DNA from: a virus
Direction: 5' to 3' (one strand)
IMG/VR virus record: IMGVR_UViG_3300049491_000850
Coordinates: 31,516-95,515 of that record
DNA: 64,000 bases
Both the position numbers and the translations under genes were made by a program. Shown piece by piece: positions 1-64,000 of the stretch. Under the pieces are notes generated by a model. That model was not told the DNA's origin, ran no database searches, and was given only the letters and a program-made list of their open reading frames with translations. The first letter of the stretch is position 1. Every line of letters starts with the position of its first letter.

Positions 1-432
1 ATTATAGCCACGCAAAACATAAAATAAACCTGCTTCACCGTATCTCAAATTAAATTTGTGATATATTCTACCAATCAAGTTCCCAAGAATATTGTACGAC
101 ATGAAGTTTAAGCTACTTTCAAATTCCGATGTTGGTGTCATGAAGAAATCAACTTGGAAATTCTGATAGAGCATCGACATCACGTTTCGAACTTTGTGTG
201 TTTCAACTACTCCTAAATCGTTACATATCTCGACAAACCAATTAGGTCGATTCAATACAATGCCAGCATCAAGAATAATATCCACATCACCATAATCGGC
301 TTTACTGTGGTAGGGTGTTGGTATTCCATATCTTTCACCGAAGTGTTTGTCCAATATGGGTTTGAGTGAAGCAAGAATTTCTTCGTACCTCTCTTTATCA
401 ACTCGTCCGGCTTTAAATAAATTACCTCCCAT
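1..432 (-). CDS. Nucleotidyltransferase-like protein (partial, C-terminus beyond window)
   Basis: The frame is open from the ATG at 432 down to base 1, so the 3' part of the gene lies outside. The first 144 residues contain HSKADYGDVDIIL (about residues 42-54), whose GDVD core is the metal-binding acidic pair of the polymerase-beta-type nucleotidyltransferase fold. That family transfers nucleotides to nucleic acids, proteins or small molecules; the substrate cannot be told here. The start codon overlaps the stop of the upstream gene by one base (TAATG), which fixes the start and implies translational coupling. Fold assignment is moderate; the exact role is unknown. Confidence 0.6.
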   Translation of the reverse strand, partial: MGGNLFKAGRVDKERYEEILASLKPILDKHFGERYGIPTPYHSKADYGDVDIILDAGIVLNRPNWFVEICNDLGVVETHKVRNVMSMLYQNFQVDFFMTPTSEFESSLNFMSYNILGNLIGRIYHKFNLRYGEAGLFYVLRGYN

Positions 433-692
433 TACTCGTAACTTTCGTTTTTTAAAACTCCAATTAATTTTATTAAATCATCTGGTGTTATTGCTTCTTC
501 TGCTTTTGTTTGAAACTCGTCAAATAACTTTTCATAGTTATTCAATGTTGTTTCATTATCTGATACTATTTTCAAAGCATGTCTTGCTTGGAATCCACTA
601 TCTTTTATGATTTGATCATTTTTATAGTTTGCTTCTTCCGCGTAAAACTTTAACGCTTCACTCAATAACTTAATTAAACTTTCGACCTGCAT
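432..692 (-). CDS. Hypothetical protein, 86 aa
   Basis: Small, acidic, mostly helical protein with no motif I recognise. Its stop shares a base with the ATG of the downstream nucleotidyltransferase-like gene, and its start lies 19 bases inside the 3' end of the upstream 118-aa gene, so it is the middle gene of a compact minus-strand operon. The tight packing is the main reason to call it real. No signal peptide or membrane segment. Confidence 0.7.
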   Translation of the reverse strand: MQVESLIKLLSEALKFYAEEANYKNDQIIKDSGFQARHALKIVSDNETTLNNYEKLFDEFQTKAEEAITPDDLIKLIGVLKNESYE

Positions 693-1030
693 GCTATGTC
701 AATCTTTTTTAATGCTTCTTTGAGAGGTAGGTTATACAGACCTCCCTTATCGATGTCGTCCATGATGTTTATACTCAGTAACGTATCGTGTTTTCTTTTT
801 TCATCAACTTCAAGATAAATAAATTTGTGCTCCTTTATTAAAAGAACCGACAAAGTATTGAATCTTGTGATACTTGGTCTGATGTCTTCCAAGCTATGTT
901 TATACACACTGTTCAAAATAGTGCGAAAATCGTTCTCGTATTTTTCCCTATTTTCAAGTCCCTTGACTTTCAGTTCATTCTCAAAATCTTCAAAGATTTT
1001 GCGTTTTTGTACCCTTCCTGCGTTTATCAT
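674..1030 (-). CDS. Hypothetical protein, 118 aa
   Basis: Charged, helix-rich soluble protein of unknown function, with a basic N-terminus (MINAGRVQKRKIF). It overlaps the following 86-aa gene by 19 bases and follows the KTSC-domain gene after a 32-base gap, consistent with one minus-strand operon starting near 1410. I see no catalytic motif, signal peptide or transmembrane segment. Confidence 0.65.
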   Translation of the reverse strand: MINAGRVQKRKIFEDFENELKVKGLENREKYENDFRTILNSVYKHSLEDIRPSITRFNTLSVLLIKEHKFIYLEVDEKRKHDTLLSINIMDDIDKGGLYNLPLKEALKKIDIACRSKV

Positions 1031-1062
1031 ATTCGTCCGTTTATTGGATTATACGTAAACTA

Positions 1063-1410
1063 TCAGGATTTGTTCTTCTCTTCCAGCAATTGTTTTTGCT
1101 CTTCGATCAATTTTAACATGTCTTTTTTCTCAAATTCGTACAATTTATACTCCCGAAAGTAGGTACAATTCGGGTTTTTTGCAATATTTTTTGAGAAGTA
1201 AACACCCTGAGAATCAGAATTTTCGAACCCAACATATAGTTCGGCATCCACGCTGGCATACGAATAAACCACACCTTTCTTAAAAATAATGAAAAGCATC
1301 TTCTTTCCGGGCAAATAAATCGACTTCATGATGTTTGATGAATCGAAAAGTGCCTCATAAAACAACTCCTGTGTTTCTTCGTCTCTTAATTCCTTGCGTT
1401 CGAGTAGCAT
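1063..1410 (-). CDS. KTSC-domain-like small protein, 115 aa
   Basis: Residues about 27-75 follow the KTSC pattern: a Ser/Asn-rich start (SSNIMKSIYL), a strand pair with a G-V-V-Y-x-Y core (KKGVVYSYASV), then S-x-G-V-Y-F. The family is small, often phage-borne, and of unknown biochemical role. A charged coiled tail (EEQKQLLEEK) follows. The gene is divergent from the virion gene at 1435, with only 24 bases between the start codons, and probably heads the minus-strand operon running to the window edge. Confidence 0.6.
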   Translation of the reverse strand: MLLERKELRDEETQELFYEALFDSSNIMKSIYLPGKKMLFIIFKKGVVYSYASVDAELYVGFENSDSQGVYFSKNIAKNPNCTYFREYKLYEFEKKDMLKLIEEQKQLLEEKNKS

Positions 1411-1418
1411 TTGCTAAG

Positions 1419-1426
1419 TATTTATA
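1419..1426 (+). promoter_or_regulatory. Putative late promoter box TATTTATA
   Basis: TATTTATA preceded by AG, eight bases before the ATG at 1435. The short distance would give a leaderless or nearly leaderless mRNA. It belongs to the set of TATTTAT boxes found before virion genes in this window. Confidence 0.5.
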
Positions 1427-1434
1427 GTTGAATT

Positions 1435-2202
1435 ATGGCACTACCTAAGAAAAAAACGGATTTTGTTCTTAACCCTCCAAAAGTTGGATCGGAGTATTTG
1501 AATTATGGCATGGAAAGAATTGAAGAACTTATGATCAAAACAGATAAGAGAACCAATTATTTACCAAAAACCATAGGTCTAAAAGACATCGATCAAGCAG
1601 CCTTCGATTTCGTTAAAAACAAAGATATGAAAATTATCATTGATGGGAAAGACGTGCCTGTTATATTTTTGACCAACGAAAGATGGGCAGAATTCTCGAA
1701 AACTTGGCAATATGTTGACCTTGACAAGAATCTTCTTACACCATTCATTACTATCGTAAGATCAGGTGAAGCGGAAGGTACTCGCCTTGGTAAAAGATGG
1801 AACGTTGCTCAAAGAAGATGTTTCAGATATTTGGATGTGCCTATTCTTGATGAAGGTGAAACAATAAATCTTCGTTTCAAAATTCCAGAACCGATCAATG
1901 TAGATGTTAACTTCGATATTCGTCTGTTCACGAAATATCAAAACGATCTTAATACTTTTGATGAAAAGGTTTTAAGAACTTTTGCAAGCAGACAAGCCTA
2001 TACTTGGATCAAAGGAAACCCTATGCCTATTGTTCACGAATCGTCAGGTACTCCCGGAAATTCTGTTCAAGATGTCAAAGGGGATAGAATGTATGTGAAG
2101 CAACATCAAATCAGAGTGCAAGGTTTTATTCAATCAGATAAAGATTTTCAAATTACAAAAACAACAAGACTACCGAATATTGGTATTACCAATGTCGATT
2201 AA
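1435..2202 (+). CDS. Virion protein, possibly tail/neck terminator (gp15-like?), 255 aa
   Basis: Soluble protein with a strand-rich middle and C-terminal half, including a basic patch (RLGKRWNVAQRRCFRYL, about residues 116-132). Length and general character resemble T4 gp15-type tail terminators (272 aa in T4), but I see no diagnostic motif, so this is only a guess. It has its own TATTTATA box directly upstream and a bidirectional terminator downstream, so it is a single-gene late unit. Its placement among virion genes supports a structural role. Confidence 0.5.
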   Translation: MALPKKKTDFVLNPPKVGSEYLNYGMERIEELMIKTDKRTNYLPKTIGLKDIDQAAFDFVKNKDMKIIIDGKDVPVIFLTNERWAEFSKTWQYVDLDKNLLTPFITIVRSGEAEGTRLGKRWNVAQRRCFRYLDVPILDEGETINLRFKIPEPINVDVNFDIRLFTKYQNDLNTFDEKVLRTFASRQAYTWIKGNPMPIVHESSGTPGNSVQDVKGDRMYVKQHQIRVQGFIQSDKDFQITKTTRLPNIGITNVD

Positions 2203-2325
2203 TCTTTCAATTTCATTTTTTGAAAAAATTATTTCTTGATCATCGATACCAATCATAATTTTTGGTGTTACCACACTATAATTTTCTCTAATGAGATATT
2301 CTATTATTTCGTTTTCAATACTCAC

Positions 2326-2364
2326 AAAAAAGGGTTAAATTTTTACAAATCTAACCCTTTTTTT
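2326..2364. terminator. Bidirectional intrinsic terminator
   Basis: GGGTTA (2332-2337) pairs with TAACCC (2352-2357), flanked by an A run on one side and a T run on the other, so it works on both strands. It sits between the convergent genes ending at 2202 (+) and 2380 (-). Confidence 0.85.
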
Positions 2365-2379
2365 GTTCCTTTAAAATTC

Positions 2380-3177
2380 TTATACTACGCCTAGTTGTGC
2401 TAATATTCTTGGTAAGACTTGTCTTGCTGCTGCCACTAATTCACCAGCCTTGATTGAAGATAATCCACCTTCTGCTGCTGCCAATCCTGCCTGACCAGTT
2501 GCGCCAGCATGAAGTGCTCCTGTTGCACCAACACCAAAGAATGATGCAATGATTCCATAGAACACTAATTTATTTACCATTTTTCTTTTTGCTGGATCAA
2601 GTTTTTGTGTTACTGGTGCAAGTGCTTTATCAATAAGATGCTCATATGTATGGTGCATTTTATCCCCAAAATCTTTTGCTTTCTGACCAAATTGTGAAAG
2701 ATCACCACTACCAACTTTCTTACCTAAAAATGATGCTGCTGCACCAATTAATTTTGTGATTGCTGGAAGTGCCAATGCAGTACCACCAATTAATGAAAAC
2801 AATGCTTCATCTAATTCTTGGGACTCTTGAATTGGTTGTGTTGGTACAGTACCTTGGACTGTTTGAGTTGGCGATACTGGTTGCTGAGGTTGTACCGTTT
2901 GTTGAGCACTTACAGGTTGTTGTAATTGATCAGGTTGACCCGCCAATTCTAATTGACCATCCTTATCACCTGTAGTTTTAGCAGCATTTGCCAAGGCATT
3001 TGGAAGTTCTCCCATTACCTGATTTAATGCTGCCGTAACTTGTTGTTCGAATGCGGCTTCTTCATTTGGATCAATGGTTTCATTAGTCACGATACTTTCG
3101 TTCATTGACTTTTTACCGTTGTATCCGGTCAAATATTTCATTCTGCTGATATGTTCGTTCAGACTACTTTTTCTCAT
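2380..3177 (-). CDS. Putative internal virion protein with shared N-terminal tag, 265 aa
   Basis: The N-terminus (residues 4-19, SSLNEHISRMKYLTGY) closely matches that of the 249-aa protein at 39779. It is followed by a Gln/Pro/Thr-rich linker (about 80-118), then an Ala/Gly-rich C-terminal half with hydrophobic segments (about 125-152 and 200-250). A shared N-terminal tag ahead of a variable body recalls capsid-targeting sequences of T4 internal proteins, which is inference only. A TATTTATA box lies 17 bases upstream (3195-3202), so late expression is likely. The C-terminal hydrophobic part could act on membranes. Confidence 0.6.
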   Translation of the reverse strand: MRKSSLNEHISRMKYLTGYNGKKSMNESIVTNETIDPNEEAAFEQQVTAALNQVMGELPNALANAAKTTGDKDGQLELAGQPDQLQQPVSAQQTVQPQQPVSPTQTVQGTVPTQPIQESQELDEALFSLIGGTALALPAITKLIGAAASFLGKKVGSGDLSQFGQKAKDFGDKMHHTYEHLIDKALAPVTQKLDPAKRKMVNKLVFYGIIASFFGVGATGALHAGATGQAGLAAAEGGLSSIKAGELVAAARQVLPRILAQLGVV

Positions 3178-3194
3178 AAAAACTGCGATTTCTC

Positions 3195-3202
3195 TATAAA
3201 TA
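3195..3202 (-). promoter_or_regulatory. Putative late promoter box TATTTATA
   Basis: On the minus strand the box reads TATTTATA and ends 17 bases before the start codon at 3177. Confidence 0.5.
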
Positions 3203-3203
3203 C

Positions 3204-3980
3204 TTAAATTGTAATGTAACTTCCGCTATTGTCAAACGTATTTCCAGAAGGATAATTAGGTTTTTCAACCGGAATCGACTGCACCGTAGCATTGACGAAC
3301 GAGTCGTATACAGGGTTAAGTAATTCTCTCAATACTATTGGTGTGTAAACTGGCACGAAACTATATTGAAGCGTATTGGGGTTAATGTTAATTTTGTGAT
3401 AAAGTTTCTCCTGTGTTGTGACAGCAGGTGCATTTTGATTAAAGAAGGAGTAAAACTTACCAGACTTTGCAGAATAAAATAAAAACTTAATATAGAAATC
3501 TCTACTAGTTCCACTCATGCTATCTAAAACAGATTGTGCAACATAGAGATTAGAAAATTCATTGTCAGCATTGAAGGTGTAACTTGCCACCAGATTACTT
3601 TTTGCAAAATCAAAACCGTTATAGTATCCAGTATGTTTTTTGCTTTGCACTTCATCTCTAAACGAATCAAATAATTGAATCACATAGAAACTGTTTTTTG
3701 CTGCAACAGTGTTGTAGTCAGTGAAACCAGTAAATTCCAACGGTGCTACTTTATTACTTGTATATATTGTACCATTCCAAAACTGAAATTGAATTATTGC
3801 AGAGGCACTTGGAAGTATTCTTCTTGTTTCAGCATCAGTAACATCATTGATTGAAGTATCTGTTTCATCTTCCACAGCTTTTGTTACATCATCATCATAA
3901 CCCAATAGGTTTCCAATTCCTTTAAGTGGAATCATTATACTCTGATCATTATCCGTTAATCTAATTGAAATCTTTTTCAT
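3204..3980 (-). CDS. Unknown virion protein, 258 aa
   Basis: Strand-rich, aromatic protein without a recognised motif. The start at 3980 is preferred because its ATG overlaps the upstream stop by one base (TAATG); an ATG at 3989 would add three residues. It is co-transcribed with the 384-aa gene from the TATTTATA box at 5139. Pairing with a large strand-rich protein in the virion region suggests a baseplate, fibre or decoration component; I cannot be more precise. Confidence 0.6.
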   Translation of the reverse strand: MKKISIRLTDNDQSIMIPLKGIGNLLGYDDDVTKAVEDETDTSINDVTDAETRRILPSASAIIQFQFWNGTIYTSNKVAPLEFTGFTDYNTVAAKNSFYVIQLFDSFRDEVQSKKHTGYYNGFDFAKSNLVASYTFNADNEFSNLYVAQSVLDSMSGTSRDFYIKFLFYSAKSGKFYSFFNQNAPAVTTQEKLYHKININPNTLQYSFVPVYTPIVLRELLNPVYDSFVNATVQSIPVEKPNYPSGNTFDNSGSYITI

Positions 3981-5134
3981 TAGGTGCATCTATTACCTAA
4001 ACCACTCAAAGGAGTGTTCGGTTTAGTATTAAGTTTAGAGTTAGGGCCGAACTTGATTGCGCTGAACACACTGTTGGTATTTGCATGATCAGGATCAGGT
4101 GTCAATGGCAACGTAATTGGAGTGAATACGTAATGTCTTTTATTAACAAACGGATAATCAACTCCCGAATTAGTTATTGGATCGATATAACCGTTAGGTA
4201 GAATATCTCTCCACACATAATTACCATTTCCGTCTGGTATTAACGTTGCATATGAAGGAATAGTAAAATCGTTTTCAGTTCCACCTGAAATATTCGCAGT
4301 GATTACTTCATCACCGAAATCTCTAAGTTTGATTGGAATGAACGGATTATACTTGAACTGTAACACACCAACATCGTAAGGAAATGTTATATAGTTTGTC
4401 ATTCTTTTTTCAACCGTTTGACTGAAAGATAAGAGTTGATAATTAACAACGTCACCCATCAATACGTCACCAACATTGTAGCCAGTACTCATATTATAGA
4501 CAACATCTTCGTATGTTTCAGTTATCCAATTATAATATTTATAAGTTTCGGGCGTACCGTTTCCGTTCGTTCTTTTCTTATAGACAAAATGTAAATAAAG
4601 TTCTGTAAACGGAAATCCAAAAGAATCTCTATACCCTTCAAGACTAAAGTCAATGTTGAACCCATAATTATAATTAAAATTGAAGAAGATATTTCTCCCG
4701 AAGCCAGCCTTGAATACTTCCCCGTTTCCCAACTTAGTTGCAACAACGTAATTTCTTATATAAGAGTCTCCACTTATATGTGTATGCCCGGTTGACGGGT
4801 AACATAGGTACATGTCAAATGAATATGGTAGGTTTTTCGTATTACCACTTAATTCATCCCCAAGTCTTGGTGGAGTGAAGAAATCGGTTAACACTTTGTA
4901 TTGACGTTTTAGTCCATTAATAATAGAGATAAAATCCGCTCTGCCGTAAACACGATATGTTTCGCTCTCTTGTCTCTCTGCATCAAATAACGCTGCCACA
5001 TCAATAACTGAGGATTCATTATAGGAAAGGATTTCCATTGAAGAGTTTGTGAGTTCAATATTAATGTTCTGGTCAACATTAATAGCATCCACATTCTTCT
5101 TCGAACCCAACTGTATGATCAAATTTTCATCCAT
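3980..5134 (-). CDS. Unknown virion protein, 384 aa
   Basis: Large strand-rich protein with many Tyr, Phe and Asn residues and no signal peptide, typical of tail-fibre or baseplate components. No catalytic motif was seen. It is the first gene of a two-gene late unit, and its stop overlaps the next start. The late-promoter-like box lies only four bases before the ATG, so its mRNA may be leaderless. The C-terminus is Pro/Asn/Thr-rich. Confidence 0.6.
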   Translation of the reverse strand: MDENLIIQLGSKKNVDAINVDQNINIELTNSSMEILSYNESSVIDVAALFDAERQESETYRVYGRADFISIINGLKRQYKVLTDFFTPPRLGDELSGNTKNLPYSFDMYLCYPSTGHTHISGDSYIRNYVVATKLGNGEVFKAGFGRNIFFNFNYNYGFNIDFSLEGYRDSFGFPFTELYLHFVYKKRTNGNGTPETYKYYNWITETYEDVVYNMSTGYNVGDVLMGDVVNYQLLSFSQTVEKRMTNYITFPYDVGVLQFKYNPFIPIKLRDFGDEVITANISGGTENDFTIPSYATLIPDGNGNYVWRDILPNGYIDPITNSGVDYPFVNKRHYVFTPITLPLTPDPDHANTNSVFSAIKFGPNSKLNTKPNTPLSGLGNRCT

Positions 5135-5138
5135 ATCC

Positions 5139-5146
5139 TATAAATA
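5139..5146 (-). promoter_or_regulatory. Putative late promoter box TATTTATA
   Basis: Minus-strand TATTTATA ending four bases before the ATG at 5134. If it acts as a -10/-7 element, transcription would begin at or just inside the start codon. Confidence 0.45.
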
Positions 5147-5239
5147 GTTCAAAAAATTATTGGGTTTTGCGCAACCTTTAATCAAAACCCCCGTATAATA
5201 CAATAGAAAGCAATTAAAAACTTTAAAAAAACAAGAATT

Positions 5240-5764
5240 ATGAAAAACAAGAATTTAGTATCCCTTTTGGCAATCGCAATGATCGCCCTCTTTTCAGTAA
5301 CTTTAACAAGTTGCGGTGATGAATCGGAAGACCCTAAACCAGCAACGAAGACTGACCTGCAAAAGGTTCAGGAAGCGATTGCAGGTTCTACATGGACACT
5401 TGAGACTGCTACAGTTGAAACTGGTTCTCAAAGTTATCACTACAATGGTGATTGTGATTTTACCGTGTTCGCTGGTAACACTGCACTTGCCACTAACTCA
5501 ACTGATTTTGCATACACTTTCAGTGCTGATGGTACTAAGGTATCTTATGTTGAACAGTGTGGTTCACAAACAGGTACTAATATTCCGTACACTGTTACGC
5601 AATCAGGTAACGTTTATACTGTTACTTATAAGCACGGATCGTCAGACGTTAAATTTGAACTTCTTACTCAACTTGAGGATATTAATGACACTGAGATAAA
5701 TGTGAAACGAGTTTCCCCGCTTTATGGTGGAGCAACATACGTGAAACTTATCTTCGCAAAATAA
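5240..5764 (+). CDS. Small secreted lipoprotein, 174 aa
   Basis: The N-terminus is a type II signal peptide: positive MKNKN, a hydrophobic core (about 6-21) and lipobox LTSC with Cys25 as the lipidated residue. The acidic stretch after Cys (GDESEDPKP) resembles the signal that sends Bacteroidota lipoproteins to the outer surface. Residues about 47-174 look like a small beta-barrel or lipocalin-like domain (SGS-TWTLETA type start). It is a lone plus-strand gene between minus-strand virion genes and ends at a strong terminator. A host-derived cargo gene is likely, possibly acting in superinfection exclusion, but that is inference. Confidence 0.8.
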   Translation: MKNKNLVSLLAIAMIALFSVTLTSCGDESEDPKPATKTDLQKVQEAIAGSTWTLETATVETGSQSYHYNGDCDFTVFAGNTALATNSTDFAYTFSADGTKVSYVEQCGSQTGTNIPYTVTQSGNVYTVTYKHGSSDVKFELLTQLEDINDTEINVKRVSPLYGGATYVKLIFAK

Positions 5765-5782
5765 GCCCCACTTTAAATAAAC

Positions 5783-5813
5783 AAAAAAGCCTCCCGATAA
5801 AGGAGGCTTTTTT
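5783..5813. terminator. Strong bidirectional terminator
   Basis: GCCTCC (5789-5794) pairs with GGAGGC (5802-5807) around a 7-base loop, extended by A and T runs. It serves the lipoprotein gene (+) and the end of the 728-aa gene (-). Confidence 0.9.
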
Positions 5814-7999
5814 TATGCACTTATAATTCCATTCTCTAGTAAGAATCGAATGATGTCAGAAGTTTTAATACCACGATAGAAGTATGACGAACCAGAAGTC
5901 TTTTTTGGATAGTCACCTTCCAATGCGTTAGGGCCGGAAAACACAACATCACCAGAAGTAAATCCTTTTTGATCTGGAATTGATTGTACAATTTTAACCA
6001 AATCACTTTGTGGCACTTCAACAAATGTTGCTTTGTGCATATCTGATCTCAAGAAATATGATAAATCGGTTCTAAAGCCAACAACTCGATATGGATTTGT
6101 GATTGTCATATCAGTACCACTACCATAATCAGTTGACAATAATCTAGTAACGTCATACGTACCAGCAGTGTAATTAGCAATTTGTGGAAAGTATATACAA
6201 AAGTTTAACCATTCAGCACCAAAAACTGGTCTGTTTGGAAGTATTTCACCACCACCACTACCTCCTTTTCCCCAATCTGCAATTCCATTGTATGCAAACC
6301 CTTCATCAACATCAGCACTTGGATAAAATTCAGGGAATGCATCGACATCTGCTTGAGTAACCACATCTCCTACGTTACCAGCATTCCACCAGATGCTTTG
6401 AGTAATGTCATCAAATCTAATTGGTTCATTGCTAACACCTTCGTATTCCTTCATCAAACCATGATATTTTGATATTGTATATATTTTCCCACCAGTGAAC
6501 TTAAAAAATTGTTTACGCCATGCTTCATTCAATGCAAGACGATCAGCCTGATTTTTTCCGGCAACAGTTCCGGCTCTTTCAGAAGTAAATGTTTTAAGAT
6601 CAGTAACTCCCGCATAATAATTAGATACTGCATATTGAGGTATTTTTAAACGACCTCTATCACTTCTATCTCTATCAGTTCTCGATCTGCCGGGTGGATT
6701 ATTATAAAAATCTAATTCAGGTGCATAGTTAATAATGAACATTCCATAAAAATCAGTGAATATTCCTGCTGGATCATCTTCTGTTGTCGGAACGAGAACA
6801 CCAAATTCATCAACAACCATTTTATTTCTATTACATGGCAGTGTTAAAATAAAAACACCATCATCAATAATTTCACCATATTGTGTTTTAGCTAATAATT
6901 GAATATCACTCTGTGTATTGATATTGGCTGCGGTGAATATGTTAAGGTTCACAGTGGTATCAACTGAGGTGCTAACAGGACTAATTTCTGATTCTGTTAT
7001 ATTGGGATTTATCGTGTATACGTCAATTGAATATTTACCGATTCTTTTTGATGCGATACCGTTATTAAATTTTACACCTTGATTTCTCGTTGAACCATTA
7101 GCCTCTAAAGTTCTATTAATACTCATGGCAGACATTGAGTCATCTCTATCACCAAAGAAATTATCATAACCCCACACAGCATCATAGTTGTCTGTGAATC
7201 CTGCACCGAACACGGTTACAGAAGTTACGAGTGTTGCTTTGATTTTAAAATCCTGACGAGTAATACCTATTTCGAAATTATCCGAGTCACCCCAAAAAGG
7301 TCTTACGTCAACACTTACATTTTGTAAATCAATACTTGGAATGTTATCTAAGTCAGTACTGAATTTAATTTTATTTCCGTTGAACAATTGTTCAGCATAA
7401 CCTAATTGACTAACCATTGTTGCCGGAGTCATTGAGTATTGACCAATGTCAGTGATGTCAACTGACATGTGAACGGTTTGAATACCTATTGGTGCTCCAA
7501 AAATCATATAGTCACCTGATTGATTGGTGACAGTTGTGAACTTGTAGTATTTCTGATACACCTCCAAATAAGTTGGATTGGTTGTGAATTCCTCTTTGGT
7601 AGCAAAGGTTCCTACTGGAACTGCTGGTGCATACGAACCTACTATAAGGAATGGATTGTTAACTGCAACTCTTGGTAGCAAGTTATATTTCACACCATCA
7701 AGGTTTTTATCACGGGGAGACGTATAGGGATAGATCGCAGTAATCTCTGAATTAGCTGCATCTTCATCCGACAACGGGATGAAAACCGAAATCTTTGCAT
7801 TTGGGATACCGATACCTCCATTTGCTACAACTCTACCCACGATTACACCATAATCCGAATTGAAGGTTCCATAGATGTCTTTTTGACTGATTTTGAGCGA
7901 TAATATCTCAAAAAAATCAACATCGTTTTCTAGTTTAGTTGTTAAGTATTTATCTGTACCTCCTACGGTGGTTCTGATTCTGACAGACTTATTTGACAT
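5813..7999 (-). CDS. Large virion protein with carboxypeptidase-regulatory-like fold, 728 aa
   Basis: The N-terminal third reads as a carboxypeptidase-regulatory-like beta-sandwich: GVIVGRVVANGGIGIPNAKI (about 51-70), with a later NQSGDYMIFGAPIG return strand (about 158-171). The rest is strand-rich with a basic patch (SRTDRDRSDRGRLK) and a Gly-rich loop (GKGGSGGGE). Such folds occur in surface and baseplate proteins of Bacteroidota phages; the exact place in the tail is unknown. A TATTTATA box lies 17 bases upstream, divergent from the sheath promoter. Baseplate wedge or fibre attachment is the best guess. Confidence 0.6.
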   Translation of the reverse strand: MSNKSVRIRTTVGGTDKYLTTKLENDVDFFEILSLKISQKDIYGTFNSDYGVIVGRVVANGGIGIPNAKISVFIPLSDEDAANSEITAIYPYTSPRDKNLDGVKYNLLPRVAVNNPFLIVGSYAPAVPVGTFATKEEFTTNPTYLEVYQKYYKFTTVTNQSGDYMIFGAPIGIQTVHMSVDITDIGQYSMTPATMVSQLGYAEQLFNGNKIKFSTDLDNIPSIDLQNVSVDVRPFWGDSDNFEIGITRQDFKIKATLVTSVTVFGAGFTDNYDAVWGYDNFFGDRDDSMSAMSINRTLEANGSTRNQGVKFNNGIASKRIGKYSIDVYTINPNITESEISPVSTSVDTTVNLNIFTAANINTQSDIQLLAKTQYGEIIDDGVFILTLPCNRNKMVVDEFGVLVPTTEDDPAGIFTDFYGMFIINYAPELDFYNNPPGRSRTDRDRSDRGRLKIPQYAVSNYYAGVTDLKTFTSERAGTVAGKNQADRLALNEAWRKQFFKFTGGKIYTISKYHGLMKEYEGVSNEPIRFDDITQSIWWNAGNVGDVVTQADVDAFPEFYPSADVDEGFAYNGIADWGKGGSGGGEILPNRPVFGAEWLNFCIYFPQIANYTAGTYDVTRLLSTDYGSGTDMTITNPYRVVGFRTDLSYFLRSDMHKATFVEVPQSDLVKIVQSIPDQKGFTSGDVVFSGPNALEGDYPKKTSGSSYFYRGIKTSDIIRFLLENGIISA

Positions 8000-8016
8000 A
8001 GTTTGATATTATACTT

Positions 8017-8024
8017 TATAAATA
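8017..8024 (-). promoter_or_regulatory. Putative late promoter box TATTTATA
   Basis: Minus-strand TATTTATA 17 bases before the start of the 728-aa gene. It forms a divergent pair with the plus-strand box at 8064. Confidence 0.55.
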
Positions 8025-8063
8025 CAAATCTAAGAAATTAACTGATTTTGTTCGCAGAGAAAG

Positions 8064-8071
8064 TATTTATA
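8064..8071 (+). promoter_or_regulatory. Putative late promoter box TATTTATA (tail sheath)
   Basis: AGTATTTATA lies 62 bases upstream of the sheath start codon, leaving room for a leader of about 55 bases. Confidence 0.55.
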
Positions 8072-8133
8072 AAAAAATGTTGAATTCAGGACAAGGGATT
8101 TAATAACAATAAACTAAAATTCAATAACAAAAC

Positions 8134-10872
8134 ATGGCAAGTAATTTTGTATTCGTGTCTCCGGGAGTAAAATTCAAAGAAAGAGACCTTTCATTTGTTT
8201 CAAAAAACGTTGGTTTGACCACCCTTGGATTGGTTGGTGAAACTCCAAAGGGGCCTGCATTTCAGCCAATTACAATATCAAGCAAAGGCGATTTTTCGAC
8301 TAGATTCGGAAGTCAATCAGTAGAAAAATTCCCTAACGATGGAGGTCTTAAATTTCAACTTCCTTATGTTGCAAACTCATATTTAGACGAATCAGATCAA
8401 CTTGTAGTTACAAGAGTTCTTGGTCGTTCAGGTTATCAGGCAGGTACTGCTTGGGGTTTGAGAGTTAGTGCTGGTGTTGATATTTCAACTACTGGTGTAA
8501 CTTCAACAGGTTCAACCACAGAAAATTTCTCTGGTGGTGTATACTTAGGTACTACGATTACTAACGTAGGACAAACTGGCGTAATCTTCACAGGTTTCAC
8601 AAAAATAAGTTCAACTACTTTCTCAACTGTTCTTAGAGAATTCACTGTACAAACTTTGGTTGCCGGAAGCGGTAGCACAAGTGTACAATTGAGTACTATT
8701 AGTGGTTCATCACTTTCAGAATTTGAAGGTATGGTGGTAGCTATCGTAAGATCAAGAGGTAGTGTTGAAGATATTGTTGATGGTTCTCCTATCACTACTT
8801 TCCAAGCAACACAACTCCAAATGACTGCTAACGCAACAACAATTGGTGCTGGTGATATGTTCGGTAAGTTTACATTAGCAGCAGGTACTGGCACAACAGC
8901 AAGCACTGAAAGCTATGTAGTATCATTGAATCCTGATGCAAGAGAATTCATAGTAAACGTACTTGGTGACAAGCCTAAAGGCAAAAACACTAAGATTTAT
9001 GTTGAATCTGTATATCCTGACTTAATTAAGAAATTAGATGCTGATGGTGTTGTGTACGGTATTAGTACATCAATCATCAATGCAACCACAAATACATTCA
9101 CTGATTACAGAGAAGATTTCAAAACACCTGAAACTCCTTATATAGTGTCAGAATTAAGAGGTAACATAATCGAAAGATTATTCAAGTTTGTCTCTATCTC
9201 TGATGGTAATGCAGCGAACCAAGAAATTAAAATTTCATTGGCGAACATCGATCCTATCACAAAACAATTTGATATTATCGTTCGTGATTTCTATGATACT
9301 GACGATGCACTCGTAGTTCTTGAATCATTCAGAAACTGTTCAATGCAGAAAGGCTTGAACAACTACGTTGGTAACAGAGTTGGTACTATCGATGGTGAGT
9401 ACAGTATTCAAAGTAACTTTATCGTTCTTGATATTGATCCTAACGCTCCGGGCGATTCTTATCCTGCTGGATTCGAAGGTTATATCGTATTCGATTGGTC
9501 TTCATCTTCAACTGGTTCTGGAACACAAGGTATTTCACCTGAGATCGTTTACAAAAACGAATACGCAGCAACAGATAGAGTAAACAGAGTATACTTAGGT
9601 GTATCTGAAAGAGCATTTGACGGAGACAACTTGATCGGTACTGGTATCGACCAAAACTTCTTTAACTATAACGGACTTGACATCAGTTCTACTGATGACG
9701 CTCCAAGCGGTTATGTGAAAACTAAAGGTTTCCACATGGACGCAGAAGCAACTGGCGCAACCTATATGGATGGTTTAGCTGTAATCGGATCATTCGTGGT
9801 CGGTGCAGGAACATTCCAAGGTGCAGCAGATATAACTAACCCTAACAACCCTTACTTTGCTAAGAATGCAAGAAAGTTCACATTCGTTCCTTACGGTGGA
9901 TTTGATGGTTGGAATGAACACAGAGACAGAAGAACTACTACTGACCTTTACAAAAAGGGTGGTGTATATGATGGTGTACCTGTTGGTGCAACACCAAACA
10001 ACGACTTCCAAGCATGGGAAATTGCAATTGCAACTTTCAGAAATAGCGAAGACGTAACAATCAATTTGTTTGCTACTCCGGGTCTTAACTGGTCAGATAA
10101 CATCGGTATTATCAACGATACTATCGAAATGATCGAACAGGTAAGAGGTGACTCATTGTATGTAATCGATGCACCTGATCTTCCAGATGCTCCGGGCTTG
10201 GCTCAGGACATCGTTGATCTTCTTGACGATACTGATATTGACTCTAACTATAGTGCAACATTCTATCCTTGGGTTCAAATCAAAGACTCTATCAACAATC
10301 AGAATGTTTACATTCCACCTACAGGTGAAGTTGTAAGAGCAATTGCTTTCACAGATAACGTGAAGTTCCCTTGGTTCGCACCTGCTGGTTTGCAGAGAGG
10401 TGTTACTGATGCAATCAGAACAAGAAGAAAATTATCAAGTGATGAAAGAGACACATTGTATGATGGTAGAATTAACCCTATGGCGACATTCCCTGATACT
10501 GGTGTATCTATCTTCGGACAGAAAACTTTGCAAGTTGCAGAAACATCATTGAACAGAATCAACGTAAGAAGATTATTGCTTCAATTGAGAGTATTGATTT
10601 CTAACGTTGCAGTTAGATTACTTTTCGAACAAAACGATCAAACAACAATCGATGAATTCTTAGCTAAAGTTAATCCAATCTTGGAAACTGTTAAGAGAGA
10701 AAGAGGTCTTGAAGACTTTAAGGTTGTAATGGATCAATCAAATAACACTCCTGAAACAAGAGACAGAAATGAACTTTATGGTGAAATCTTCATCAAGCCT
10801 ACTAAGGCAGTTGAATTTATCGGTATTACCTTCACCATCACTCCTTCTGGTGCTTCTTTCGATAGTATTTAA
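8134..10872 (+). CDS. Tail sheath protein (T4 gp18-like), 912 aa
   Basis: The contractile outer tube of the tail. The N-terminus (FVFVSPGVKFKERDLS) is the standard sheath opening. The C-terminal domain carries the conserved core: RTRRKLSSDERDTLYDGRIN, then LNRINVRRLLLQLR, LLFEQND, NNTPETRDRNELYGEI and IKPTKAVEFIGITF near the end. At 912 aa it is much longer than T4 gp18 (659 aa); the extra residues lie in the middle (about 110-420), probably a surface-exposed domain. It is followed directly by the tube gene, as in T4. Confidence 0.97.
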   Translation: MASNFVFVSPGVKFKERDLSFVSKNVGLTTLGLVGETPKGPAFQPITISSKGDFSTRFGSQSVEKFPNDGGLKFQLPYVANSYLDESDQLVVTRVLGRSGYQAGTAWGLRVSAGVDISTTGVTSTGSTTENFSGGVYLGTTITNVGQTGVIFTGFTKISSTTFSTVLREFTVQTLVAGSGSTSVQLSTISGSSLSEFEGMVVAIVRSRGSVEDIVDGSPITTFQATQLQMTANATTIGAGDMFGKFTLAAGTGTTASTESYVVSLNPDAREFIVNVLGDKPKGKNTKIYVESVYPDLIKKLDADGVVYGISTSIINATTNTFTDYREDFKTPETPYIVSELRGNIIERLFKFVSISDGNAANQEIKISLANIDPITKQFDIIVRDFYDTDDALVVLESFRNCSMQKGLNNYVGNRVGTIDGEYSIQSNFIVLDIDPNAPGDSYPAGFEGYIVFDWSSSSTGSGTQGISPEIVYKNEYAATDRVNRVYLGVSERAFDGDNLIGTGIDQNFFNYNGLDISSTDDAPSGYVKTKGFHMDAEATGATYMDGLAVIGSFVVGAGTFQGAADITNPNNPYFAKNARKFTFVPYGGFDGWNEHRDRRTTTDLYKKGGVYDGVPVGATPNNDFQAWEIAIATFRNSEDVTINLFATPGLNWSDNIGIINDTIEMIEQVRGDSLYVIDAPDLPDAPGLAQDIVDLLDDTDIDSNYSATFYPWVQIKDSINNQNVYIPPTGEVVRAIAFTDNVKFPWFAPAGLQRGVTDAIRTRRKLSSDERDTLYDGRINPMATFPDTGVSIFGQKTLQVAETSLNRINVRRLLLQLRVLISNVAVRLLFEQNDQTTIDEFLAKVNPILETVKRERGLEDFKVVMDQSNNTPETRDRNELYGEIFIKPTKAVEFIGITFTITPSGASFDSI

Positions 10873-10880
10873 TTTGAGAG

Positions 10881-10888
10881 TATTTATT
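10881..10888 (+). promoter_or_regulatory. Putative late promoter box TATTTATT (tail tube)
   Basis: GAGTATTTATT begins nine bases after the sheath stop and 46 bases before the tube start, which would allow separate and stronger expression of the tube protein. Confidence 0.5.
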
Positions 10889-10926
10889 TGAAAAGTGAAT
10901 AACATAAAAAAAATTGAATTAATAAA

Positions 10927-11415
10927 ATGGCAGAATTACTAAGAGGCATACCAGTTGACTTTGAACCTAAAAGAAAAAATAGATTCGTTTTAGAGTTCCC
11001 AACTGAACTCGGTATTGAAGTTTGGAAAGTACAATCTTGTACAGCACCTAAAATCGAAGTTAATCCTGTAGAAGTACATTGGATAAACACTGTTAACTAT
11101 GTGGCAGGTAAAGGTAAGTGGGGGGCTTGTGATATTACCTTCATCGATACCCAAGGGCCATCAACTACTACTCAATTAATGGAATGGCTTCGTCTCGAAT
11201 TCGAATCATTAACAGGTAGAATGGGTTATGCAGCAGGTTATAAGAAAACTCTTATCTTGAAAGCACTCGATCCAACAGGTGTTGAAGTTGAGAAGTGGGA
11301 AATGAGAGAGTGTATGATCACTTCATTAGACATGGGTGAATTTGCACACGATGATGACGGATTGAAAATCATCAGCATGACAGTACAACCTTTCATGTGT
11401 ATCCACAACTACTAA
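10927..11415 (+). CDS. Tail tube protein (T4 gp19-like), 162 aa
   Basis: Forms the inner tube inside the sheath. Length equals T4 gp19 (163 aa) almost exactly. Family features: an N-terminal FEPKRKNRFVLEFP strand, the QSCTAPKIEV segment, WGACDITFID and a C-terminal GLKIISMTVQPFMC strand. It lies directly downstream of the sheath gene and ends at an intrinsic terminator. Confidence 0.95.
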   Translation: MAELLRGIPVDFEPKRKNRFVLEFPTELGIEVWKVQSCTAPKIEVNPVEVHWINTVNYVAGKGKWGACDITFIDTQGPSTTTQLMEWLRLEFESLTGRMGYAAGYKKTLILKALDPTGVEVEKWEMRECMITSLDMGEFAHDDDGLKIISMTVQPFMCIHNY

Positions 11416-11449
11416 GCCTTTATTACCTTAGAGGGACTGTTATAGTAAC

Positions 11450-11482
11450 AAAAAAAGCCAGTATCGCTACTGGCTTTTTTTT
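11450..11482 (+). terminator. Intrinsic terminator after tube gene
   Basis: GCCAGTA (11457-11463) pairs with TACTGGC (11468-11474) around a TCGC loop, with flanking A and T runs; it can also stop minus-strand transcripts from 11504. Confidence 0.9.
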
Positions 11483-11503
11483 ATTTCTATTGTTGTGATC
11501 TTC

Positions 11504-11707
11504 TTATTTTGCAATGGTGTAAACCACTTCATTTGCTTTGTTGTAATTTGTAAGGATATTAGTATATCCATCGTTATTACGAAGATCAGCGATTGTTGCT
11601 CTCAAGTTTACAACTTTGAAACGTGATGCAGCAGATTTGCGTGTTACTTTTTGACCAGATTCCAACGCTGAAAGAACCTTAGCCTTTTTACTTTTTGTTT
11701 TTGACAT
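11504..11707 (-). CDS. Small winged-helix DNA-binding protein, 67 aa
   Basis: The sequence fits a compact winged helix: VLSALESGQKVTRKSAASRF (about 11-30), then a recognition-type segment with ATIADLRNNDGY, then a wing (ANEVVYTIAK). Similar small HTH proteins with an AT-I-x-x-LR-x-x-GY core are widespread in marine T4-like phages. The N-terminus is very basic (MSKTKSKKAK). It has its own host-type promoter (11741-11771) rather than a TATTTAT box, suggesting expression by the host polymerase. A transcriptional or nucleoid role is inferred. Confidence 0.75.
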   Translation of the reverse strand: MSKTKSKKAKVLSALESGQKVTRKSAASRFKVVNLRATIADLRNNDGYTNILTNYNKANEVVYTIAK

Positions 11708-11740
11708 AAGAATTGTTGTTAATTATTAATGTTAGAACTG

Positions 11741-11771
11741 TAAAGTTAGCAACTTTTTTGATTCTACCAAA
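11741..11771 (-). promoter_or_regulatory. Host-type (Bacteroidota) promoter for the winged-helix gene
   Basis: On the minus strand TTTG (11771-11768) is followed after 19 bases by TAACTTTA (11748-11741), one base off the Bacteroidota -7 box TAnnTTTG. The gene begins 33 bases downstream. Confidence 0.5.
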
Positions 11772-12533
11772 TTATCTTTCCAATTGTTCTGGTGTATAGT
11801 CGGTTAATCTTGACCAGTCAGCATCAAAAATCTCGTCAGCAAAGCCATAGTCAATAGCCTCATTTGCAGTAAGATATACATCTTCTTCCTTGTCCATACG
11901 GCTACGGAGCCACTTTCTTATGTAAATTTGTGTCTTTTGAGCCAATTTTCCATGTTGTTTCATAGACTTGGCGTAGATGTCAAGCATTATCTTCTCGGCA
12001 GTACGCTCGAATTTCACAGCCGAACGAACCTGCTTCACCGTGCCCTCCATTCCAAAGGTTCCATCGTGGAACATAAAATATGAATTTGGCATCATCACAC
12101 GTTTATTTCCTGCTTGAAAAATTAGCGATGACATTGAACGGGCATGTGTGTAATTGATAATCGTAACGGGCCATGGGAACGATCTGATTGCATCATAGAT
12201 TGCCATCCCTTCCGACCAATCACCACCTCTGGTTTTCATATGAATAACAAGTGGCTTCATTGGATTTCTTCTCATACACATATTGATATTACGGATGAAT
12301 CTATTTGCCATCACGTATTCAACACCGGGTTCAGTTGCAGCATCAACACCGCCTCCCATTGTGTATCCTTCAATTCCAAAAAGGTAGATATGATTTGAAA
12401 TTAAATCGATGTCATTCTCTAAAACGTAGTAGAGCGGATCATCTTGTCTGATCTTTAATTTGTGGTCAAGTTTATAGTTTCTCTCCGTCTTTCTTCTTTT
12501 TGGTTTAGTTGTTGGTGTACTAGTACCTTTCAT
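11772..12533 (-). CDS. ClpP-like serine protease, 253 aa
   Basis: A ClpP-fold peptidase. Catalytic triad candidates: Ser133 in THARSMSSLIFQAG, His156 in NSYFMFHDG, Asp218 in KEEDVYLTANEAIDYGF, which matches the ClpP order and the F/Y-L-(S/T)-A-x-E-A signature after the Asp. It is longer than bacterial ClpP (about 200 aa), with a basic N-terminal extension of about 35 residues. It follows the nuclease gene by four bases in the hub operon. It could process virion proteins or modulate host proteolysis; no Clp ATPase is in the window. Confidence 0.85.
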   Translation of the reverse strand: MKGTSTPTTKPKRRKTERNYKLDHKLKIRQDDPLYYVLENDIDLISNHIYLFGIEGYTMGGGVDAATEPGVEYVMANRFIRNINMCMRRNPMKPLVIHMKTRGGDWSEGMAIYDAIRSFPWPVTIINYTHARSMSSLIFQAGNKRVMMPNSYFMFHDGTFGMEGTVKQVRSAVKFERTAEKIMLDIYAKSMKQHGKLAQKTQIYIRKWLRSRMDKEEDVYLTANEAIDYGFADEIFDADWSRLTDYTPEQLER

Positions 12534-12537
12534 TAAC

Positions 12538-13368
12538 TTAAAACATTTTGGACATCATCATATTTATTTCCAGACTGTAGTCGTTGCATTCTATGACCTT
12601 GTAGTTATCGTTAACTTCATTGAACCATACGATGTAACAACCGTCTATCTTTATTCCCGTGTTCCTCTCTAAAATCCTCTTATACGTTGTCAACTGTAAC
12701 GAGTATATTTCGAATTCACAATCATGAAGGTGAGAAACAACTCTCTTCATTTTTTGATTGTATTTGTTTACTTTATTAAGTTCTTTGTTCGTCTTCCAAT
12801 CCCACACCTGAAAGCATTGCTTCTTCACATTCCAGAAGAGAATATCCATCATCCCGGAAAGTTCCCATTCTTCATCGAAGACAACGAACTCGGTTTTGAT
12901 CGGTATTAACTTACCGAAACTATCGGCATAAAAATTATCAACGTATGTTTTAACAATCTTAAATTCCTCTTCGATTGTTGTCAATCCTTGTTTAGCAAGG
13001 ATGTCAATATTCTTTTGTCCCAATTGTGCCAGTACTCGTTCATTGTCGTACTTGTACACTTTGTTGTTGTACAGTAATTCGGCATAATTGTGCACGGCTG
13101 ATCCTTTGATCTGAGACTTTATATTCAATGCCTTCCAATAATCAAGAACTTCTTCTTGAGTCATGTTCAGTTCATCTTTCTTTCTATCTGACCAGTAATT
13201 ACTGTCAAATTCTTCCACATATTTATGCAGAATAGTCGTTACTGAAATTAGGTTCTTATCACCTACGTAATACTTATGTATATCATCATGGAACTTGATA
13301 CGATTAAATTTCGTAAATATTTCCATAGGAATTGGTATTCCCGACAAGTCACCACGTATTTCACCCAT
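12538..13368 (-). CDS. PD-(D/E)XK nuclease, RecB/Cas4-like, 276 aa
   Basis: Motifs of the RecB-type exonuclease superfamily are in order: G-x3-H at KGSAVHNYAE (Gly89, His93), Glu160, Asp175 in ELSGMMDILF, and DWK at 190-192 in VWDWKTNKEL. These residues bind metal and cleave DNA in the family. Likely roles are processing of DNA ends during recombination or repair. It lies between a hub-operon gene and the ClpP-like gene. No 4Cys iron-sulfur cluster typical of Cas4 is visible, so a simple phage RecB-like nuclease is the better name. Confidence 0.85.
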   Translation of the reverse strand: MGEIRGDLSGIPIPMEIFTKFNRIKFHDDIHKYYVGDKNLISVTTILHKYVEEFDSNYWSDRKKDELNMTQEEVLDYWKALNIKSQIKGSAVHNYAELLYNNKVYKYDNERVLAQLGQKNIDILAKQGLTTIEEEFKIVKTYVDNFYADSFGKLIPIKTEFVVFDEEWELSGMMDILFWNVKKQCFQVWDWKTNKELNKVNKYNQKMKRVVSHLHDCEFEIYSLQLTTYKRILERNTGIKIDGCYIVWFNEVNDNYKVIECNDYSLEINMMMSKMF

Positions 13369-13377
13369 AGCGTGAAA

Positions 13378-13665
13378 TTAGTGATTATGAATAGCATATC
13401 CAAATTTTACACTAATATTTGAGTCTTTTTCGGAGTAGCTTTCTACCTTAGAAACTTCCCATTTTTCCACAACACAACCATCCTTTTGAACACCTTCAAC
13501 CGTGAAACTCAATGGTTTATCTTTTACAATGTCACATGGACTAACCAGTCTAAATTTAAATGGTTCCCAACCATGTCGTCCACTATTACTAAATTTAATT
13601 GTTGGATTTTTCTCAAATACAATTTCATGCATTTTTCCGATAGAATATGATAGGTAGTATTTCAT
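13378..13665 (-). CDS. Hypothetical protein in hub operon, 95 aa
   Basis: Small strand-rich protein with no recognised motif. Its start shares base 13665 with the stop of the OB-fold hub gene, so the two are translationally coupled; this suggests a role with the baseplate hub, though nothing in the sequence proves it. No signal peptide or membrane segment. Confidence 0.65.
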   Translation of the reverse strand: MKYYLSYSIGKMHEIVFEKNPTIKFSNSGRHGWEPFKFRLVSPCDIVKDKPLSFTVEGVQKDGCVVEKWEVSKVESYSEKDSNISVKFGYAIHNH

Positions 13666-14552
13666 TAGTTTATTCGAATATTAGGTTGAAGTATTTTAGA
13701 AAAATCTATCTTTTGCAATTGAACTATAATACCTGCTTTATCGGCAGCGAGACCACTATACCCATGAATATGTTGGAGTATTGCATCACGAATAATCTCC
13801 ATTGCTTGAACAGCAAGGTCTCCACGCATGGTAGGGTGTGACTGTTCAAAGATTCTATTGATTTCGTCCTGATCTAAACCGTTTGTTTTGAATTTTGGTG
13901 TACCATCATGTGATAAGAATGCGATCTTATCAGCCATTTGCACCATAGTACTTTGAGTCTTCTTATTCTCCAATTGGAAGAAGTCCATCTGGATGAATGC
14001 AGGGTTCTCTTTATTCAAAGCAAGTACGTTGTCGATCTGGTGTTTACCACATCTGAGTACAACTTGCTTTTCTTTAAGCATTATGTCGGTATTATCACGT
14101 CCAACAAGAGCAATATCCTTTGCTGTTGGGAATACACCTGCTGCATCGGGATACGAAGACGGATTAGCCTCCGGTGTTATTGTTGAAATGTTGGTTGTGG
14201 ATAATGCAGTGAAGTATCCATCGTATTTAACCTTCTGAGGTTGTGAAATAACACTTCCCATCCAATGTCTACCTCTTTGTGGGTATCGCGTATCCTCAAT
14301 GAATATACGAACCACTTCACCTACTTGAGGAATTACCCAAAAGAACTTCGGTAACATCGGCATAGCCAATGGAAGTTGTTGATTTGGTGTTTTGTTGTCA
14401 AAGTCAGGAATTTTAACACGAATACGACCACCTTCATTAGGATCATCGATACTAACTACCTCACCATAGTAGATATTTCTAACAAGATTTTCTTTGTTAG
14501 TTTCCTTTCGGTAAGGACTGCTGGTCTGTAAATGTTTTTTCTCGTAAGACAT
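13665..14552 (-). CDS. Baseplate hub protein with gp5/VgrG-type OB fold, 295 aa
   Basis: Residues about 25-112 form the gp5-N/OB-fold signature: NIYYGEVVSIDDPNEGGRIR, then KIPDFD, LPKFFWVIPQVGEVVRIF and RHWMGSV. In T4 gp5 this domain joins the hub to the spike. There is no lysozyme domain, and the C-terminal half lacks the regular repeats of a beta-helix spike, so the needle is probably another protein. The C-terminus (ADKAGIIVQLQKIDFSKILQ) ends simply. It is encoded in a chain of overlapping genes with other probable hub parts. Confidence 0.85.
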   Translation of the reverse strand: MSYEKKHLQTSSPYRKETNKENLVRNIYYGEVVSIDDPNEGGRIRVKIPDFDNKTPNQQLPLAMPMLPKFFWVIPQVGEVVRIFIEDTRYPQRGRHWMGSVISQPQKVKYDGYFTALSTTNISTITPEANPSSYPDAAGVFPTAKDIALVGRDNTDIMLKEKQVVLRCGKHQIDNVLALNKENPAFIQMDFFQLENKKTQSTMVQMADKIAFLSHDGTPKFKTNGLDQDEINRIFEQSHPTMRGDLAVQAMEIIRDAILQHIHGYSGLAADKAGIIVQLQKIDFSKILQPNIRIN

Positions 14553-14740
14553 TACTTAATTATATTTTTTAGATTGTCAACATATTTTTGTTCGACATCA
14601 TACATTCTTGATTGAAGATTATTATACTGTTCTTCGAGTACTTTTGTTGCATCAAGTATTTGAAGCATCTCACGCTTAATCTCTTCGTGTTCTGCCTGTA
14701 AATTTTTTGATATATCGATATAGACTTGTTGTTCTTCCAT
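14552..14740 (-). CDS. Short coiled-coil protein, 62 aa
   Basis: Almost entirely one predicted coiled coil (heptad-like Leu/Ile spacing from about residue 10 to 58, e.g. HEEIKREMLQILDATKVLEE). Start and stop each share one base with neighbouring genes, strongly indicating a real gene. Possibly a small assembly factor or structural spacer in the hub; the function is not recognisable. Confidence 0.7.
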   Translation of the reverse strand: MEEQQVYIDISKNLQAEHEEIKREMLQILDATKVLEEQYNNLQSRMYDVEQKYVDNLKNIIK

Positions 14741-15150
14741 TATTGTATTACCGCGTATCCTGTTGTTAAGGTGATGGTTGAACCAATTACTGTCACAGGG
14801 CCGCCACTGTTCGCACCAGCAGCACTCAAAGTTGTTCCCGGTGGAATTGCTACTGTTATTTTTGCGTCTTCCTGAAATCCTCTAATGATCTCTTCGACAG
14901 CAATACGCCACATTAATTCATCAGGGTTTACCGCGCCACTCGGTAATGCCCCAACAGGAATACCAGCCTCTGGTTTTCTTTGTATGATTCTACTTGCAAT
15001 CTTTGTCGGTGATAATCCGGTTCTTCTTTGTGCACCAACTAAAATCAATGGGGTTGGTATTGAAGCCGATGAACTATTGTTCTGAATCTTCAAGATTTTC
15101 TTTATACCACCAAGGATAGAAGTTAATTTACCAAAATCTATTGCTGCCAT
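14740..15150 (-). CDS. Unknown hub-operon protein, 136 aa
   Basis: Ala/Gly/Ile-rich protein with an amphipathic N-terminal helix (FGKLTSILGGIKKILKI), a central helix (NPDELMWRIAVEEIIRGFQE) and a strand-rich C-terminus (TVIGSTITLTTGYAVIQ). No family recognised. It is coupled to the coiled-coil gene by a one-base overlap and lies three bases after the 433-aa gene; a baseplate part is likely from context. Confidence 0.65.
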   Translation of the reverse strand: MAAIDFGKLTSILGGIKKILKIQNNSSSASIPTPLILVGAQRRTGLSPTKIASRIIQRKPEAGIPVGALPSGAVNPDELMWRIAVEEIIRGFQEDAKITVAIPPGTTLSAAGANSGGPVTVIGSTITLTTGYAVIQ

Positions 15151-15153
15151 TTC

Positions 15154-16455
15154 TTACGTAAATAAACTTTGTATAATGCGAATGAACGCGGAAATCTTTT
15201 CTTTCAATAATAAACTCGCAACTGGAATGATCAACTTAACCAATTCCGTTTTCAATAGATTGAAAATGAATTCATTTAATAATGCACCTGCTGAATCAGC
15301 TAAACACTTCACAAAATTCTTCTGTGAGTTAATATCGTCAGTTGTATTACTAGGCGTGTTCGGATTGTCATTGTTCTTAAATCCGTTAAGGATCATGATC
15401 AACGCTCTAATCTGAGGTGTTGCCGTCAATGCGAATACAATCGCATTTAATATCGTTTTGATTAGTCTCTTAAAGAAACCATCTCTTACTGCATTTTTAT
15501 TTTTTGGATTAACTTGTTCTGGATTTTTACCGAAACTATTCTCCATTACCTTATTGTAGTTGTTACCTACGAACACGGGATCAGTACTACCAGTGTTTTG
15601 AGAAATCAAATCCAAGATGTCATCTAAAAATAATGAACTATCAATAATAGAACATCCCACATCTACAGCTACTATTCCGTTTGACTTATCCTTTGCCAAT
15701 CTTTGAATAGAGGCAATTTCTTCATCACTCAATCCAGCAACATCAGCACCATCGATCAATTGTTGAATCAATTGTCTTACCTTCTCTTCCTCTACCATGT
15801 TATTCAAAGGTTTCTTACTTGCCTTTGAAGCAGTGCCGTAGATAACATCCATAACTGCCGTAGTGAATTCTTTCTCATTGATAATAGTCATACCATCAAT
15901 CAAACCAGTTGTAAAACCACCGATAGTATCACCGGGATTGGTTGGTTTAAATGTCATCGTATCGGTGACATCATCGTAATTCATTTTGAGATTTCCGAAA
16001 ATATTATCGCTACCCGGTGTAAGCATTGCGTTATACGCTACTTTATCAAAACCGTTAGGATTGTCTGCATAGGTTAATGAACCAGCAGCCGAAGACGGAT
16101 CGGTTTTTAACTTACCGAACATATCTAATTTCTTTGCCGGAACGGTATAGCCAGCATTAAATCCTGCTGGCAATACTTGGTTCGAGTTGGGTGTATTTGA
16201 TTGTTTCTTTAACGCACCTTTTAACTGTGGTTCTACACTACGGATGAACTTGGTCATAATATTACCAGTCGCTCTCTGTAATGCTTCACTACCTATCGTT
16301 GCTGTAAGTAAATCCAGCATGAACGGAATAGGTTCGTTCTTTGTGTTGACCGAAGGGAACGTAAAATTCGAATCAGGTAGTTTCGCAGTCTTCCCGATGG
16401 AAGTTAAAACACTGATTTCGGTAACAATTGATTTTTTGTCATTTACGATACCCAT
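15154..16455 (-). CDS. Unknown hub-operon protein with hydrophobic C-terminus, 433 aa
   Basis: N-terminal and central soluble region, then from about residue 330 several hydrophobic or amphipathic helices (FFKRLIKTILNAIVFALTA, LIMILNGF, ELVKLIIPVASLLLKE). No signal peptide. A baseplate or tail-core protein that touches membrane is possible, but I recognise no family. It is second in the late operon starting at 16856, with five bases to the previous gene and three to the next. Confidence 0.65.
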   Translation of the reverse strand: MGIVNDKKSIVTEISVLTSIGKTAKLPDSNFTFPSVNTKNEPIPFMLDLLTATIGSEALQRATGNIMTKFIRSVEPQLKGALKKQSNTPNSNQVLPAGFNAGYTVPAKKLDMFGKLKTDPSSAAGSLTYADNPNGFDKVAYNAMLTPGSDNIFGNLKMNYDDVTDTMTFKPTNPGDTIGGFTTGLIDGMTIINEKEFTTAVMDVIYGTASKASKKPLNNMVEEEKVRQLIQQLIDGADVAGLSDEEIASIQRLAKDKSNGIVAVDVGCSIIDSSLFLDDILDLISQNTGSTDPVFVGNNYNKVMENSFGKNPEQVNPKNKNAVRDGFFKRLIKTILNAIVFALTATPQIRALIMILNGFKNNDNPNTPSNTTDDINSQKNFVKCLADSAGALLNEFIFNLLKTELVKLIIPVASLLLKEKISAFIRIIQSLFT

Positions 16456-16460
16456 TTCTT

Positions 16461-16856
16461 TTAGATATTAACTTCGCCTCTTTCTCTTGCTTCCTCAATC
16501 AATTTTCTAAGGTTGTTTTTTGCCTCTTCTGAAAGAGTTTCACCTTCGTCACTGCTTGATTGATTTTTAGATTGATTTCCTGCTGAGTTAGATTTGTCTT
16601 TAACGAACACGATGTCGCTCAATACTTTCATCAAAGCAATTTTTTGATCTTGGTTTCTCGCCAATGCGTTAATAAGACTTACGATTTCTTTACCAGTCGC
16701 AGCTATTTCACCCTGTTCTTTAACCTTTGAATTCCAAACGTTAAACAACGCAACAATGGTTGATCTGATTTGGTGAGCATCATTGTACGTTTCCTGCATC
16801 AAGTCCTTGACGCTCTTTTCGTTCAATTCAATGCTTTTGCGCTTAATTCTTGCCAT
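16461..16856 (-). CDS. Helical hypothetical protein, first gene of hub operon, 131 aa
   Basis: Basic N-terminus (MARIKRKSIEL), a mainly helical body, a Ser/Asn/Gln linker (about 93-107) and an acidic helical tail (SEEAKNNLRKLIEEARERGE). No family recognised. A TATTTATA box lies 14 bases upstream, making this the head of a late operon that includes the OB-fold hub protein. Confidence 0.65.
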   Translation of the reverse strand: MARIKRKSIELNEKSVKDLMQETYNDAHQIRSTIVALFNVWNSKVKEQGEIAATGKEIVSLINALARNQDQKIALMKVLSDIVFVKDKSNSAGNQSKNQSSSDEGETLSEEAKNNLRKLIEEARERGEVNI

Positions 16857-16870
16857 ACTATTAGTTTTTC

Positions 16871-16878
16871 TATAAATA
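16871..16878 (-). promoter_or_regulatory. Putative late promoter box TATTTATA (hub operon)
   Basis: Minus-strand TATTTATA ending 14 bases before the ATG at 16856; it would drive the genes down to the hub OB-fold protein and perhaps further. Confidence 0.55.
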
Positions 16879-16891
16879 GTTGACCCGAAAA

Positions 16892-17791
16892 TTAATTCTC
16901 ATTGAAAAACCCGCTCTTTTCAAGGAAATAGAGTTCCCTGAATTGCTTCATGGACGATCTGATCTCCTTTGTAGATAGATTGGTTTGTTCTTTAAGATAT
17001 AAAAGAATCTTATTTTTGGTGAAATTATTGGAGACTTTTCGATTGTACTTTCCTACCACACTATCTTCTAAGAAGAGGATATTCCAGTTCGCCATGACAT
17101 TAATGATTGCTTCACCAACAATAGTTTCATTCTTTTTCAATGTCTTATCAGTGTCAATCTTAACCCGGAGACTCTTAATGATTTTCTCAATCAACTCCTG
17201 CAATTCAAGTTCGTCACTATAATCCATTTCATACATATACTCGTCCTTCTTTTCAATTTCCTCATGGAAATCTTCAAAGGCTAGGTTCTGTACTTTTTCA
17301 CGATAACTTGTCTTACCATGATCTTTAAAGAAATTTCGAACAATCGTCTGACAATAGCTGAACGCTTTTGATTCAAAGATTCGATAGTTACATTTACTGT
17401 TACCAGTAGCTAAATAACCAGCTAAACCTTTCTTCGCATCCTCAATGAAAAAATATCTACCTTCATGCAAAGGGCACTTTGTCCACTTTACATCTTCTTC
17501 TGCTTTCTTATCTCTATACTCAACAATAAACGGACGATACTTCACCATCTGTTCCACTAAGTGAGACATTGCATAAAATTCCAAATCAACACTTTCGTAG
17601 TTACCTATATGTATTGGATAACGTCTCAAAATTGATTCCACCATTCTTCTGAATGGCTTCTCCAAAACTGTACGGTATAACATATTGCGTTCGGCAGCAG
17701 AATCGGACATCACATATTTCAATGATGCATCTTCTTCTCTATCTCCAAAATATAATTTTACTGTATCAACACTCTTCTTCTTTCTTGGCAT
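16892..17791 (-). CDS. Probable late sigma factor (gp55-like), 299 aa
   Basis: Residues about 138-165 (IFESKAFSYCQTIVRNFFKD, then HGK-TSYREK) match the sigma region 2 core seen in T4 gp55-type late factors: an aromatic-rich helix followed by a basic segment. Preceding helices (residues 30-90) and a C-terminal helical region with a KEIRSSMKQFREL end could cover the rest of the fold. T4 gp55 is shorter (185 aa). Its role would be to direct host RNA polymerase to late promoters, and a candidate late box is abundant in this window. It closes the PhoH-glycosyltransferase operon. Homology is judged by eye, so confidence is moderate. Confidence 0.55.
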   Translation of the reverse strand: MPRKKKSVDTVKLYFGDREEDASLKYVMSDSAAERNMLYRTVLEKPFRRMVESILRRYPIHIGNYESVDLEFYAMSHLVEQMVKYRPFIVEYRDKKAEEDVKWTKCPLHEGRYFFIEDAKKGLAGYLATGNSKCNYRIFESKAFSYCQTIVRNFFKDHGKTSYREKVQNLAFEDFHEEIEKKDEYMYEMDYSDELELQELIEKIIKSLRVKIDTDKTLKKNETIVGEAIINVMANWNILFLEDSVVGKYNRKVSNNFTKNKILLYLKEQTNLSTKEIRSSMKQFRELYFLEKSGFFNEN

Positions 17792-17813
17792 ACCATATTG
17801 TAGAAACTTTAAG

Positions 17814-18638
17814 TTATTCTGCTACAGTTTCTACAAGCGATGCTTTGCGGGTTGTGTCAATTACTCTATCAGCGAAAAAATGTGATTCTTTCTTTGCAGT
17901 TTCAAACCAAAATCTTCTGTCATCATTTGTTAATACTGCACCAAGACCCATGAACAAACTTCCATCACGATTAATGACGTGCTTGTATCCGAATTTAGGG
18001 ATGGTATAGATTTTATTTCCGTTATTTAAGAATCTTAGAATAAACTCGTATGTGAATGACAATACGATGTTTGACTTTAATCCACCAACAGCAACGAAGT
18101 CGCTTTTCTTGAAAATCGCTCCACCAAGTGTATAGTATGAGAAATCACCTAACGACTTCGCATTCAAATAGCCCAACACACCATTTTCACCAACATATCC
18201 TTTTGACCAGATATTTTGATTTACTAATTGAAGTGGTGAGTTATTCTTATCGTCAACATCAATAGTGATTGGAAGGAATAACGATACGTCTGTAAGTCCA
18301 TCAATGTACTTATCTACATTTCTGAAATAGAATGTACTATATTCATCATCAAATTCTAAGACTGAGAAGAAATCGGTGGTACTGTTTTTCACACCGAAGT
18401 TTACCTGACCACAAAAGTCAGTTTTTTCTTCATTCTTAATTGTAGTTACTTTCTCGCCAAAATTCTTTTCGGCAAGATATGCTAATAGACCACCTTCTTC
18501 TGCTCTGTGTGTATACACGATAAGCAAACTAGGGTTTGATCCAACCTGCATTAATACTGATTGGACAGCAAGGTCTAAATATTTCTTTGTGTTTTCACCG
18601 AACTCATGGATCGGCAATATTACTGTTACTTTACTCAT
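17814..18638 (-). CDS. Glycosyltransferase, GT2-like (GT-A fold), 274 aa
   Basis: Starts with a GT-A nucleotide-binding strand and loop (KVTVILPIHEFGENTKKYLD) and carries a DxD-type acidic cluster at FSVLEFDDEYS (about 92-102). GGAIFKKSDFVAVGG resembles the acceptor-side loop of GT2 enzymes. It transfers a sugar from a nucleotide donor to an unknown acceptor. It is adjacent to a second transferase (18664) in the same operon; targets could be virion protein, DNA or host envelope glycans. Confidence 0.75.
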   Translation of the reverse strand: MSKVTVILPIHEFGENTKKYLDLAVQSVLMQVGSNPSLLIVYTHRAEEGGLLAYLAEKNFGEKVTTIKNEEKTDFCGQVNFGVKNSTTDFFSVLEFDDEYSTFYFRNVDKYIDGLTDVSLFLPITIDVDDKNNSPLQLVNQNIWSKGYVGENGVLGYLNAKSLGDFSYYTLGGAIFKKSDFVAVGGLKSNIVLSFTYEFILRFLNNGNKIYTIPKFGYKHVINRDGSLFMGLGAVLTNDDRRFWFETAKKESHFFADRVIDTTRKASLVETVAE

Positions 18639-18663
18639 TTCTTATTTAAGTTTTCGTTTGATA

Positions 18664-19803
18664 TTATGCTTCAACTGCTGGTGTTTCAACTGCTACTGGT
18701 TCAGCCGCATCTTGTTGTTCTAAGGCTTCAAGTGTTCTTGCTAACGCTTCTTTTCTTTCAGCGAAATATTCTCCGTAGATTGCTGTTAATTGTTCGCCAG
18801 AAATTTCTGGTGTATAAGGATCAGCAAGTTTCTTCATTTCAGCATAGATGTTATCACCGATTTCATCATCAAGAAATTTTCTTAATGTATCGGCAATCAA
18901 TACTGGCAATTGGAAGAAGTCATCAGTCCATACTCCACAGTTCTCAACTGGTTTGCCATCAGCACCAATTAAATATTCAGGAGTAATGTCAGGAATCAAT
19001 GAAATAGGAATCGTACCTACCTTCATACATTCTAATGGGAACAAAGCATGACTTGAAATTCTATCAATCCAAAGTGCAGCGAAGTTTTTACCTAGCTTAT
19101 CAGCAAAGTCTTTTCTTCTCAAATGCTTTGGTGGTTTAGATTCAGTTACCATTGGTTCGAAGTTAACCCATCTGTATTGTGGGTATTTCGACAAGAACAA
19201 TTTAACGATCTTATCTAATTCTCTTTCATTTCTAACCAAGATTGAAATCACTGGTTGCTTCAACGGATACTTATCTGTGAAGTATGCTGGCACAGAAACA
19301 TTGTAATGTTTAATTCTGAATTTCCCTTTACCGAAAAACTCGTCAACAAATCTTACCATTGTCTTACTAGTTGTAAGAACATTACTGATCTTAAAGTTTG
19401 ACCAGTCATAACCCGGTAACAATGCCTTGGTTGTGTTGTCAACCGATTGAAACAATACTACACGCATACATGGAAGTTCTTTAGTTTGCTCCATTACGTT
19501 TGTAAAGATTTCAGGGATAACCAATAAATCTTCCGGTGATACTGTTAATTTGTTAGACTCCATTGAAACGTGTTCAAGGGCAGTTAATTCAGGTTCAATG
19601 AAATCAGGTTTCTCAAACTTTGCAGTTTCAGTCAACATGATCACAGTGTAACCCAAGTTCTTCAATACTGTTCCATGAAAATATAATTCATAGATAGATG
19701 CAGCAGGAACTCCATGCACATCAGGTACGAAAAACATGATCTTATTTTTCTTAGCATCGATATTTGCAATCGATAATTTTAATTTATCAACATTACTACT
19801 CAT
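18664..19803 (-). CDS. Glycosyltransferase, GT-B-like, 379 aa
   Basis: Two-domain layout: an N-terminal Rossmann-type half beginning KNKIMFFVPDVHGVPAASIY, and a C-terminal half with ISILVRNERELDKI and an SSHALFPLECMKVGTIPI segment in the place of the GT-B donor-binding E-x-(M)-x-x-G loop. The C-terminal tail is Ala/Glu/Pro-rich. It is encoded between the HAD-like gene and the GT2-like gene. Fold assignment is moderate; donor and acceptor are unknown. Confidence 0.65.
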   Translation of the reverse strand: MSSNVDKLKLSIANIDAKKNKIMFFVPDVHGVPAASIYELYFHGTVLKNLGYTVIMLTETAKFEKPDFIEPELTALEHVSMESNKLTVSPEDLLVIPEIFTNVMEQTKELPCMRVVLFQSVDNTTKALLPGYDWSNFKISNVLTTSKTMVRFVDEFFGKGKFRIKHYNVSVPAYFTDKYPLKQPVISILVRNERELDKIVKLFLSKYPQYRWVNFEPMVTESKPPKHLRRKDFADKLGKNFAALWIDRISSHALFPLECMKVGTIPISLIPDITPEYLIGADGKPVENCGVWTDDFFQLPVLIADTLRKFLDDEIGDNIYAEMKKLADPYTPEISGEQLTAIYGEYFAERKEALARTLEALEQQDAAEPVAVETPAVEA

Positions 19804-19806
19804 TTC

Positions 19807-20592
19807 TTATTTGTTTAAATTTAATTTATAGTCGATGAATCCTTGGAATGCCTTTGCAGGTACTGATCCTTCTTCATCTGCCTCAGAACCTGTCAATCCG
19901 AACACTGTTCCAATGTCACTAGTGTAATCAGCATCGCTTCCAATGTTATATTCACGAGTCAACTTAATCGTTACTTTTCCTTCTGGCTTATTGTCAAGCA
20001 TATCAGGATTTGTGGTCATTACCCAATCAAACTTCTCCCATGCTTCTTCATCAGAGTAAACGAACACAATGTTCTTTATCTCAATTCTCATTTTACTCAA
20101 AAAGAATAAAGTTGAAGGGATTGCTGCTTTCTTAGTTCTACAGTACAGATATACTTCGAAGTTATCAGCAAAGAGTTTCAAGAATGTGTTAAGATCAACA
20201 TCGGCATTTTGGTACAACTTAGGTGCACTACCGTGGATTTGATAACAATAATCCTCATAAAGAAATTTCTCAAACATTTCATCACCAGACAAAACTTTTG
20301 TCTCAGTATTAAATGCAAAATCATCCACACCAGCACGACCTGTTGCTTCATCGACAACATATTCCTTTGGCGAAATCTTTTGCAGAGTTTCGTTTGTAAG
20401 GAATTCATCAGTTACGAATTGTTCAACGATTTCAGTTTCTTTGAATTCGTAGTGGTTTCTTAAATTATAGGTGTTGAATGGTTCAGTAATCTTTCCATTG
20501 TCACCAAATTCATCATCATAGTAGCGATCAAACGCTAACCATTTTGCTCTCAATATTTCATCAATATCGATTCCTAATCTCGGTTTACTCAT
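19807..20592 (-). CDS. HAD-like hydrolase (possible nucleotidase), 261 aa
   Basis: GIDIDEIL at residues 7-14 is a D-x-D motif in the HAD position (nucleophile Asp9, acid/base Asp11). A later strand with YLYCRTKK could hold motif II, and GSDADYTSDIG near residue 220 could supply the acidic motif IV. Similar proteins in T4-like phages are annotated as 5'(3')-deoxyribonucleotidases. It overlaps the preceding 134-aa gene by four bases. The motifs are partly degenerate, so substrate and activity are uncertain. Confidence 0.45.
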   Translation of the reverse strand: MSKPRLGIDIDEILRAKWLAFDRYYDDEFGDNGKITEPFNTYNLRNHYEFKETEIVEQFVTDEFLTNETLQKISPKEYVVDEATGRAGVDDFAFNTETKVLSGDEMFEKFLYEDYCYQIHGSAPKLYQNADVDLNTFLKLFADNFEVYLYCRTKKAAIPSTLFFLSKMRIEIKNIVFVYSDEEAWEKFDWVMTTNPDMLDNKPEGKVTIKLTREYNIGSDADYTSDIGTVFGLTGSEADEEGSVPAKAFQGFIDYKLNLNK

Positions 20593-20993
20593 TGTTCTTT
20601 TTTCTTTTTATTATGTGATATAGGTACGATGATCACGTTATCGTTTTCAATAACAGTCGTCAGTACATTATTTATTTCATTTAATCCTTCATGCATATAT
20701 AGTGGATCGATAAACACTTTAAAATCTCTATCCTCAGTATCAATGTGTTTTATAAATTCACCAAGTTTCATTGTCGGTGCTTCTCTTACTGGTGGCACGA
20801 ATACCAATCCTTCGCTCATACGTTCATCGTAATCAACACTCTCAGGATAATAATCATACATCAATCTAAAGTCACACTTGAATTCTTTACTAAGTTTCAA
20901 GAGGAAAGCATCGATCTCTTTGCTTATTTTTGGTTCTCTTAATTTTTTATCAACATCAGTCATTTTACGTTTGTACTCGTCATCAAGATTCAT
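20589..20993 (-). CDS. Hypothetical protein, 134 aa
   Basis: Charged soluble protein without a recognised motif; strongly basic last residues (SHNKKKKEQ). It shares base 20993 with the upstream stop and overlaps the HAD-like gene by four bases, so it is clearly part of the PhoH operon. Nothing more can be said about function. Confidence 0.65.
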   Translation of the reverse strand: MNLDDEYKRKMTDVDKKLREPKISKEIDAFLLKLSKEFKCDFRLMYDYYPESVDYDERMSEGLVFVPPVREAPTMKLGEFIKHIDTEDRDFKVFIDPLYMHEGLNEINNVLTTVIENDNVIIVPISHNKKKKEQ

Positions 20994-21277
20994 TACTCCC
21001 CCTTCTTATTTTCAATAAAATGATCAATATGTTCAGTGAGAACGTCCAACTTTATTCTATATTCACGATACACTTCTGCATCGACAATAAACTTTGGATT
21101 CAATGATTCAATTACTGTTCCACCACCTCTTCTTGGTATGACGAATGTTGTTGCTTCTATTTTGTCAACAACGTCTTTCGGAAAAAGTGAAGCAGCAACA
21201 TGTTGGACATGTTCATCTGCCTCACGTCCTTCTAACGTTTCAACATCAACATACAGCACTAAAATTAATTTATCCAT
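20993..21277 (-). CDS. Hypothetical protein, 94 aa
   Basis: Small alpha/beta protein (LILVLYVDVETLEGREADEH at the start, VIPRRGGGTVIESLNP in the middle). It overlaps the PhoH-like gene by eight bases and touches the next gene by one. No known family recognised. Confidence 0.65.
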   Translation of the reverse strand: MDKLILVLYVDVETLEGREADEHVQHVAASLFPKDVVDKIEATTFVIPRRGGGTVIESLNPKFIVDAEVYREYRIKLDVLTEHIDHFIENKKGE

Positions 21278-22076
21278 GTAACCTTACTCTACTATTTTGT
21301 ACTACAGGAACAGTATTATAATGTTCCTTAAATTTTGATTCGATTGTCTTGATAATAGGATTACGACAATTTTCATCATTTTCATCCATCGAAATACAAC
21401 CCATGTCAGGCACTTCATTGAAAATCTTCAATAAGACTTCAAGTGAACTATCTTGTTTATTTCTCAAGTCAATTTGATTGGTATCTCCAAGACAAATGAT
21501 TTTTGAATTTTCTCCGATACGCGTTAATAATGTTCTTGCATTATCAACACTTACGTTTTGAGTTTCATCAAGAATAATGATTGCATTATCTAAGTTTGTT
21601 CCTCTTATATATGCTAATGGCAAAAAGTGAATGATACTACTATCAAACAAACCATCAACATTTGAATTCGAGAATAACTTCTTTGCATTACTCTTGAAAC
21701 TTTCCATGTAAGGGTCAACCTTCTCTCTCAAATCACCTTTCAAGAATCCAAGTTCTTCGTTCTTTAATACAGTGACCGATTTAACAAGTAGAATTTTCTG
21801 GTAGAAATTACTTCTCTCCTTTAATAAAGAGAGTGCCATATAAATAGCACAAATTGTCTTTCCACTTCCCGCAGGGCCGGCACAAATCGTGATCTGATTG
21901 TCCTTTATGGACTTCAACAACTTCTTTTGACTGTCATTTTTCGCACTCAAGTTTACCTTTTCGACAATCATATTGCCGATTAAGTCCTTCTGTCGTTCGT
22001 TTATCTCCGATTTGGTGATCTCGAATGATTGCGTACCGTTCTTCTTTTTTGTTGTGGCAACTTTAGTTTTACCCAT
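21270..22076 (-). CDS. phoH: PhoH-like P-loop ATPase, 268 aa
   Basis: Walker A GPAGSGKT at residues 67-74, the PhoH signature ELGFLKGDLREKVDPY (about 108-123), and Walker B IILDETQN (about 168-174), all in family order. PhoH-like ATPases are very common in phages; an RNA-linked helicase or nuclease-associated role is proposed, but the phage function is unsettled. It is the first gene of a seven-gene minus-strand operon ending with the probable sigma factor. It is divergent from the gp26/gp51-like gene; no TATTTAT box lies in its own orientation, so it may be early or middle. Confidence 0.92.
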   Translation of the reverse strand: MGKTKVATTKKKNGTQSFEITKSEINERQKDLIGNMIVEKVNLSAKNDSQKKLLKSIKDNQITICAGPAGSGKTICAIYMALSLLKERSNFYQKILLVKSVTVLKNEELGFLKGDLREKVDPYMESFKSNAKKLFSNSNVDGLFDSSIIHFLPLAYIRGTNLDNAIIILDETQNVSVDNARTLLTRIGENSKIICLGDTNQIDLRNKQDSSLEVLLKIFNEVPDMGCISMDENDENCRNPIIKTIESKFKEHYNTVPVVQNSRVRLHG

Positions 22077-22168
22077 TAAAAACCATTAGAAAGTTTAAAT
22101 AATTTTTTCCCCTGTATATAGTTATACGGAAAACTTAATTAAATCTTGAATTAAAAATTAAATTTTAG

Positions 22169-22176
22169 TATTTATT
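22169..22176 (+). promoter_or_regulatory. Putative late promoter box TATTTATT
   Basis: TTAGTATTTATT ends 16 bases before the ATG at 22193, between the divergent PhoH and baseplate genes. Confidence 0.5.
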
Positions 22177-22192
22177 ATAAAAAAGTATAACT

Positions 22193-23326
22193 ATGAGTGA
22201 AAATAAAGATGTAAAAGGAGCAATGAGTGAATTCTATAAAAAGAAGGAACAGACTCCAAGTCAAAATGAAAATAGTAGTGTGGTAGTCCTATCAAATAAC
22301 AACCCAACTGCTTCATTACCAAAGTATGACGCTGGTTCTTACAATAGAAATGTTACCGATCAAATGGATGATCAAGACTTGGTTGTTGGATTTGACACGG
22401 TTAGACTTCCATCGAAAGGTGTATTCTATAGAAATAAGGTATCCGAAGTCGTAGTTGAATATTTAACATCAAAAGATGAAGATATTCTTACAACACCTGC
22501 TCTTATTGAGAACAATACTTTAATTGACGTTCTTTTAAAGAACAAAATCAAAACCAAAGGTATTGAAGTTGAAGAAATGTTGGGTGGTGATAAGAATGCC
22601 ATTCTTGTATTCTTGAGAGCATCGTCATACGGTAAAAACTATGATGTTGTTGTTACCGATCCATTCGGTGGTAACTCTTTCAGAGCAACCGTAGACCTTA
22701 CTAAGTTGAAATATAAGGAGATCGATATTCTCCCGGACGAAAATCTACATTTCACGGTTGAACTACCAATGCGTAAGAAATTTGTTAAGTTCAAATTGAT
22801 CACGGACAATGACTTAAAGAGAATCTTCAAACAAGCAGAAACCAAGAAAGAAGCAACTGGTCAACCATTCTTAGAATTACTTAGTATGCGTTTGAAAGCA
22901 GCTATTGTGAGTGTCGATGGTAAGACTGATCGTACATACATCTCCAAGTTTGTAGATGCTATGCCAGCACTTGATTCATTAACGCTTAGACGTAAAATTG
23001 ATGAAGTTACACCGGACGTAGACTATAAATATGAGTTCGTTTCACCTGCCGGGTATCCATTCGAAGCATCCATATCGTTAGGAGTCGAGTTTTTTTTGCC
23101 CAAAAATTTAGCGGGGAAGTACAAAGAGATGGTAATGCAGGAAATCTACATCCTGACCAAACATGCCAACTTCTCCGCAGAATATGTAGAAAATCTTCCT
23201 ACATGGAAGAGACGCTATTACATAGATTTGCTCGAACGAGAAGTAGACGAAGTAAAGAAACAACAAGAGGCGCAAAGTCGAAAATCGCGATCATCGCCTT
23301 CCAGATCAGCACCAAGACGCAGATAA
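22193..23326 (+). CDS. Baseplate assembly protein, gp26-like with gp51-like C-terminus, 377 aa
   Basis: Residues about 70-290 match the T4 gp26-type baseplate family: RLPSKGVFYRNKV, then EYLTSKDEDILTTPALIENN, and KRKFVKFKLIT-type segments later. The last ~80 residues (EIYILTKHANFSAEYVENLP, then WKRRYYIDLLEREVDEVKKQ) have the pattern of T4 gp51, the hub assembly protein. The tail is basic and Ser-rich (SRKSRSSPSRSAPRRR). In T4 the two are separate genes, so this looks like a fusion. A terminator follows. Confidence 0.65.
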   Translation: MSENKDVKGAMSEFYKKKEQTPSQNENSSVVVLSNNNPTASLPKYDAGSYNRNVTDQMDDQDLVVGFDTVRLPSKGVFYRNKVSEVVVEYLTSKDEDILTTPALIENNTLIDVLLKNKIKTKGIEVEEMLGGDKNAILVFLRASSYGKNYDVVVTDPFGGNSFRATVDLTKLKYKEIDILPDENLHFTVELPMRKKFVKFKLITDNDLKRIFKQAETKKEATGQPFLELLSMRLKAAIVSVDGKTDRTYISKFVDAMPALDSLTLRRKIDEVTPDVDYKYEFVSPAGYPFEASISLGVEFFLPKNLAGKYKEMVMQEIYILTKHANFSAEYVENLPTWKRRYYIDLLEREVDEVKKQQEAQSRKSRSSPSRSAPRRR

Positions 23327-23332
23327 TGAAAG

Positions 23333-23365
23333 AATCCAGTTTAAAGACTGGATTTTTCGTTTTTA
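23333..23365 (+). terminator. Intrinsic terminator
   Basis: AATCCAGT (23333-23340) pairs with ACTGGATT (23347-23354), followed by TTTCGTTTTT. It separates the gp26/gp51-like gene from the tape measure gene. Confidence 0.85.
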
Positions 23366-23367
23366 CC

Positions 23368-23375
23368 TATTTATG
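23368..23375 (+). promoter_or_regulatory. Putative late promoter box TATTTATG (tape measure)
   Basis: CCTATTTATG begins just after the preceding terminator and ends 16 bases before the tape measure start, the arrangement expected of a promoter. Confidence 0.55.
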
Positions 23376-23391
23376 AATAGAATAATCCATC

Positions 23392-25881
23392 ATGGCAAAA
23401 AAGGTAGGAAAAAGCGAAGTCGATAAGCTGGTAGAAGAACGTACCCGTAACTACAACCTATTGGTTGACCTTCAAAAAAAGGAGTACGAAAGTCTTACCC
23501 AAATTTTTAACATTGAATCCCAAAGACAAAAATTATTACTTGAAACTCTAAAACTAGAGAACGATAGAAATACTCGATTTGCCGAACTTAAAAAACTACA
23601 AGAAGATGCTGCCAAGGGTGTTGTTAGTGTTAGTAAAACTACGTTAACCGCACTTGAAAAACAATTAAAGAGAGAACAGGAAAAAATCGTTAAACTAAAA
23701 ACTCAAGAGAAGATTTTGAGAGTAATGAGTAGCATTAAATTACCTGACTTCGGTTCTTTAGGTTCTCTAGGTCTTGATGATAAAGACATCCGTAACACAG
23801 TTATGGAATTAGGTAAGGGTGTCCAAAGCAGTCAACAAATACGTGATGCATTTTATGATGCAGCACCAAAGGCAGCACAATTAGGTGCAAGCATGAAAGA
23901 CCTTTATGCAACTCAAAAAGCATACACAGATGAATCAGGTCGTGCAGTTGCATTGACTGCTCAACAATTAGTCAATATCACTGAGATAGGAAAAGGTACA
24001 ACTCTTGGGGTTGAAGCGGCAGGACAACTTGCAGCACAATTCGAATTGCTTGGTATGAACACGGAAAGAACAAAAGATGTTGTTCAAAGTATCGTAGACT
24101 CTTCTGAAAGAATGGGTGTAAACGTAAATAAGGTTTTGAAAACAATGTCATCTAATTTCAAGACATTGAATACATATGCATTCAAGGATGGCGTAAAAGG
24201 TATGGCGAAGATGGCTCAGTACGCTGAGAAATTTAAAATATCAATTGACGATTCTCTTAGTAGTGCTGACATGGCAAGAAATCTTGATGGTGCAGTTCAA
24301 ATGGCTGCAACATTGAATACTCTTGGTGGTAAGTTTGCACAATCTGATCCATTCGAATTATTCCACTTATCAAGAAATGATCCAGCTAAATATACACAGA
24401 AAATTAATGAGATGACCAAAGGTATGGCACAACTTGTTAAGACTGGTGATCAATTCGAATTTAAAATTACTCCTGTTGACTTAGACAGAATTAGTGTCGC
24501 AGCAGAAGCTACTGGTCAGAAGTTTGAAACAATGGTTGAACAAGCACAACGTATGGCTGAGATTCAACAGATGAATAAACAGTTAATGGGCACAGCATTC
24601 TCTGCTCAAGATCGTGAATTAATTCAAGGTCTTGCGAAACTTGATTCAAAGTCTGGTATATACAAAGTATTAGGACAAGACATATCTAAACTTTCTGCAC
24701 AACAAGTTGAATCTTTAAAAGTTCAACAAACTACTTTGAAAGATCGTGCAGAAGCAGTTCAAACATTTAACGAGAAATTTGAAAATACAATTAACTCTAT
24801 GAAGTTAACATTGTTACCAATTCTTGATGGTATCAATGCTGTCTTCGACACAATACATCCATACTTAAAAGGTATTGCTGATTTTATGGCTAACCAACCT
24901 AAGTGGGTTAAGTCAGGTTTAGGATTTGCAGGTGCTTTACTTGCAGGTGGTATGTTATTAGGAAAAGCAGCATCAGCATTTAAGTCAATTCCTTTCTTAG
25001 GAAAACTTATAGGTAGTGGTGCAGCTAAAGGAGTGGGTGGTGCAGTAGGTGGAGCAGCAAAAGGTGCTGGTGGCGCACTTGGTGGTGCGGTAGGTAAAGG
25101 TGGAGGATTAGCAGGTGGTGCTGGAATTGGTTTAGCATCGGCTGGTATCGGTGCAGGTATTGCAGTGGCAGCAGCAGGTATTTCTAAACTCGCTGATTCA
25201 ATGGCTAAGTTAGATAAAGATCAGGTTGAAGCACTTGAAACAATAGCAGTCACATTGGCAGTATCGTTTCCACTTGCAGCTATAGGTATTGGTATTCTTG
25301 CAGCAGTGGCTGCGCCAGCAGCTATACCGTTGTTAGCATTAGGTGCAGCAATCTTCGCGATTGGTGCAGGTATTGGTGTGGCTTCGGCTGGTATTGGATA
25401 TATGGCAACTGGTTTTGGAACTCTTCTTCAACAAGCAAGTCCTGAAAAAGTATTTGCTCTTGCAGCAGGTGTATCGGCATTAGGTGCTTCAATGGCAGCG
25501 TTGGCTGGTGGAAGTATTTTAGCTTTATTCTCTGGTGGTGGAGCGTTTGCAATGTTGGGATTACTTTCTACTCGTGCTGATGCATTTGAAAGAATAGGTA
25601 ATGCCATGAAAAACATTGCTGTTGTTCTTAACTCTGATGGTGAAGGTTTATCCAAACTTAAAGAAACTCTTGATTCTATTCAAAATATAAATTCAGGTGG
25701 TGGAATGCTTGGCGAGTTGAAGTCTCTTTTCAAAGAAGGTATTAAAGTTAAGTTTGATGAAAAGAATGTTTCAATGAGTGTTAATGTTTCTCTTGAAGTT
25801 GATTCTGAGGTTATAGCTAGAAAGACTGCTAAGAAGATAGTTGTATTACACAAGGACTATCAGGACGGTAAGGCAGGTTAA
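23392..25881 (+). CDS. Tape measure protein, 829 aa
   Basis: Sets tail length and is ejected ahead of DNA. Typical layout: N-terminal coiled coils (residues about 8-115), a long helical Gln/Ala-rich middle, then from about residue 510 a glycine/alanine-rich hydrophobic region (e.g. KGVGGAVGGAAKGAGGALGG, and GIGLASAGIGAGIAVAAAGI) that could form membrane-spanning helices, and a strand-rich tail (VKFDEKNVSMSVNVSLEVD). It is longer than T4 gp29 (590 aa), suggesting a longer tail. It lies between baseplate genes with its own promoter and terminator upstream. Confidence 0.88.
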   Translation: MAKKVGKSEVDKLVEERTRNYNLLVDLQKKEYESLTQIFNIESQRQKLLLETLKLENDRNTRFAELKKLQEDAAKGVVSVSKTTLTALEKQLKREQEKIVKLKTQEKILRVMSSIKLPDFGSLGSLGLDDKDIRNTVMELGKGVQSSQQIRDAFYDAAPKAAQLGASMKDLYATQKAYTDESGRAVALTAQQLVNITEIGKGTTLGVEAAGQLAAQFELLGMNTERTKDVVQSIVDSSERMGVNVNKVLKTMSSNFKTLNTYAFKDGVKGMAKMAQYAEKFKISIDDSLSSADMARNLDGAVQMAATLNTLGGKFAQSDPFELFHLSRNDPAKYTQKINEMTKGMAQLVKTGDQFEFKITPVDLDRISVAAEATGQKFETMVEQAQRMAEIQQMNKQLMGTAFSAQDRELIQGLAKLDSKSGIYKVLGQDISKLSAQQVESLKVQQTTLKDRAEAVQTFNEKFENTINSMKLTLLPILDGINAVFDTIHPYLKGIADFMANQPKWVKSGLGFAGALLAGGMLLGKAASAFKSIPFLGKLIGSGAAKGVGGAVGGAAKGAGGALGGAVGKGGGLAGGAGIGLASAGIGAGIAVAAAGISKLADSMAKLDKDQVEALETIAVTLAVSFPLAAIGIGILAAVAAPAAIPLLALGAAIFAIGAGIGVASAGIGYMATGFGTLLQQASPEKVFALAAGVSALGASMAALAGGSILALFSGGGAFAMLGLLSTRADAFERIGNAMKNIAVVLNSDGEGLSKLKETLDSIQNINSGGGMLGELKSLFKEGIKVKFDEKNVSMSVNVSLEVDSEVIARKTAKKIVVLHKDYQDGKAG

Positions 25882-26092
25882 AACCCCTTAATAGTTATTA
25901 ATTAATATTAAGTTTAAATATCAATAGGAATTCTGTGGTTGAGATTAGTACATAAGAGGACTATACCCTAATCTTTACGATTGAGTTTAGTCTTATGTAC
26001 TATTGATTTAACATCAATGAGGTCTGAGTATATCGACCAGTACCTTTACATCATAGGTTGAGTAAAGTCTCTTGCTAATTACGATAATCTCC

Positions 26093-26100
26093 TATTTATC
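26093..26100 (+). promoter_or_regulatory. Possible late promoter box TATTTATC
   Basis: CCTATTTATC inside the structured non-coding stretch; a transcript from here would begin just before the GGCAACT hairpin. It may instead be part of a stem. Confidence 0.35.
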
Positions 26101-26312
26101 GCTATTCTCCCTCCAAGATTTAAGAGCAGGTGGCAACTGTGAATAGAACCCCGCACAGTAGTTGCCTTTTATACTTTCTTAACGCTGTCGTATTATTTAA
26201 GCCGACCATCAAGAAATGCAATAATAGCGATAAAACCGAAGAAAACAAATAAAGTTTCGAATACGCCCCTTAACTACTTGAAAATTAGGTGGAAAAGATA
26301 ATCAAAAACACG

Positions 26313-26320
26313 TATTTATG
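26313..26320 (+). promoter_or_regulatory. Putative late promoter box TATTTATG
   Basis: CGTATTTATG ends five bases before the ATG at 26326, again implying a leaderless mRNA. Confidence 0.5.
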
Positions 26321-26325
26321 ATGGA

Positions 26326-29250
26326 ATGGGAAACATTAGAACAAATCCGCAGTACGAACAAATAAGAACGTTTTTAGAGACTAGAAACCTCTTTACGCCT
26401 GAGAATCCGTATGAACTCAACAGTCCAAAACTGGTTAGAGCAATCAATAGCATAGTTGGATTAGTTCCCGGAAAATCTTTTGACCTTAGCAATACTGTTA
26501 TCGGTCGATTGATGGGGCCTAACACTCCAATCGCAGCCATTGGACTTCAACAATACAGTAAGCATCTTGCTCAAAGTGTTGTTAGTAACGTCATGTCCGA
26601 TTCAATCCCATCGGTGAACTTTACAAATCTTTTTGATGGTGATCCAACAACAAGATTACTTACAAAGAAAGAAGATTATCGTATCACGAGAGATGAAACT
26701 AAAACTTCTATCGGAAGACTTCTTGAAGACATTACAAATCAACAACCAAAACTATCATCAACTATTTTTACTGGTCGTGGTAGTTTAGCACCATTCGATA
26801 AATTTCCAAATCAGTTTGATTACATCCGTAACACAGGTAAGGGACAATTAAATCAGTACTACGCAAGTATTGATAAAAACTTATATATTCAATCAAGCGA
26901 AGATTTTCTTCAAGTAGCAGAAAATCAAGGCTACAAAATAAATAAAGTAACAAAGGCATTATTAAATAAATCATACTTCCCAACAAACGATCCTGCAAAC
27001 TTTCCAGATGGACAAGCAGCTTCTGATGACGTTCGTTCTGAGATGGTTTTATTTAGAGAAGATAATCCAGCACAAAGTGTTTCTGAATATGCTAGTGCTG
27101 CTGTTACTGATGCAATGGGTAGAACGAAAAAATCGTTAACACCTAATCTTGCACAGAACTTACCGAATCAAGAACGTGCTGATGATTTTGAATTCGATGA
27201 AAATAGTTTCGGATTCACAGATGATATTGATAATCAAATTGTGTGGGGTCGTGACACAGAACTTCAATCGAAGTATGGTGTGAGATCAGGAGCACTTCTT
27301 TATACTAAAGGTTTGTTACAAGCAAGAGGTTCGAGAGGTTACTTCGATCAAACAAAGAAAAAATTCACTGATCCAAAAGGTCAGTTAATGTATAACGGTT
27401 CACCGTTGACCAGAGAACTTGATGGAACTGTAAACAGAAACAGACAAAGTACAATTCTTGATCCATACGATAGATATGCGAAAGCAATTAGATTTACTGG
27501 TAATTCATTTTATGATGCACCAGCAGAATCTGTCATCAACAGAGCAGTAATACCTAAGTTCCATCCAATCATCGATACGAGTAGTAAGGTTAACAATAGA
27601 AATCTTATGTTCAGTATTGAAAACCTTGCATACATTTTGAATGATAAAGGTTATCTTGGTGATTCACTTGGAACAAAAGTTCCTGAAAGTGAAGTTGGTT
27701 ATAACAAAGGTAGATTAATGTGGTTTGCTCCTTACGATGTTGAAGTAAGTGAAACTGCTGCTGCAAAATATGAATCAACACAATTTATTGGACGTAGTGA
27801 ACCAGTATACTCTTACCAGTCTTCTGAAAGAAGTGCACGTCTTAGTTTTAAATTGATTATTGACTATCCACCACAAGTTGATGGAAAATCACATGGTGAC
27901 AACGCCAAGTTCTTTGCGTTCGGTGGTAAGTTCAATGAGAATGCATTGAAGAACGTTGATATTGATAAAGAAGTAGCTTCGTTATCCGAACTGGAAACCA
28001 GACTGGCTTCAATTCAACCAACAGAAACATTATTGCCACCTGATAATTTACAGGCTGGTGATAAAGCGATATTCTTTTTCCATAACGATGGACGAAGTGT
28101 AGAACAAGACATTACTCTTGGCTATGAAGATGGTATTGATAACCCCGGAGAAGAAAATGATGATTCATTGAATGCACCTTTCGTTGCTGCGGTTAATACT
28201 ATTGTTACTCAAATTTTAACACCTGAGACTTACAAGTATTACAACATAAGTTTTCTTGGTCGTGCTAGTAGACTTTACTACAATGAGGCAAAAGAAAAGG
28301 GTTACAACAAACAATTAGGTTTGGATAGAGCAAGTAGTTTATTGAAGTATGTGGAAACTAAATTTGTTGCTGCAAATAAAGGATTGACTTTTGCAAAAGC
28401 AGGAATCAAGACTAACATTGCAACGATTGGTTCTGACAGTGGTTCAACAGAAGGTAAACTCGAAAAAAATATTTCATTGCTTAAAGTAAAGCAGGAAAGA
28501 AATGCCGTTGTTAGATTAACACCGAACGGAACACTTGAAAAGAAGACCGTAGCATTAACTCCTAGCCAACTTCAAGATAAAGCAACATTAGAACAACAGA
28601 TTCACGATAAGAAGGATTTAATTGCGATAGCAACAAAAGCACAATCCAACGAACGTATCTTCACCGAGAGAAATATCGGTGATAGAGCATTCAGAGGATT
28701 TGAAGCAATGAAGAAGATTACGTTATCTCCTGTATTCCACTCACAGACACCGGAAGACTTCCATAGAAGATTAACGTTCTTGCATCAGTGCACAAGACAA
28801 GGTAATGCCGTGGTCAATAAAGCAACAGAAGAAACTGGCGTATCGGTTCCAAGAAACTCCGTGTTCGGTAGACCACCAATCTGCGTATTACGTTTAGGTG
28901 ATATGTATCACAGTAAGGTAGTTATTGAAACCGTTGACTTTGATTTCACTGAATCGATTTGGGATGTGAATCCAGAAGGTATGGGTATGCAGTTCATGAT
29001 TGCCAACATTGATATTTCAATGAAGATCATCGGTGGTCAATCACTCAAAGGTGCTATCGATGTTATCCAGAACGCAGAATCGTTCAACTACTATGCAAAT
29101 TCAACTTACTATGGTGATGGTGTTTACAAGTCAGCGAGAAAAGTAGAAGACGCACAAGTCCAAGGTGACAAGACCTTGATAAACGCTAAACAGCAAGCAC
29201 GTTTCGGTAAGAACACGGATGGCGATTCTGGTGCTTACGTTCCACTTTAA
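26326..29250 (+). CDS. Large baseplate protein with OmpA-like and tube-initiator-like regions, 974 aa
   Basis: The C-terminal part (about 845-915: GRPPICVLRLGDMYHSKVVI, ESIWDVNPEGMGMQF, ANIDISMKIIGG) has the G-RPP-x-V ... G-x-x-Y ... WD-x-x-PEG pattern of tube-initiator-type baseplate proteins (T4 gp48/gp54 class, by general resemblance). Residues about 578-727 resemble an OmpA-like peptidoglycan-binding domain: KAIFFFHNDGRSV, NISFLGRAS, LGLDRASSLLKYVE, IGSDSGS and a closing RNAVVRL. The first 450 residues are unrecognised. It lies between the tape measure and gp53/LysM-like genes, as expected of a baseplate-tube junction component. A start at ATG 26321 is in another frame and was rejected. 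Confidence 0.7.
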   Translation: MGNIRTNPQYEQIRTFLETRNLFTPENPYELNSPKLVRAINSIVGLVPGKSFDLSNTVIGRLMGPNTPIAAIGLQQYSKHLAQSVVSNVMSDSIPSVNFTNLFDGDPTTRLLTKKEDYRITRDETKTSIGRLLEDITNQQPKLSSTIFTGRGSLAPFDKFPNQFDYIRNTGKGQLNQYYASIDKNLYIQSSEDFLQVAENQGYKINKVTKALLNKSYFPTNDPANFPDGQAASDDVRSEMVLFREDNPAQSVSEYASAAVTDAMGRTKKSLTPNLAQNLPNQERADDFEFDENSFGFTDDIDNQIVWGRDTELQSKYGVRSGALLYTKGLLQARGSRGYFDQTKKKFTDPKGQLMYNGSPLTRELDGTVNRNRQSTILDPYDRYAKAIRFTGNSFYDAPAESVINRAVIPKFHPIIDTSSKVNNRNLMFSIENLAYILNDKGYLGDSLGTKVPESEVGYNKGRLMWFAPYDVEVSETAAAKYESTQFIGRSEPVYSYQSSERSARLSFKLIIDYPPQVDGKSHGDNAKFFAFGGKFNENALKNVDIDKEVASLSELETRLASIQPTETLLPPDNLQAGDKAIFFFHNDGRSVEQDITLGYEDGIDNPGEENDDSLNAPFVAAVNTIVTQILTPETYKYYNISFLGRASRLYYNEAKEKGYNKQLGLDRASSLLKYVETKFVAANKGLTFAKAGIKTNIATIGSDSGSTEGKLEKNISLLKVKQERNAVVRLTPNGTLEKKTVALTPSQLQDKATLEQQIHDKKDLIAIATKAQSNERIFTERNIGDRAFRGFEAMKKITLSPVFHSQTPEDFHRRLTFLHQCTRQGNAVVNKATEETGVSVPRNSVFGRPPICVLRLGDMYHSKVVIETVDFDFTESIWDVNPEGMGMQFMIANIDISMKIIGGQSLKGAIDVIQNAESFNYYANSTYYGDGVYKSARKVEDAQVQGDKTLINAKQQARFGKNTDGDSGAYVPL

Positions 29251-29262
29251 AAGATTTGAATT

Positions 29263-29577
29263 ATGGCAAGACAAGATTACGATAGATACGAGATTATGAA
29301 GAACACGGACGGGACAATCGACTGGTTGCCGTTCGTTAAAATTTCTGACAGTCCTTCCGACCTTAGTGAGGTATGGGTTTTGGGTCGTAGTAGATTGGAT
29401 AAGTTAGCGTTACGTTATTACAACAATCCTTTTTACGATTTTTTCATCCTTTACGCCAATCCGCAATATGCTGACCAGTTCGACATCCCGGACGGGGCAT
29501 TGATCAGAATTCCATTTCCAATAGATCGTGTCAAAATGGAATACGAAACTTTTTTGAGAAATTTTAAGGAAAGTTAA
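29263..29577 (+). CDS. LysM-like baseplate protein (gp53-like), 104 aa
   Basis: Residues about 40-92 match the LysM/gp53 pattern: LGRSRLDKLALRYYNNPFYD, then ILYANPQYADQFDIPDGALI and IPFP. In T4 gp53 and related injection machines this fold joins the baseplate wedge to the hub. It is shorter than T4 gp53 (196 aa), keeping mainly the core. It follows the 974-aa baseplate gene by 12 bases and is the last gene before the sugar cassette. Confidence 0.75.
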   Translation: MARQDYDRYEIMKNTDGTIDWLPFVKISDSPSDLSEVWVLGRSRLDKLALRYYNNPFYDFFILYANPQYADQFDIPDGALIRIPFPIDRVKMEYETFLRNFKES

Positions 29578-29587
29578 GGTTTTTCGA

Positions 29588-29595
29588 TATATTTG
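29588..29595 (+). promoter_or_regulatory. Possible host-type -7 box at head of sugar cassette
   Basis: TATATTTG is a perfect TAnnTTTG box, but no TTG lies at the expected 19-21 base distance upstream. Transcription would begin about at the ATG at 29602. Confidence 0.3.
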
Positions 29596-29601
29596 CTTTA
29601 T

Positions 29602-30312
29602 ATGAAAAATTTATCGGTCGTTTTCAGCAGTCATTTCACTGATGCTGAAAATGAAAAATTTATAGCCCATCTTAAAGCAACGGCAGGTGTTAACATTCAT
29701 GTTGAATGCGTGAAGAATATGAATGAGTATTCTTTACCACAGGCATATAACCTTGCGTGGAAGAAATTGGATGACTTAGGTAGAGGGCAAGACATTATTG
29801 TTTTTTGTCACAACGATTTAACAATTCGTACAGAGAATTGGGGTAAGAAATTACTCGGATTGTTTAAGACGTTTTCTGATTATGATATTCTTGGAATTGC
29901 AGGAACAACTGAACTAAACGCACACGGTTGCTGGTGGTTAGATAATGGTGGGAAAGAAATGAACCGTACCAAGATGTTCGGTCGTGTTTGGCACACAAAT
30001 GGAATCCGGGAATGGGAGAGTGTTTACTCTGAAAATATTCATGGTGTACAACCAGTAGTAATTGTCGATGGATTATTCATTGCCGTAAATGGTGAGACTG
30101 TAGTTAAGCGTTTCAACGAAGACTTCAAAGGGTTTCACTTCTACGATATTACATTTAGTTTCGACAACTATATTGAAGGATGTAACATTGGCGTTATTGA
30201 CAAAATTTCAGTGCTTCACCAATCTGTTGGTCAAACAAACCAAAGTTGGGAATTGAACAGACAGCAATTCGCATCAACTTATGCCGAAGAATTGCCTGTT
30301 CAACATGATTAA
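29602..30312 (+). CDS. Glycosyltransferase, GT-A-like, 236 aa
   Basis: Begins MKNLSVVFSSHFTDAENE, with IIVFCHNDLTIRTENWGKKL (about 76-95), where HND occupies the DxD position of GT-A enzymes, then ILGIAGTTEL and the acceptor-side VVIVDGLFIAVNGE. It resembles a GT2-related phage and bacterial family that uses an H-x-D pair. The ATG at 29602 is chosen over an upstream TTG. First gene of a ten-kilobase sugar cassette; it overlaps the next gene by eight bases. Confidence 0.7.
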   Translation: MKNLSVVFSSHFTDAENEKFIAHLKATAGVNIHVECVKNMNEYSLPQAYNLAWKKLDDLGRGQDIIVFCHNDLTIRTENWGKKLLGLFKTFSDYDILGIAGTTELNAHGCWWLDNGGKEMNRTKMFGRVWHTNGIREWESVYSENIHGVQPVVIVDGLFIAVNGETVVKRFNEDFKGFHFYDITFSFDNYIEGCNIGVIDKISVLHQSVGQTNQSWELNRQQFASTYAEELPVQHD

Positions 30313-30958
30313 CATTGACAAACTACATGAAGACTTTGACGATACATTACCGATCTCGGTGATTGTACCTATGAGTGATAAGAGAAGCCATTTTTTTAAC
30401 AATATGGTTTATCCACTTCTTGAAGCAAATAGACCTGCTGAGATTATTGTAAACAATAATTTTGGTGGTGCACCAAAAAAGAGAAATGAAGGATTTGAGA
30501 AATCAACCCAACCGTTTCTCTTTTTCTGTGATGACGACATCCTTCTTCCGAAGAATTATCTTGAAAGACTATACAAGTTATTACTTGCCAATCCTAATAA
30601 AGCATATGCTTACACCGGGTATCATGGTATCGTAATGCATCCGAACAGTCATCCAATGAGAGGAAATTTTAATATTCCATCAATTCCTTTCAATGGCGAT
30701 AACTTGAGACACGGAAATTATATTTCAACCATGTCTCTTGTTCGTAGAGACTTGTTTCCAAAATTTGATGAATCTTTGAAAAGATTACAAGATTGGGATG
30801 TTTGGTTAACAATGCTTGGGAATGGTCATGAAGGGATTTTGTTGGAAGGTGCGGAAAATATGTTTTATGCGTATTACTTAGATGAAGGAATTACATCAAA
30901 CGGAAATAATGAACGTGAAGCATTGATGGCAGTTGCACAAAAACATAAATTGTACTAA
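30305..30958 (+). CDS. Glycosyltransferase, GT2 family, 217 aa
   Basis: GT-A start strand LPISVIVPMSDKRSHFFNNM, then GAPKKRNEGFEKS (the A-R-N-x-G-type loop) and FLFFCDDDILLPKNYLERL with the DxD motif, then LQDWDVWLTML as the catalytic ED/WD-type motif. The start at 30305 is preferred; an upstream ATG at 30281 would add eight residues inside the previous gene. Its stop overlaps the next start (TAATG). Acceptor unknown. Confidence 0.85.
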   Translation: MINIDKLHEDFDDTLPISVIVPMSDKRSHFFNNMVYPLLEANRPAEIIVNNNFGGAPKKRNEGFEKSTQPFLFFCDDDILLPKNYLERLYKLLLANPNKAYAYTGYHGIVMHPNSHPMRGNFNIPSIPFNGDNLRHGNYISTMSLVRRDLFPKFDESLKRLQDWDVWLTMLGNGHEGILLEGAENMFYAYYLDEGITSNGNNEREALMAVAQKHKLY

Positions 30959-32100
30959 TGAAACGAGAAAAAACCAACATCAAGAAGATAATAAAGGCAA
31001 AAATAAATCTAAGTGAAAAGAAAAGCACTGGAAAACCGATATTAACTCAAAAGAGACCGCAGGTAATTACTGCGCGAGAAAGAATTATGGAAGAGTACAG
31101 AGAGACCCCAATCAAAAAACACAGTAAACAAGATACTGCATATCACCTTGGAAGTCCAAATGTGAATAATACTGATGAAAATGGTAAACCGATACCATTA
31201 AAAAGTTATAGTAAGCAAGAAACTGCTTATGCACTGAGTAATCCAAATTCCAAAAAGCCAGAACCAATTGCACAAATACCGAAAATAAAGAAACCACATG
31301 TAGACATTCCTGTTGTGTTAAAAGATTATGGCACTTACGTTAAAAAAGAAGATGTTGAAGTTGATTTGGTAATTTGTGTTTGTTCTGTTGAAAGATATGA
31401 TAAGGTTAAAAGACTTTTAGATCAGATTTATAGCCAAGAAACCAAGTACACTTTTCAATTTAATTTAATGGATGATGGTTCTTTTGATGAAAGATATAAA
31501 GAATTACCACAATTGTTTCCGAAACTTAATTATATAAGAAATGTAGTAAACGGTGGAAAAATGAATTACTGGCGAACAGTCAACAGACTATGGAGTATCG
31601 CTAGTAAAAAGAATTCACATGCATTTATGCAAATTGATGATGACTTCATACTATGTGAAAATTTCATTGACAGAGCAATGGATGAATTCTTCAAGAAGAA
31701 AGAAGAGAACAATCAATTCATGGTATTCACTTATCATGTTTATGGATATGATCGCAATAAACCACCTGCTGATTGGTGGTATAATGGTGTATCAATAGCA
31801 ATTGACGGAGGAACAATATTCGATAGTCGATTTGCAAGTCTTTGGAATTTCAATGTCAACATTGGAGAGAGATATATTGCAGAACATACAAGTACTTTTG
31901 TTTGGGACACTATTGTTCAATACATAAGAGATTTTGGTGTTCGTGTTTATCGTTTCCCAAAGTCACTAGCATGGCATGATGGTAATTTTGATTCGAAACT
32001 ACATTTCGAGACAAGAAAAATAAAGAAATCGTATACGAAGAATTTTATCGATGGCGATGATAAGTATGACCTTGATAAAGAATTTAATGAAGTCGCATGA
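30958..32100 (+). CDS. Glycosyltransferase, GT2 family, with basic repeat-bearing N-terminus, 380 aa
   Basis: Residues about 132-350 are a GT-A domain: VDLVICVCSVERYDKVKRLL, LMDDGS, and the DxD motif in FMQIDDDFILCENF. The first ~125 residues are basic and contain two copies of SKQ(D/E)TAYxLxxPN (residues 56-68 and 85-97), perhaps a targeting or docking tail. It overlaps the next gene by four bases (ATGA). The tail has no match I know. Confidence 0.82.
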   Translation: MKREKTNIKKIIKAKINLSEKKSTGKPILTQKRPQVITARERIMEEYRETPIKKHSKQDTAYHLGSPNVNNTDENGKPIPLKSYSKQETAYALSNPNSKKPEPIAQIPKIKKPHVDIPVVLKDYGTYVKKEDVEVDLVICVCSVERYDKVKRLLDQIYSQETKYTFQFNLMDDGSFDERYKELPQLFPKLNYIRNVVNGGKMNYWRTVNRLWSIASKKNSHAFMQIDDDFILCENFIDRAMDEFFKKKEENNQFMVFTYHVYGYDRNKPPADWWYNGVSIAIDGGTIFDSRFASLWNFNVNIGERYIAEHTSTFVWDTIVQYIRDFGVRVYRFPKSLAWHDGNFDSKLHFETRKIKKSYTKNFIDGDDKYDLDKEFNEVA

Positions 32101-32825
32101 GTATAAGTGTAATACTAAACGTATATAAGAGACCAGATAAATTGGAAGAACAGATTCGTGCAATAAAGGCACAATCAATTCCTATTAAAAGTGAAGATAT
32201 TCACGTTTGGTATAATAAAAGTGATGTCCCACAGGTCTTACCACAAGATAAGGCAATTAAGACTTATCAAAGTAGTTGGAATACAAAGTTTCATGGAAGA
32301 TTTACAATTCCACTTCTTTGCAGAACGAAATACATCGCAATTTTTGATGATGATATTCTTCCATACAAAGATTGGTTGAAGAATTGTGTTGAATCAATTG
32401 AAAAGAAGGAAGGAATTTATGGGGCAAGTGGTGTTCTGCTTAATACACCACAGTCATATCGTAATCATGTGAAGTACGGTTGGAATGGCACTCATAGTGA
32501 CACAATCAATCAAGTCGATTTAGTAGGACATTGCTGGTTCTTCAAACAAGAATGGTCAAAATATTTATGGTACGAAGACCCTGCATCATGGGACAATGGT
32601 GAAGACATTATGTTTTCATACTTGGCACAGAAGTATGGTAAGATTGATACGTTCGTTCCTCCACATCCTGAAAGTAACAGGAATGTGTGGGGTTGTGTTC
32701 CAGAACATGGTGCATCGGTCGGTAGTGATAAAAATGCATCTTGGTTAATGGGGTCTCACCTTCCGTTAAGAGATTCAATTGTTGTTGAATGTATTAAAAG
32801 AGGTTGGAAAATAGTAAAATCATGA
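32097..32825 (+). CDS. Glycosyltransferase, GT2 family, 242 aa
   Basis: SISVILNVYKRPDKLEEQIR is a typical GT2 start. IAIFDDDILPYKDWLKNCV holds the DxD metal site, and DNGEDIMFSYLAQKYG provides the E-D catalytic pair near residue 165. Overlapping ATGA junctions on both sides place it in the middle of the cassette. Sugar donor and acceptor cannot be read from the sequence. Confidence 0.88.
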   Translation: MSISVILNVYKRPDKLEEQIRAIKAQSIPIKSEDIHVWYNKSDVPQVLPQDKAIKTYQSSWNTKFHGRFTIPLLCRTKYIAIFDDDILPYKDWLKNCVESIEKKEGIYGASGVLLNTPQSYRNHVKYGWNGTHSDTINQVDLVGHCWFFKQEWSKYLWYEDPASWDNGEDIMFSYLAQKYGKIDTFVPPHPESNRNVWGCVPEHGASVGSDKNASWLMGSHLPLRDSIVVECIKRGWKIVKS

Positions 32826-33460
32826 AGATAGTATTTTGTCATAATGTTTATAATCGATATGGTACTCTCTATAAAACGTTAGTCGTTGAAAAGAAGATGT
32901 ACCCTGAATCAGAATCAATCGTGGCATACAATGATGCAACACCTCCAATTGAAATGGAGAAACTTGCAAAATATGTTTTCTTTAAAGGAAAAACCCATAA
33001 GATTGGCTGTGCAAATGGATGTATAATTTCAATTCAGGAAGCGTTAAAGTTGAATCCAGATGTTATCGTGTTTTCCCATGATGATGTGTTTATTGAAGAT
33101 CAAAAAGTTTTTGATAAGCGTGTTGAAAGTATTGTGAAGGGTGAATACGATGTTATTTGCAGAATGCCGGGTAATGAATTGTATGGTGATAACTATTATC
33201 TGATGGAATGTTTTTTCATGTCAGGTAAAGCAGCAAAACAATGTTTCGGAAACTTATTGTTATATAGTAACGAGAATGAAATTGCAAAAGACCTTCGTGG
33301 TTCAATTTCACCGGAGGTATTTCTATATGACGCATTACAACATAATAATTTAAAAAAACTGATTATTGAGTATGAACATAAACTTGAGGGGTATAATGAA
33401 ACCCTACAAAGTTTAATGGGATTTCATCACCTCAATGCAGGTAAACGTGGATGGGTATGA
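32822..33460 (+). CDS. Glycosyltransferase-like protein, 212 aa
   Basis: MKIVFCHNVYNRYGTLYKTL at the start and VIVFSHDDVFIEDQKVFDKR (about 83-102), with HDD at the DxD position, resemble the GT-A family seen at 29602. The ATG at 32822 overlaps the upstream TGA (ATGA), so it is preferred over a start at 32804. The C-terminal half (PEVFLYDALQHNNLKKLII) is helical. Catalytic activity is likely but not certain, because the second catalytic motif is not clear. Confidence 0.65.
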   Translation: MKIVFCHNVYNRYGTLYKTLVVEKKMYPESESIVAYNDATPPIEMEKLAKYVFFKGKTHKIGCANGCIISIQEALKLNPDVIVFSHDDVFIEDQKVFDKRVESIVKGEYDVICRMPGNELYGDNYYLMECFFMSGKAAKQCFGNLLLYSNENEIAKDLRGSISPEVFLYDALQHNNLKKLIIEYEHKLEGYNETLQSLMGFHHLNAGKRGWV

Positions 33461-34095
33461 CACCAGAACAAGAAAAAGCCGATTTTATAAACACCTACTT
33501 CTCAAGTATGCAGAAATTATTTGGGATAACTATGGATGACTTCTTACAATACTATAGCGAAGCAAAGTATAGTGGTTATCCAGAAGAACCGGGTGGTTCC
33601 GCATGGAAGAGTGAGGGTAAATTTATTTACGTTATGATAAGACACGTAAAACCTAAGAATGTTCTTGAGATTGGTAACTATCTCGGAAGAGGAACAACTA
33701 ATCACATACTCCAAGCGATGGATATGAATGGTGAAGGTAAAGTAACTTTGCTTGATATTGTTGAAAGACTTGAATATTCAAAACTCCATACACAGAATTT
33801 TACAAGAGTTCTCGATGACTCGTTGAAGTTTTTGGATAAGCCTCTTGATTTCGACATGATCGTTCAGGATGGTAATCACGAGTATGAACATGTTAAGACC
33901 GAACTTGAATTGATGGAGAAACATGCACAGAATGATTTCTGGATGTGGGGTCATGATTATTTTACTGTTAGACCACCACAGTGTGAGATTGCAAGATCAT
34001 GGGCAGATGCCAAGGTAACTAAGTTCAATCAAAGAACAATGTTGAAAGACAGTATTAGTAATTGTGGGTTTATCGTATCAAAATTTGAGAAGTGA
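33457..34095 (+). CDS. Class I SAM-dependent methyltransferase-like protein, 212 aa
   Basis: VLEIGNYLGRGTTNHILQAM (about 70-89) is a SAM-binding motif I of the Methyltransf_24 type, followed by VTLLDIVE (acidic residue at the end of strand 2) and FDMIVQDGNHEYEHVKTELE, the D-G-x-H motif of that family. Members often methylate sugars or act on small molecules. The ATG at 33457 overlaps the upstream TGA; the ATG at 33451 is an alternative. The stop shares a base with the next start. Confidence 0.75.
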   Translation: MTPEQEKADFINTYFSSMQKLFGITMDDFLQYYSEAKYSGYPEEPGGSAWKSEGKFIYVMIRHVKPKNVLEIGNYLGRGTTNHILQAMDMNGEGKVTLLDIVERLEYSKLHTQNFTRVLDDSLKFLDKPLDFDMIVQDGNHEYEHVKTELELMEKHAQNDFWMWGHDYFTVRPPQCEIARSWADAKVTKFNQRTMLKDSISNCGFIVSKFEK

Positions 34096-34817
34096 TGAAA
34101 ACATTCAAAGGAGACTTCGACATGTTTGTCAACAAAATAAAAAATGATGAACATTTTGCATTATCACGATGGGGTGATGGAGAATTAATGATTCTCGAAA
34201 ATAAACCTATTGATTTATTACATAAAGGGGATGGTGAATTTAAGTATGATCCTAAAAGTACTGTTCATGTAATGGAGCGTGAGTCTTTATTGAATTCATA
34301 TAAGTACAAGCACAAGGATTATTATATTGGAGTTGCCTGTCAATGTTGTGTTGGAAAGGAAAAGTTTGAATACATGAAAAAACTTTCTGAACAACTGGAA
34401 GAGAATTTAACTTGGGCAAACATCTTCGTAAATTCAAACTATCAATATTTCTTATCGGAATTGTTGCCTGTGTTGAAGAATAAGAAAGTAATACTTGTTG
34501 CAAATGCTAAAAGCAAACCAGAGAATCTTCCTTTTAAGGTAGAAAAATTTTATCCCATCGGTGCGGATGCGTGGGTTAAGAGTAGTGCATTAATTCAACA
34601 ACTATTAATGGACATTGGTGAATTTAATATGAATGATTACGTATATCTCTTTGCAGCAGGGCCGCTGGCAAACGTGATGACATATGAATTTTGGAAATAC
34701 AATAAAAATAACACCTACATTGACATTGGGTCAACACTCGATAAGATGTTAGGATTAACGGTCACCAGAGGTTATCTTCAAGGTGCACCCACATTAAATA
34801 AAACGTGTATATGGTAA
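34095..34817 (+). CDS. Glycosyltransferase with GT-D-type fold (DUF1792-like), 240 aa
   Basis: FALSRWGDGELMILENKPID near residue 22 carries the R-W/F-G-D-G-E signature of the GT-D family, in which the DGE replaces the DxD motif. KKVILVANAKSKPENLPF and DYVYLFAAGPLANVMTYEFW fit the later nucleotide-binding strands. The ATG at 34095 overlaps the upstream TGA. It ends inside the next gene's start region. Confidence 0.75.
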   Translation: MKTFKGDFDMFVNKIKNDEHFALSRWGDGELMILENKPIDLLHKGDGEFKYDPKSTVHVMERESLLNSYKYKHKDYYIGVACQCCVGKEKFEYMKKLSEQLEENLTWANIFVNSNYQYFLSELLPVLKNKKVILVANAKSKPENLPFKVEKFYPIGADAWVKSSALIQQLLMDIGEFNMNDYVYLFAAGPLANVMTYEFWKYNKNNTYIDIGSTLDKMLGLTVTRGYLQGAPTLNKTCIW

Positions 34818-35458
34818 ATTTAGATAAATACAAAAACGATGGTTGGGGTCTTTCTCGTAAAGAATTTGAAATATTGGTTGAATACCTAAATGCAAAAAGA
34901 AATTTAGTATTTGGTGGTGTATTAAATGTTGTTGAATTCGGATCAGGAAGATCAACAGAATTTTTAATTGATGCGATGGAAGGTCTCGATTATAAGGTAA
35001 ACATTTTTTCTTTTGATGATTCGAAAGAATACGCTTTCAAAGGAACACATCCAAACTTACAGTTAAATATCGTTCCTCTGGTAGAGTGTACTGACGACAT
35101 CTTCAATAAAATGTTCAAAGAAAAGAAATACGATAGTAATTTAATGCCGTTGAAGCATACCCCACTTCATACTCGTCAGAAAAATACATTCTATAAGATT
35201 GAAGATTCTATGTTGCCCGAAAAAATTGATTTGATGATTGTGGACGGCCCTCATGGGAATGGACGTAGCCTTGCATTCTTACGTTGTTTTGATCGTTTAC
35301 GTTTTGGATCAATGATATTGATTGATGATGCATCACATTATCCATTTCATCATCATCTTGGATTATTAAGAAATAATCTTGTAATACACGAGCAACATCT
35401 CAAAGGAGATAAATGGGAAACCGGAGGTGACTTCGTTTTCACAAGTATTGTAGACTAA
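34811..35458 (+). CDS. SAM-dependent methyltransferase-like protein, 215 aa
   Basis: NVVEFGSGRSTEFLIDAM (about 38-55) is motif I of a Rossmann methyltransferase, and KIDLMIVDGPHGNGRSLAFL (about 138-157) matches the D-G-P-H motif of a family found in sugar and capsule clusters. The ATG at 34811 overlaps the upstream stop. A methyl acceptor on a glycan is plausible from context. Confidence 0.72.
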   Translation: MVNLDKYKNDGWGLSRKEFEILVEYLNAKRNLVFGGVLNVVEFGSGRSTEFLIDAMEGLDYKVNIFSFDDSKEYAFKGTHPNLQLNIVPLVECTDDIFNKMFKEKKYDSNLMPLKHTPLHTRQKNTFYKIEDSMLPEKIDLMIVDGPHGNGRSLAFLRCFDRLRFGSMILIDDASHYPFHHHLGLLRNNLVIHEQHLKGDKWETGGDFVFTSIVD

Positions 35459-35464
35459 AAAATT

Positions 35465-36079
35465 ATGTACAATCCCGAAGAATATTGGAAAAAAGAATTA
35501 GGTGGTGGTGATAGCTGGAAAAACCATGCTCGAACATCACCTGCGTTAAGAAAATCAATCGATAGAACAAGAACATTGATCGTTCCTGAAATGCTTAAAC
35601 GCAAAAAAGGAAATGGTGGTGTACTTGATGCTGGTTGTGGTTCTGGTTACGCAATAAAAACATTTCAGGAGTCAGGTGCTTGGGACAAATACTACGGGGT
35701 AGATTTTCAACAACATCGAATTGACTTTTGTAAGGAAACATACGGCATGAGTGACATAGAGTTCCATTGCACGAACTTAAACACTCTGCCGATACCCGAC
35801 AAATCGATTGCATCAATATATACTGGTGCGGTTTTAATGCATATACCCATTGAAAATAAAATCAAAGTAATTCAAGAGTTCAAAAGAATACTTACTGATG
35901 ATGGTTTTTACTTTGGTCATGAGGTTATTAGTAATGCTCATGAAATTGAAGATGGTGGAGCACACGTAATCAATACTAATTTGAATTGGTTGAAAAAACA
36001 ATTTGATCCATTTGATGTCGAAGTGGTGACTTTACATTACGATGATTACGATTTCCAAATAATTTACGCACACAAATGA
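35465..36079 (+). CDS. Class I SAM-dependent methyltransferase, 204 aa
   Basis: Canonical Methyltransf_11/25 features: GGVLDAGCGSGYAIKTFQES (motif I, about 51-70), YYGVDFQQHRIDFCKE (motif II), IEFHCTNLNTLPIPDKSIAS (motif III) and VLMHIP. Probably methylates a sugar or lipid carrier made by the cassette. Six bases separate it from the previous gene, and it overlaps the next by four (ATGA). Confidence 0.88.
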   Translation: MYNPEEYWKKELGGGDSWKNHARTSPALRKSIDRTRTLIVPEMLKRKKGNGGVLDAGCGSGYAIKTFQESGAWDKYYGVDFQQHRIDFCKETYGMSDIEFHCTNLNTLPIPDKSIASIYTGAVLMHIPIENKIKVIQEFKRILTDDGFYFGHEVISNAHEIEDGGAHVINTNLNWLKKQFDPFDVEVVTLHYDDYDFQIIYAHK

Positions 36080-37041
36080 AAATAGCTTTTCACTGTAACC
36101 AATTATCATTACGTGGCACGGAAGTGGCAATGTTTGATTACGCTCACTTTAATGAAAACATATTGGGTAATGAAAGTATTGTGCTTGCAAAGAATCCTGA
36201 GATATGGATGTACTCCGATAAGCCAGCGATTGAAAAATTTAAGAAAAGATTCAAGGTTTGCTTCTACGATACTGCAAGTGACATCGAAAAAATATTGGAC
36301 GATAATAATATCGATGTTTTTTATGCACAAAAGGCAGGATTTGCGGATGGAGTTGTTTCAACAAAAAGAAAAACAGTAATCCATGCTGTATTTCAACAGT
36401 ATGAACCACATGGTGATGTGTATGCATTCATTTCTGAATGGTTATCGAATCTATATGGAAAGAAACACGACTTTGTACCGTATATTGTTGACTTACCTGA
36501 TCATGACAAGGACATGAGAGAGGAATTGGGGATACCGTCAGATGCTTACGTCTTTGGAAGACATGGGGGATACGAAACTTTCGATATTCCGTTTGTAAAG
36601 GACTTCATAAGACAATTTGTAAATAGAGTCGATAATTTTTAATTATTATTTATTAATAACGAGAAGTTTATTGATCATCCACGAGTTATTTTTCTTGAAC
36701 CGACTGCTGATCTAATTAAAAAGACTGAATTTATTAACACATGTACTGCAATGTTACATGCGAGATTTAAAGGAGAAACATTTGGACTTGCAGTTGCTGA
36801 ATTCTCGTTGAGAAATAAACCTGTAATCACTTATGCTGGTTCTCATGATAGAGCACATGAGATGATGCTTGAAAGAGATGCATTTTACTATAAAAATCCG
36901 ACTGAACTAAATTTGATCTTTCATAATCTTGAACAATATTTTGGAAAACAGAATTTATCTCGTGATTGGAATAAGTATCGTAATTATTCACCGGAGAAGG
37001 TGATGGAAAAATTTAAAAAAGTGTTTTTAGATGGCAAGTAA
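36076..37041 (+). pseudogene. GT4-like glycosyltransferase interrupted by one in-frame TAA
   Basis: One reading frame runs from the ATG at 36076 to the stop at 37041, broken only by TAA at 36640-36642 (codon 189). The first part starts like a GT-B enzyme (KIAFHCNQLSLRGTEVAMFD). After the stop, the frame continues with LLFINNEKF, VIFLEP, then HARFKGETFGLAVAEFSLRN, the donor-binding E-x7-E motif of GT4 transferases. Both halves are therefore one gene. A Tyr codon changed to TAA is the simplest explanation; sequencing error or readthrough are alternatives. The second half alone could restart at 36751 but would lack the acceptor domain. Confidence 0.75.
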
Positions 37042-37879
37042 TATAAACAGTCCCTTGGATAAGAAATATGTATTTCCACCACCCGGAATAATGAACAAAG
37101 CAGTAGCTAAATTTGCAACTCATGTGGTTTTGTTTGGACAAGACAAATGGATAATGAGAAATCTTATGAACGCGTATCCACACGTTGAAAAGATTTATGT
37201 TGCGTACAGTGAGAAACCTTGGAACTACAATCCAAATGCACGTAATCAATATAAGAATTCGTTTGATATTAATCTCATTCGTAATTCTGAGTTTGCTGAT
37301 AAGGTTGTTATTATTGAAGGTGTATGGGACACAGAAGAACAACAACGTAATGCATGTGCAGAACAAGCAGCAAAGGATGGGATGGATTATCTAATCATCC
37401 ACGATGCGGATGAATTCTATTTTGATAAAGACTTTAGAAATTTGAAAAAAGTGATTGAAGAGAATCCTGATTTCGATTACTATAAAGTAGCGTGGCATTG
37501 TTTCTGGAAAAGTTTTAATTATGTTTTACTTGATGCGCAGGGAGATGATATTACTGGCTATCCTGAGTTCTGTATTAATCTAAAAAAGGGTGTGAGATTC
37601 GCTTCAAAGAGAAGACCGAATAGACCATACCATAAAATAATTACGAAGGATAATGGCGTATGTTATCATGGTTCCTATGTCTTGACAAACGAAGAATTAC
37701 TTGAAAAGATCAATACTTGGGGTCATACGAACGACTTCAATAAGGATCAGTGGTATAAGGAAAAATGGTTAAAATGGACAGAGGAAAGTACTGATCTTCA
37801 TCTAGTTAGTCCTAGTGCATGGTCAAAAGCAAAACGCTTTACAGGTGAACTTCCAGAGGTAATTGCTAATATGAAATAA
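37031..37879 (+). CDS. Glycosyltransferase-like protein (GT-A), 282 aa
   Basis: The N-terminal half holds HVVLFGQDKWIMRNLMNAY and YLIIHDADEFYFDKDFRNLK (about 116-135), with D-A-D-E as the metal site, as in GT92/GT2-related enzymes. The C-terminal part keeps KIITKDNGVCYHGSYVLTNE, with a His that often follows in this family. It overlaps the broken GT4 gene by 11 bases. The acceptor is unknown. Confidence 0.72.
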   Translation: MASNINSPLDKKYVFPPPGIMNKAVAKFATHVVLFGQDKWIMRNLMNAYPHVEKIYVAYSEKPWNYNPNARNQYKNSFDINLIRNSEFADKVVIIEGVWDTEEQQRNACAEQAAKDGMDYLIIHDADEFYFDKDFRNLKKVIEENPDFDYYKVAWHCFWKSFNYVLLDAQGDDITGYPEFCINLKKGVRFASKRRPNRPYHKIITKDNGVCYHGSYVLTNEELLEKINTWGHTNDFNKDQWYKEKWLKWTEESTDLHLVSPSAWSKAKRFTGELPEVIANMK

Positions 37880-37898
37880 AAGAACTAAAATTGCGATA

Positions 37899-38924
37899 AT
37901 GATATTGATTGTCTTTGGTACTAGACCAGAATTCCTAAAAGTAAAACCTTTAATCGAAACTCTTTCTAAATTAAACTTAGAGTTCTACACTGTGTTTACA
38001 TCACAACATAAAGATATTGTGCCAAAGGATTTTCCTGTTGGCTTGAGATTACCTGATATTGAGGCGGGTGGAAATAGACTTTCATCTGTGTTGGCACAGA
38101 CAGTATATAATTTATCAGAAGTTCTTGATAAGAACGACCAAATAAAATATGTACTTGTACAAGGTGACACGACTACAGCACTGGCTGGTGCACTTGCTGC
38201 TATAAATGCACAGAGAAAAGTAATTCATCTTGAGGCAGGATTGAGAACGTATGATTACGAGAATCCATATCCAGAAGAATTTAATCGTCAGTTGATTTCA
38301 AAATTAACCGACATACATCTTTGTCCAACAAAAGAAAATTATGATAATCTTATTTCTGAAAAGGGAGTTGAAGGTAAAAAATTTATTGTAGGAAATACGA
38401 TTCTCGATTCACTGGTTCCTTTAAAGGGAAAGGTTGAATATGGAAATACTATTTTGGTTACGTTACATAGAAGAGAGAATCACGATAAGATTGATGTGTG
38501 GTTTCGTGAGATCAATCGTCTTGCAAAGATTTATGAAGATTATAAATTCATTCTTCCTCTTCATCCAAATCCAAATGTTCAGAAACATAAGGACATATTA
38601 ACACATGTTGAGGTTGTTCCACCGATGGAACATAAAGATTTTCTTGAAAAATTGGTTAAGTGTCGTATGGTGATCAGTGATAGCGGTGGTATTCAAGAAG
38701 AATGCTCATTCTTTAAAAAGAAGGTAATAGTATGTCGAAAAATAACGGAAAGACCTGAATCCGTGGGCACTACAAGTATTTTGTGTGCCGATCCAGAAAA
38801 ACTCGTATCTTTGTTCACATTAAACAATTACAAGTTCGATGTAACCGAATTTGACTGCCCTTACGGTGACGGAACTGCAACAACACAAATCATAGATATT
38901 TTTCAACGTGAAATCTATAGCTAA
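37899..38924 (+). CDS. wecB: UDP-N-acetylglucosamine 2-epimerase (non-hydrolysing), 341 aa
   Basis: Converts UDP-GlcNAc to UDP-ManNAc, a donor for enterobacterial-type antigens and capsules. Family motifs: FGTRPEFLKVKPLIETL at the start, VLVQGDTTTALAGALAA, VIHLEAGLRTYD, PEEFNRQLISKLTDI, VTLHRRENHDK, PLHPNP and VISDSGGIQEECSFFKKKVI. It is slightly shorter than the usual ~370 aa. As the only clear nucleotide-sugar enzyme in the cassette, it suggests that the transferases attach a ManNAc-derived sugar, which is inference. Confidence 0.93.
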   Translation: MILIVFGTRPEFLKVKPLIETLSKLNLEFYTVFTSQHKDIVPKDFPVGLRLPDIEAGGNRLSSVLAQTVYNLSEVLDKNDQIKYVLVQGDTTTALAGALAAINAQRKVIHLEAGLRTYDYENPYPEEFNRQLISKLTDIHLCPTKENYDNLISEKGVEGKKFIVGNTILDSLVPLKGKVEYGNTILVTLHRRENHDKIDVWFREINRLAKIYEDYKFILPLHPNPNVQKHKDILTHVEVVPPMEHKDFLEKLVKCRMVISDSGGIQEECSFFKKKVIVCRKITERPESVGTTSILCADPEKLVSLFTLNNYKFDVTEFDCPYGDGTATTQIIDIFQREIYS

Positions 38925-39567
38925 CATAATTTACGAACAAGAACTAAGCAACTATTCGAAGGTTGAATGGGTGAATTATGTTCATTATAATCATCCATCA
39001 ATGCAAATTCATCTTCATTGTGATTTGACATTGCCAACCCTTGTGATTGGATGGAATTTATTCAAAACAAAGTTTCCACATTTAAAACCAAATATTCTTA
39101 CCAAAGAATATGGTAGAATTCGTTGGGAGTTTAGCATGGAAGAAAGAATCACGGATCACTTCAATGGTATCGCAAACTTCATGAAAGTTTCTCCACGACA
39201 GTACGTTGAAAGCTACAAGTATAAAAATATTGATCCAGTTAGAGATAATCTTCTCGATGAAGATGAATTGATAAAACATCTGATTGTTTTTTCAAATCTC
39301 TTTAGTTCGAATGCCTATCAATATAAGGATGAAATGATCTATCTATATTCTCGTACAACCTTTGAAATTACGGGGTTGCATTTGAACGCATATAGGTATT
39401 TTGGTTTTGATACTGAAAAGATTACCAACTATATTTTCGACCGTGTTCGTCAGAGTTCAAAAAACATAGCCACACTGGACACGGATGGTCTCGTTTATCA
39501 GTCATTTTACAAGCAATTCCCCGAATTTGACCAATTAAAGCGTTCTATCGTGCTTTTTTTATCGTAG
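38908..39567 (+). CDS. Hypothetical protein at end of sugar cassette, 219 aa
   Basis: Helix-rich soluble protein with many aromatic residues (NYVHYNHPSMQIHLHCD near the start). No family recognised. A GTG start inside the end of the epimerase gene (17-base overlap) places it in the same transcript. It is the last gene before a new TATTTATA unit, and could be a cassette-specific enzyme or unrelated. Confidence 0.6.
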   Translation: MKSIANIIYEQELSNYSKVEWVNYVHYNHPSMQIHLHCDLTLPTLVIGWNLFKTKFPHLKPNILTKEYGRIRWEFSMEERITDHFNGIANFMKVSPRQYVESYKYKNIDPVRDNLLDEDELIKHLIVFSNLFSSNAYQYKDEMIYLYSRTTFEITGLHLNAYRYFGFDTEKITNYIFDRVRQSSKNIATLDTDGLVYQSFYKQFPEFDQLKRSIVLFLS

Positions 39568-39572
39568 TTCTG

Positions 39573-39580
39573 TATTTATA
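39573..39580 (+). promoter_or_regulatory. Putative late promoter box TATTTATA
   Basis: TGTATTTATA ends 15 bases before the small gene at 39596 and begins a new transcription unit after the sugar cassette. Confidence 0.55.
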
Positions 39581-39595
39581 AGAAACTTCGGTAAC

Positions 39596-39763
39596 ATGAG
39601 TAACAAAAAGCAAACAGCCATTGATCGTTTTCTTAATAGCGAACCTGTCGGACAAACAAAACAACGTAAAGTTGTTCTTGATTCAAGAGAAGGTTTGATT
39701 GAAAGAATCGACAAAATCCTTGTAACAAAGGAAGGCAAACAATTATTGAGAGAACAGTATTAA
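39596..39763 (+). CDS. Small hypothetical protein, 55 aa
   Basis: Starts MSNKKQTAIDRFLNSEP and ends in a basic helical segment (ERIDKILVTKEGKQLLREQY). It lies between a TATTTATA box and the 249-aa late gene, 15 bases before the latter, and its sequence reads like a real soluble peptide. No family recognised. Confidence 0.6.
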   Translation: MSNKKQTAIDRFLNSEPVGQTKQRKVVLDSREGLIERIDKILVTKEGKQLLREQY

Positions 39764-39778
39764 TCGGTTGAACGGTAT

Positions 39779-40528
39779 ATGAGTCACAAAAAATCATTAA
39801 GAGAGCATCTTGAGCGTATGAAGTATGTCTCTGGTTATGCAATTAACGAAACTCCAAAATACAAGTCGTTGGTTGGTGGTTCTGAATTTGACACTTTACC
39901 TGAATACTTGAAAGAAGCACCGTCAGGTGGAACAGGAGCACCAGACGCTGGTCTTCCTCCACTACCTGATGCAACTGCTGGCGCACCCGCACCAGACGCT
40001 TCGGGAGCACCTGCTGGTGCAATGCCAGCAGCACCACCAGATGCAGCACCAGTGAACGGTACAGGCGCACCCACACCTCCACCGGAGAATGTGAACGTAG
40101 ACATTTCGACAACAGCACCTGCGGAACAACCACCTTCTGAGCAACCTATGCCAGAACCAGTGGAAACTCCTGAGATGTTGCAAAAGAAAGCAATGGAACT
40201 TCAATTGGATGCACTTAAAAAGATGTCATTTAAGATTGACGATTTAGGTAGTGCGGTTGATAGTTTAAACCAAAGAATGGAAATCTATTCCGATGAAGTC
40301 GAAGAAGTTAGAGAACCTAGCGACATGGAAAAATTCGAGAATAGAAAAATCGATAGCAGTCCCTATTATTATAACTTGAACGATTTGTGGAAAGGCGACA
40401 ACTTTAAAGCAAGAATGGATCAGTTTTCTAAAGGGTATGTAAAAACCGAAGACGGTTATGTAGCTGATTTCGATGATCTTCCTAAACTAGCACCACACGA
40501 AGTAAAAGCAAGTTTTGACGATTTTTAA
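39779..40528 (+). CDS. Putative internal virion protein with shared N-terminal tag, 249 aa
   Basis: Residues 5-20 (KSLREHLERMKYVSGY) match the N-terminus of the 265-aa protein at 2380. A long Ala/Pro/Gly-rich low-complexity linker follows (about 47-135), then helices (MLQKKAMELQLDALKKMSFK) and an acidic C-terminus with DDLPKLAPHEVKASFDDF. The tag-plus-linker layout suggests targeting to the same virion compartment, perhaps the head interior, but this is unproven. It is in the late unit starting at 39573. Confidence 0.65.
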   Translation: MSHKKSLREHLERMKYVSGYAINETPKYKSLVGGSEFDTLPEYLKEAPSGGTGAPDAGLPPLPDATAGAPAPDASGAPAGAMPAAPPDAAPVNGTGAPTPPPENVNVDISTTAPAEQPPSEQPMPEPVETPEMLQKKAMELQLDALKKMSFKIDDLGSAVDSLNQRMEIYSDEVEEVREPSDMEKFENRKIDSSPYYYNLNDLWKGDNFKARMDQFSKGYVKTEDGYVADFDDLPKLAPHEVKASFDDF

Positions 40529-40576
40529 CATCGCCCAAAGGGTGAAGGTTCTGGTCTGACGATACCGTATTCGTCC

Positions 40577-40602
40577 AACGCATCTACGGGATGCGTTTTT
40601 TA
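40577..40602 (+). terminator. Intrinsic terminator
   Basis: AACGCATC (40577-40584) pairs with GATGCGTT (40590-40597), followed by Ts; it ends the transcript of the 249-aa gene. Confidence 0.85.
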
Positions 40603-40683
40603 ATATTAACAGAATAGGAGTGTATCAGACTACGGTTATTTTACATTCTGCTAATACTGCCAAAATTGGAGTAATTAGTTTCG

Positions 40684-40725
40684 AGGCACGATATGACAAG
40701 TTTTGTATCGTGCCTTGCGTTTTTC
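40684..40725 (+). terminator. Second intrinsic terminator
   Basis: AGGCACGATA (40684-40693) is perfectly complementary to TATCGTGCCT (40706-40715), followed by TGCGTTTTT. Two terminators in 150 bases strongly insulate the next promoter. The bases between them hold no gene that I can support. Confidence 0.8.
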
Positions 40726-40729
40726 CAAG

Positions 40730-40737
40730 TATTTATA
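40730..40737 (+). promoter_or_regulatory. Putative late promoter box TATTTATA
   Basis: AAGTATTTATA directly after the second terminator, ending 13 bases before the GTG start at 40751. Confidence 0.55.
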
Positions 40738-40750
40738 GAAAAAATAAGCG

Positions 40751-42151
40751 GTGTCAGTATACAGATCATATTTCCAGAAAAACAACACTCTCATTCAGAA
40801 TAATGAGTTGAACGTTTCCCAAAATCCAGTTGGTGAAATCTCATACGGTTCTATGCAAAGAACTGTAAGTAGAATCATTTTCAAAACTGATCTTGAACTG
40901 TTGGCAGAAAAGATTCTTGCCGAAGGTATTGATCCTAATAAGATTGTATCACACACTCTTCATTTTACGAACACGGTTTCTGAGAAACCGAAAGAAGTTG
41001 GCGAATATTCATATTCTCGTGAAATTGAAAGAGCAAGTAGTTTTGACCTTGAATTGTTTACTCTTCTTGAAGATTGGGACGAAGGTCGTGGTTATTTTTT
41101 TAGCTACAACGATGATGAATTAATTCGTGTTCCAAAAGGTGCAAGTAACTGGTATTTTAGACAGACTGCAATTCCTTGGTCTGAGGCTGGTGGATTTACT
41201 ACTGGCACTACAGGTATGACAGGTTCATCCGTGGTCATCGGAACACAACACTTTGAAAAGGGTAATGAAAATATTAATATTGATGTAACAGACTATATAA
41301 ACAGTTTGTTATTTGTAAGTGGAACAACCGACTTTGGTCTTGGATTAAAAATGACTGATCTTCTTGAAGGTCTTCAATTATTAAAGAGAAGAGCAGTTGC
41401 TTTCCATATGAAAAACACCAATACGTTTTACGAACCGTACATTGAGACGGTTATCGAAGACGGTATTTCTGATGATCGTAATTTCTTCATTATGGATAAG
41501 GACAATGAATTGTACTTATATAGTAATGCAGGTGACGTAACGATTTCAGGTGTAACGATTTATGATTTTAACGGAGACGTTTATCAGGTCATTCCAGCAT
41601 CCGGTGTAACCAGAGTAAAAACAGGAATATACAAAGCGACTGTGCAAGTGGACTCTGCTGATTATCCCGATGCGGTTATTTTTAAGGACGTTTGGACTAT
41701 TTTCCAGAACGGAAAAGAAAAAAAGATTTCTTATGATTTCTATTTGGTTAATTCGGAAAGTTTTTATAGTTTTGGTTTGTCTAACAGATTAAACCCCGAT
41801 AACTTTCACTTTTCCTACTTTGGAATAAACTCTGGCGAATCCATCAAAAGAGGAAACAAACGTAGAATCGAAGTCATTATCAAGCAGTTATATAAAAACC
41901 TTGATAGTAATTTACCATTAAATCTTGAGTATCGCTTGTTCATCAAGCAAAGTAACGATGTCGAAATCGACATTATACCTTATACCAAGGTTGACCGCAC
42001 TGTAGCTGGATATGAGTTCACCCTAGATACTTCATGGTTAATTCCACAAGATTATTATTTAGATGTGAAAATTTCTGACGGCACAGTATTTAATAGTAAG
42101 ACACCTATCGGATTCACAATTGTTTCAGATGATGCCTTTACCAAAAGTTAA
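40751..42151 (+). CDS. Unknown virion protein, 466 aa
   Basis: Starts with GTG (MSVYRSYFQKNNTLIQNNEL), 13 bases after a late-promoter box. The protein is mostly beta, with immunoglobulin-like segments in the second half (DVTISGVTIYDFNGDVYQVI and KTGIYKATVQVD). Such strand-rich proteins with a short N-terminal anchor are common among head decoration and neck or tail appendage proteins. No family recognised. Confidence 0.6.
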   Translation: MSVYRSYFQKNNTLIQNNELNVSQNPVGEISYGSMQRTVSRIIFKTDLELLAEKILAEGIDPNKIVSHTLHFTNTVSEKPKEVGEYSYSREIERASSFDLELFTLLEDWDEGRGYFFSYNDDELIRVPKGASNWYFRQTAIPWSEAGGFTTGTTGMTGSSVVIGTQHFEKGNENINIDVTDYINSLLFVSGTTDFGLGLKMTDLLEGLQLLKRRAVAFHMKNTNTFYEPYIETVIEDGISDDRNFFIMDKDNELYLYSNAGDVTISGVTIYDFNGDVYQVIPASGVTRVKTGIYKATVQVDSADYPDAVIFKDVWTIFQNGKEKKISYDFYLVNSESFYSFGLSNRLNPDNFHFSYFGINSGESIKRGNKRRIEVIIKQLYKNLDSNLPLNLEYRLFIKQSNDVEIDIIPYTKVDRTVAGYEFTLDTSWLIPQDYYLDVKISDGTVFNSKTPIGFTIVSDDAFTKS

Positions 42152-42259
42152 AATTTATTTGTTGATTTATTAAAAGTTTGTTGAAAAGTTTTTTGTTGTT
42201 GAGTTTTAGTTTGTAGTAAAAATTGTTGATATAATATAAATTTAAATGTTGATCTATCT

Positions 42260-43480
42260 ATGGAACAAGTAGAAAATGCGGCATTGGAACAAGGTTCTGA
42301 TGCAGAAGCACTTGACAGTCTCTTTAACAAGTATAAAGAACGAGACGAAAAGAAAGGTAAATTTCTTTCAAAAGAAGAATTACTCGCGAAATATTTTAAC
42401 CCGCGCAAGGACACCGAAATTTTTAGAGCGTTACCAAAACGCCAAGGTGAGGAACTAATCGAAGAAGGTTATTTCCACAAAGTCCAAGCAGGTGAGTACA
42501 CGTCAAACACGACTGCTGTATATTGCCCTGCGAAAAATAACCCTAAGACACAAGCTGTTGACAAAGACGGCAAATTAGTTGTTGATCAAAATGGTCAGCC
42601 AACTATGCTTGCACAATATTGTCCTTTGTGTGCTAAGGCTGCTGCTATCAAAGCAAAGCAAAACAAGTCTATCATTGGTAAGAAAGAGAAAGACATTACC
42701 GATCCTGCGGAATTAGCGATCTTTAAGAAGAACAAAGAATTGTTCACTCACTCTAGTAAGTTCGAAGCGAAACTTTATTATATCGTTCGCGGTATTGATA
42801 GAGGCGCAGAAAAAGATGGCGTGAAATTCTGGAGATTCAAACATAACTTCAAGAGCCAAGGTGTTCATGACAAGTTGTGGAAACCAATCATCCAAGCATT
42901 CTACAAGCAAACAGGCAAACTTTACAATGATGTGAAGGAAGGCGTTGATCTTATGATCACTGTTTCTGATAATGAATTTGCTGGAAGAAAGTTCCGCGAT
43001 GTGACTGCAATCACTCCACGTATTCCTCAGTCACCACTTCATACTGATCCGCTTATAGCGAAGCAGTTGTTGGACGACAAGGCAACATGGAGAGAAGTGT
43101 TCAAGCCTAAGAAAGCACCGGGCATTGATGAACTTACGTATTTGAAACTTGCTGCCGAAGAAAGAGCAGTTGGTCAACAATACGACATGCGTAATACACC
43201 GTATTACGATGAAAAAATTAAGAGATGGATTTTCCCAAATCACCCTGATCTTGAAGAAGTAGCCAATACGAAGAATCGTAATTTGGATGCTGATCAATCA
43301 CAGGAGTATGACATCCCGGATGAAGGGTACGTTGCAGCAGCAACATCTGTCGTGAGTCAGAACAATGCTGACATTACTCAAATGAGTACTGCTGCCCCTA
43401 CTGAAACTAAGTCTGAACTTGGTGCGGTAGATTTAGGTTCACCTGCTAGTGCAGGAGCCTATGATGATCTTCCTTTCTAA
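42260..43480 (+). CDS. Single-stranded DNA-binding protein (T4 gp32-like), 406 aa
   Basis: Binds ssDNA during replication and recombination. His73, Cys89, Cys121 and Cys124 (YFHKV ... VYCP ... YCPLC) reproduce the His-Cys3 zinc site of T4 gp32, with larger spacing between the first two Cys. The N-terminus has a basic segment (KYFNPRKDTEIFRALPKRQG). The C-terminus is acidic and ends AYDDLPF, very like the bacterial SSB tip. It is longer than gp32 (301 aa). It is the first gene of the replication block and ends at a terminator. Confidence 0.85.
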   Translation: MEQVENAALEQGSDAEALDSLFNKYKERDEKKGKFLSKEELLAKYFNPRKDTEIFRALPKRQGEELIEEGYFHKVQAGEYTSNTTAVYCPAKNNPKTQAVDKDGKLVVDQNGQPTMLAQYCPLCAKAAAIKAKQNKSIIGKKEKDITDPAELAIFKKNKELFTHSSKFEAKLYYIVRGIDRGAEKDGVKFWRFKHNFKSQGVHDKLWKPIIQAFYKQTGKLYNDVKEGVDLMITVSDNEFAGRKFRDVTAITPRIPQSPLHTDPLIAKQLLDDKATWREVFKPKKAPGIDELTYLKLAAEERAVGQQYDMRNTPYYDEKIKRWIFPNHPDLEEVANTKNRNLDADQSQEYDIPDEGYVAAATSVVSQNNADITQMSTAAPTETKSELGAVDLGSPASAGAYDDLPF

Positions 43481-43504
43481 GACAAAGCAAAGATCATGAT
43501 TAAG

Positions 43505-43532
43505 GAGAAGCGATTTAGTTCGCTTCTCTTTT
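43505..43532 (+). terminator. Intrinsic terminator after SSB gene
   Basis: GAGAAGCGA (43505-43513) pairs with TCGCTTCTC (43520-43528), followed by TTTT. It allows abundant SSB mRNA independent of the next gene. Confidence 0.85.
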
Positions 43533-43559
43533 AATAACCTTATTCCAATACTTTATGGG

Positions 43560-44654
43560 ATGCCAGAATTACCAAAAAAATTACCAATACAGAAGAAGTC
43601 TTTTTCATTAGACGACTTCAAGAAAAAAACAGGCAGCATTGATGTGCCTGATAAGAAAACAGAATTCATACCGCTATCTTCTGCCTTCAAAAAAGGAACA
43701 GGATTACCGGGAATACCGAAAGGTTATACAACATTATTCAGAGGTTTTTCAAACACTGGAAAATCAACTGCATTGTGTGAAACATTAGTAGCTGCTCAAA
43801 AGCTAGGAATACTTCCAATTATCATTGATACAGAAAACAACCTTGGACGTGAACGTTTGAAGGCAATGGGTTTTGATTGGGATGGTGGATTTTATATTGA
43901 GATCGATAACGAATTTTTATTAGAGAAATTCGGTAAAGCTAAAGAACCAAAGAAGATGGAAGCATCTATTGAAGATTTAGCTGATGCAATTCACTTCTAT
44001 CTTGATAAGCAAGAATCAGGTGAACTACCATTCGATATTTTATTTGCGATTGACTCGTTAGGTACATTAGATTGTGACATGACAGTAAGAGCGAAGTTAA
44101 ATGAGACTGGTCAGAACAACATGTGGAATGCTGGTGCGTTCGAAAGAGCGTTCAAATCAATTTTGAATTACCGTATTCCTAATTCTCGTAAAACAACGAA
44201 GCAATACACAAACACTTTGATTGGTGTTCAGAAGATTTGGTTAGAATCCAATCCTGTTGGTCAACCAACGGTGAGACACAAAGGTGGTGATGCATTCTTA
44301 TTTGGTGCGAGATTGATTATCCATCACGGTGGAAAGAAAAGCCAAGGTATCAAATACATTAGTGCGATCTCTAAGGGAACTGAAATCTCTTTTGGTATTC
44401 AAACCAATATTGAATCAGTGAAGACTCAAATTGATGGCGACTATGGTGGTATATCGATCCAAGGTGACATTATTTCAACTCCGCATGGTTTCATTGGCAC
44501 ATCGCCAGAAGAGATCGCTGAGTATAAGAAGAATCACTTATCTTATTTCAGAGATAAGTTAGGTTCCGACTTGAAAGAGAGTGACATCGAAACCAAAGTA
44601 GATATTTCTGCTATGGACGATGATGAAGCAAAAGCAATTTTTAACGAAATGTAA
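43560..44654 (+). CDS. uvsX: RecA/UvsX-like recombinase, 364 aa
   Basis: Strand-exchange ATPase for recombination-dependent replication. Walker A GFSNTGKST (residues 62-70), the catalytic Glu in IIIDTENN (Glu92) and Walker B ILFAIDSL (Asp165) are in RecA order; NRRK-type loops are replaced by QYTNTLIGVQKIW. The C-terminus is acidic (AMDDDEAKAIFNEM), as is common in RecA family proteins. Size is close to T4 UvsX (391 aa). It sits between SSB and the exonuclease and is followed by a strong terminator. Confidence 0.9.
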   Translation: MPELPKKLPIQKKSFSLDDFKKKTGSIDVPDKKTEFIPLSSAFKKGTGLPGIPKGYTTLFRGFSNTGKSTALCETLVAAQKLGILPIIIDTENNLGRERLKAMGFDWDGGFYIEIDNEFLLEKFGKAKEPKKMEASIEDLADAIHFYLDKQESGELPFDILFAIDSLGTLDCDMTVRAKLNETGQNNMWNAGAFERAFKSILNYRIPNSRKTTKQYTNTLIGVQKIWLESNPVGQPTVRHKGGDAFLFGARLIIHHGGKKSQGIKYISAISKGTEISFGIQTNIESVKTQIDGDYGGISIQGDIISTPHGFIGTSPEEIAEYKKNHLSYFRDKLGSDLKESDIETKVDISAMDDDEAKAIFNEM

Positions 44655-44660
44655 TTTTTT

Positions 44661-44692
44661 CCGGGGCGTGAGCAATTGCGTCCCGGTTTTTT
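44661..44692 (+). terminator. Intrinsic terminator after recombinase gene
   Basis: CCGGGGCG (44661-44668) pairs with CGTCCCGG (44679-44686) with one G-T pair, followed by six Ts. Confidence 0.88.
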
Positions 44693-44697
44693 AACTT

Positions 44698-45750
44698 ATG
44701 GATACTAAAACATTACTCGTAGATGGTTCGTATCTCTTGAAGAGATCGTATCATGGAGCAAAAGGTAGTTACACAAAGTCAGGATACATGGGCGGTGTAT
44801 ACGGCTTTCTAACGATGGTTAGAAAGTTTATTAAAGACCATAAGATAAATAAAGTAGTACTTGTTTGGGATGGTGAGAATGGAGGAATAGCACGTCACCG
44901 CATTGATCACATGTACAAGTCTAATCGAAAAGATAAGTCATGGTACACGCAGATTCAATTGAGTGATGCTGAGATTCGAGCAGAGAAAGAAAAAGATCAA
45001 TCCATACTTCTTCAACGTAAGAAGGTTCAGATGTACGCAGAAGAACTTTTTTTGAGACAAATAGAAGTGTTCGAGATTGAAGCTGATGATATTATTGCAG
45101 CATACTGTCATAAGAACCATAAGAAAGAAGAAATTATCCTTTACACCAACGACAAGGACTTTTTACAATTACTTACGTTAGATATTTCGATCTATCTTGA
45201 AAGCGAGAAGTCTATTGTGGAGTCTGGAAACTTTTTCCAGTTCTTTCCATACTTCTATAAGAACGCACTTACTATGAAAATATTGTGCGGAGATAAAGCA
45301 GACAAGATTGAAGGAATAAAGGGACTACAGGAGACAACTTTGTTGGAACACTTCCCTGAATTGATCGATAGTGAAGTGAGTGTACGCCACATCTGTAAGC
45401 GTTCAGTCGAAATTAATGAAGAAAGAAAAACAAGAAAATTAAAGCCATTGTTAGCATTGGCTAATATAACCAAAAATGTTGAAAGGTTAAAAACTAATCA
45501 CAGTTTAATGAATTTGTTTGAACCGTTTCTGAGCACAGAAGCGTACCAAGCAATTGATGATCTGGAAGTTCCCTTATCAGACGAAAATAGAGGTGGCGAT
45601 GGTTTGTATAAAATGATGATGGAAGATGATTTCCTCTCACTTTACTCCAACTACGGAAACTACGCAAGTTATGTTCAACCATTCTATCAAGTCATTTCCA
45701 GAGAAAAAGATTTGTTAAAAAAATATAACAAGATTCATTTGAATAGTTGA
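44698..45750 (+). CDS. 5'-3' exonuclease / RNase H (FEN-like, T4 rnh-type), 350 aa
   Basis: FEN-family nuclease that removes RNA primers and flaps. LLVDGSYLLKRSYHG (metal-binding Asp9), VVLVWDGENGGIARHRID (Asp58 region), IEADDIIAAYC (paired Asp in the third motif) and ILYTNDKDFLQLL (Asp pair) are in family order, followed by the helix-hairpin region ILCGDKADKIEGIKGLQ. A little longer than T4 RNase H (305 aa). It starts six bases after the preceding terminator. Confidence 0.9.
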   Translation: MDTKTLLVDGSYLLKRSYHGAKGSYTKSGYMGGVYGFLTMVRKFIKDHKINKVVLVWDGENGGIARHRIDHMYKSNRKDKSWYTQIQLSDAEIRAEKEKDQSILLQRKKVQMYAEELFLRQIEVFEIEADDIIAAYCHKNHKKEEIILYTNDKDFLQLLTLDISIYLESEKSIVESGNFFQFFPYFYKNALTMKILCGDKADKIEGIKGLQETTLLEHFPELIDSEVSVRHICKRSVEINEERKTRKLKPLLALANITKNVERLKTNHSLMNLFEPFLSTEAYQAIDDLEVPLSDENRGGDGLYKMMMEDDFLSLYSNYGNYASYVQPFYQVISREKDLLKKYNKIHLNS

Positions 45751-45796
45751 TGGAATTACTTATAATTGCTTTGTACAACGATCAACCGACACCTAT

Positions 45797-46465
45797 ATGT
45801 CAGAAGTAAAAAAAGGAGAAAATCATTTTAAATTTGGACTCTATCTAAGAGGGGAAAAAATTTATGAAAAAATATTTAGTGCAGACATTTACAACCCTGT
45901 AGTACGTTACTCCGTTGATATTCGTGAGAGAATTCCATCGATTATTGAAAACATTCAGAACGTATTGAAAGCAACTGAGTTAACGTTTGAAGATTCTTAT
46001 GGTGTAAACACCAAGAATTATTACAGACACATTTGCAAGATTAACCGCATGCATCCGATCAAATTATTCGTTCCAACGAATTATTCTAAAGATCGCGATG
46101 GACAACAGAAAACGAAATTCCAAGGGAAGGGAACTGAGTTTAAATTTGGTGTATACATCAATTCAAACCCAATTGTTGAACGTAACTTTTACGTAGATAA
46201 TTACAATCCCGATGCGCGTTTCTCAAACGAACTTCCAGAAGTACTAAATGATATTGTTGACTACCTTACCTCTTATTTAAAGAGCAGCGATGTCAACCAC
46301 ATGTGGAACGACTACGATTTGATAATGACCTACGAATTGAACATTCAACAAGTACGGGAATTATCTAAAGATAGACGTGAAGAGTTTCTTAAAAGAAAAT
46401 CTGATCCTGCCTTTGTTGAAAAGGTAAGATTAGACTTCAATAAAGGGAACGAATTCACATCTTAA
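45797..46465 (+). CDS. Unknown replication-block protein with internal duplication, 222 aa
   Basis: Two 48-residue segments (10-57 and 114-161) align without gaps: F-K-F-G-(L/V)-Y-I/L start, YNP-x-x-R centre and helical end with I/L at matching places. The offset is 104 residues throughout, so this is a tandem domain duplication. Between them is a linker with a basic cluster (NYSKDRDGQQKTKFQ). Placement between the FEN-like nuclease and DnaB-type helicase suggests a helicase loader, recombination mediator or ssDNA-binding accessory, but I recognise no family. Confidence 0.65.
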   Translation: MSEVKKGENHFKFGLYLRGEKIYEKIFSADIYNPVVRYSVDIRERIPSIIENIQNVLKATELTFEDSYGVNTKNYYRHICKINRMHPIKLFVPTNYSKDRDGQQKTKFQGKGTEFKFGVYINSNPIVERNFYVDNYNPDARFSNELPEVLNDIVDYLTSYLKSSDVNHMWNDYDLIMTYELNIQQVRELSKDRREEFLKRKSDPAFVEKVRLDFNKGNEFTS

Positions 46466-46478
46466 ATAGTCATGGAAC

Positions 46479-48086
46479 ATGTCCGACAAGACAACCAATC
46501 ATCGTGATGACCTTGGGTACTTAGGTGCATCCTTTCAGCAAAAAGTATTATGGCAATTATTAATTGCTCCCGATTTTGCTGAACAAATCATCCCCAACTT
46601 AACCGCAGGGTACTTCGATAATCAAATTCATAAGTTCATTATGAATATGATTAAGAAGTACTTTGAGGACAACAATTTACCTTCAACTCTTCGTAACAGA
46701 TCAATCTTTGAATATATCAAAGGCACGAACAAATCCGAAACGGATAAAGAACTTGCCTTTGGTATATTGAATCAGATCATCAACTACGATAAGAGCGTTA
46801 TGGATGGAAGAATCCTTAACGATGGTGACATAGTTCAAAAAACAATCTGGTTGTTCGTTAAGCAGCAAGAATCAAAGAAGCTGGCAAACGATATTTTTGA
46901 TAAAATCAAAACAGGTGCATTAGAAGAGAATGTTCACTTCTTCGAAGAATCATTTCAAAACATTTTGAAGTTAGGTATTCGTCATGATGAAGGTGAAGAT
47001 GTATTCTACAACATAGAGGACGCGTTGCGCGAAGATTATCGTGAAGTTACTCCAACAGGTATCAAAGCGATGGATCAGGCACTTGCTGGTGGTCTTGGTA
47101 AAGGTGAGATGGGTATTGCATTGATGGCTTATGGTGTTGGTAAAACAACATTCTTAACCAAAGCAGCAAATACTGCATACAACTTAGGTAGAAATGTTCT
47201 CCAAATCTTTTTTGAAGATAACGAAGGTGACATCAAAAGAAAACACTATACACTGTGGACAAAAATTCCTTTATCTCAATTAACTGAGAGAAGAGAAGAA
47301 GCAATTAAAATGGTTAACGATCATAAAATTGCACACAGAGAAAGTGGTATTGGTGGACGATTGGTTTTAAAGAAGTGGAAGAGCACAGACGGTGCACCAA
47401 CAATTCCAAACATCGAAAGATGGATTAAGAATTACGAAAAAACGAATGGAATAAAATTCGATATTCTTTTTCTTGATTATTTGGATTGCTGTGAATCCCA
47501 CAAACCTACTCATGGTGATAAGAACGAAAGTGAACTTATTATTGTGAAGGCATTTGAACAAATGTGTTCTGATTTAAATATTCCATGCTGGACTGCGATA
47601 CAAGGTAATAGAAGTGCTGTACGATCAGAATACGTACATGGTGATCAAATGGGTGGTAACATCAAAAGAGCACAAAAAACACATTTCTTATTTTCTGCTG
47701 CGAAATCACAAGAACAGAAAATGGATAATCTTGCGAATCTTCAAATCATTAAATCACGTATGACCAAAGATGGTCAGATGTATGAAAACGCAATTTATAA
47801 TAACGATACACTTGAAATTAGATGTATTGAAGGTATGCGTCCAAGTACTCCAAATGATAAGGCATCGCACAAATCAAACAACAAAAAAGATCAACCATTA
47901 GAGAATTTAAGTTTCTTCAATAACATGGTTGCAAGCTATGTGGATAATGAAGTTCGTGAGAAAGTAAAAAATTCAGAGGCTGCTGATACTCAAGCAGATG
48001 CAGGTGGTGCGTTGTCTGATTTGATTGATAATCAAATAGATAAAAAGCCCGAAAATATTTCTGCTGAAACCGTAAATTTAATGTAA
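46479..48086 (+). CDS. Replicative DNA helicase, DnaB/gp41-like, 535 aa
   Basis: RecA-fold hexameric helicase. An N-terminal helical domain (about 1-165) precedes PTGIKAMDQALAGGLGKGEM, Walker A AYGVGKTTF (residues 217-225), EDNEGDIKRKH and Walker B FDILFLDYLD (Asp333), with a later polar motif WTAIQGNRSA. The final 60 residues are acidic and low-complexity. Somewhat longer than T4 gp41 (475 aa). It lies in the replication block after the duplicated-domain protein. Confidence 0.93.
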   Translation: MSDKTTNHRDDLGYLGASFQQKVLWQLLIAPDFAEQIIPNLTAGYFDNQIHKFIMNMIKKYFEDNNLPSTLRNRSIFEYIKGTNKSETDKELAFGILNQIINYDKSVMDGRILNDGDIVQKTIWLFVKQQESKKLANDIFDKIKTGALEENVHFFEESFQNILKLGIRHDEGEDVFYNIEDALREDYREVTPTGIKAMDQALAGGLGKGEMGIALMAYGVGKTTFLTKAANTAYNLGRNVLQIFFEDNEGDIKRKHYTLWTKIPLSQLTERREEAIKMVNDHKIAHRESGIGGRLVLKKWKSTDGAPTIPNIERWIKNYEKTNGIKFDILFLDYLDCCESHKPTHGDKNESELIIVKAFEQMCSDLNIPCWTAIQGNRSAVRSEYVHGDQMGGNIKRAQKTHFLFSAAKSQEQKMDNLANLQIIKSRMTKDGQMYENAIYNNDTLEIRCIEGMRPSTPNDKASHKSNNKKDQPLENLSFFNNMVASYVDNEVREKVKNSEAADTQADAGGALSDLIDNQIDKKPENISAETVNLM

Positions 48087-48095
48087 GTTGCATCC

Positions 48096-48103
48096 TATTT
48101 ATT
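48096..48103 (+). promoter_or_regulatory. TATTTATT box inside an inverted repeat, upstream of nrdB
   Basis: TATTTATT sits inside TCCTA-TTTAT-TAGGA, a perfect short inverted repeat, 57 bases before the nrdB start. It could be a promoter box, an operator, or both. Confidence 0.35.
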
Positions 48104-48159
48104 AGGACACTTTAAACTAACGGTAGTATAATTTTTTATAATTCTTATTAGAATAACAC

Positions 48160-49134
48160 ATGAATATTTTTGAAAAACGCGAGACGATTAAACCATACGA
48201 GTATCCAAAACTCATTAGATATACAAGAGCAATACACGAAAGTTTCTGGACACCGGAACACTTCACATACGACAGAGATGTAGCAAACTTCAAAGTAGAC
48301 TTAAACGACACTGAGCGTGACATTATTAAGAAATCAATGTTAGCAATCGGTGTAGTTGAAAATAAAGTAAAAACATTTTGGGCGAGAATTGACATGCGAT
48401 TACCGAAAACGGAAATTGCAAACGTTGGTCACACATTTGCCGGAAATGAAGTTATACATCAAGAGACCTACGAGAAACTTTTAAGTCTCTTAGGATTGGA
48501 AGATGAATTCAATCGAGTTCATGAAATTCCATGTATGCAAGGAAGAGCAGAATACCTAACAAAATATTTGAGTGGTGTTCATTCGAAGTCGAACAAAGAA
48601 TTTACGAAGTCATTGATCCTCTTTACTCTATTAGTTGAGAATGCAAGTTTGTTTTCACAGTTTCTGATTGTATCTTCTTTTAAGAAGTACAAGAACCTAT
48701 TGAGTAACTTCAACACTGTTATCGGTGCAACTGCAAGAGAAGAAAATCTTCATGCAAAGTTTGGTGAAGAACTTATCTCAATTATCAGAACTGAAAATCC
48801 TGAATGGTTTGATGAAGAAATGGAAAATAAGATCAGACGCAATGTACGTAAAGCATATAAAGCAGAAGTAGGTGTGTTGGATTGGATTTTCGAAAAAGGT
48901 GAACTTGATTTCTTGCCAAAAGCAAGCATTGAAGAATATCTTAAATATAGATTCAACAAATCATTGAGACAAATCGGATATGCCGATGAATTTGAATTGG
49001 ATGAAAAGTTATTGGAGTATTCAAATTATTTGGACGTTCAATTGACAGCAACAACATCATTCGATTTCTTTGCTGAGAAGTCAACCGACTACTCACAGAA
49101 TGCATCATTCGATGAAGAGTTGATTTGGAATTAA
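48160..49134 (+). CDS. nrdB: Ribonucleotide reductase, small (radical) subunit, 324 aa
   Basis: Holds the di-iron and tyrosyl radical that starts NDP reduction. Ligands are visible: Glu97 and His100 with Tyr104 (NEVIHQETY), Glu160 (LLVENASLF) and Glu195/His198 (AREENLHAKF). The first ligand seems to be Glu67 (VVENKV) rather than the Asp of E. coli NrdB; spacing to the next ligand is 30 residues. Shorter than E. coli NrdB (376 aa). The C-terminus ends in an acidic tail (ASFDEELIWN) that should bind NrdA. The nrdA gene follows by 26 bases. Confidence 0.93.
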   Translation: MNIFEKRETIKPYEYPKLIRYTRAIHESFWTPEHFTYDRDVANFKVDLNDTERDIIKKSMLAIGVVENKVKTFWARIDMRLPKTEIANVGHTFAGNEVIHQETYEKLLSLLGLEDEFNRVHEIPCMQGRAEYLTKYLSGVHSKSNKEFTKSLILFTLLVENASLFSQFLIVSSFKKYKNLLSNFNTVIGATAREENLHAKFGEELISIIRTENPEWFDEEMENKIRRNVRKAYKAEVGVLDWIFEKGELDFLPKASIEEYLKYRFNKSLRQIGYADEFELDEKLLEYSNYLDVQLTATTSFDFFAEKSTDYSQNASFDEELIWN

Positions 49135-49160
49135 TTAATCATTTTAAAATATAGTAAAGC

Positions 49161-50870
49161 ATGAAACTCACTTGGTTAAAAGAGGATCAAAGAGAATTTT
49201 TAGAAAGAGGCTATTTGGAAAACGGTGAAACACCGGAGGACAGATATAAAGAACTCTGCAATACAATTGAAACGTATTGTCTTAAATTATCACAAACAGT
49301 TGAATCGATTGAATACTGTAAAGGTATTGGAAAACGTTTTGAAGAATACATTGCAAAAGGATGGTGTTCATTTGCAACTCCTGTATTAATTAATTTTGGT
49401 AAGAAAGAAAATCTTGCGATCTCATGTAATAAGAGTATTCTTAGTGATTCGCTTGATGATATTTACAAAGGTATCCATGAATTAGGTATGTTGGCAAAGT
49501 ATGGTGCGGGAACGTCACAGAACTTTTCTAATTTAAGACCAATGGGTTCTGATATATCAACTGGTGGTCAATCGAACACGATTCTTGATTGGGTTGAACT
49601 GTATGCCGATATGATGTCTAAAACATCACAGAATAGAGCAAGACGTGGTTTCTTAACTGCATATCTATCTGTTGATCATCCTGAGATCATGGATTTCTTG
49701 GACATTGGTACGCATAGAGTGCCAGCAGATAAGCAACGTTTCTTCCAAACCATTACAACGGCAGTTACACTTCCTGTTGGTTGGAGAAAATCTTTGAAAG
49801 AAGGTGATAAAGAGAAGCGTACTATTTGGGGCAAGATTTTGAAGACAAGAAAAGAAGTAGGATTTCCTTACATTATTGATCTTGAAAATTCAAACGAAGC
49901 AAGACCTCAAGTCTACAAAGACAAAGGCATGGAAATTAAAACATCGAACATCTGTACCGAGATCATCGAGTACTGTGACGATAAAAAAACATTTGCATGT
50001 TGCCTTTCATCTTTGGTTGCATACTATTTCGATGAATGGGAGAATCATCCTAACTTCATTTTCGATATGAACTTGTTGTTGGATTGTGTTATCGAAGAAT
50101 ACATCGAGAAAGGAAAGAAAATGGCTGGTATGGCAAAAGCAGTTAAGTTTGCAGAAGAACATAGAGCCATTGGGTTAGGTGTACTTGCATTCCACTCTTA
50201 TTTACAGAAGAAAGGTATTGTCTTCGGTGAACTTGCATCGTTCTCTGTTAATCAGAGAATGTTTGGAAAGCTAAGAAGCGAATCTGATCGTGCATCTAAG
50301 TGGATGGCAGAGCATTTTGGTGAACCAGAAATTTTGAAAGGATACGGTTTGAGAAATACTACTCGTATTGCGCAAGCACCAACAAAATCTACGTCATATA
50401 TAATGGGTGGTATTGCGTTGAACTTCTCAGAAGGAGTTGAACCACATAAATCAAACTACACTTCAAAGAAATTGGCGAAAATTCAATCAGAGGTGAAGAA
50501 CAAGGAACTTATCGATTTGTTGGAATCAAAAGGTAAGAATAAAAAAGATGTGTGGGAAACTATTCTCGTTCACAACGGATCGGTACAGCATCTTGATTTC
50601 TTAAATGAAAGAGAAAAGGCTATTTTTAGAACTTTCTCTGAAATTTCACAAGTTGACGTGATTAAACTTGCTGGTCAAAGACAAAAATTCATTGACCAAG
50701 GGCAATCGATCAATATCATGATCCACCCGGATACACCTGCAAATGAGATAAATAAGCTACATTTGCTGGCATTTGACGAAGGTCTGAAATCATTGTACTA
50801 TCAATATTCAATTAATGCTGCACAGGAATTTAACAAGGAATTGTTAACTTGCTCAAGTTGCGAAGCATAA
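49161..50870 (+). CDS. nrdA: Ribonucleotide reductase, large (catalytic) subunit, 569 aa
   Basis: Class I enzyme reducing NDPs to dNDPs. Catalytic residues: Cys89 (AISCNKS), Asn263/Cys265/Glu267 (SNICTEI), Cys280 or 281 (FACCLSS), the Tyr pair in SLYYQYS near the end, and C-terminal Cys564/Cys567 (CSSCEA) for re-reduction. The N-terminal ATP cone is absent, so overall activity control by ATP/dATP is probably lost, as in many phage enzymes. Compact against 761 aa in E. coli. Ends at a terminator at 50903. Confidence 0.95.
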   Translation: MKLTWLKEDQREFLERGYLENGETPEDRYKELCNTIETYCLKLSQTVESIEYCKGIGKRFEEYIAKGWCSFATPVLINFGKKENLAISCNKSILSDSLDDIYKGIHELGMLAKYGAGTSQNFSNLRPMGSDISTGGQSNTILDWVELYADMMSKTSQNRARRGFLTAYLSVDHPEIMDFLDIGTHRVPADKQRFFQTITTAVTLPVGWRKSLKEGDKEKRTIWGKILKTRKEVGFPYIIDLENSNEARPQVYKDKGMEIKTSNICTEIIEYCDDKKTFACCLSSLVAYYFDEWENHPNFIFDMNLLLDCVIEEYIEKGKKMAGMAKAVKFAEEHRAIGLGVLAFHSYLQKKGIVFGELASFSVNQRMFGKLRSESDRASKWMAEHFGEPEILKGYGLRNTTRIAQAPTKSTSYIMGGIALNFSEGVEPHKSNYTSKKLAKIQSEVKNKELIDLLESKGKNKKDVWETILVHNGSVQHLDFLNEREKAIFRTFSEISQVDVIKLAGQRQKFIDQGQSINIMIHPDTPANEINKLHLLAFDEGLKSLYYQYSINAAQEFNKELLTCSSCEA

Positions 50871-50902
50871 ATGTTACTACTTATTTTCTTTATATTAATG
50901 AT

Positions 50903-50930
50903 ATGGCTCCATTGTTGGAGCCATTCTTTA
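50903..50930 (+). terminator. Intrinsic terminator after nrdA
   Basis: ATGGCTCCA (50903-50911) pairs perfectly with TGGAGCCAT (50916-50924), followed by TCTTTATT. It closes the replication block. Confidence 0.85.
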
Positions 50931-51004
50931 TTCCCTTCTAGGGTAATAAAAAAAATATTTCGTAAATTTTTGGAGTTTTTTATAACCTTTTATAGAAAAT
51001 AGCG

Positions 51005-51012
51005 TATTTATC
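51005..51012 (+). promoter_or_regulatory. Possible late promoter box TATTTATC upstream of the ornate RNA
   Basis: GCGTATTTATC about 40 bases upstream of the host-type promoter; if active, the RNA region would be transcribed late as well as early. Confidence 0.35.
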
Positions 51013-51052
51013 TTTACGTCCGAAAATAAATCGAAATATTTTTGAGTAGGAC

Positions 51053-51082
51053 TTGACAAAGAGAAAACTATTTGTACCTTTG
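51053..51082 (+). promoter_or_regulatory. Strong Bacteroidota-type promoter of the ornate RNA
   Basis: TTGAC (TTG at 51053-51055) and TACCTTTG (51075-51082) fit the Bacteroidota -33 TTG and -7 TAnnTTTG boxes with a 19-base spacer. It is the best match to that consensus I found in the window. Transcription should begin near 51089. Confidence 0.75.
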
Positions 51083-51088
51083 TCTTCC

Positions 51089-52055
51089 CGTCACAGAATA
51101 CCGAGACGGAAAACAGACGTTCTTTAAAATATTAAAAAAATATGGGCTGCTTGAAGTCCATTAAAAGATAAAACCAGTAATGGTGATAAAGGGGGTGTGG
51201 TATAAACGCCATGTTCTCGATCTCCTTCCGCAAGGAAGTGGATACAATCAAGCAAGCATTGCAGTTGGATTTTTTATAGTGAGGGGCTTACGTCTGTAGC
51301 TATGGAGGGTTCGAGTTCCATCAACGGGGTGGAAATAAGTATGGAAACATATGATTGTAAAATGCAGGTTATTTGTGCACCTCCGGGTGTGCGAATCATG
51401 TCGGTCTGAAATCTCGCAAGGACGTAAGGCTGAGACCAGTTATTTCACTGACTTTCTCATAAAACGAATGGTTGGGGTGATGATGGTGACCGCAAGTCAC
51501 AGAGAGTTGTTTGGTATTGGCTATCCAAAAGATAGTTAGCCGAGTCTCAGCCACAACTTTCAGAAGTCCGAAAATATACTTCAAACGTATATCCCTTTTA
51601 AGGATACAACAACTTGTAAAAAAGAGCAAGTGCTGAGACGATTAGACAGAAAGTCGCATACTACCGTTGCAATATACGGTAATGGTCACCTCTCAAGGGT
51701 GGTCAGTTGATAGGACTTGTTGCGGTGGGGAGGCATCCTCGTTGTAGCGATGGACTAACTGAAAATGTCTGGTCGAAACGAATGGTTTCCGAACCGTAAG
51801 GGGAAGGAACTTGCGATTGTAGTGTACTTGCCGAAAGGTGAGTGGATAAGAAGAGAACCGAAAGGATAATGCTTCGAAAGTGCTACTGGAATGCTGTAAT
51901 CTCAGGCGTTTATCTTTCACACCATGTTGAGGAATCGATGGGGTGTTGAGAGAGAACTTCGATGATGAATCGAAGAATATGGGGATGTAGTTTAACTTTT
52001 AAAACACACGACTTCGGGTTGTGTGATGGGGGTGAAAATCCCTCCAACCCCACTT
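51089..52055 (+). ncRNA. Large ornate structured RNA (about 0.97 kb), GOLLD/ROOL-like in kind
   Basis: There is no credible reading frame, but stems are dense. Examples: a 5' hairpin CCGTC/GACGG near 51089-51110; CTTCC-GCAA-GGAAG (51225-51238); GTATG-GAAA-CATAT (51339-51352); CTATC-CAAAA-GATAG near 51522-51536; CTTGCC-GAAA-GGTGAG (51827-51842); CTTCGAT-GATGA-ATCGAAG (51957-51975). GNRA tetraloops recur. GGCTGAGAC (51428-51436) is complementary to GTCTCAGCC (51544-51552). The DNA is visibly more G-rich than its surroundings and follows a strong promoter. A tRNA-like cloverleaf ends it. The 3' end is uncertain. Giant phage RNAs (GOLLD, ROOL) share this style and often lie near tRNA genes; membership is untested. 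Confidence 0.75.
51981..52052 (+). tRNA. tRNA-like cloverleaf, anticodon position TCG (degenerate)
   Basis: Acceptor GGGGATG/CAACCCC has one A-A mismatch at position 5; the D stem is GTTT/AAAC, the anticodon stem CACGA/TTGTG with loop CTTCGGG (anticodon TCG at 52014-52016, Arg type), the variable loop has four bases, and the T stem is GGGGG/CCCTC. The discriminator is A at 52052; no CCA is encoded. The D loop lacks GG and the T loop reads TGAAAAT in place of TTCRANY, so normal D-loop/T-loop contacts are missing. It may be a structural tRNA mimic within the larger RNA rather than a working tRNA. Confidence 0.5.
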
Positions 52056-52057
52056 AA

Positions 52058-52360
52058 CTGGCTATTTATCGGGTTACTTCAAACTTTCTTTATACGAAAA
52101 CTTAACCACCTGATTATGCTTTCCAGTTTTTATTTTAAGATAGACGATCTTAAAAAACAACATTAAAGATATTGTGGCTACAGTGTAAGTTACTTCTCGC
52201 TCTTCGGAGCAACAAAATGGTAATTTGAACAAACACTAACACTAATTTCCACAACCTCATTTCTGGCTATTGATTCAGTTACTTCTACAATTTACAATTT
52301 AAATGTTCAACCACTGACTCGCGTTTCCAGAATTTTTTTATTAAAACCATTCTGATTTTA
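52058..52360 (+). repeat. Two degenerate copies of a ~95-base non-coding unit
   Basis: CTGGCTATTTATCGGGTTAC (from 52058) and CTGGCTATTGATTCAGTTAC (from 52263) begin two copies. Each continues through ACTTC, then about 25-30 bases later AACCAC and CTTTCCAG/GTTTCCAG, and a T-rich stretch ending in TTTTAA. The copies flank a UUCG hairpin GCTC-TTCG-GAGC (52199-52210). This stretch, 52056-52381, has no gene; it is the leader or control region of the 720-aa protein gene. Confidence 0.5.
52063..52070 (+). promoter_or_regulatory. Possible late promoter box TATTTATC
   Basis: Located in the first repeat unit just after the tRNA-like element. It could drive the 720-aa gene with a leader of about 300 bases; the second unit has TATTGAT at the same place and is probably inactive. 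Confidence 0.3.
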
Positions 52361-52381
52361 AAACCTGTAACTTTTAAAACT

Positions 52382-54544
52382 ATGAAAACAAAAACCCTAT
52401 CTCCAATCACTGCGGCAGAGACTGTCTTTACGAAGGCACAGATCGCATTCCAAAGAGGCTTCCTTTTGGGAACACCAAACAAGCCCATCGGTAAATTGCT
52501 GACCAAGCAAGAGAAATTTAGCATCCAAGCAGAATTAATGCAGTTCGGATACATTCTATCCGAAGAAGCACTTGTCGTTGTAACCATTGACTGGTTCAAA
52601 GATGTAATTCCTTTCTTGAGAAAGAATTTAGGTGTAGGCGACTACACACCATTCTATAAGAACTTCCCACAACAAGTGATGGAACTTAGCCATGCTGAGT
52701 TGTATTGGAATGCAATCATCCATTACTGGTCAAGTGGTACTTGGGAACCAACTTATCTGTTGAAAGAAAGAGGCTTTGCCTTTGAAAACACTAAGTTCAC
52801 AACTATCAAGTTGGGAACCGAAGAGGATTTCCAAAAAATCTTTACAAATCTTGTATCGATCAATCAGTCTATCACTGAAAACGATAAGTCTATAATCGAA
52901 TGGTTCATCCAGAACTATGCGCAAGGTATTGTCATGCCTAAAGTTGTTCCTTTCAAGGAAACACTTTGTATGCTTGCCGGACACGGCTTACCAGTTCCTG
53001 TACAAACAGCAACTGACGTATTGAGAATAGCAACCTATTTCTCAGGTGGTGATATTTCATTGCCAGCAGTACCGAAAGTTACTATTGACGAAGTTAAGGA
53101 AAATAGAAAGGCAACTTTCTTCCGTAACTTGAGAGATTCACAAATCGAAGCAAGAGATAAGTTTAAGTTCAAGAACTTGCCTAGAGCAAGAAGAAAGTAT
53201 TTGCTTTCATTGCTTGAATCGATCAATATTGATCTCGGTGAAATGAAGTTGAAACTCGAAAGATGGTTACGTCTTGGAGAAGTACTTCACGTAGGTGAAT
53301 ATAAGACTCGTTTTCCTAAAGCGTATCAAGCATTCAACGTGCTTAGAAATGACGTGCAATCAGTACAGACTTTCGAGTCTAAAATTGATGCTGCATTTCA
53401 AAAGGTATTTGAAACTAACGATGATGAATCATTAGATTTCGCCTTGATGCTTCTTTCTAAGAGACCGGGTATTTTCGCGAGAAAATTAGACTGGTTATTG
53501 AGAAATTTCGAGAATTCTGCCGTGCTAGAAACCTTCAAGAAAATCTCTATGAAGGTGAGTAAGAAAGTATTGTGGGAACTTTACAATCACTTCTTAAACC
53601 GTGATACAACCAACGCAAGATCGGTTATGATCAAGGGTAAGAAGTCAATAAAGAGAACTCTTCCAGAGTTACCTCCAATGAATAAGGTTTTGATCAATAA
53701 GATTCAAAACGTGATCTTATCGTGCATCGCTGAACACTTTAGCCAACTTGAAAAACTTGGTGATGTGTGGATTGATGAACAGTTGAAGAACATTCCTCTT
53801 CCTTCTGGAATGAGAAGTGTGAACACGGCAGTGAAGACTTACGTGAGAGGAACTAGAATTCCGTTCAACGCAGATGCTAAGGTTGTGAGACCTTATATCC
53901 ACTGGTTCGATCAACATGGAGATGAAGATTTGGATTTGAGTGTAGGATTCTACAATGCAAATTTGAAGGGTGTTGAACACATCTCATATACTAATCTTAG
54001 AAGTCAAAGATTGAACTCGGTTCACTCTGGTGATGTAAGACGTAGAGCAGGTGCGTGTGCTGAATACGTTGATATTGACATCGCTGCTTGTGCAAAGAAC
54101 GGTGTTAGATATGCAATGGTTCAAGTGCATAACTTCCAAAATAGACCAATGCATACAATGAAAGATTGTGTGTTCGGTTTGATGGAAAGAGAATTCCCGG
54201 AAGCAAACAGTATCTTCGTACCGAAGACAATCACTAATGCAGTTAAGGTAGCGAACGAAAGTTCAACCGTCTGCATCGTGCTCTTGGATTTAGTTGAGAG
54301 AAACTATATTTGGGTTGATTGTGAACTTGAATCGAGAGAGTTGGCTAACCTTGAAAGCACTTCAAATATGACCGCTCAATTGATCAAGGGATTGATTAAC
54401 AACTCACATTTGTCAGTGTATGATTTATTGTATCTTCATGCCGAAAGCAGAGGAACAATAGTTAGAAATAAGGAATTTGCTCAGACCGTGTTCGAGTATG
54501 ATGACTTCGTAACAAGCTACGAAAAGGCTGCAACCTTTATGTAA
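52382..54544 (+). CDS. MXAN_6230/SCO0854-like protein with TerD-like C-terminal domain, 720 aa
   Basis: The layout follows the bacterial MXAN_6230/SCO0854 family. Seen: YTPFYKNFPQQV (88-99), RPGIFARKLDWLLR (361-374), DVWIDEQLKNIPLPSGMRSV (461-480), VKTYVRGTRIPF (484-495), then a TerD-like region with VRPYIHWFDQHGDEDLDLSV (502-521), HISYTNLRSQR, VHSGDVRRRAGACAEYVDID (547-566) and GVRYAMVQVHNFQN (574-587). Bacterial members are placed in TerD/vWA-type stress or conflict systems and carry a RING-type Cys cluster, which is missing here. Function is unknown. It is a lone gene directly downstream of the ornate RNA; a common function is an inference. Confidence 0.65.
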   Translation: MKTKTLSPITAAETVFTKAQIAFQRGFLLGTPNKPIGKLLTKQEKFSIQAELMQFGYILSEEALVVVTIDWFKDVIPFLRKNLGVGDYTPFYKNFPQQVMELSHAELYWNAIIHYWSSGTWEPTYLLKERGFAFENTKFTTIKLGTEEDFQKIFTNLVSINQSITENDKSIIEWFIQNYAQGIVMPKVVPFKETLCMLAGHGLPVPVQTATDVLRIATYFSGGDISLPAVPKVTIDEVKENRKATFFRNLRDSQIEARDKFKFKNLPRARRKYLLSLLESINIDLGEMKLKLERWLRLGEVLHVGEYKTRFPKAYQAFNVLRNDVQSVQTFESKIDAAFQKVFETNDDESLDFALMLLSKRPGIFARKLDWLLRNFENSAVLETFKKISMKVSKKVLWELYNHFLNRDTTNARSVMIKGKKSIKRTLPELPPMNKVLINKIQNVILSCIAEHFSQLEKLGDVWIDEQLKNIPLPSGMRSVNTAVKTYVRGTRIPFNADAKVVRPYIHWFDQHGDEDLDLSVGFYNANLKGVEHISYTNLRSQRLNSVHSGDVRRRAGACAEYVDIDIAACAKNGVRYAMVQVHNFQNRPMHTMKDCVFGLMEREFPEANSIFVPKTITNAVKVANESSTVCIVLLDLVERNYIWVDCELESRELANLESTSNMTAQLIKGLINNSHLSVYDLLYLHAESRGTIVRNKEFAQTVFEYDDFVTSYEKAATFM

Positions 54545-54620
54545 TATTCAAGTCCGTTTTATGGGCTGGTGCACCTGACCATAATTAAGGGTAGAGTATC
54601 CCCGTGACCTCTGATAATTA

Positions 54621-54653
54621 ACCCCACAGATTAACTTCTGTGGGGTTTTTTTA
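54621..54653 (+). terminator. Intrinsic terminator after the TerD-like gene
   Basis: ACCCCACAGA (54621-54630) pairs with TCTGTGGGGT (54637-54646), followed by Ts. Upstream, GGGTA/TATCCC near 54589-54602 can form a small extra hairpin. Confidence 0.92.
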
Positions 54654-54700
54654 TTTTCAAAATCGATCAAATATTAATTAAGTTTTAAAGGCTATTCTCG

Positions 54701-54708
54701 TATTTATC
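54701..54708 (+). promoter_or_regulatory. Putative late promoter box TATTTATC (tail fibre operon)
   Basis: CGTATTTATC 80 bases before the first fibre gene, directly after a terminator. The predicted leader contains an alternative-pairing hairpin. Confidence 0.5.
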
Positions 54709-54719
54709 TGTAATAGAAG

Positions 54720-54757
54720 CGTCCAATAATTTACGAATTATTGTAACTCATTGGACG
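54720..54757 (+). promoter_or_regulatory. Leader hairpin with two exclusive pairings
   Basis: CGTCCAAT (54720-54727) pairs with ATTGGACG (54750-54757), while CAATAATT (54724-54731) pairs with AATTATTG (54736-54743). The two share bases 54724-54727, so they cannot both form fully. Confidence 0.45.
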
Positions 54758-54788
54758 GTCATCAACTTACGATAAACAAGAGACATAA

Positions 54789-55748
54789 ATGCCATTTTTC
54801 ACAAGACCTGACCTTTCCGACATTCAGTTTAAACAGATGTCTGGATCGACACTTACAATGTCAGGAGCAACTGATTTTATTGGACAATTAAAGTCAAAGG
54901 GTGTTGAAATTGATGCGACCATAGTAGGATCACCATCTGGTGTCACTGGTCACGTTTTAACATACATTGGCGGTAAAATAAAACTTGCTCCTTCTGGAAG
55001 TGGTACTAGTGATTCTTCTTTCGATAGCAATAGAACAACGACCAGAGTAGGCATTCCTGCCGTAAACGTAGGTGGTGCAACTGTAAAGCAATTCCTTGAA
55101 GGATATTTCTTCCCTTCTGTTCCCCCAACACTTTCAATTGTTGGTGGTACAACAAGATATTTTGGTAATAACGCTTCATTCGTTCTTAACTGGACTGTAA
55201 CAAGAAGAACATTACCGATTACATCAATCACCGTGAACGGTTTATCTGTTCCGTCTGGATTCTTTAGCGGATTACCTCAAAATGGAAGTTTAAGTAGTGG
55301 TACGACTGCAACAATTGCAACACCGAACACGAACCAGAACTATATTTTGAACACAACTACTGCTTCTGAAAACGTAAACGCAGTAACTACTATGAGTTTC
55401 AGTCATAAGAGATATTTCTATGGTGAGAATCAAGATTTACTCGACAACGGTCTATTCAGTGATGCTGGTAGAAGCACAAACGTAAACTTAAATGACGTAG
55501 GTGGTAAGTCAGAATTTGCCGGATCAAAAGCAAAAGGAACGTTCTCAATCACATTGAGCAATCAGTTCTTCTACTATATCTATCCAACATCATTTGGCGC
55601 AGCAGCGTTCACGATCAATGGTTTGTCAAACAACGATTTCAGTTTTGCTGACTTCTCGTTTACCAATCCATTTGGATTCGTGACTACGTTCAGAATGTAT
55701 AGAACAAATAACTTATTAAACGGCACATTTAATATTGCCGTAGCATAA
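54789..55748 (+). CDS. Tail fibre/appendage protein, 319 aa
   Basis: Ser/Thr/Gly/Asn-rich strand protein with no signal peptide. The start (MPFFTRPDLSDIQFKQMSGS) resembles an attachment segment, and residues about 108-205 look like an Ig-like domain (PPTLSIVGGTTRYFGNNASF start). The C-terminus is a second strand-rich domain. It is the first gene of a late operon of fibre proteins and is followed by the 847-aa fibre after 13 bases. Confidence 0.7.
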   Translation: MPFFTRPDLSDIQFKQMSGSTLTMSGATDFIGQLKSKGVEIDATIVGSPSGVTGHVLTYIGGKIKLAPSGSGTSDSSFDSNRTTTRVGIPAVNVGGATVKQFLEGYFFPSVPPTLSIVGGTTRYFGNNASFVLNWTVTRRTLPITSITVNGLSVPSGFFSGLPQNGSLSSGTTATIATPNTNQNYILNTTTASENVNAVTTMSFSHKRYFYGENQDLLDNGLFSDAGRSTNVNLNDVGGKSEFAGSKAKGTFSITLSNQFFYYIYPTSFGAAAFTINGLSNNDFSFADFSFTNPFGFVTTFRMYRTNNLLNGTFNIAVA

Positions 55749-55761
55749 AAATAGAAAGAGA

Positions 55762-58305
55762 ATGCAAAAATTACTTGGAACCGTAATAGCCTCACCTGTA
55801 GTACCGGGAGATTCAAGTGTCGATACATACCCATCGCACTATCCTTTCCTTGGTATGGGTGGTTATAGAGAAGTATTAACCATTGCCGATAGAGACGCAA
55901 TACCTGTTCACGTTTTAGGAAATCTTGACTTTACAGGTACTTCATCTATGGGTTCTGGTCATAGACGTTTGGGTATGCTCGTTTATGTTTCAGAAGTCAA
56001 TACAACATATCAATTAAATATTCCTTACTTGACATGGACTGGTTTGACTAACGTCAACAAGGTTGCTGCTCTCGCAAACAATACTAATTGGATTGAATTT
56101 GCATCTGGAAGTGGTGGTGGAGATGCCATCAAAAAGAGATACAATCAGAACGGACACGGATTTTCTATTGGTCAAGTAGTTGCCTACAACGGTACGAGTT
56201 TCGTATTGAAGTCAGCAGCACAAGCAGATTCTAATGAGACCCTTGGTCTTGTAAGTAGAATTGATGACGTAGATAATTTCACAATTACATACTCAGGTTT
56301 CTTTGATGCATCAACTGTATCGGGATTGAGTGCAAGTACCGTGTACTATGTGTCATCGTTCGTGGCAGGTGATATTTCATCAAGTGCACCAACTGCACTT
56401 GGAGACGAAGTAAGACCGATCTTGATCACACAAACTCCGACAACGGGTATTGTGGTTCAGTATCGTGGAAATGTGATTGTAGAAGTTAGTGGTAGTAGTG
56501 GAACGACAATAAATGTTATCGGCCCTGCGGAGGATGGAACTTACGAAGACGGTTTATTTACAGACTTCGTACCAACAACTCCAACAGGAACAGCAGTTGA
56601 CAGATTCAATGAAGTATTAAAAGCATTGGCTCCATCACCAGCACCTGATTTAAGTAGCATAATGTTGGATTTCACATATCCTTCTGCAAATTTATCATTT
56701 GGTATTACAAAACCAATTTCGGGTTACACTAATGTGAGTGCAGCAGCAGGTAATACTGCTCTTGACATCAATGGTGCGTATATCGTTGGTGGAACTAGAA
56801 GAGGTGCAACAAGATTTGCAATCAGTGGTAACTTAAATTCAAGTGTTCCACTTACAACATCATATCCAGCAGGTGCGTTTGGTGAAGGCAATATAGGAAG
56901 ATTAGAAATGCATGTTAACGGTGTATTGGCTCAAATAATATCTCTATCAGGTACTACAGCAGCGACATCAACATCAAGATTTAATTTAAGTGCTGTGTCG
57001 CCTGTAACATTTGCAAACAATGATCCATTCAATTTCTTTAAATATAGAACTGGAACATTTGCAGTACCACAGGCAGGGATGGCGTTTGGTTTTAACTACA
57101 TGAGAATACTTCATGTAAAACCAAGTGGTACAATTCAAACAAATTACTTGGAATGGATTTATGATCCACAAGGTAACATACTTATTTTGGGTGGTAATAA
57201 CCTTAGCGGATTATCACTTACTGGTAGTAAATATATTTCTGGTGTAAGATACAATACTGGTGGAACTGTTACATATAATGTGACCTTATCACACGGATAT
57301 AAAAACGTCTATCCTAATGGTAATGCAATTACATATCCATCAAGAACAAACTTGAGTGATGCGGGAATAATTTCAAAAACAGGTACTGGCTTGACTTCTG
57401 ATATATCGGCATCAAGAACATTTCCTGCATTGAATACTGCTGTGGTTAATCCACAAGATTCAATACTTAACCTTGCATCTGCACACGTATTACAAAATAA
57501 TATATTAGGTACACTTGGGACTTTAGGTAAAATTGAAACCAACGTATCTATTGTCCATCCGGTAAAGACAACAGCGACTGGTGGTGTTGCATCGTTAAAT
57601 GGATTTTTACAGTACACAACTGTTCAAGTTGGTAATGTGAAGACTGAAAACTTTACTGGTGAAATAAACAGATTGCAAGATAGAGATTATACTGCATTGA
57701 CATATGCTAACATCGATGGTGGAACGTATGTATGGGATGGAACACAAAGTTTAGTTGGTGCAAATGCACAACATAACACTGGCTTATTGATATTCAATGG
57801 TGAATTGATATATCCTAATGCTGCATATTTAAATGCGACATATGGTATAAACGCAGGAAATTTCGGAGCGGTAACAAATGCTCTTCCGAGTAATCCTAAC
57901 TATTCAACTGCATCTGGTATCAGAGTATTTGATAGAAAATTCAAATCAACGAATGCTGTAACTCAGTCAACGTTGACACTTGAGTTCCTACATACTGGCT
58001 CGAACAGTAGTTTCTTAACTGATGGTGGAACTGGTGGAGTTGCTACTGGTAACTTCATCAAGATTGAATGTATGATCAAGAGAGCAGGTGGTGCAACACA
58101 TGGATGGTTTAATCCATTTGCATCATCAGGAAATCCAGAAGGTATTGCAAACACTGCGATCTCTTCAATTGCAGGTGGTACTTCCGTATCATGTACATTA
58201 TCTACAACACCAAGAATTGGTAATGGAGATATATTGATCGTAAGAGTTTATGCTGCAAGTGGATGGACAAATAGAATAAGTAATATTAACGTAGTTAACA
58301 TATAA
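55762..58305 (+). CDS. Tail fibre protein with modular repeats, 847 aa
   Basis: Shares three regions with neighbours. Residues about 129-236 (NGHGFSIGQVVAYNGTSFVL to VQYRG) recur in the gene at 61959; residues 253-298 (GPAEDGTYEDGLFTDFVPTT start) recur at 607-652 of the 1210-aa protein; and the C-terminal ~550 residues are similar to the end of that protein, including AQHNTGLLIFNGELIYPNAA. The N-terminal segment also contains PSHYPFLGMGGYREV. Fibres bind the host surface; the trimer form is assumed from the family. Confidence 0.8.
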   Translation: MQKLLGTVIASPVVPGDSSVDTYPSHYPFLGMGGYREVLTIADRDAIPVHVLGNLDFTGTSSMGSGHRRLGMLVYVSEVNTTYQLNIPYLTWTGLTNVNKVAALANNTNWIEFASGSGGGDAIKKRYNQNGHGFSIGQVVAYNGTSFVLKSAAQADSNETLGLVSRIDDVDNFTITYSGFFDASTVSGLSASTVYYVSSFVAGDISSSAPTALGDEVRPILITQTPTTGIVVQYRGNVIVEVSGSSGTTINVIGPAEDGTYEDGLFTDFVPTTPTGTAVDRFNEVLKALAPSPAPDLSSIMLDFTYPSANLSFGITKPISGYTNVSAAAGNTALDINGAYIVGGTRRGATRFAISGNLNSSVPLTTSYPAGAFGEGNIGRLEMHVNGVLAQIISLSGTTAATSTSRFNLSAVSPVTFANNDPFNFFKYRTGTFAVPQAGMAFGFNYMRILHVKPSGTIQTNYLEWIYDPQGNILILGGNNLSGLSLTGSKYISGVRYNTGGTVTYNVTLSHGYKNVYPNGNAITYPSRTNLSDAGIISKTGTGLTSDISASRTFPALNTAVVNPQDSILNLASAHVLQNNILGTLGTLGKIETNVSIVHPVKTTATGGVASLNGFLQYTTVQVGNVKTENFTGEINRLQDRDYTALTYANIDGGTYVWDGTQSLVGANAQHNTGLLIFNGELIYPNAAYLNATYGINAGNFGAVTNALPSNPNYSTASGIRVFDRKFKSTNAVTQSTLTLEFLHTGSNSSFLTDGGTGGVATGNFIKIECMIKRAGGATHGWFNPFASSGNPEGIANTAISSIAGGTSVSCTLSTTPRIGNGDILIVRVYAASGWTNRISNINVVNI

Positions 58306-58308
58306 GAC

Positions 58309-61300
58309 ATGCCATTAAATACATTAAATACAGGCGCAATTTCGTTTAAGAAATTAGTTGGTAAAGCACACACTCAACAAGGGTTTGCTTTCACAGAAGA
58401 AAGTATTGCCTCAACGGTTAGTTCTTCTATCTCAAGTGTATTTGCTGATAGAATTAATCCAATTCCGGCAACGAGTGGATTGACTGCACTATATGCTACT
58501 GACGGAACTGTTCAAAAAATAAGATTCGAAGTTGAAATTATTCCTGATACTTTGATCGGTACGAACCGTTCACAAGGTTATAGATTAAAATTACCTTCTG
58601 TAATAAACGGATGGAATGCCAATGGTGCGTTATATCCAACATTCAGTGCAGGTACAAAAGTTCATACTTCACTTGGTAAACTTCAAATTGTTCCATCATT
58701 ATATGGTAGAACAAAATCAGATGGATCAAATGAGTATGATCCAATTTTATATCAGACAAACGGATCGACTGTGATCGCTAAATTTGATCCGATCAACTGG
58801 ATCATTGATAGCTATAACGGTATCTTGTTTGTTCAAGACCCGCCAGCAGGTTATGACGTGAGTGCATCGAGACCCGGTTTCGTTGATGCTTACTTATTCG
58901 TTGGTGATTATCTTGATCAAAAACTTGTTAGCGGTTTAACTGGTACTTCTGTTGAATGGAGTGACATTTTAAATAAACCATTGACTTTTCCACCTTCTGC
59001 ACACGTTCATCCAATATCTGGTGTGACTGGTTTGCAAGGTGCGTTGGATAATAAAATTTCGATTTCTGAAAAGGGTGTAGCTGGTGGAGTTACTCCACTT
59101 GATATAAATAATTTAGTTCCACTTATACATATTCCTTCAATTTTCAAGGAAGTGTATGTGGTTCCAACAATTGCTGCAAGAACTGCGAGATTCGTAGCGT
59201 CTGGTATTACTGGTACTACAGCAGTTACTTCTTTCGAAGGTCTAAGAGTATACGTACTTGATTGTACTGGTGCTCCTGAACTTCCAACAGGTACAACTGG
59301 TGCATGTGAATCGATTGATACAACTGGTTTCTTAAACTGGTCGGCAATTACTTCAAGTCAAACTATTGATCTTGATTGGACAAATATTGCAAACAAGCCA
59401 CCGCTTGTAAATAGAATTTTAAATGGTGGTGGATTAAATATCATACCATTTAGTGGTACTGGATATACTACAATATCAATTGACGTAGATAACGTTTACA
59501 TTGAAACACAAGTACCTTCTGGTAATGTGAGCATTATAGAACAATCTATTGATCCATCAAGATTGAAATTCCAAGGTGGCAACACTGGTACTACTGGACA
59601 ATATATTATCAGAGGTACTGGTAACACATTCAGCGTTGGTAATTTACCACTCACTGGTGTAAGTACTGTATCAACGTCAAGTGGTGTAACAAATATTGGT
59701 ACATCACAAAATCCAATATTGATTGCACAAGTTGATGCTGGTGATAATACTATTGAAGCAACTGCATTCGGATTAAGAGTGAAGAACTCGTCAATTGGTT
59801 CCAATAAAATCAATTTTGGTTCTGCGCCATTCCAGTTTAATGCGGACAACTTATTGTTGAACTCTGGAACAACATTCTCAGGTAGTTCAACAGACGTAGG
59901 AACTGCGATTGAAGAATTGCAGGGAATGATCAATCAGAATTATGTATTGACAATTACTGGTGCTACAAACATCGGTACTGGTCAAGGACATGTATATGTT
60001 ACTGGCTCAACAGGTCAAACATTACAGTTCAAAAAGATAAAACAAGGAAATAAAATTTCTGTAACTCAAACTGGTACAGATATAACAATTGCGGTGACAG
60101 GTATTTCAGCAACAACAGGGACGACAACTATCGGCCCTGCTGAGGATGGAACTTACACCGATGGATTGTTCATAGATTTCGTACCAACAACTCCAATAGG
60201 AACTGCTGTGGATAGATTTAACGAAGTATTGAAAGCATTAGCACCACCACCTGCTCCTGATTTAAGTCAGGCGACTGGAAGTGGTACGTTCGTAGCTGGT
60301 AAGTTATCATTCGGTTCATCGAAGGTGATTGCTGGTTTCACAAACGTAGGAACTAATGCTGGTAATGCTGCTGTAGACATAAACGGTAACTATGCGATCT
60401 CTGGAACGAGATTAGGATTAACTGCAACTCCAATCACTGGTGTATTGAACTCAAGTGTTGTTGGTGGTGGTGGAGGTATCCCGTATGCGAACACTGCATT
60501 CGGTGATGGTCACCTTGGCAAGTTAATTATGTATAAGAATGGTCTTGTACATAGCACATTGATCTTATCAGGTACAACTGGTGCAACAAGTAACAGTAGA
60601 ATGGCTGTAACTGCTGTTCAACCAGTAAAATTCCCAAGTGGACAACCATTGGCAGTGTTTACCTATAGAACAGGTACTTTCAGTATCCCGGTATCCGCAA
60701 TGACTAATGGTTACAACTATATTAGAATCGTGCACAGTGGTGCAACGTTCAGTAGACAGACAAACTTTACTGAATGGGTATATGATCCAGATGCATCGAC
60801 AATTGCATTGATTGCACCTTCTGGTTTGACAAATTTAACTCTTGGTGGTAGCAAGTTTATCTCCGGTGTAAATTATCACACTAGTGGTAGTGTAAAATAT
60901 CAAGGTACATTCTCGAATGTATATAAGAACGTGTTCAGTAACTCTGCAACAGCTATTGATTTCCATACAAGAGAAAATCTTGCTGCAATGACATTAATGG
61001 ATGTTACTGGTGCTGGTATTGTACCACGTTTGGCAAGTGCTTTACAAACATTGCCTGACTTGGATATTGCAGCATCAAATCCACAGAACACAAATATTAC
61101 CGTGCTCGGTACATTACCTATAAACGTATCATTGTTACTTGGTAACGTTGGTACTTTAGGTAGAGTAAGATCAAGCGTGGCAGTATTACATCCATTTGCA
61201 GCACAAGGTTTCAGTGGTGCACAATCGACCTTAACTGGTTTCTTGTTTAACACAGTGAACCAAGTAACAAACTTGAATAACGAAACCTTCGATGGTGAAG

Positions 61301-61941
61301 TAGATAGATTAGAAGCAAGAGACTATAGCGTATTGACATATGCTAACGTAGACGGTGGAACTTATGCATGGAGTCCTACACAAAACTTGATTAGTGGTAA
61401 TGCTCAACACAACACTGGCTTGTTAGTATTTAACGGAGAATTGTTGTATCCGAATGCAGCGTATTTAACCTCAACATATGGTATTACGACTGGTAACTTC
61501 GGTGCAGTAACAAATGCTCCGGTTGGTAACCCTAACTATACAGCAGCAGCAGGTGGCAGAAGTCACTATAGAAAGTTTAAGTCAGCAAACGGTAGTACAC
61601 AGTCAACATTGACATTTACTATTGCACACACTGGTGTACTTGCAGACTTCTTGACTAATGGTGGTACAGGTGGTGTACCTGCAAGTAATCAAATCAAGTT
61701 TGAGTTCTTGATCATGAGAAGCGGTGGAGCAATTCACGGATGGGCAAACCCTTTCGCACCGTCTGGTAATCCAGAAGGTATTGCAAACACTTCATCATCG
61801 CACAGTGCAGGAGTGACCACGGTATCATGTACATTGGCGACAACTCCAAGAGTAGCGATTAATGATATTGTTGTTGTGAGAATACTTACATCAAGTGTTT
61901 ATAGCAACAGAATATCAAATGAAGCAATAACAAACATTTAA
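58309..61941 (+). CDS. Large tail fibre protein, 1210 aa
   Basis: The N-terminal ~200 residues (LNTGAISFKKLVGKAHTQQG, then a dome-like domain with QGYRLKLPS) match the beginning of the next fibre gene and are probably the base-attachment module. The middle (about 200-600) is Gly/Thr-rich with many GTTG/TGTT runs, as in collagen-like or shaft regions. Residues 607-1210 are similar to the C-terminal part of the 847-aa fibre, including RDYSVLTYANVDGGTYAWSP. Three bases separate it from the previous gene. Confidence 0.82.
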   Translation: MPLNTLNTGAISFKKLVGKAHTQQGFAFTEESIASTVSSSISSVFADRINPIPATSGLTALYATDGTVQKIRFEVEIIPDTLIGTNRSQGYRLKLPSVINGWNANGALYPTFSAGTKVHTSLGKLQIVPSLYGRTKSDGSNEYDPILYQTNGSTVIAKFDPINWIIDSYNGILFVQDPPAGYDVSASRPGFVDAYLFVGDYLDQKLVSGLTGTSVEWSDILNKPLTFPPSAHVHPISGVTGLQGALDNKISISEKGVAGGVTPLDINNLVPLIHIPSIFKEVYVVPTIAARTARFVASGITGTTAVTSFEGLRVYVLDCTGAPELPTGTTGACESIDTTGFLNWSAITSSQTIDLDWTNIANKPPLVNRILNGGGLNIIPFSGTGYTTISIDVDNVYIETQVPSGNVSIIEQSIDPSRLKFQGGNTGTTGQYIIRGTGNTFSVGNLPLTGVSTVSTSSGVTNIGTSQNPILIAQVDAGDNTIEATAFGLRVKNSSIGSNKINFGSAPFQFNADNLLLNSGTTFSGSSTDVGTAIEELQGMINQNYVLTITGATNIGTGQGHVYVTGSTGQTLQFKKIKQGNKISVTQTGTDITIAVTGISATTGTTTIGPAEDGTYTDGLFIDFVPTTPIGTAVDRFNEVLKALAPPPAPDLSQATGSGTFVAGKLSFGSSKVIAGFTNVGTNAGNAAVDINGNYAISGTRLGLTATPITGVLNSSVVGGGGGIPYANTAFGDGHLGKLIMYKNGLVHSTLILSGTTGATSNSRMAVTAVQPVKFPSGQPLAVFTYRTGTFSIPVSAMTNGYNYIRIVHSGATFSRQTNFTEWVYDPDASTIALIAPSGLTNLTLGGSKFISGVNYHTSGSVKYQGTFSNVYKNVFSNSATAIDFHTRENLAAMTLMDVTGAGIVPRLASALQTLPDLDIAASNPQNTNITVLGTLPINVSLLLGNVGTLGRVRSSVAVLHPFAAQGFSGAQSTLTGFLFNTVNQVTNLNNETFDGEVDRLEARDYSVLTYANVDGGTYAWSPTQNLISGNAQHNTGLLVFNGELLYPNAAYLTSTYGITTGNFGAVTNAPVGNPNYTAAAGGRSHYRKFKSANGSTQSTLTFTIAHTGVLADFLTNGGTGGVPASNQIKFEFLIMRSGGAIHGWANPFAPSGNPEGIANTSSSHSAGVTTVSCTLATTPRVAINDIVVVRILTSSVYSNRISNEAITNI

Positions 61942-61958
61942 TAAATAGAGATATATAA

Positions 61959-64000
61959 ATGGCACTAACAACATTAAATACTGGATCGATTTCGTTTAAA
62001 AAATTGAGTGGTAAGGTACATACTCAGCAGAATTTTGCTGTGACAGAAGAAGGTATTTCTACTAACGTACAATCTTCTTTTTCAACCGTGTTCGCTCAAC
62101 CGATTGTGAAACTTCCGGTTACACAATCTGGTTTAACATCATTGTATGCAACAAATGGTATTGTTGAAAGAGTTAAGTTCCAAATCGATCTTATTCCTGA
62201 TACACAGATTGCCGTAGGTAAGTCACAGGGTTATAGATTAAAACTACCATCTGATTACAATACCTTCGGTGAACTTTATCCTGAGTTTAGTGCCGGAACA
62301 TATTTATACACTGCTCTTGGTAAACTTCAAATTGTACCTTCACTTTATGGTACATTGAAGCCAGACGGTTCAACTGAATACGATCCAATCTTATATCAAA
62401 CTAACGGTTCAACAGTAATTGCTAAGTTTGATCCGATCAACTGGTACTTCGATCCATACAGTGGAATCTTGTTTGTTCAAGACCCTCCTGCTGGTTATGA
62501 CTCAAGTGCAGCAAGACCCGGTTATCTTGAAGCATTCTTATATGTTGGAGATTATCTTGACGATATTATATTCAGTATTTCAAGTGGAAGTACTGGTACT
62601 ACTGGTCAAAATATTGGTGGTGGTGCTGGTGTATTCAAAGATACAATAAACGTATCTGGTACATCTGTATTAAGATTCAAAACACTTGTTGGTACTGGTG
62701 GAATTAATGTAACTGGTGATACTGATAACATTATTATTGGATTCAGTGGATCAACATCATCGGCAGAATCATCACAAGCAGTTTCAAAAAACTTTTTACA
62801 ATTAGGACATGGTTTTGGTGTAAGTGATGTTGTCGAATATTCTGGTGGTACTTTTATTAAGGCATTGGCATTAGACGGAAGAGATTCTGAAATAATTGGT
62901 ATTGTAAGTAAAGTAATTGACGTTGATAATTTCTCGGTAGTTGTTACTGGTTATGTAAGTGGATTAACCGGAACCAGTGGAAGCAGCACCTACTATGTGA
63001 GTTCAACTGTGGCTGGTGGTATTACGATTAATGAACCAACTTCTGATGGTAGTATTAGTAAGCCAATATTATTCACATTAGGTGCAACCGATGGAATTGT
63101 TTTGTCTTATAGAGGATTTGTAAATGTAACTGGTGTAACTGCAACAACTGAATTCAACGTTACTAACGCTGAAAATGGTTTAACACAGATTGGAAGTACA
63201 GTAGTGTTGGGTGGTGCGTTAACTGGTAATACTGATATTAATGTTAATGGATATGAATTAAAAATTACTGGTAATACTGGTAGTAGAATATTATTACAAA
63301 ATTCTGCTGATGGTGACTACGTAGGACAAAGATATGAAAATACAATTACCGTAGAAGACTATGGAATGAGATTTGAATCGTACAGTGGAAACACCAACGC
63401 TTCAAGTTTAGTTATTAACGATTTAGGTTTTTCATTCACAGGTAAAAATCTTTCGACTGGTAAAAGACATAGATTGTCAGGAAACGATGGTATAATAAAT
63501 ATTGATGGTGTTGATCCTTCGAATACATTACGTACATCGTTAAGAATATCGGCAACACAAGCGTTATTCCAAGACACTAGAACTGGAAGTACTGCTGTTG
63601 GTTTACAGTATAGTTCAAACTACGGTGCTAATTTTACTGCAAGATCACTTGTTGATAGAGGTTATGTTGATAGTGCAGTTGTTAGTGGTTCTGTACTTGC
63701 AAATAATGGTTTAACAAAATCTGGAAATAGAATTCACTTAGGTGGAAACTTAACTGGTAATACTACAATTGCGTCTCCTGATGGATATGATTTTAATGTT
63801 GATACTCAAGGGTATATTAATATCAACGCATATAGAGTAAGATTTGGTGATATTACACCAGCACAACAAATTAATTATGTAATTGATGATGGTGGATTCT
63901 TCTACGTTTCTACAACTAATTCAGTTATAAATTTAAATGATGGTGAAGTTGAAATATCACATTTAAATTCACATATAAGTGTTAATGATAACAACATTAA
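61959..64000 (+). CDS. Tail fibre protein (partial, continues beyond window)
   Basis: The ATG at 61959 (MALTTLNTGSISFKKLSGKV) opens a frame that stays open to the end of the window, at least 680 residues. The first ~195 residues match the start of the 1210-aa fibre; residues about 281-390 match the NGHGFSIGQ-type module of the 847-aa fibre; later parts have strand-rich repeats with TGNTxIxV units (TLTGNTDINVNG and NLTGNTTIASPD). It may be the long distal fibre or carry a chaperone domain at its unseen C-terminus. Confidence 0.82.
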   Translation, partial: MALTTLNTGSISFKKLSGKVHTQQNFAVTEEGISTNVQSSFSTVFAQPIVKLPVTQSGLTSLYATNGIVERVKFQIDLIPDTQIAVGKSQGYRLKLPSDYNTFGELYPEFSAGTYLYTALGKLQIVPSLYGTLKPDGSTEYDPILYQTNGSTVIAKFDPINWYFDPYSGILFVQDPPAGYDSSAARPGYLEAFLYVGDYLDDIIFSISSGSTGTTGQNIGGGAGVFKDTINVSGTSVLRFKTLVGTGGINVTGDTDNIIIGFSGSTSSAESSQAVSKNFLQLGHGFGVSDVVEYSGGTFIKALALDGRDSEIIGIVSKVIDVDNFSVVVTGYVSGLTGTSGSSTYYVSSTVAGGITINEPTSDGSISKPILFTLGATDGIVLSYRGFVNVTGVTATTEFNVTNAENGLTQIGSTVVLGGALTGNTDINVNGYELKITGNTGSRILLQNSADGDYVGQRYENTITVEDYGMRFESYSGNTNASSLVINDLGFSFTGKNLSTGKRHRLSGNDGIINIDGVDPSNTLRTSLRISATQALFQDTRTGSTAVGLQYSSNYGANFTARSLVDRGYVDSAVVSGSVLANNGLTKSGNRIHLGGNLTGNTTIASPDGYDFNVDTQGYININAYRVRFGDITPAQQINYVIDDGGFFYVSTTNSVINLNDGEVEISHLNSHISVNDNNI

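What the first reader, a model, noticed from the sequence alone, without database searches (positions are those of the whole stretch)
51053..52055. Large ornate non-coding RNA with its own strong host-type promoter
About 1 kb without a credible gene holds many stems, recurrent GNRA tetraloops, long-range complementary segments and a terminal tRNA-like fold, and starts right after the best Bacteroidota promoter in the window. Known giant phage RNAs (GOLLD, ROOL, and also OLE and HEARO among ornate RNAs) have this style; GOLLD and ROOL are phage-linked and often near tRNAs. I recognise no conserved core of any of them, so a new class or a divergent member is possible.
Basis: partly seen in the sequence, partly recalled or inferred. 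Interest (0 to 1): 0.92.

Follow-up and report, generated by a model that had tools for sequence, protein, structure and literature searches.

The report
GOLLD RNA beside new sRNA–protein pair
The 1-kb gene-free stretch is a phage copy of GOLLD, a known giant RNA that builds hollow RNA cages, but directly after it lies something found in no catalogue searched: a widespread family of small hairpin RNAs that travels with one particular protein in phages and in many bacteria.

Summary
Window 51502-51908 matches Rfam GOLLD end to end (156.2 bits, cut-off 150, E 7e-42). The 5' half carries the conserved 5'-domain hairpin of GOLLD, and a sister phage (L001) has the same RNA at the same place with 13 compensatory pair changes. 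The "terminal tRNA-like fold" is real but odd: the D- and T-loop letters that join the tRNA elbow are missing in both phages, whereas 16 of 17 tRNAs beside other GOLLDs are canonical.

The real surprise lies just downstream (52056-52332). Three ~70-nt hairpins precede a 720-aa gene (helical repeats plus a TerD fold). A covariance model trained on phage copies hit beside that gene in 27 of 27 bacterial loci picked by protein alone. RNA-first hits in 7 new actinomycete genomes all sat beside the gene (9 of 9 places). In 81 Paenibacillus genomes RNA and protein co-occur (21 both, 58 neither, 1 and 1). Pairing covaries strongly. Stand-alone copies occur. No Rfam family and no paper found here describes it.

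GOLLD: new member of a known kind. Hairpin RNA plus TerD protein: probably a new ribonucleoprotein family.

The parts
51053..51082 (+). Bacteroidota-type promoter (TTGAC ... TACCTTTG); start of transcription expected near 51089
   Evidence: Only TTGAC form in the window; identical arrangement at the orthologous place in L001. Sequence inference, no transcript data.
51089..51501 (+). GOLLD 5' domain (cap domain of the known cage)
   Evidence: Between the promoter and the Rfam core; aligns with L001 and carries the conserved 5' hairpin of GOLLDs. Not covered by the Rfam model, so outer limits are inferred.
51167..51191 (+). Conserved 5'-domain hairpin GATAAAA-CCA-GTAA-TGG-TGATAAAG
   Evidence: Identical 25-mer in L001, L203 and L204, two of which (L203, L204) are very distant GOLLDs; the other IMG/VR GOLLDs have the counterpart ..ATAAAC-stem-GAAA-stem-GATAAAG about 690-790 nt before the GTGGATAAGA motif (675 nt here).
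51502..51908 (+). GOLLD 3' domain (Rfam RF02032, full model 1-416)
   Evidence: 156.2 bits, cut-off 150, E 7.3e-42; 78 of 85 scorable model pairs are standard; against L001 13 pairs changed on both sides, 7 on one side, 55 same, 8 broken in one or both.
51565..51625 (+). Variable linker of GOLLD (the disordered loop inside the cage in the cryo-EM structure); limits approximate
   Evidence: Unpaired stretch of the Rfam consensus with low posterior probability, A/T-rich; no tRNA inside it here.
51981..52053 (+). tRNA-like fold (ARAGORN: tRNA-Arg, anticodon tcg) with a non-canonical elbow: no GG in the D-loop, T-loop TGAAAAT
   Evidence: the L001 counterpart has T-loop TGTAAAT and ARAGORN does not call it a tRNA; tRNAs near other GOLLDs have a canonical T-loop in 16 of 17.
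52056..52128 (+). Hairpin RNA element 1 (unnamed family, model R1)
   Evidence: 44.5 bits, E 8.6e-9; one of the sequences the model was built from
52172..52254 (+). Hairpin RNA element 2
   Evidence: 51.8 bits; in the training set
52261..52332 (+). Hairpin RNA element 3
   Evidence: 53.9 bits; these three are the only copies in the 95.5-kb record
52382..54544 (+). 720-aa protein: N-terminal helical repeats plus C-terminal TerD fold, distant relative of the MXAN_6230/SCO0854 family
   Evidence: phrog_33734 E 5e-71; NF041916 250.8 bits, below its cut-off of 600; AF2 pLDDT 80.9; Foldseek to TerD structures 3ibz, 2kxt, 2qz7, E 1e-5 to 2e-4

Best explanation
Window 51089 to about 51960 encodes a GOLLD RNA of a Bacteroidota-type tailed phage, transcribed from its own host-type promoter and followed at its 3' end by a tRNA-like fold with a degenerate elbow. 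Like its solved relative it most likely folds into a 5' cap domain and a 3' ring domain and assembles with copies of itself into a hollow RNA-only cage with the linker inside (shown for another GOLLD by cryo-EM, PMC12286853; inferred here). Its use to the phage is unknown in the literature; my best guess is storage or sequestration of translation parts late in infection (about 30% likely, inference). Independently of GOLLD, the next 300 nt hold three copies of a small hairpin RNA that is the partner of the 720-aa helical-repeat/TerD protein encoded right after them: an RNA-protein pair found in many phages and bacteria. The likely mode of action is that the protein binds the hairpins through their conserved internal loops (GGCUA / UUCCUUCUA / AACUAG / UUUCC) and forms a stable ribonucleoprotein. 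Shown: structure conservation, linkage, co-occurrence. Inferred: binding and function. The confidence given is for the GOLLD identity; for the RNA-protein partnership see the section on the most novel reading.
For: GOLLD: full-length Rfam match over cut-off; orthologue in L001 at the same locus, 166.2 bits with 13 compensatory changes; conserved 5' hairpin; fold z -3.7. Hairpin RNA: covariation score 0.766 against 0.222 +/- 0.024 shuffled and at most 0.225 when slid; 27/27 held-out bacterial loci hit beside the gene, 59 of 60 matches on the gene's strand; covariation in that set 0.935 against 0.189 (alignment fitted to the model); 13 of 13 hits in 10 whole genomes (~61 Mb) lie in the locus; RNA-first hits in 7 new actinomycete genomes beside the gene at 9 of 9 places; Paenibacillus both 21, neither 58, one each way, Fisher p 3.5e-17; control of 724 kb without the protein: no hit below E 0.2; not in Rfam.
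Against: GOLLD: the score is only 6 bits over the cut-off, and one middle part of the 3' domain fits poorly (mismatched pairs, low posterior). No transcript or cage data for this phage. Hairpin RNA: no binding data; upstream copies end a few nt before the start codon in Paenibacillus, so control of the mRNA cannot be excluded as part of the function; co-occurrence within one genus is not phylogenetically independent; Weasels2 has only weak matches beside the gene (18.7 bits) and SCTP-2 has none there. A functional tie between GOLLD and the pair is not shown: none of the 119 GOLLD loci fetched by pattern carries the protein.
Confidence: 0.93

Rival explanations
1. A new class of ornate phage RNA, not GOLLD.
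For: 5' half not covered by Rfam; sequence very divergent, no blastn match in 50,697 phage records.
Against: Full-length Rfam match over cut-off, homologous 5' hairpin at the expected distance, covarying orthologue.
Confidence: 0.03
2. The hairpins 52056-52332 are only a leader that controls the 720-aa gene in cis (autoregulation by the protein), not separate small RNAs.
For: In the window, L001 and most loci they lie just upstream of the gene, in several Paenibacillus 8-11 nt before the start codon.
Against: In many loci they lie only downstream of the gene (L218-L223, L226, L237, L251, L252, L256, L269, L271) or on both sides. Stand-alone copies lie tens of kb away, two with a sigma-70-like promoter ending 8-9 nt before the element (SCTP-2, L290; L289), in SCTP-2 followed by CCCCTC-AAAT-GAGGGG-T6. 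Caveat: the promoter scan also finds about 2 sites per shuffled SCTP-2 stretch, although the 11-of-12 match is strong.
Confidence: 0.2
3. The tRNA-like fold at 51981-52053 is a working tRNA-Arg that decodes CGA codons for the phage.
For: ARAGORN and Rfam score it as tRNA; GOLLDs are often followed by a tRNA.
Against: D-loop lacks GG and T-loop is TGAAAAT; the L001 counterpart shares the T-loop change (TGTAAAT), has another, irregular anticodon loop and is not called. Canonical T-loop at 16 of 17 other GOLLD-side tRNAs.
Confidence: 0.3
4. GOLLD and the hairpin/TerD pair form one functional unit, for example the protein acting on or inside the GOLLD cage.
For: Adjacent in the window and L001; GOLLD 2.2 kb downstream of the gene in L218 (315.7 bits) and about 4 kb upstream in L225 (127.9 bits) within records of 310 and 379 kb.
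Against: XacN1 has both far apart; most records with the protein show no GOLLD and the 119 pattern-fetched GOLLD loci show no protein. Both kinds sit in tRNA-rich regions, which alone can bring them together.
Confidence: 0.15

Closest known systems
GOLLD RNA (RF02032; cryo-EM structure PMC12286853)
   Same: 3' domain over cut-off along the whole model, 5' domain with the conserved GNRA hairpin, length, phage origin, tRNA-type element at the end
   Different: Low score (156 against 150); GTAA instead of GAAA in the 5' hairpin; the neighbouring tRNA-like fold has a degenerate elbow
ROOL RNA
   Same: Size, phage origin, tRNA neighbourhood
   Different: No Rfam ROOL match at E up to 1
Ro60/Rsr protein with Y RNAs (YrlA)
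   Same: What the hairpin/TerD pair may work like: one protein with helical repeats, one or several small hairpin RNAs encoded beside it, in phages and bacteria, sometimes near RtcB (Weasels2) or tRNA nucleotidyltransferase
   Different: No TROVE match in Pfam or among significant Foldseek hits; hairpins match no Rfam family. Not a member.
MXAN_6230/SCO0854 family (NF041916)
   Same: All 17 aligned relatives match this model, the window protein over residues 136-702
   Different: Window protein scores 250.8 against a cut-off of 600 and does not cover the ends of the model; no paper on that family was found

Membership tests
GOLLD RNA (RF02032) | Covariance-model match of the 3' domain at or above the curated cut-off | tested here: met
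   156.2 bits against 150, positions 1-416
GOLLD RNA (RF02032) | Consensus pairs kept by compensatory change in a relative | tested here: met
   13 both-side and 7 one-side changes, 8 broken in one or both, against L001
GOLLD RNA (RF02032) | A 5' domain of about 400 nt with conserved GNRA hairpin | tested here: met
   Hairpin at 51167-51191, 675 nt before GTGGATAAGA; others 690-790. Full 5' structure not modelled.
GOLLD RNA (RF02032) | Phage or prophage location, often near tRNAs | tested here: met
   Virus record of 95,515 bases; tRNA-like fold 73 nt downstream
GOLLD RNA (RF02032) | Assembles into a homo-14-mer cage | not testable with these tools
   Needs cryo-EM or mass photometry
tRNA | Cloverleaf found by tRNA models | tested here: met
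   Rfam 52 bits; ARAGORN tRNA-Arg
tRNA | Elbow letters: GG in the D-loop and T-loop TTCRANY | tested here: not met
   D-loop without GG, T-loop TGAAAAT; L001 TGTAAAT
Ro60 (TROVE) / Y RNA | TROVE domain in the protein | tested here: not met
   No Pfam match; Foldseek finds TerD, not Ro60, at E below 0.001
Ro60 (TROVE) / Y RNA | RNA matches a Y RNA family | tested here: not met
   No Rfam match to the elements
TerD fold | TerD beta-sandwich | tested here: met
   Foldseek 3ibz E 9.5e-6, 2kxt 1.4e-4, 2qz7 1.6e-4; Pfam TerD itself does not match
MXAN_6230/SCO0854 RING family (NF041916) | Score above the curated cut-off | tested here: not met
   250.8 against 600 bits

The most novel reading that the evidence does not exclude
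The three hairpins after GOLLD belong to an undescribed, widespread small-RNA family that forms a ribonucleoprotein with helical-repeat/TerD proteins in phages and in at least six bacterial phyla: another kind of 'protein plus its own small RNAs' system besides Ro60/Y RNA.
Probability: 0.8. Interest if true: 0.88.

Novelty: new member of a known kind. Interest (0 to 1): 0.7.

Why it matters
GOLLD here adds a Bacteroidota-type lineage and a case of a tRNA-like 3' neighbour that has lost the canonical elbow, which bears on the open question of why these cages sit beside tRNAs. The larger gain is next to it: proteins of the TerD/SCO0854 kind are widespread, and no ligand or paper was found for this family here. 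A small RNA that goes with the gene across phages, Bacillota, Actinomycetota, Planctomycetota, Chloroflexota, Pseudomonadota and Bacteroidota names a candidate ligand and turns an open question (what do these proteins bind?) into a simple binding and pull-down experiment.

Tried and rejected
Nucleotide search of 50,697 phage records with the region: no match. Relatives chosen by ribonucleotide reductase mostly lack GOLLD in their records; absence in fragments proves little. L206 shares the 5' hairpin letters by chance inside a gene. Single-sequence AlphaFold model useless, pLDDT 40. TROVE/Ro idea for the protein rejected. The Pfam TerD model does not see the domain; only the fold does. Protein alignment A2 was too diverse for a collection scan. 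The ten neighbour genes checked in bacteria share no function across loci, so they give no hint. GOLLD as obligate partner of the protein rejected. Literature on SCO0854/MXAN_6230: none found; TerD with noncoding RNA: nothing relevant; subscription papers are not held, so a description elsewhere is possible. Two earlier GOLLD papers were not held.

Full report
1. Observation. The reported stretch lies between the ribonucleotide reductase large-subunit gene (49161-50870) and a 720-aa gene (52382-54544) of a virus record of 95,515 bases. It has no credible gene: the longest ORF is 77 aa and all frames hold many stops. It folds better than shuffles (z -3.7). The promoter-like TTGAC-N17-TACCTTTG at 51053-51082 is the only one of that form in the window and is conserved in place and spacing in the sister phage L001, although the looser form occurs about as often as chance gives.

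2. What the RNA is. Rfam gives GOLLD at 51502-51908, full model, 156.2 bits against a cut-off of 150, and a tRNA at 51981-52052. GOLLD occurs once in the record. L001, whose reductase is 91% identical, has GOLLD at the same place (166.2 bits). Reading both through the Rfam structure gives 13 pairs changed on both sides, 7 on one side, 55 unchanged and 8 broken in one or both (from the alignments). The 5' half is not in the Rfam model. It was tested by a conserved hairpin: the 25-mer GATAAAACCAGTAATGGTGATAAAG occurs in L001 and in two remote phages, L203 and L204, which on a lax scan prove to hold GOLLDs of 79 and 134 bits. Of 119 GOLLD loci drawn by a 3'-domain pattern, most with enough upstream sequence show the counterpart ATAAAC-stem-GAAA-stem-GATAAAG about 690-790 nt before the pattern; in the window the distance is 675. 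So both domains are GOLLD.

3. The tRNA-like fold. It starts 73 nt behind the Rfam core. Acceptor and anticodon stems change together between window and L001, but the D-loop has no GG and the T-loop reads TGAAAAT (window) and TGTAAAT (L001); ARAGORN calls only the window copy. The letters changed are those that join D- and T-loop in ordinary tRNAs (established knowledge of tRNA). tRNAs within 320 nt of the 3' motif of other GOLLDs have a canonical T-loop in 16 of 17. I take it as a tRNA remnant or mimic rather than a working tRNA (about 70%).

4. How GOLLD works. The cryo-EM study PMC12286853 shows that another GOLLD forms a hollow 14-mer of RNA alone, the 5' domain forming the cap and the 3' domain the ring, with the linker inside; its function is unknown, expression rises during lysis, and tRNAs are sometimes in the linker. 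The window RNA has the same two domains and linker, so the same assembly is the best inference; it was not tested.

5. What lies next to it. After the tRNA-like fold come three hairpins with the plan nnnnGGCTA - P2 - TTACTTCTA - loop - AAC.A - P2' - TTTCCnnnn (52056-52128, 52172-52254, 52261-52332), also three in L001. The following protein has remote relatives in large phages, several with many tRNAs, and hairpins of the same plan stand before many of those genes. An alignment of 27 gives a covariation score of 0.766 against 0.222 shuffled and at most 0.225 when partners are slid. A covariance model R1 was built.

6. Tests of the link. (a) Phage loci: hits beside the gene in all family loci except SCTP-2, weak in Weasels2; upstream in some, only downstream in others. 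(b) Held-out bacteria: 29 relatives were drawn by protein patterns alone; all 27 searched have hits (59 of 60 on the gene's strand), upstream (mostly 4-310 nt) or downstream (6-484 nt), 1-7 copies. (c) Whole genomes: 13 hits in ten genomes, all in the locus (in several genomes only the best 150 candidates were scored). (d) Reverse: of 148 genomes of the class of the Nocardioides relative, eight have hits; the nine places fetched in the seven new ones all sit next to a family gene on the same strand. (e) Co-occurrence in 81 genomes of one genus: both 21, neither 58, RNA alone 1, protein alone 1, and that one is a stop-broken remnant (Fisher p 3.5e-17, not corrected for kinship). (f) Control: 79 GOLLD loci, 724 kb, nothing below E 0.2. 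(g) Rfam: nothing.

7. Free-standing copies. Orphan elements lie about 18 kb (SCTP-2), 72 kb and 145 kb from the gene in three phages, with no family gene nearby. Two have a sigma-70-like promoter ending 8-9 nt before the element (11 and 10 of 12 consensus letters), and in SCTP-2 the sequence CCCCTC-AAAT-GAGGGG-TTTTTT follows. With the downstream positions this speaks for an RNA that acts as an RNA, not only as a leader.

8. The protein. No Pfam match; NF041916 (MXAN_6230/SCO0854) in all 17 aligned relatives, below cut-off in the window protein. AlphaFold with 17 sequences: pLDDT 80.9; Foldseek finds TerD for the C-terminal part and nothing significant for the helical part. It is not a TROVE/Ro60 protein by these tests.

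9. Mechanism of the pair (inferred). Conserved internal loops between two freely varying helices are what a protein site looks like; tandem copies beside the gene suggest several RNAs per protein or per particle. I expect a ribonucleoprotein, perhaps an RNA-handling platform like Ro60/Y RNA, given tRNA arrays, RtcB (Weasels2) and tRNA nucleotidyltransferase (RcXuper, RpAliso) nearby in some phages. About 35% for that specific role; about 80% for a real RNA-protein partnership.

10. GOLLD and the pair. They are neighbours in window and L001, within 2.2 and 4 kb in L218 and L225, but far apart in XacN1, and none of 119 other GOLLD loci carries the protein. Shared location in tRNA-rich regions may explain it.

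11. Verdict. At the given coordinates: a divergent GOLLD, a new member of a known kind (interest about 0.35 alone); the novelty section refers to this. Directly beside it: a small-RNA family with a protein partner that matches no known family searched (interest about 0.88 if binding is confirmed). The overall score weighs both.

Noticed in passing
window 52056-52332 and 52382-54544; loci L207-L242, L248-L290: Tandem small hairpin RNAs tied to a helical-repeat/TerD protein across phages and bacteria, absent from Rfam (see report).
   Followed up: yes
L203 7850-8632; L204 1150-2020: Very divergent GOLLDs below the Rfam cut-off (79 and 134 bits) that share the exact 25-mer 5' hairpin; L203 is followed by an array of 20 tRNAs.
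   Followed up: partly
L216, L217 (Xanthomonas phage XacN1 38570-38983 and 357365-357778): Two identically scoring GOLLD matches near either end of the record, probably in terminal repeats.
   Followed up: no
L211 2500-3720; L212 2210-3240: Rhodobacter and Ruegeria phages have a gene-free 1-kb stretch with repeated GGTGGTGCTT segments, between tRNAs and a tmRNA-like piece, before the TerD-type gene: possibly another large RNA.
   Followed up: no
L218 3657-3890: A tRNA-Leu-like gene appears to be split by an insert of some 150 nt.
   Followed up: no
G055 C5:114252-115041 and L287 (G060): One Paenibacillus genome with a broken remnant of the TerD-type gene and no hairpin RNA, another with one orphan hairpin and no gene: possible signs of joint loss.
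   Followed up: partly
L001 7990-8980: The sister phage has an extra lipoprotein-like ORF between the reductase gene and the GOLLD promoter, absent in the window.
   Followed up: no
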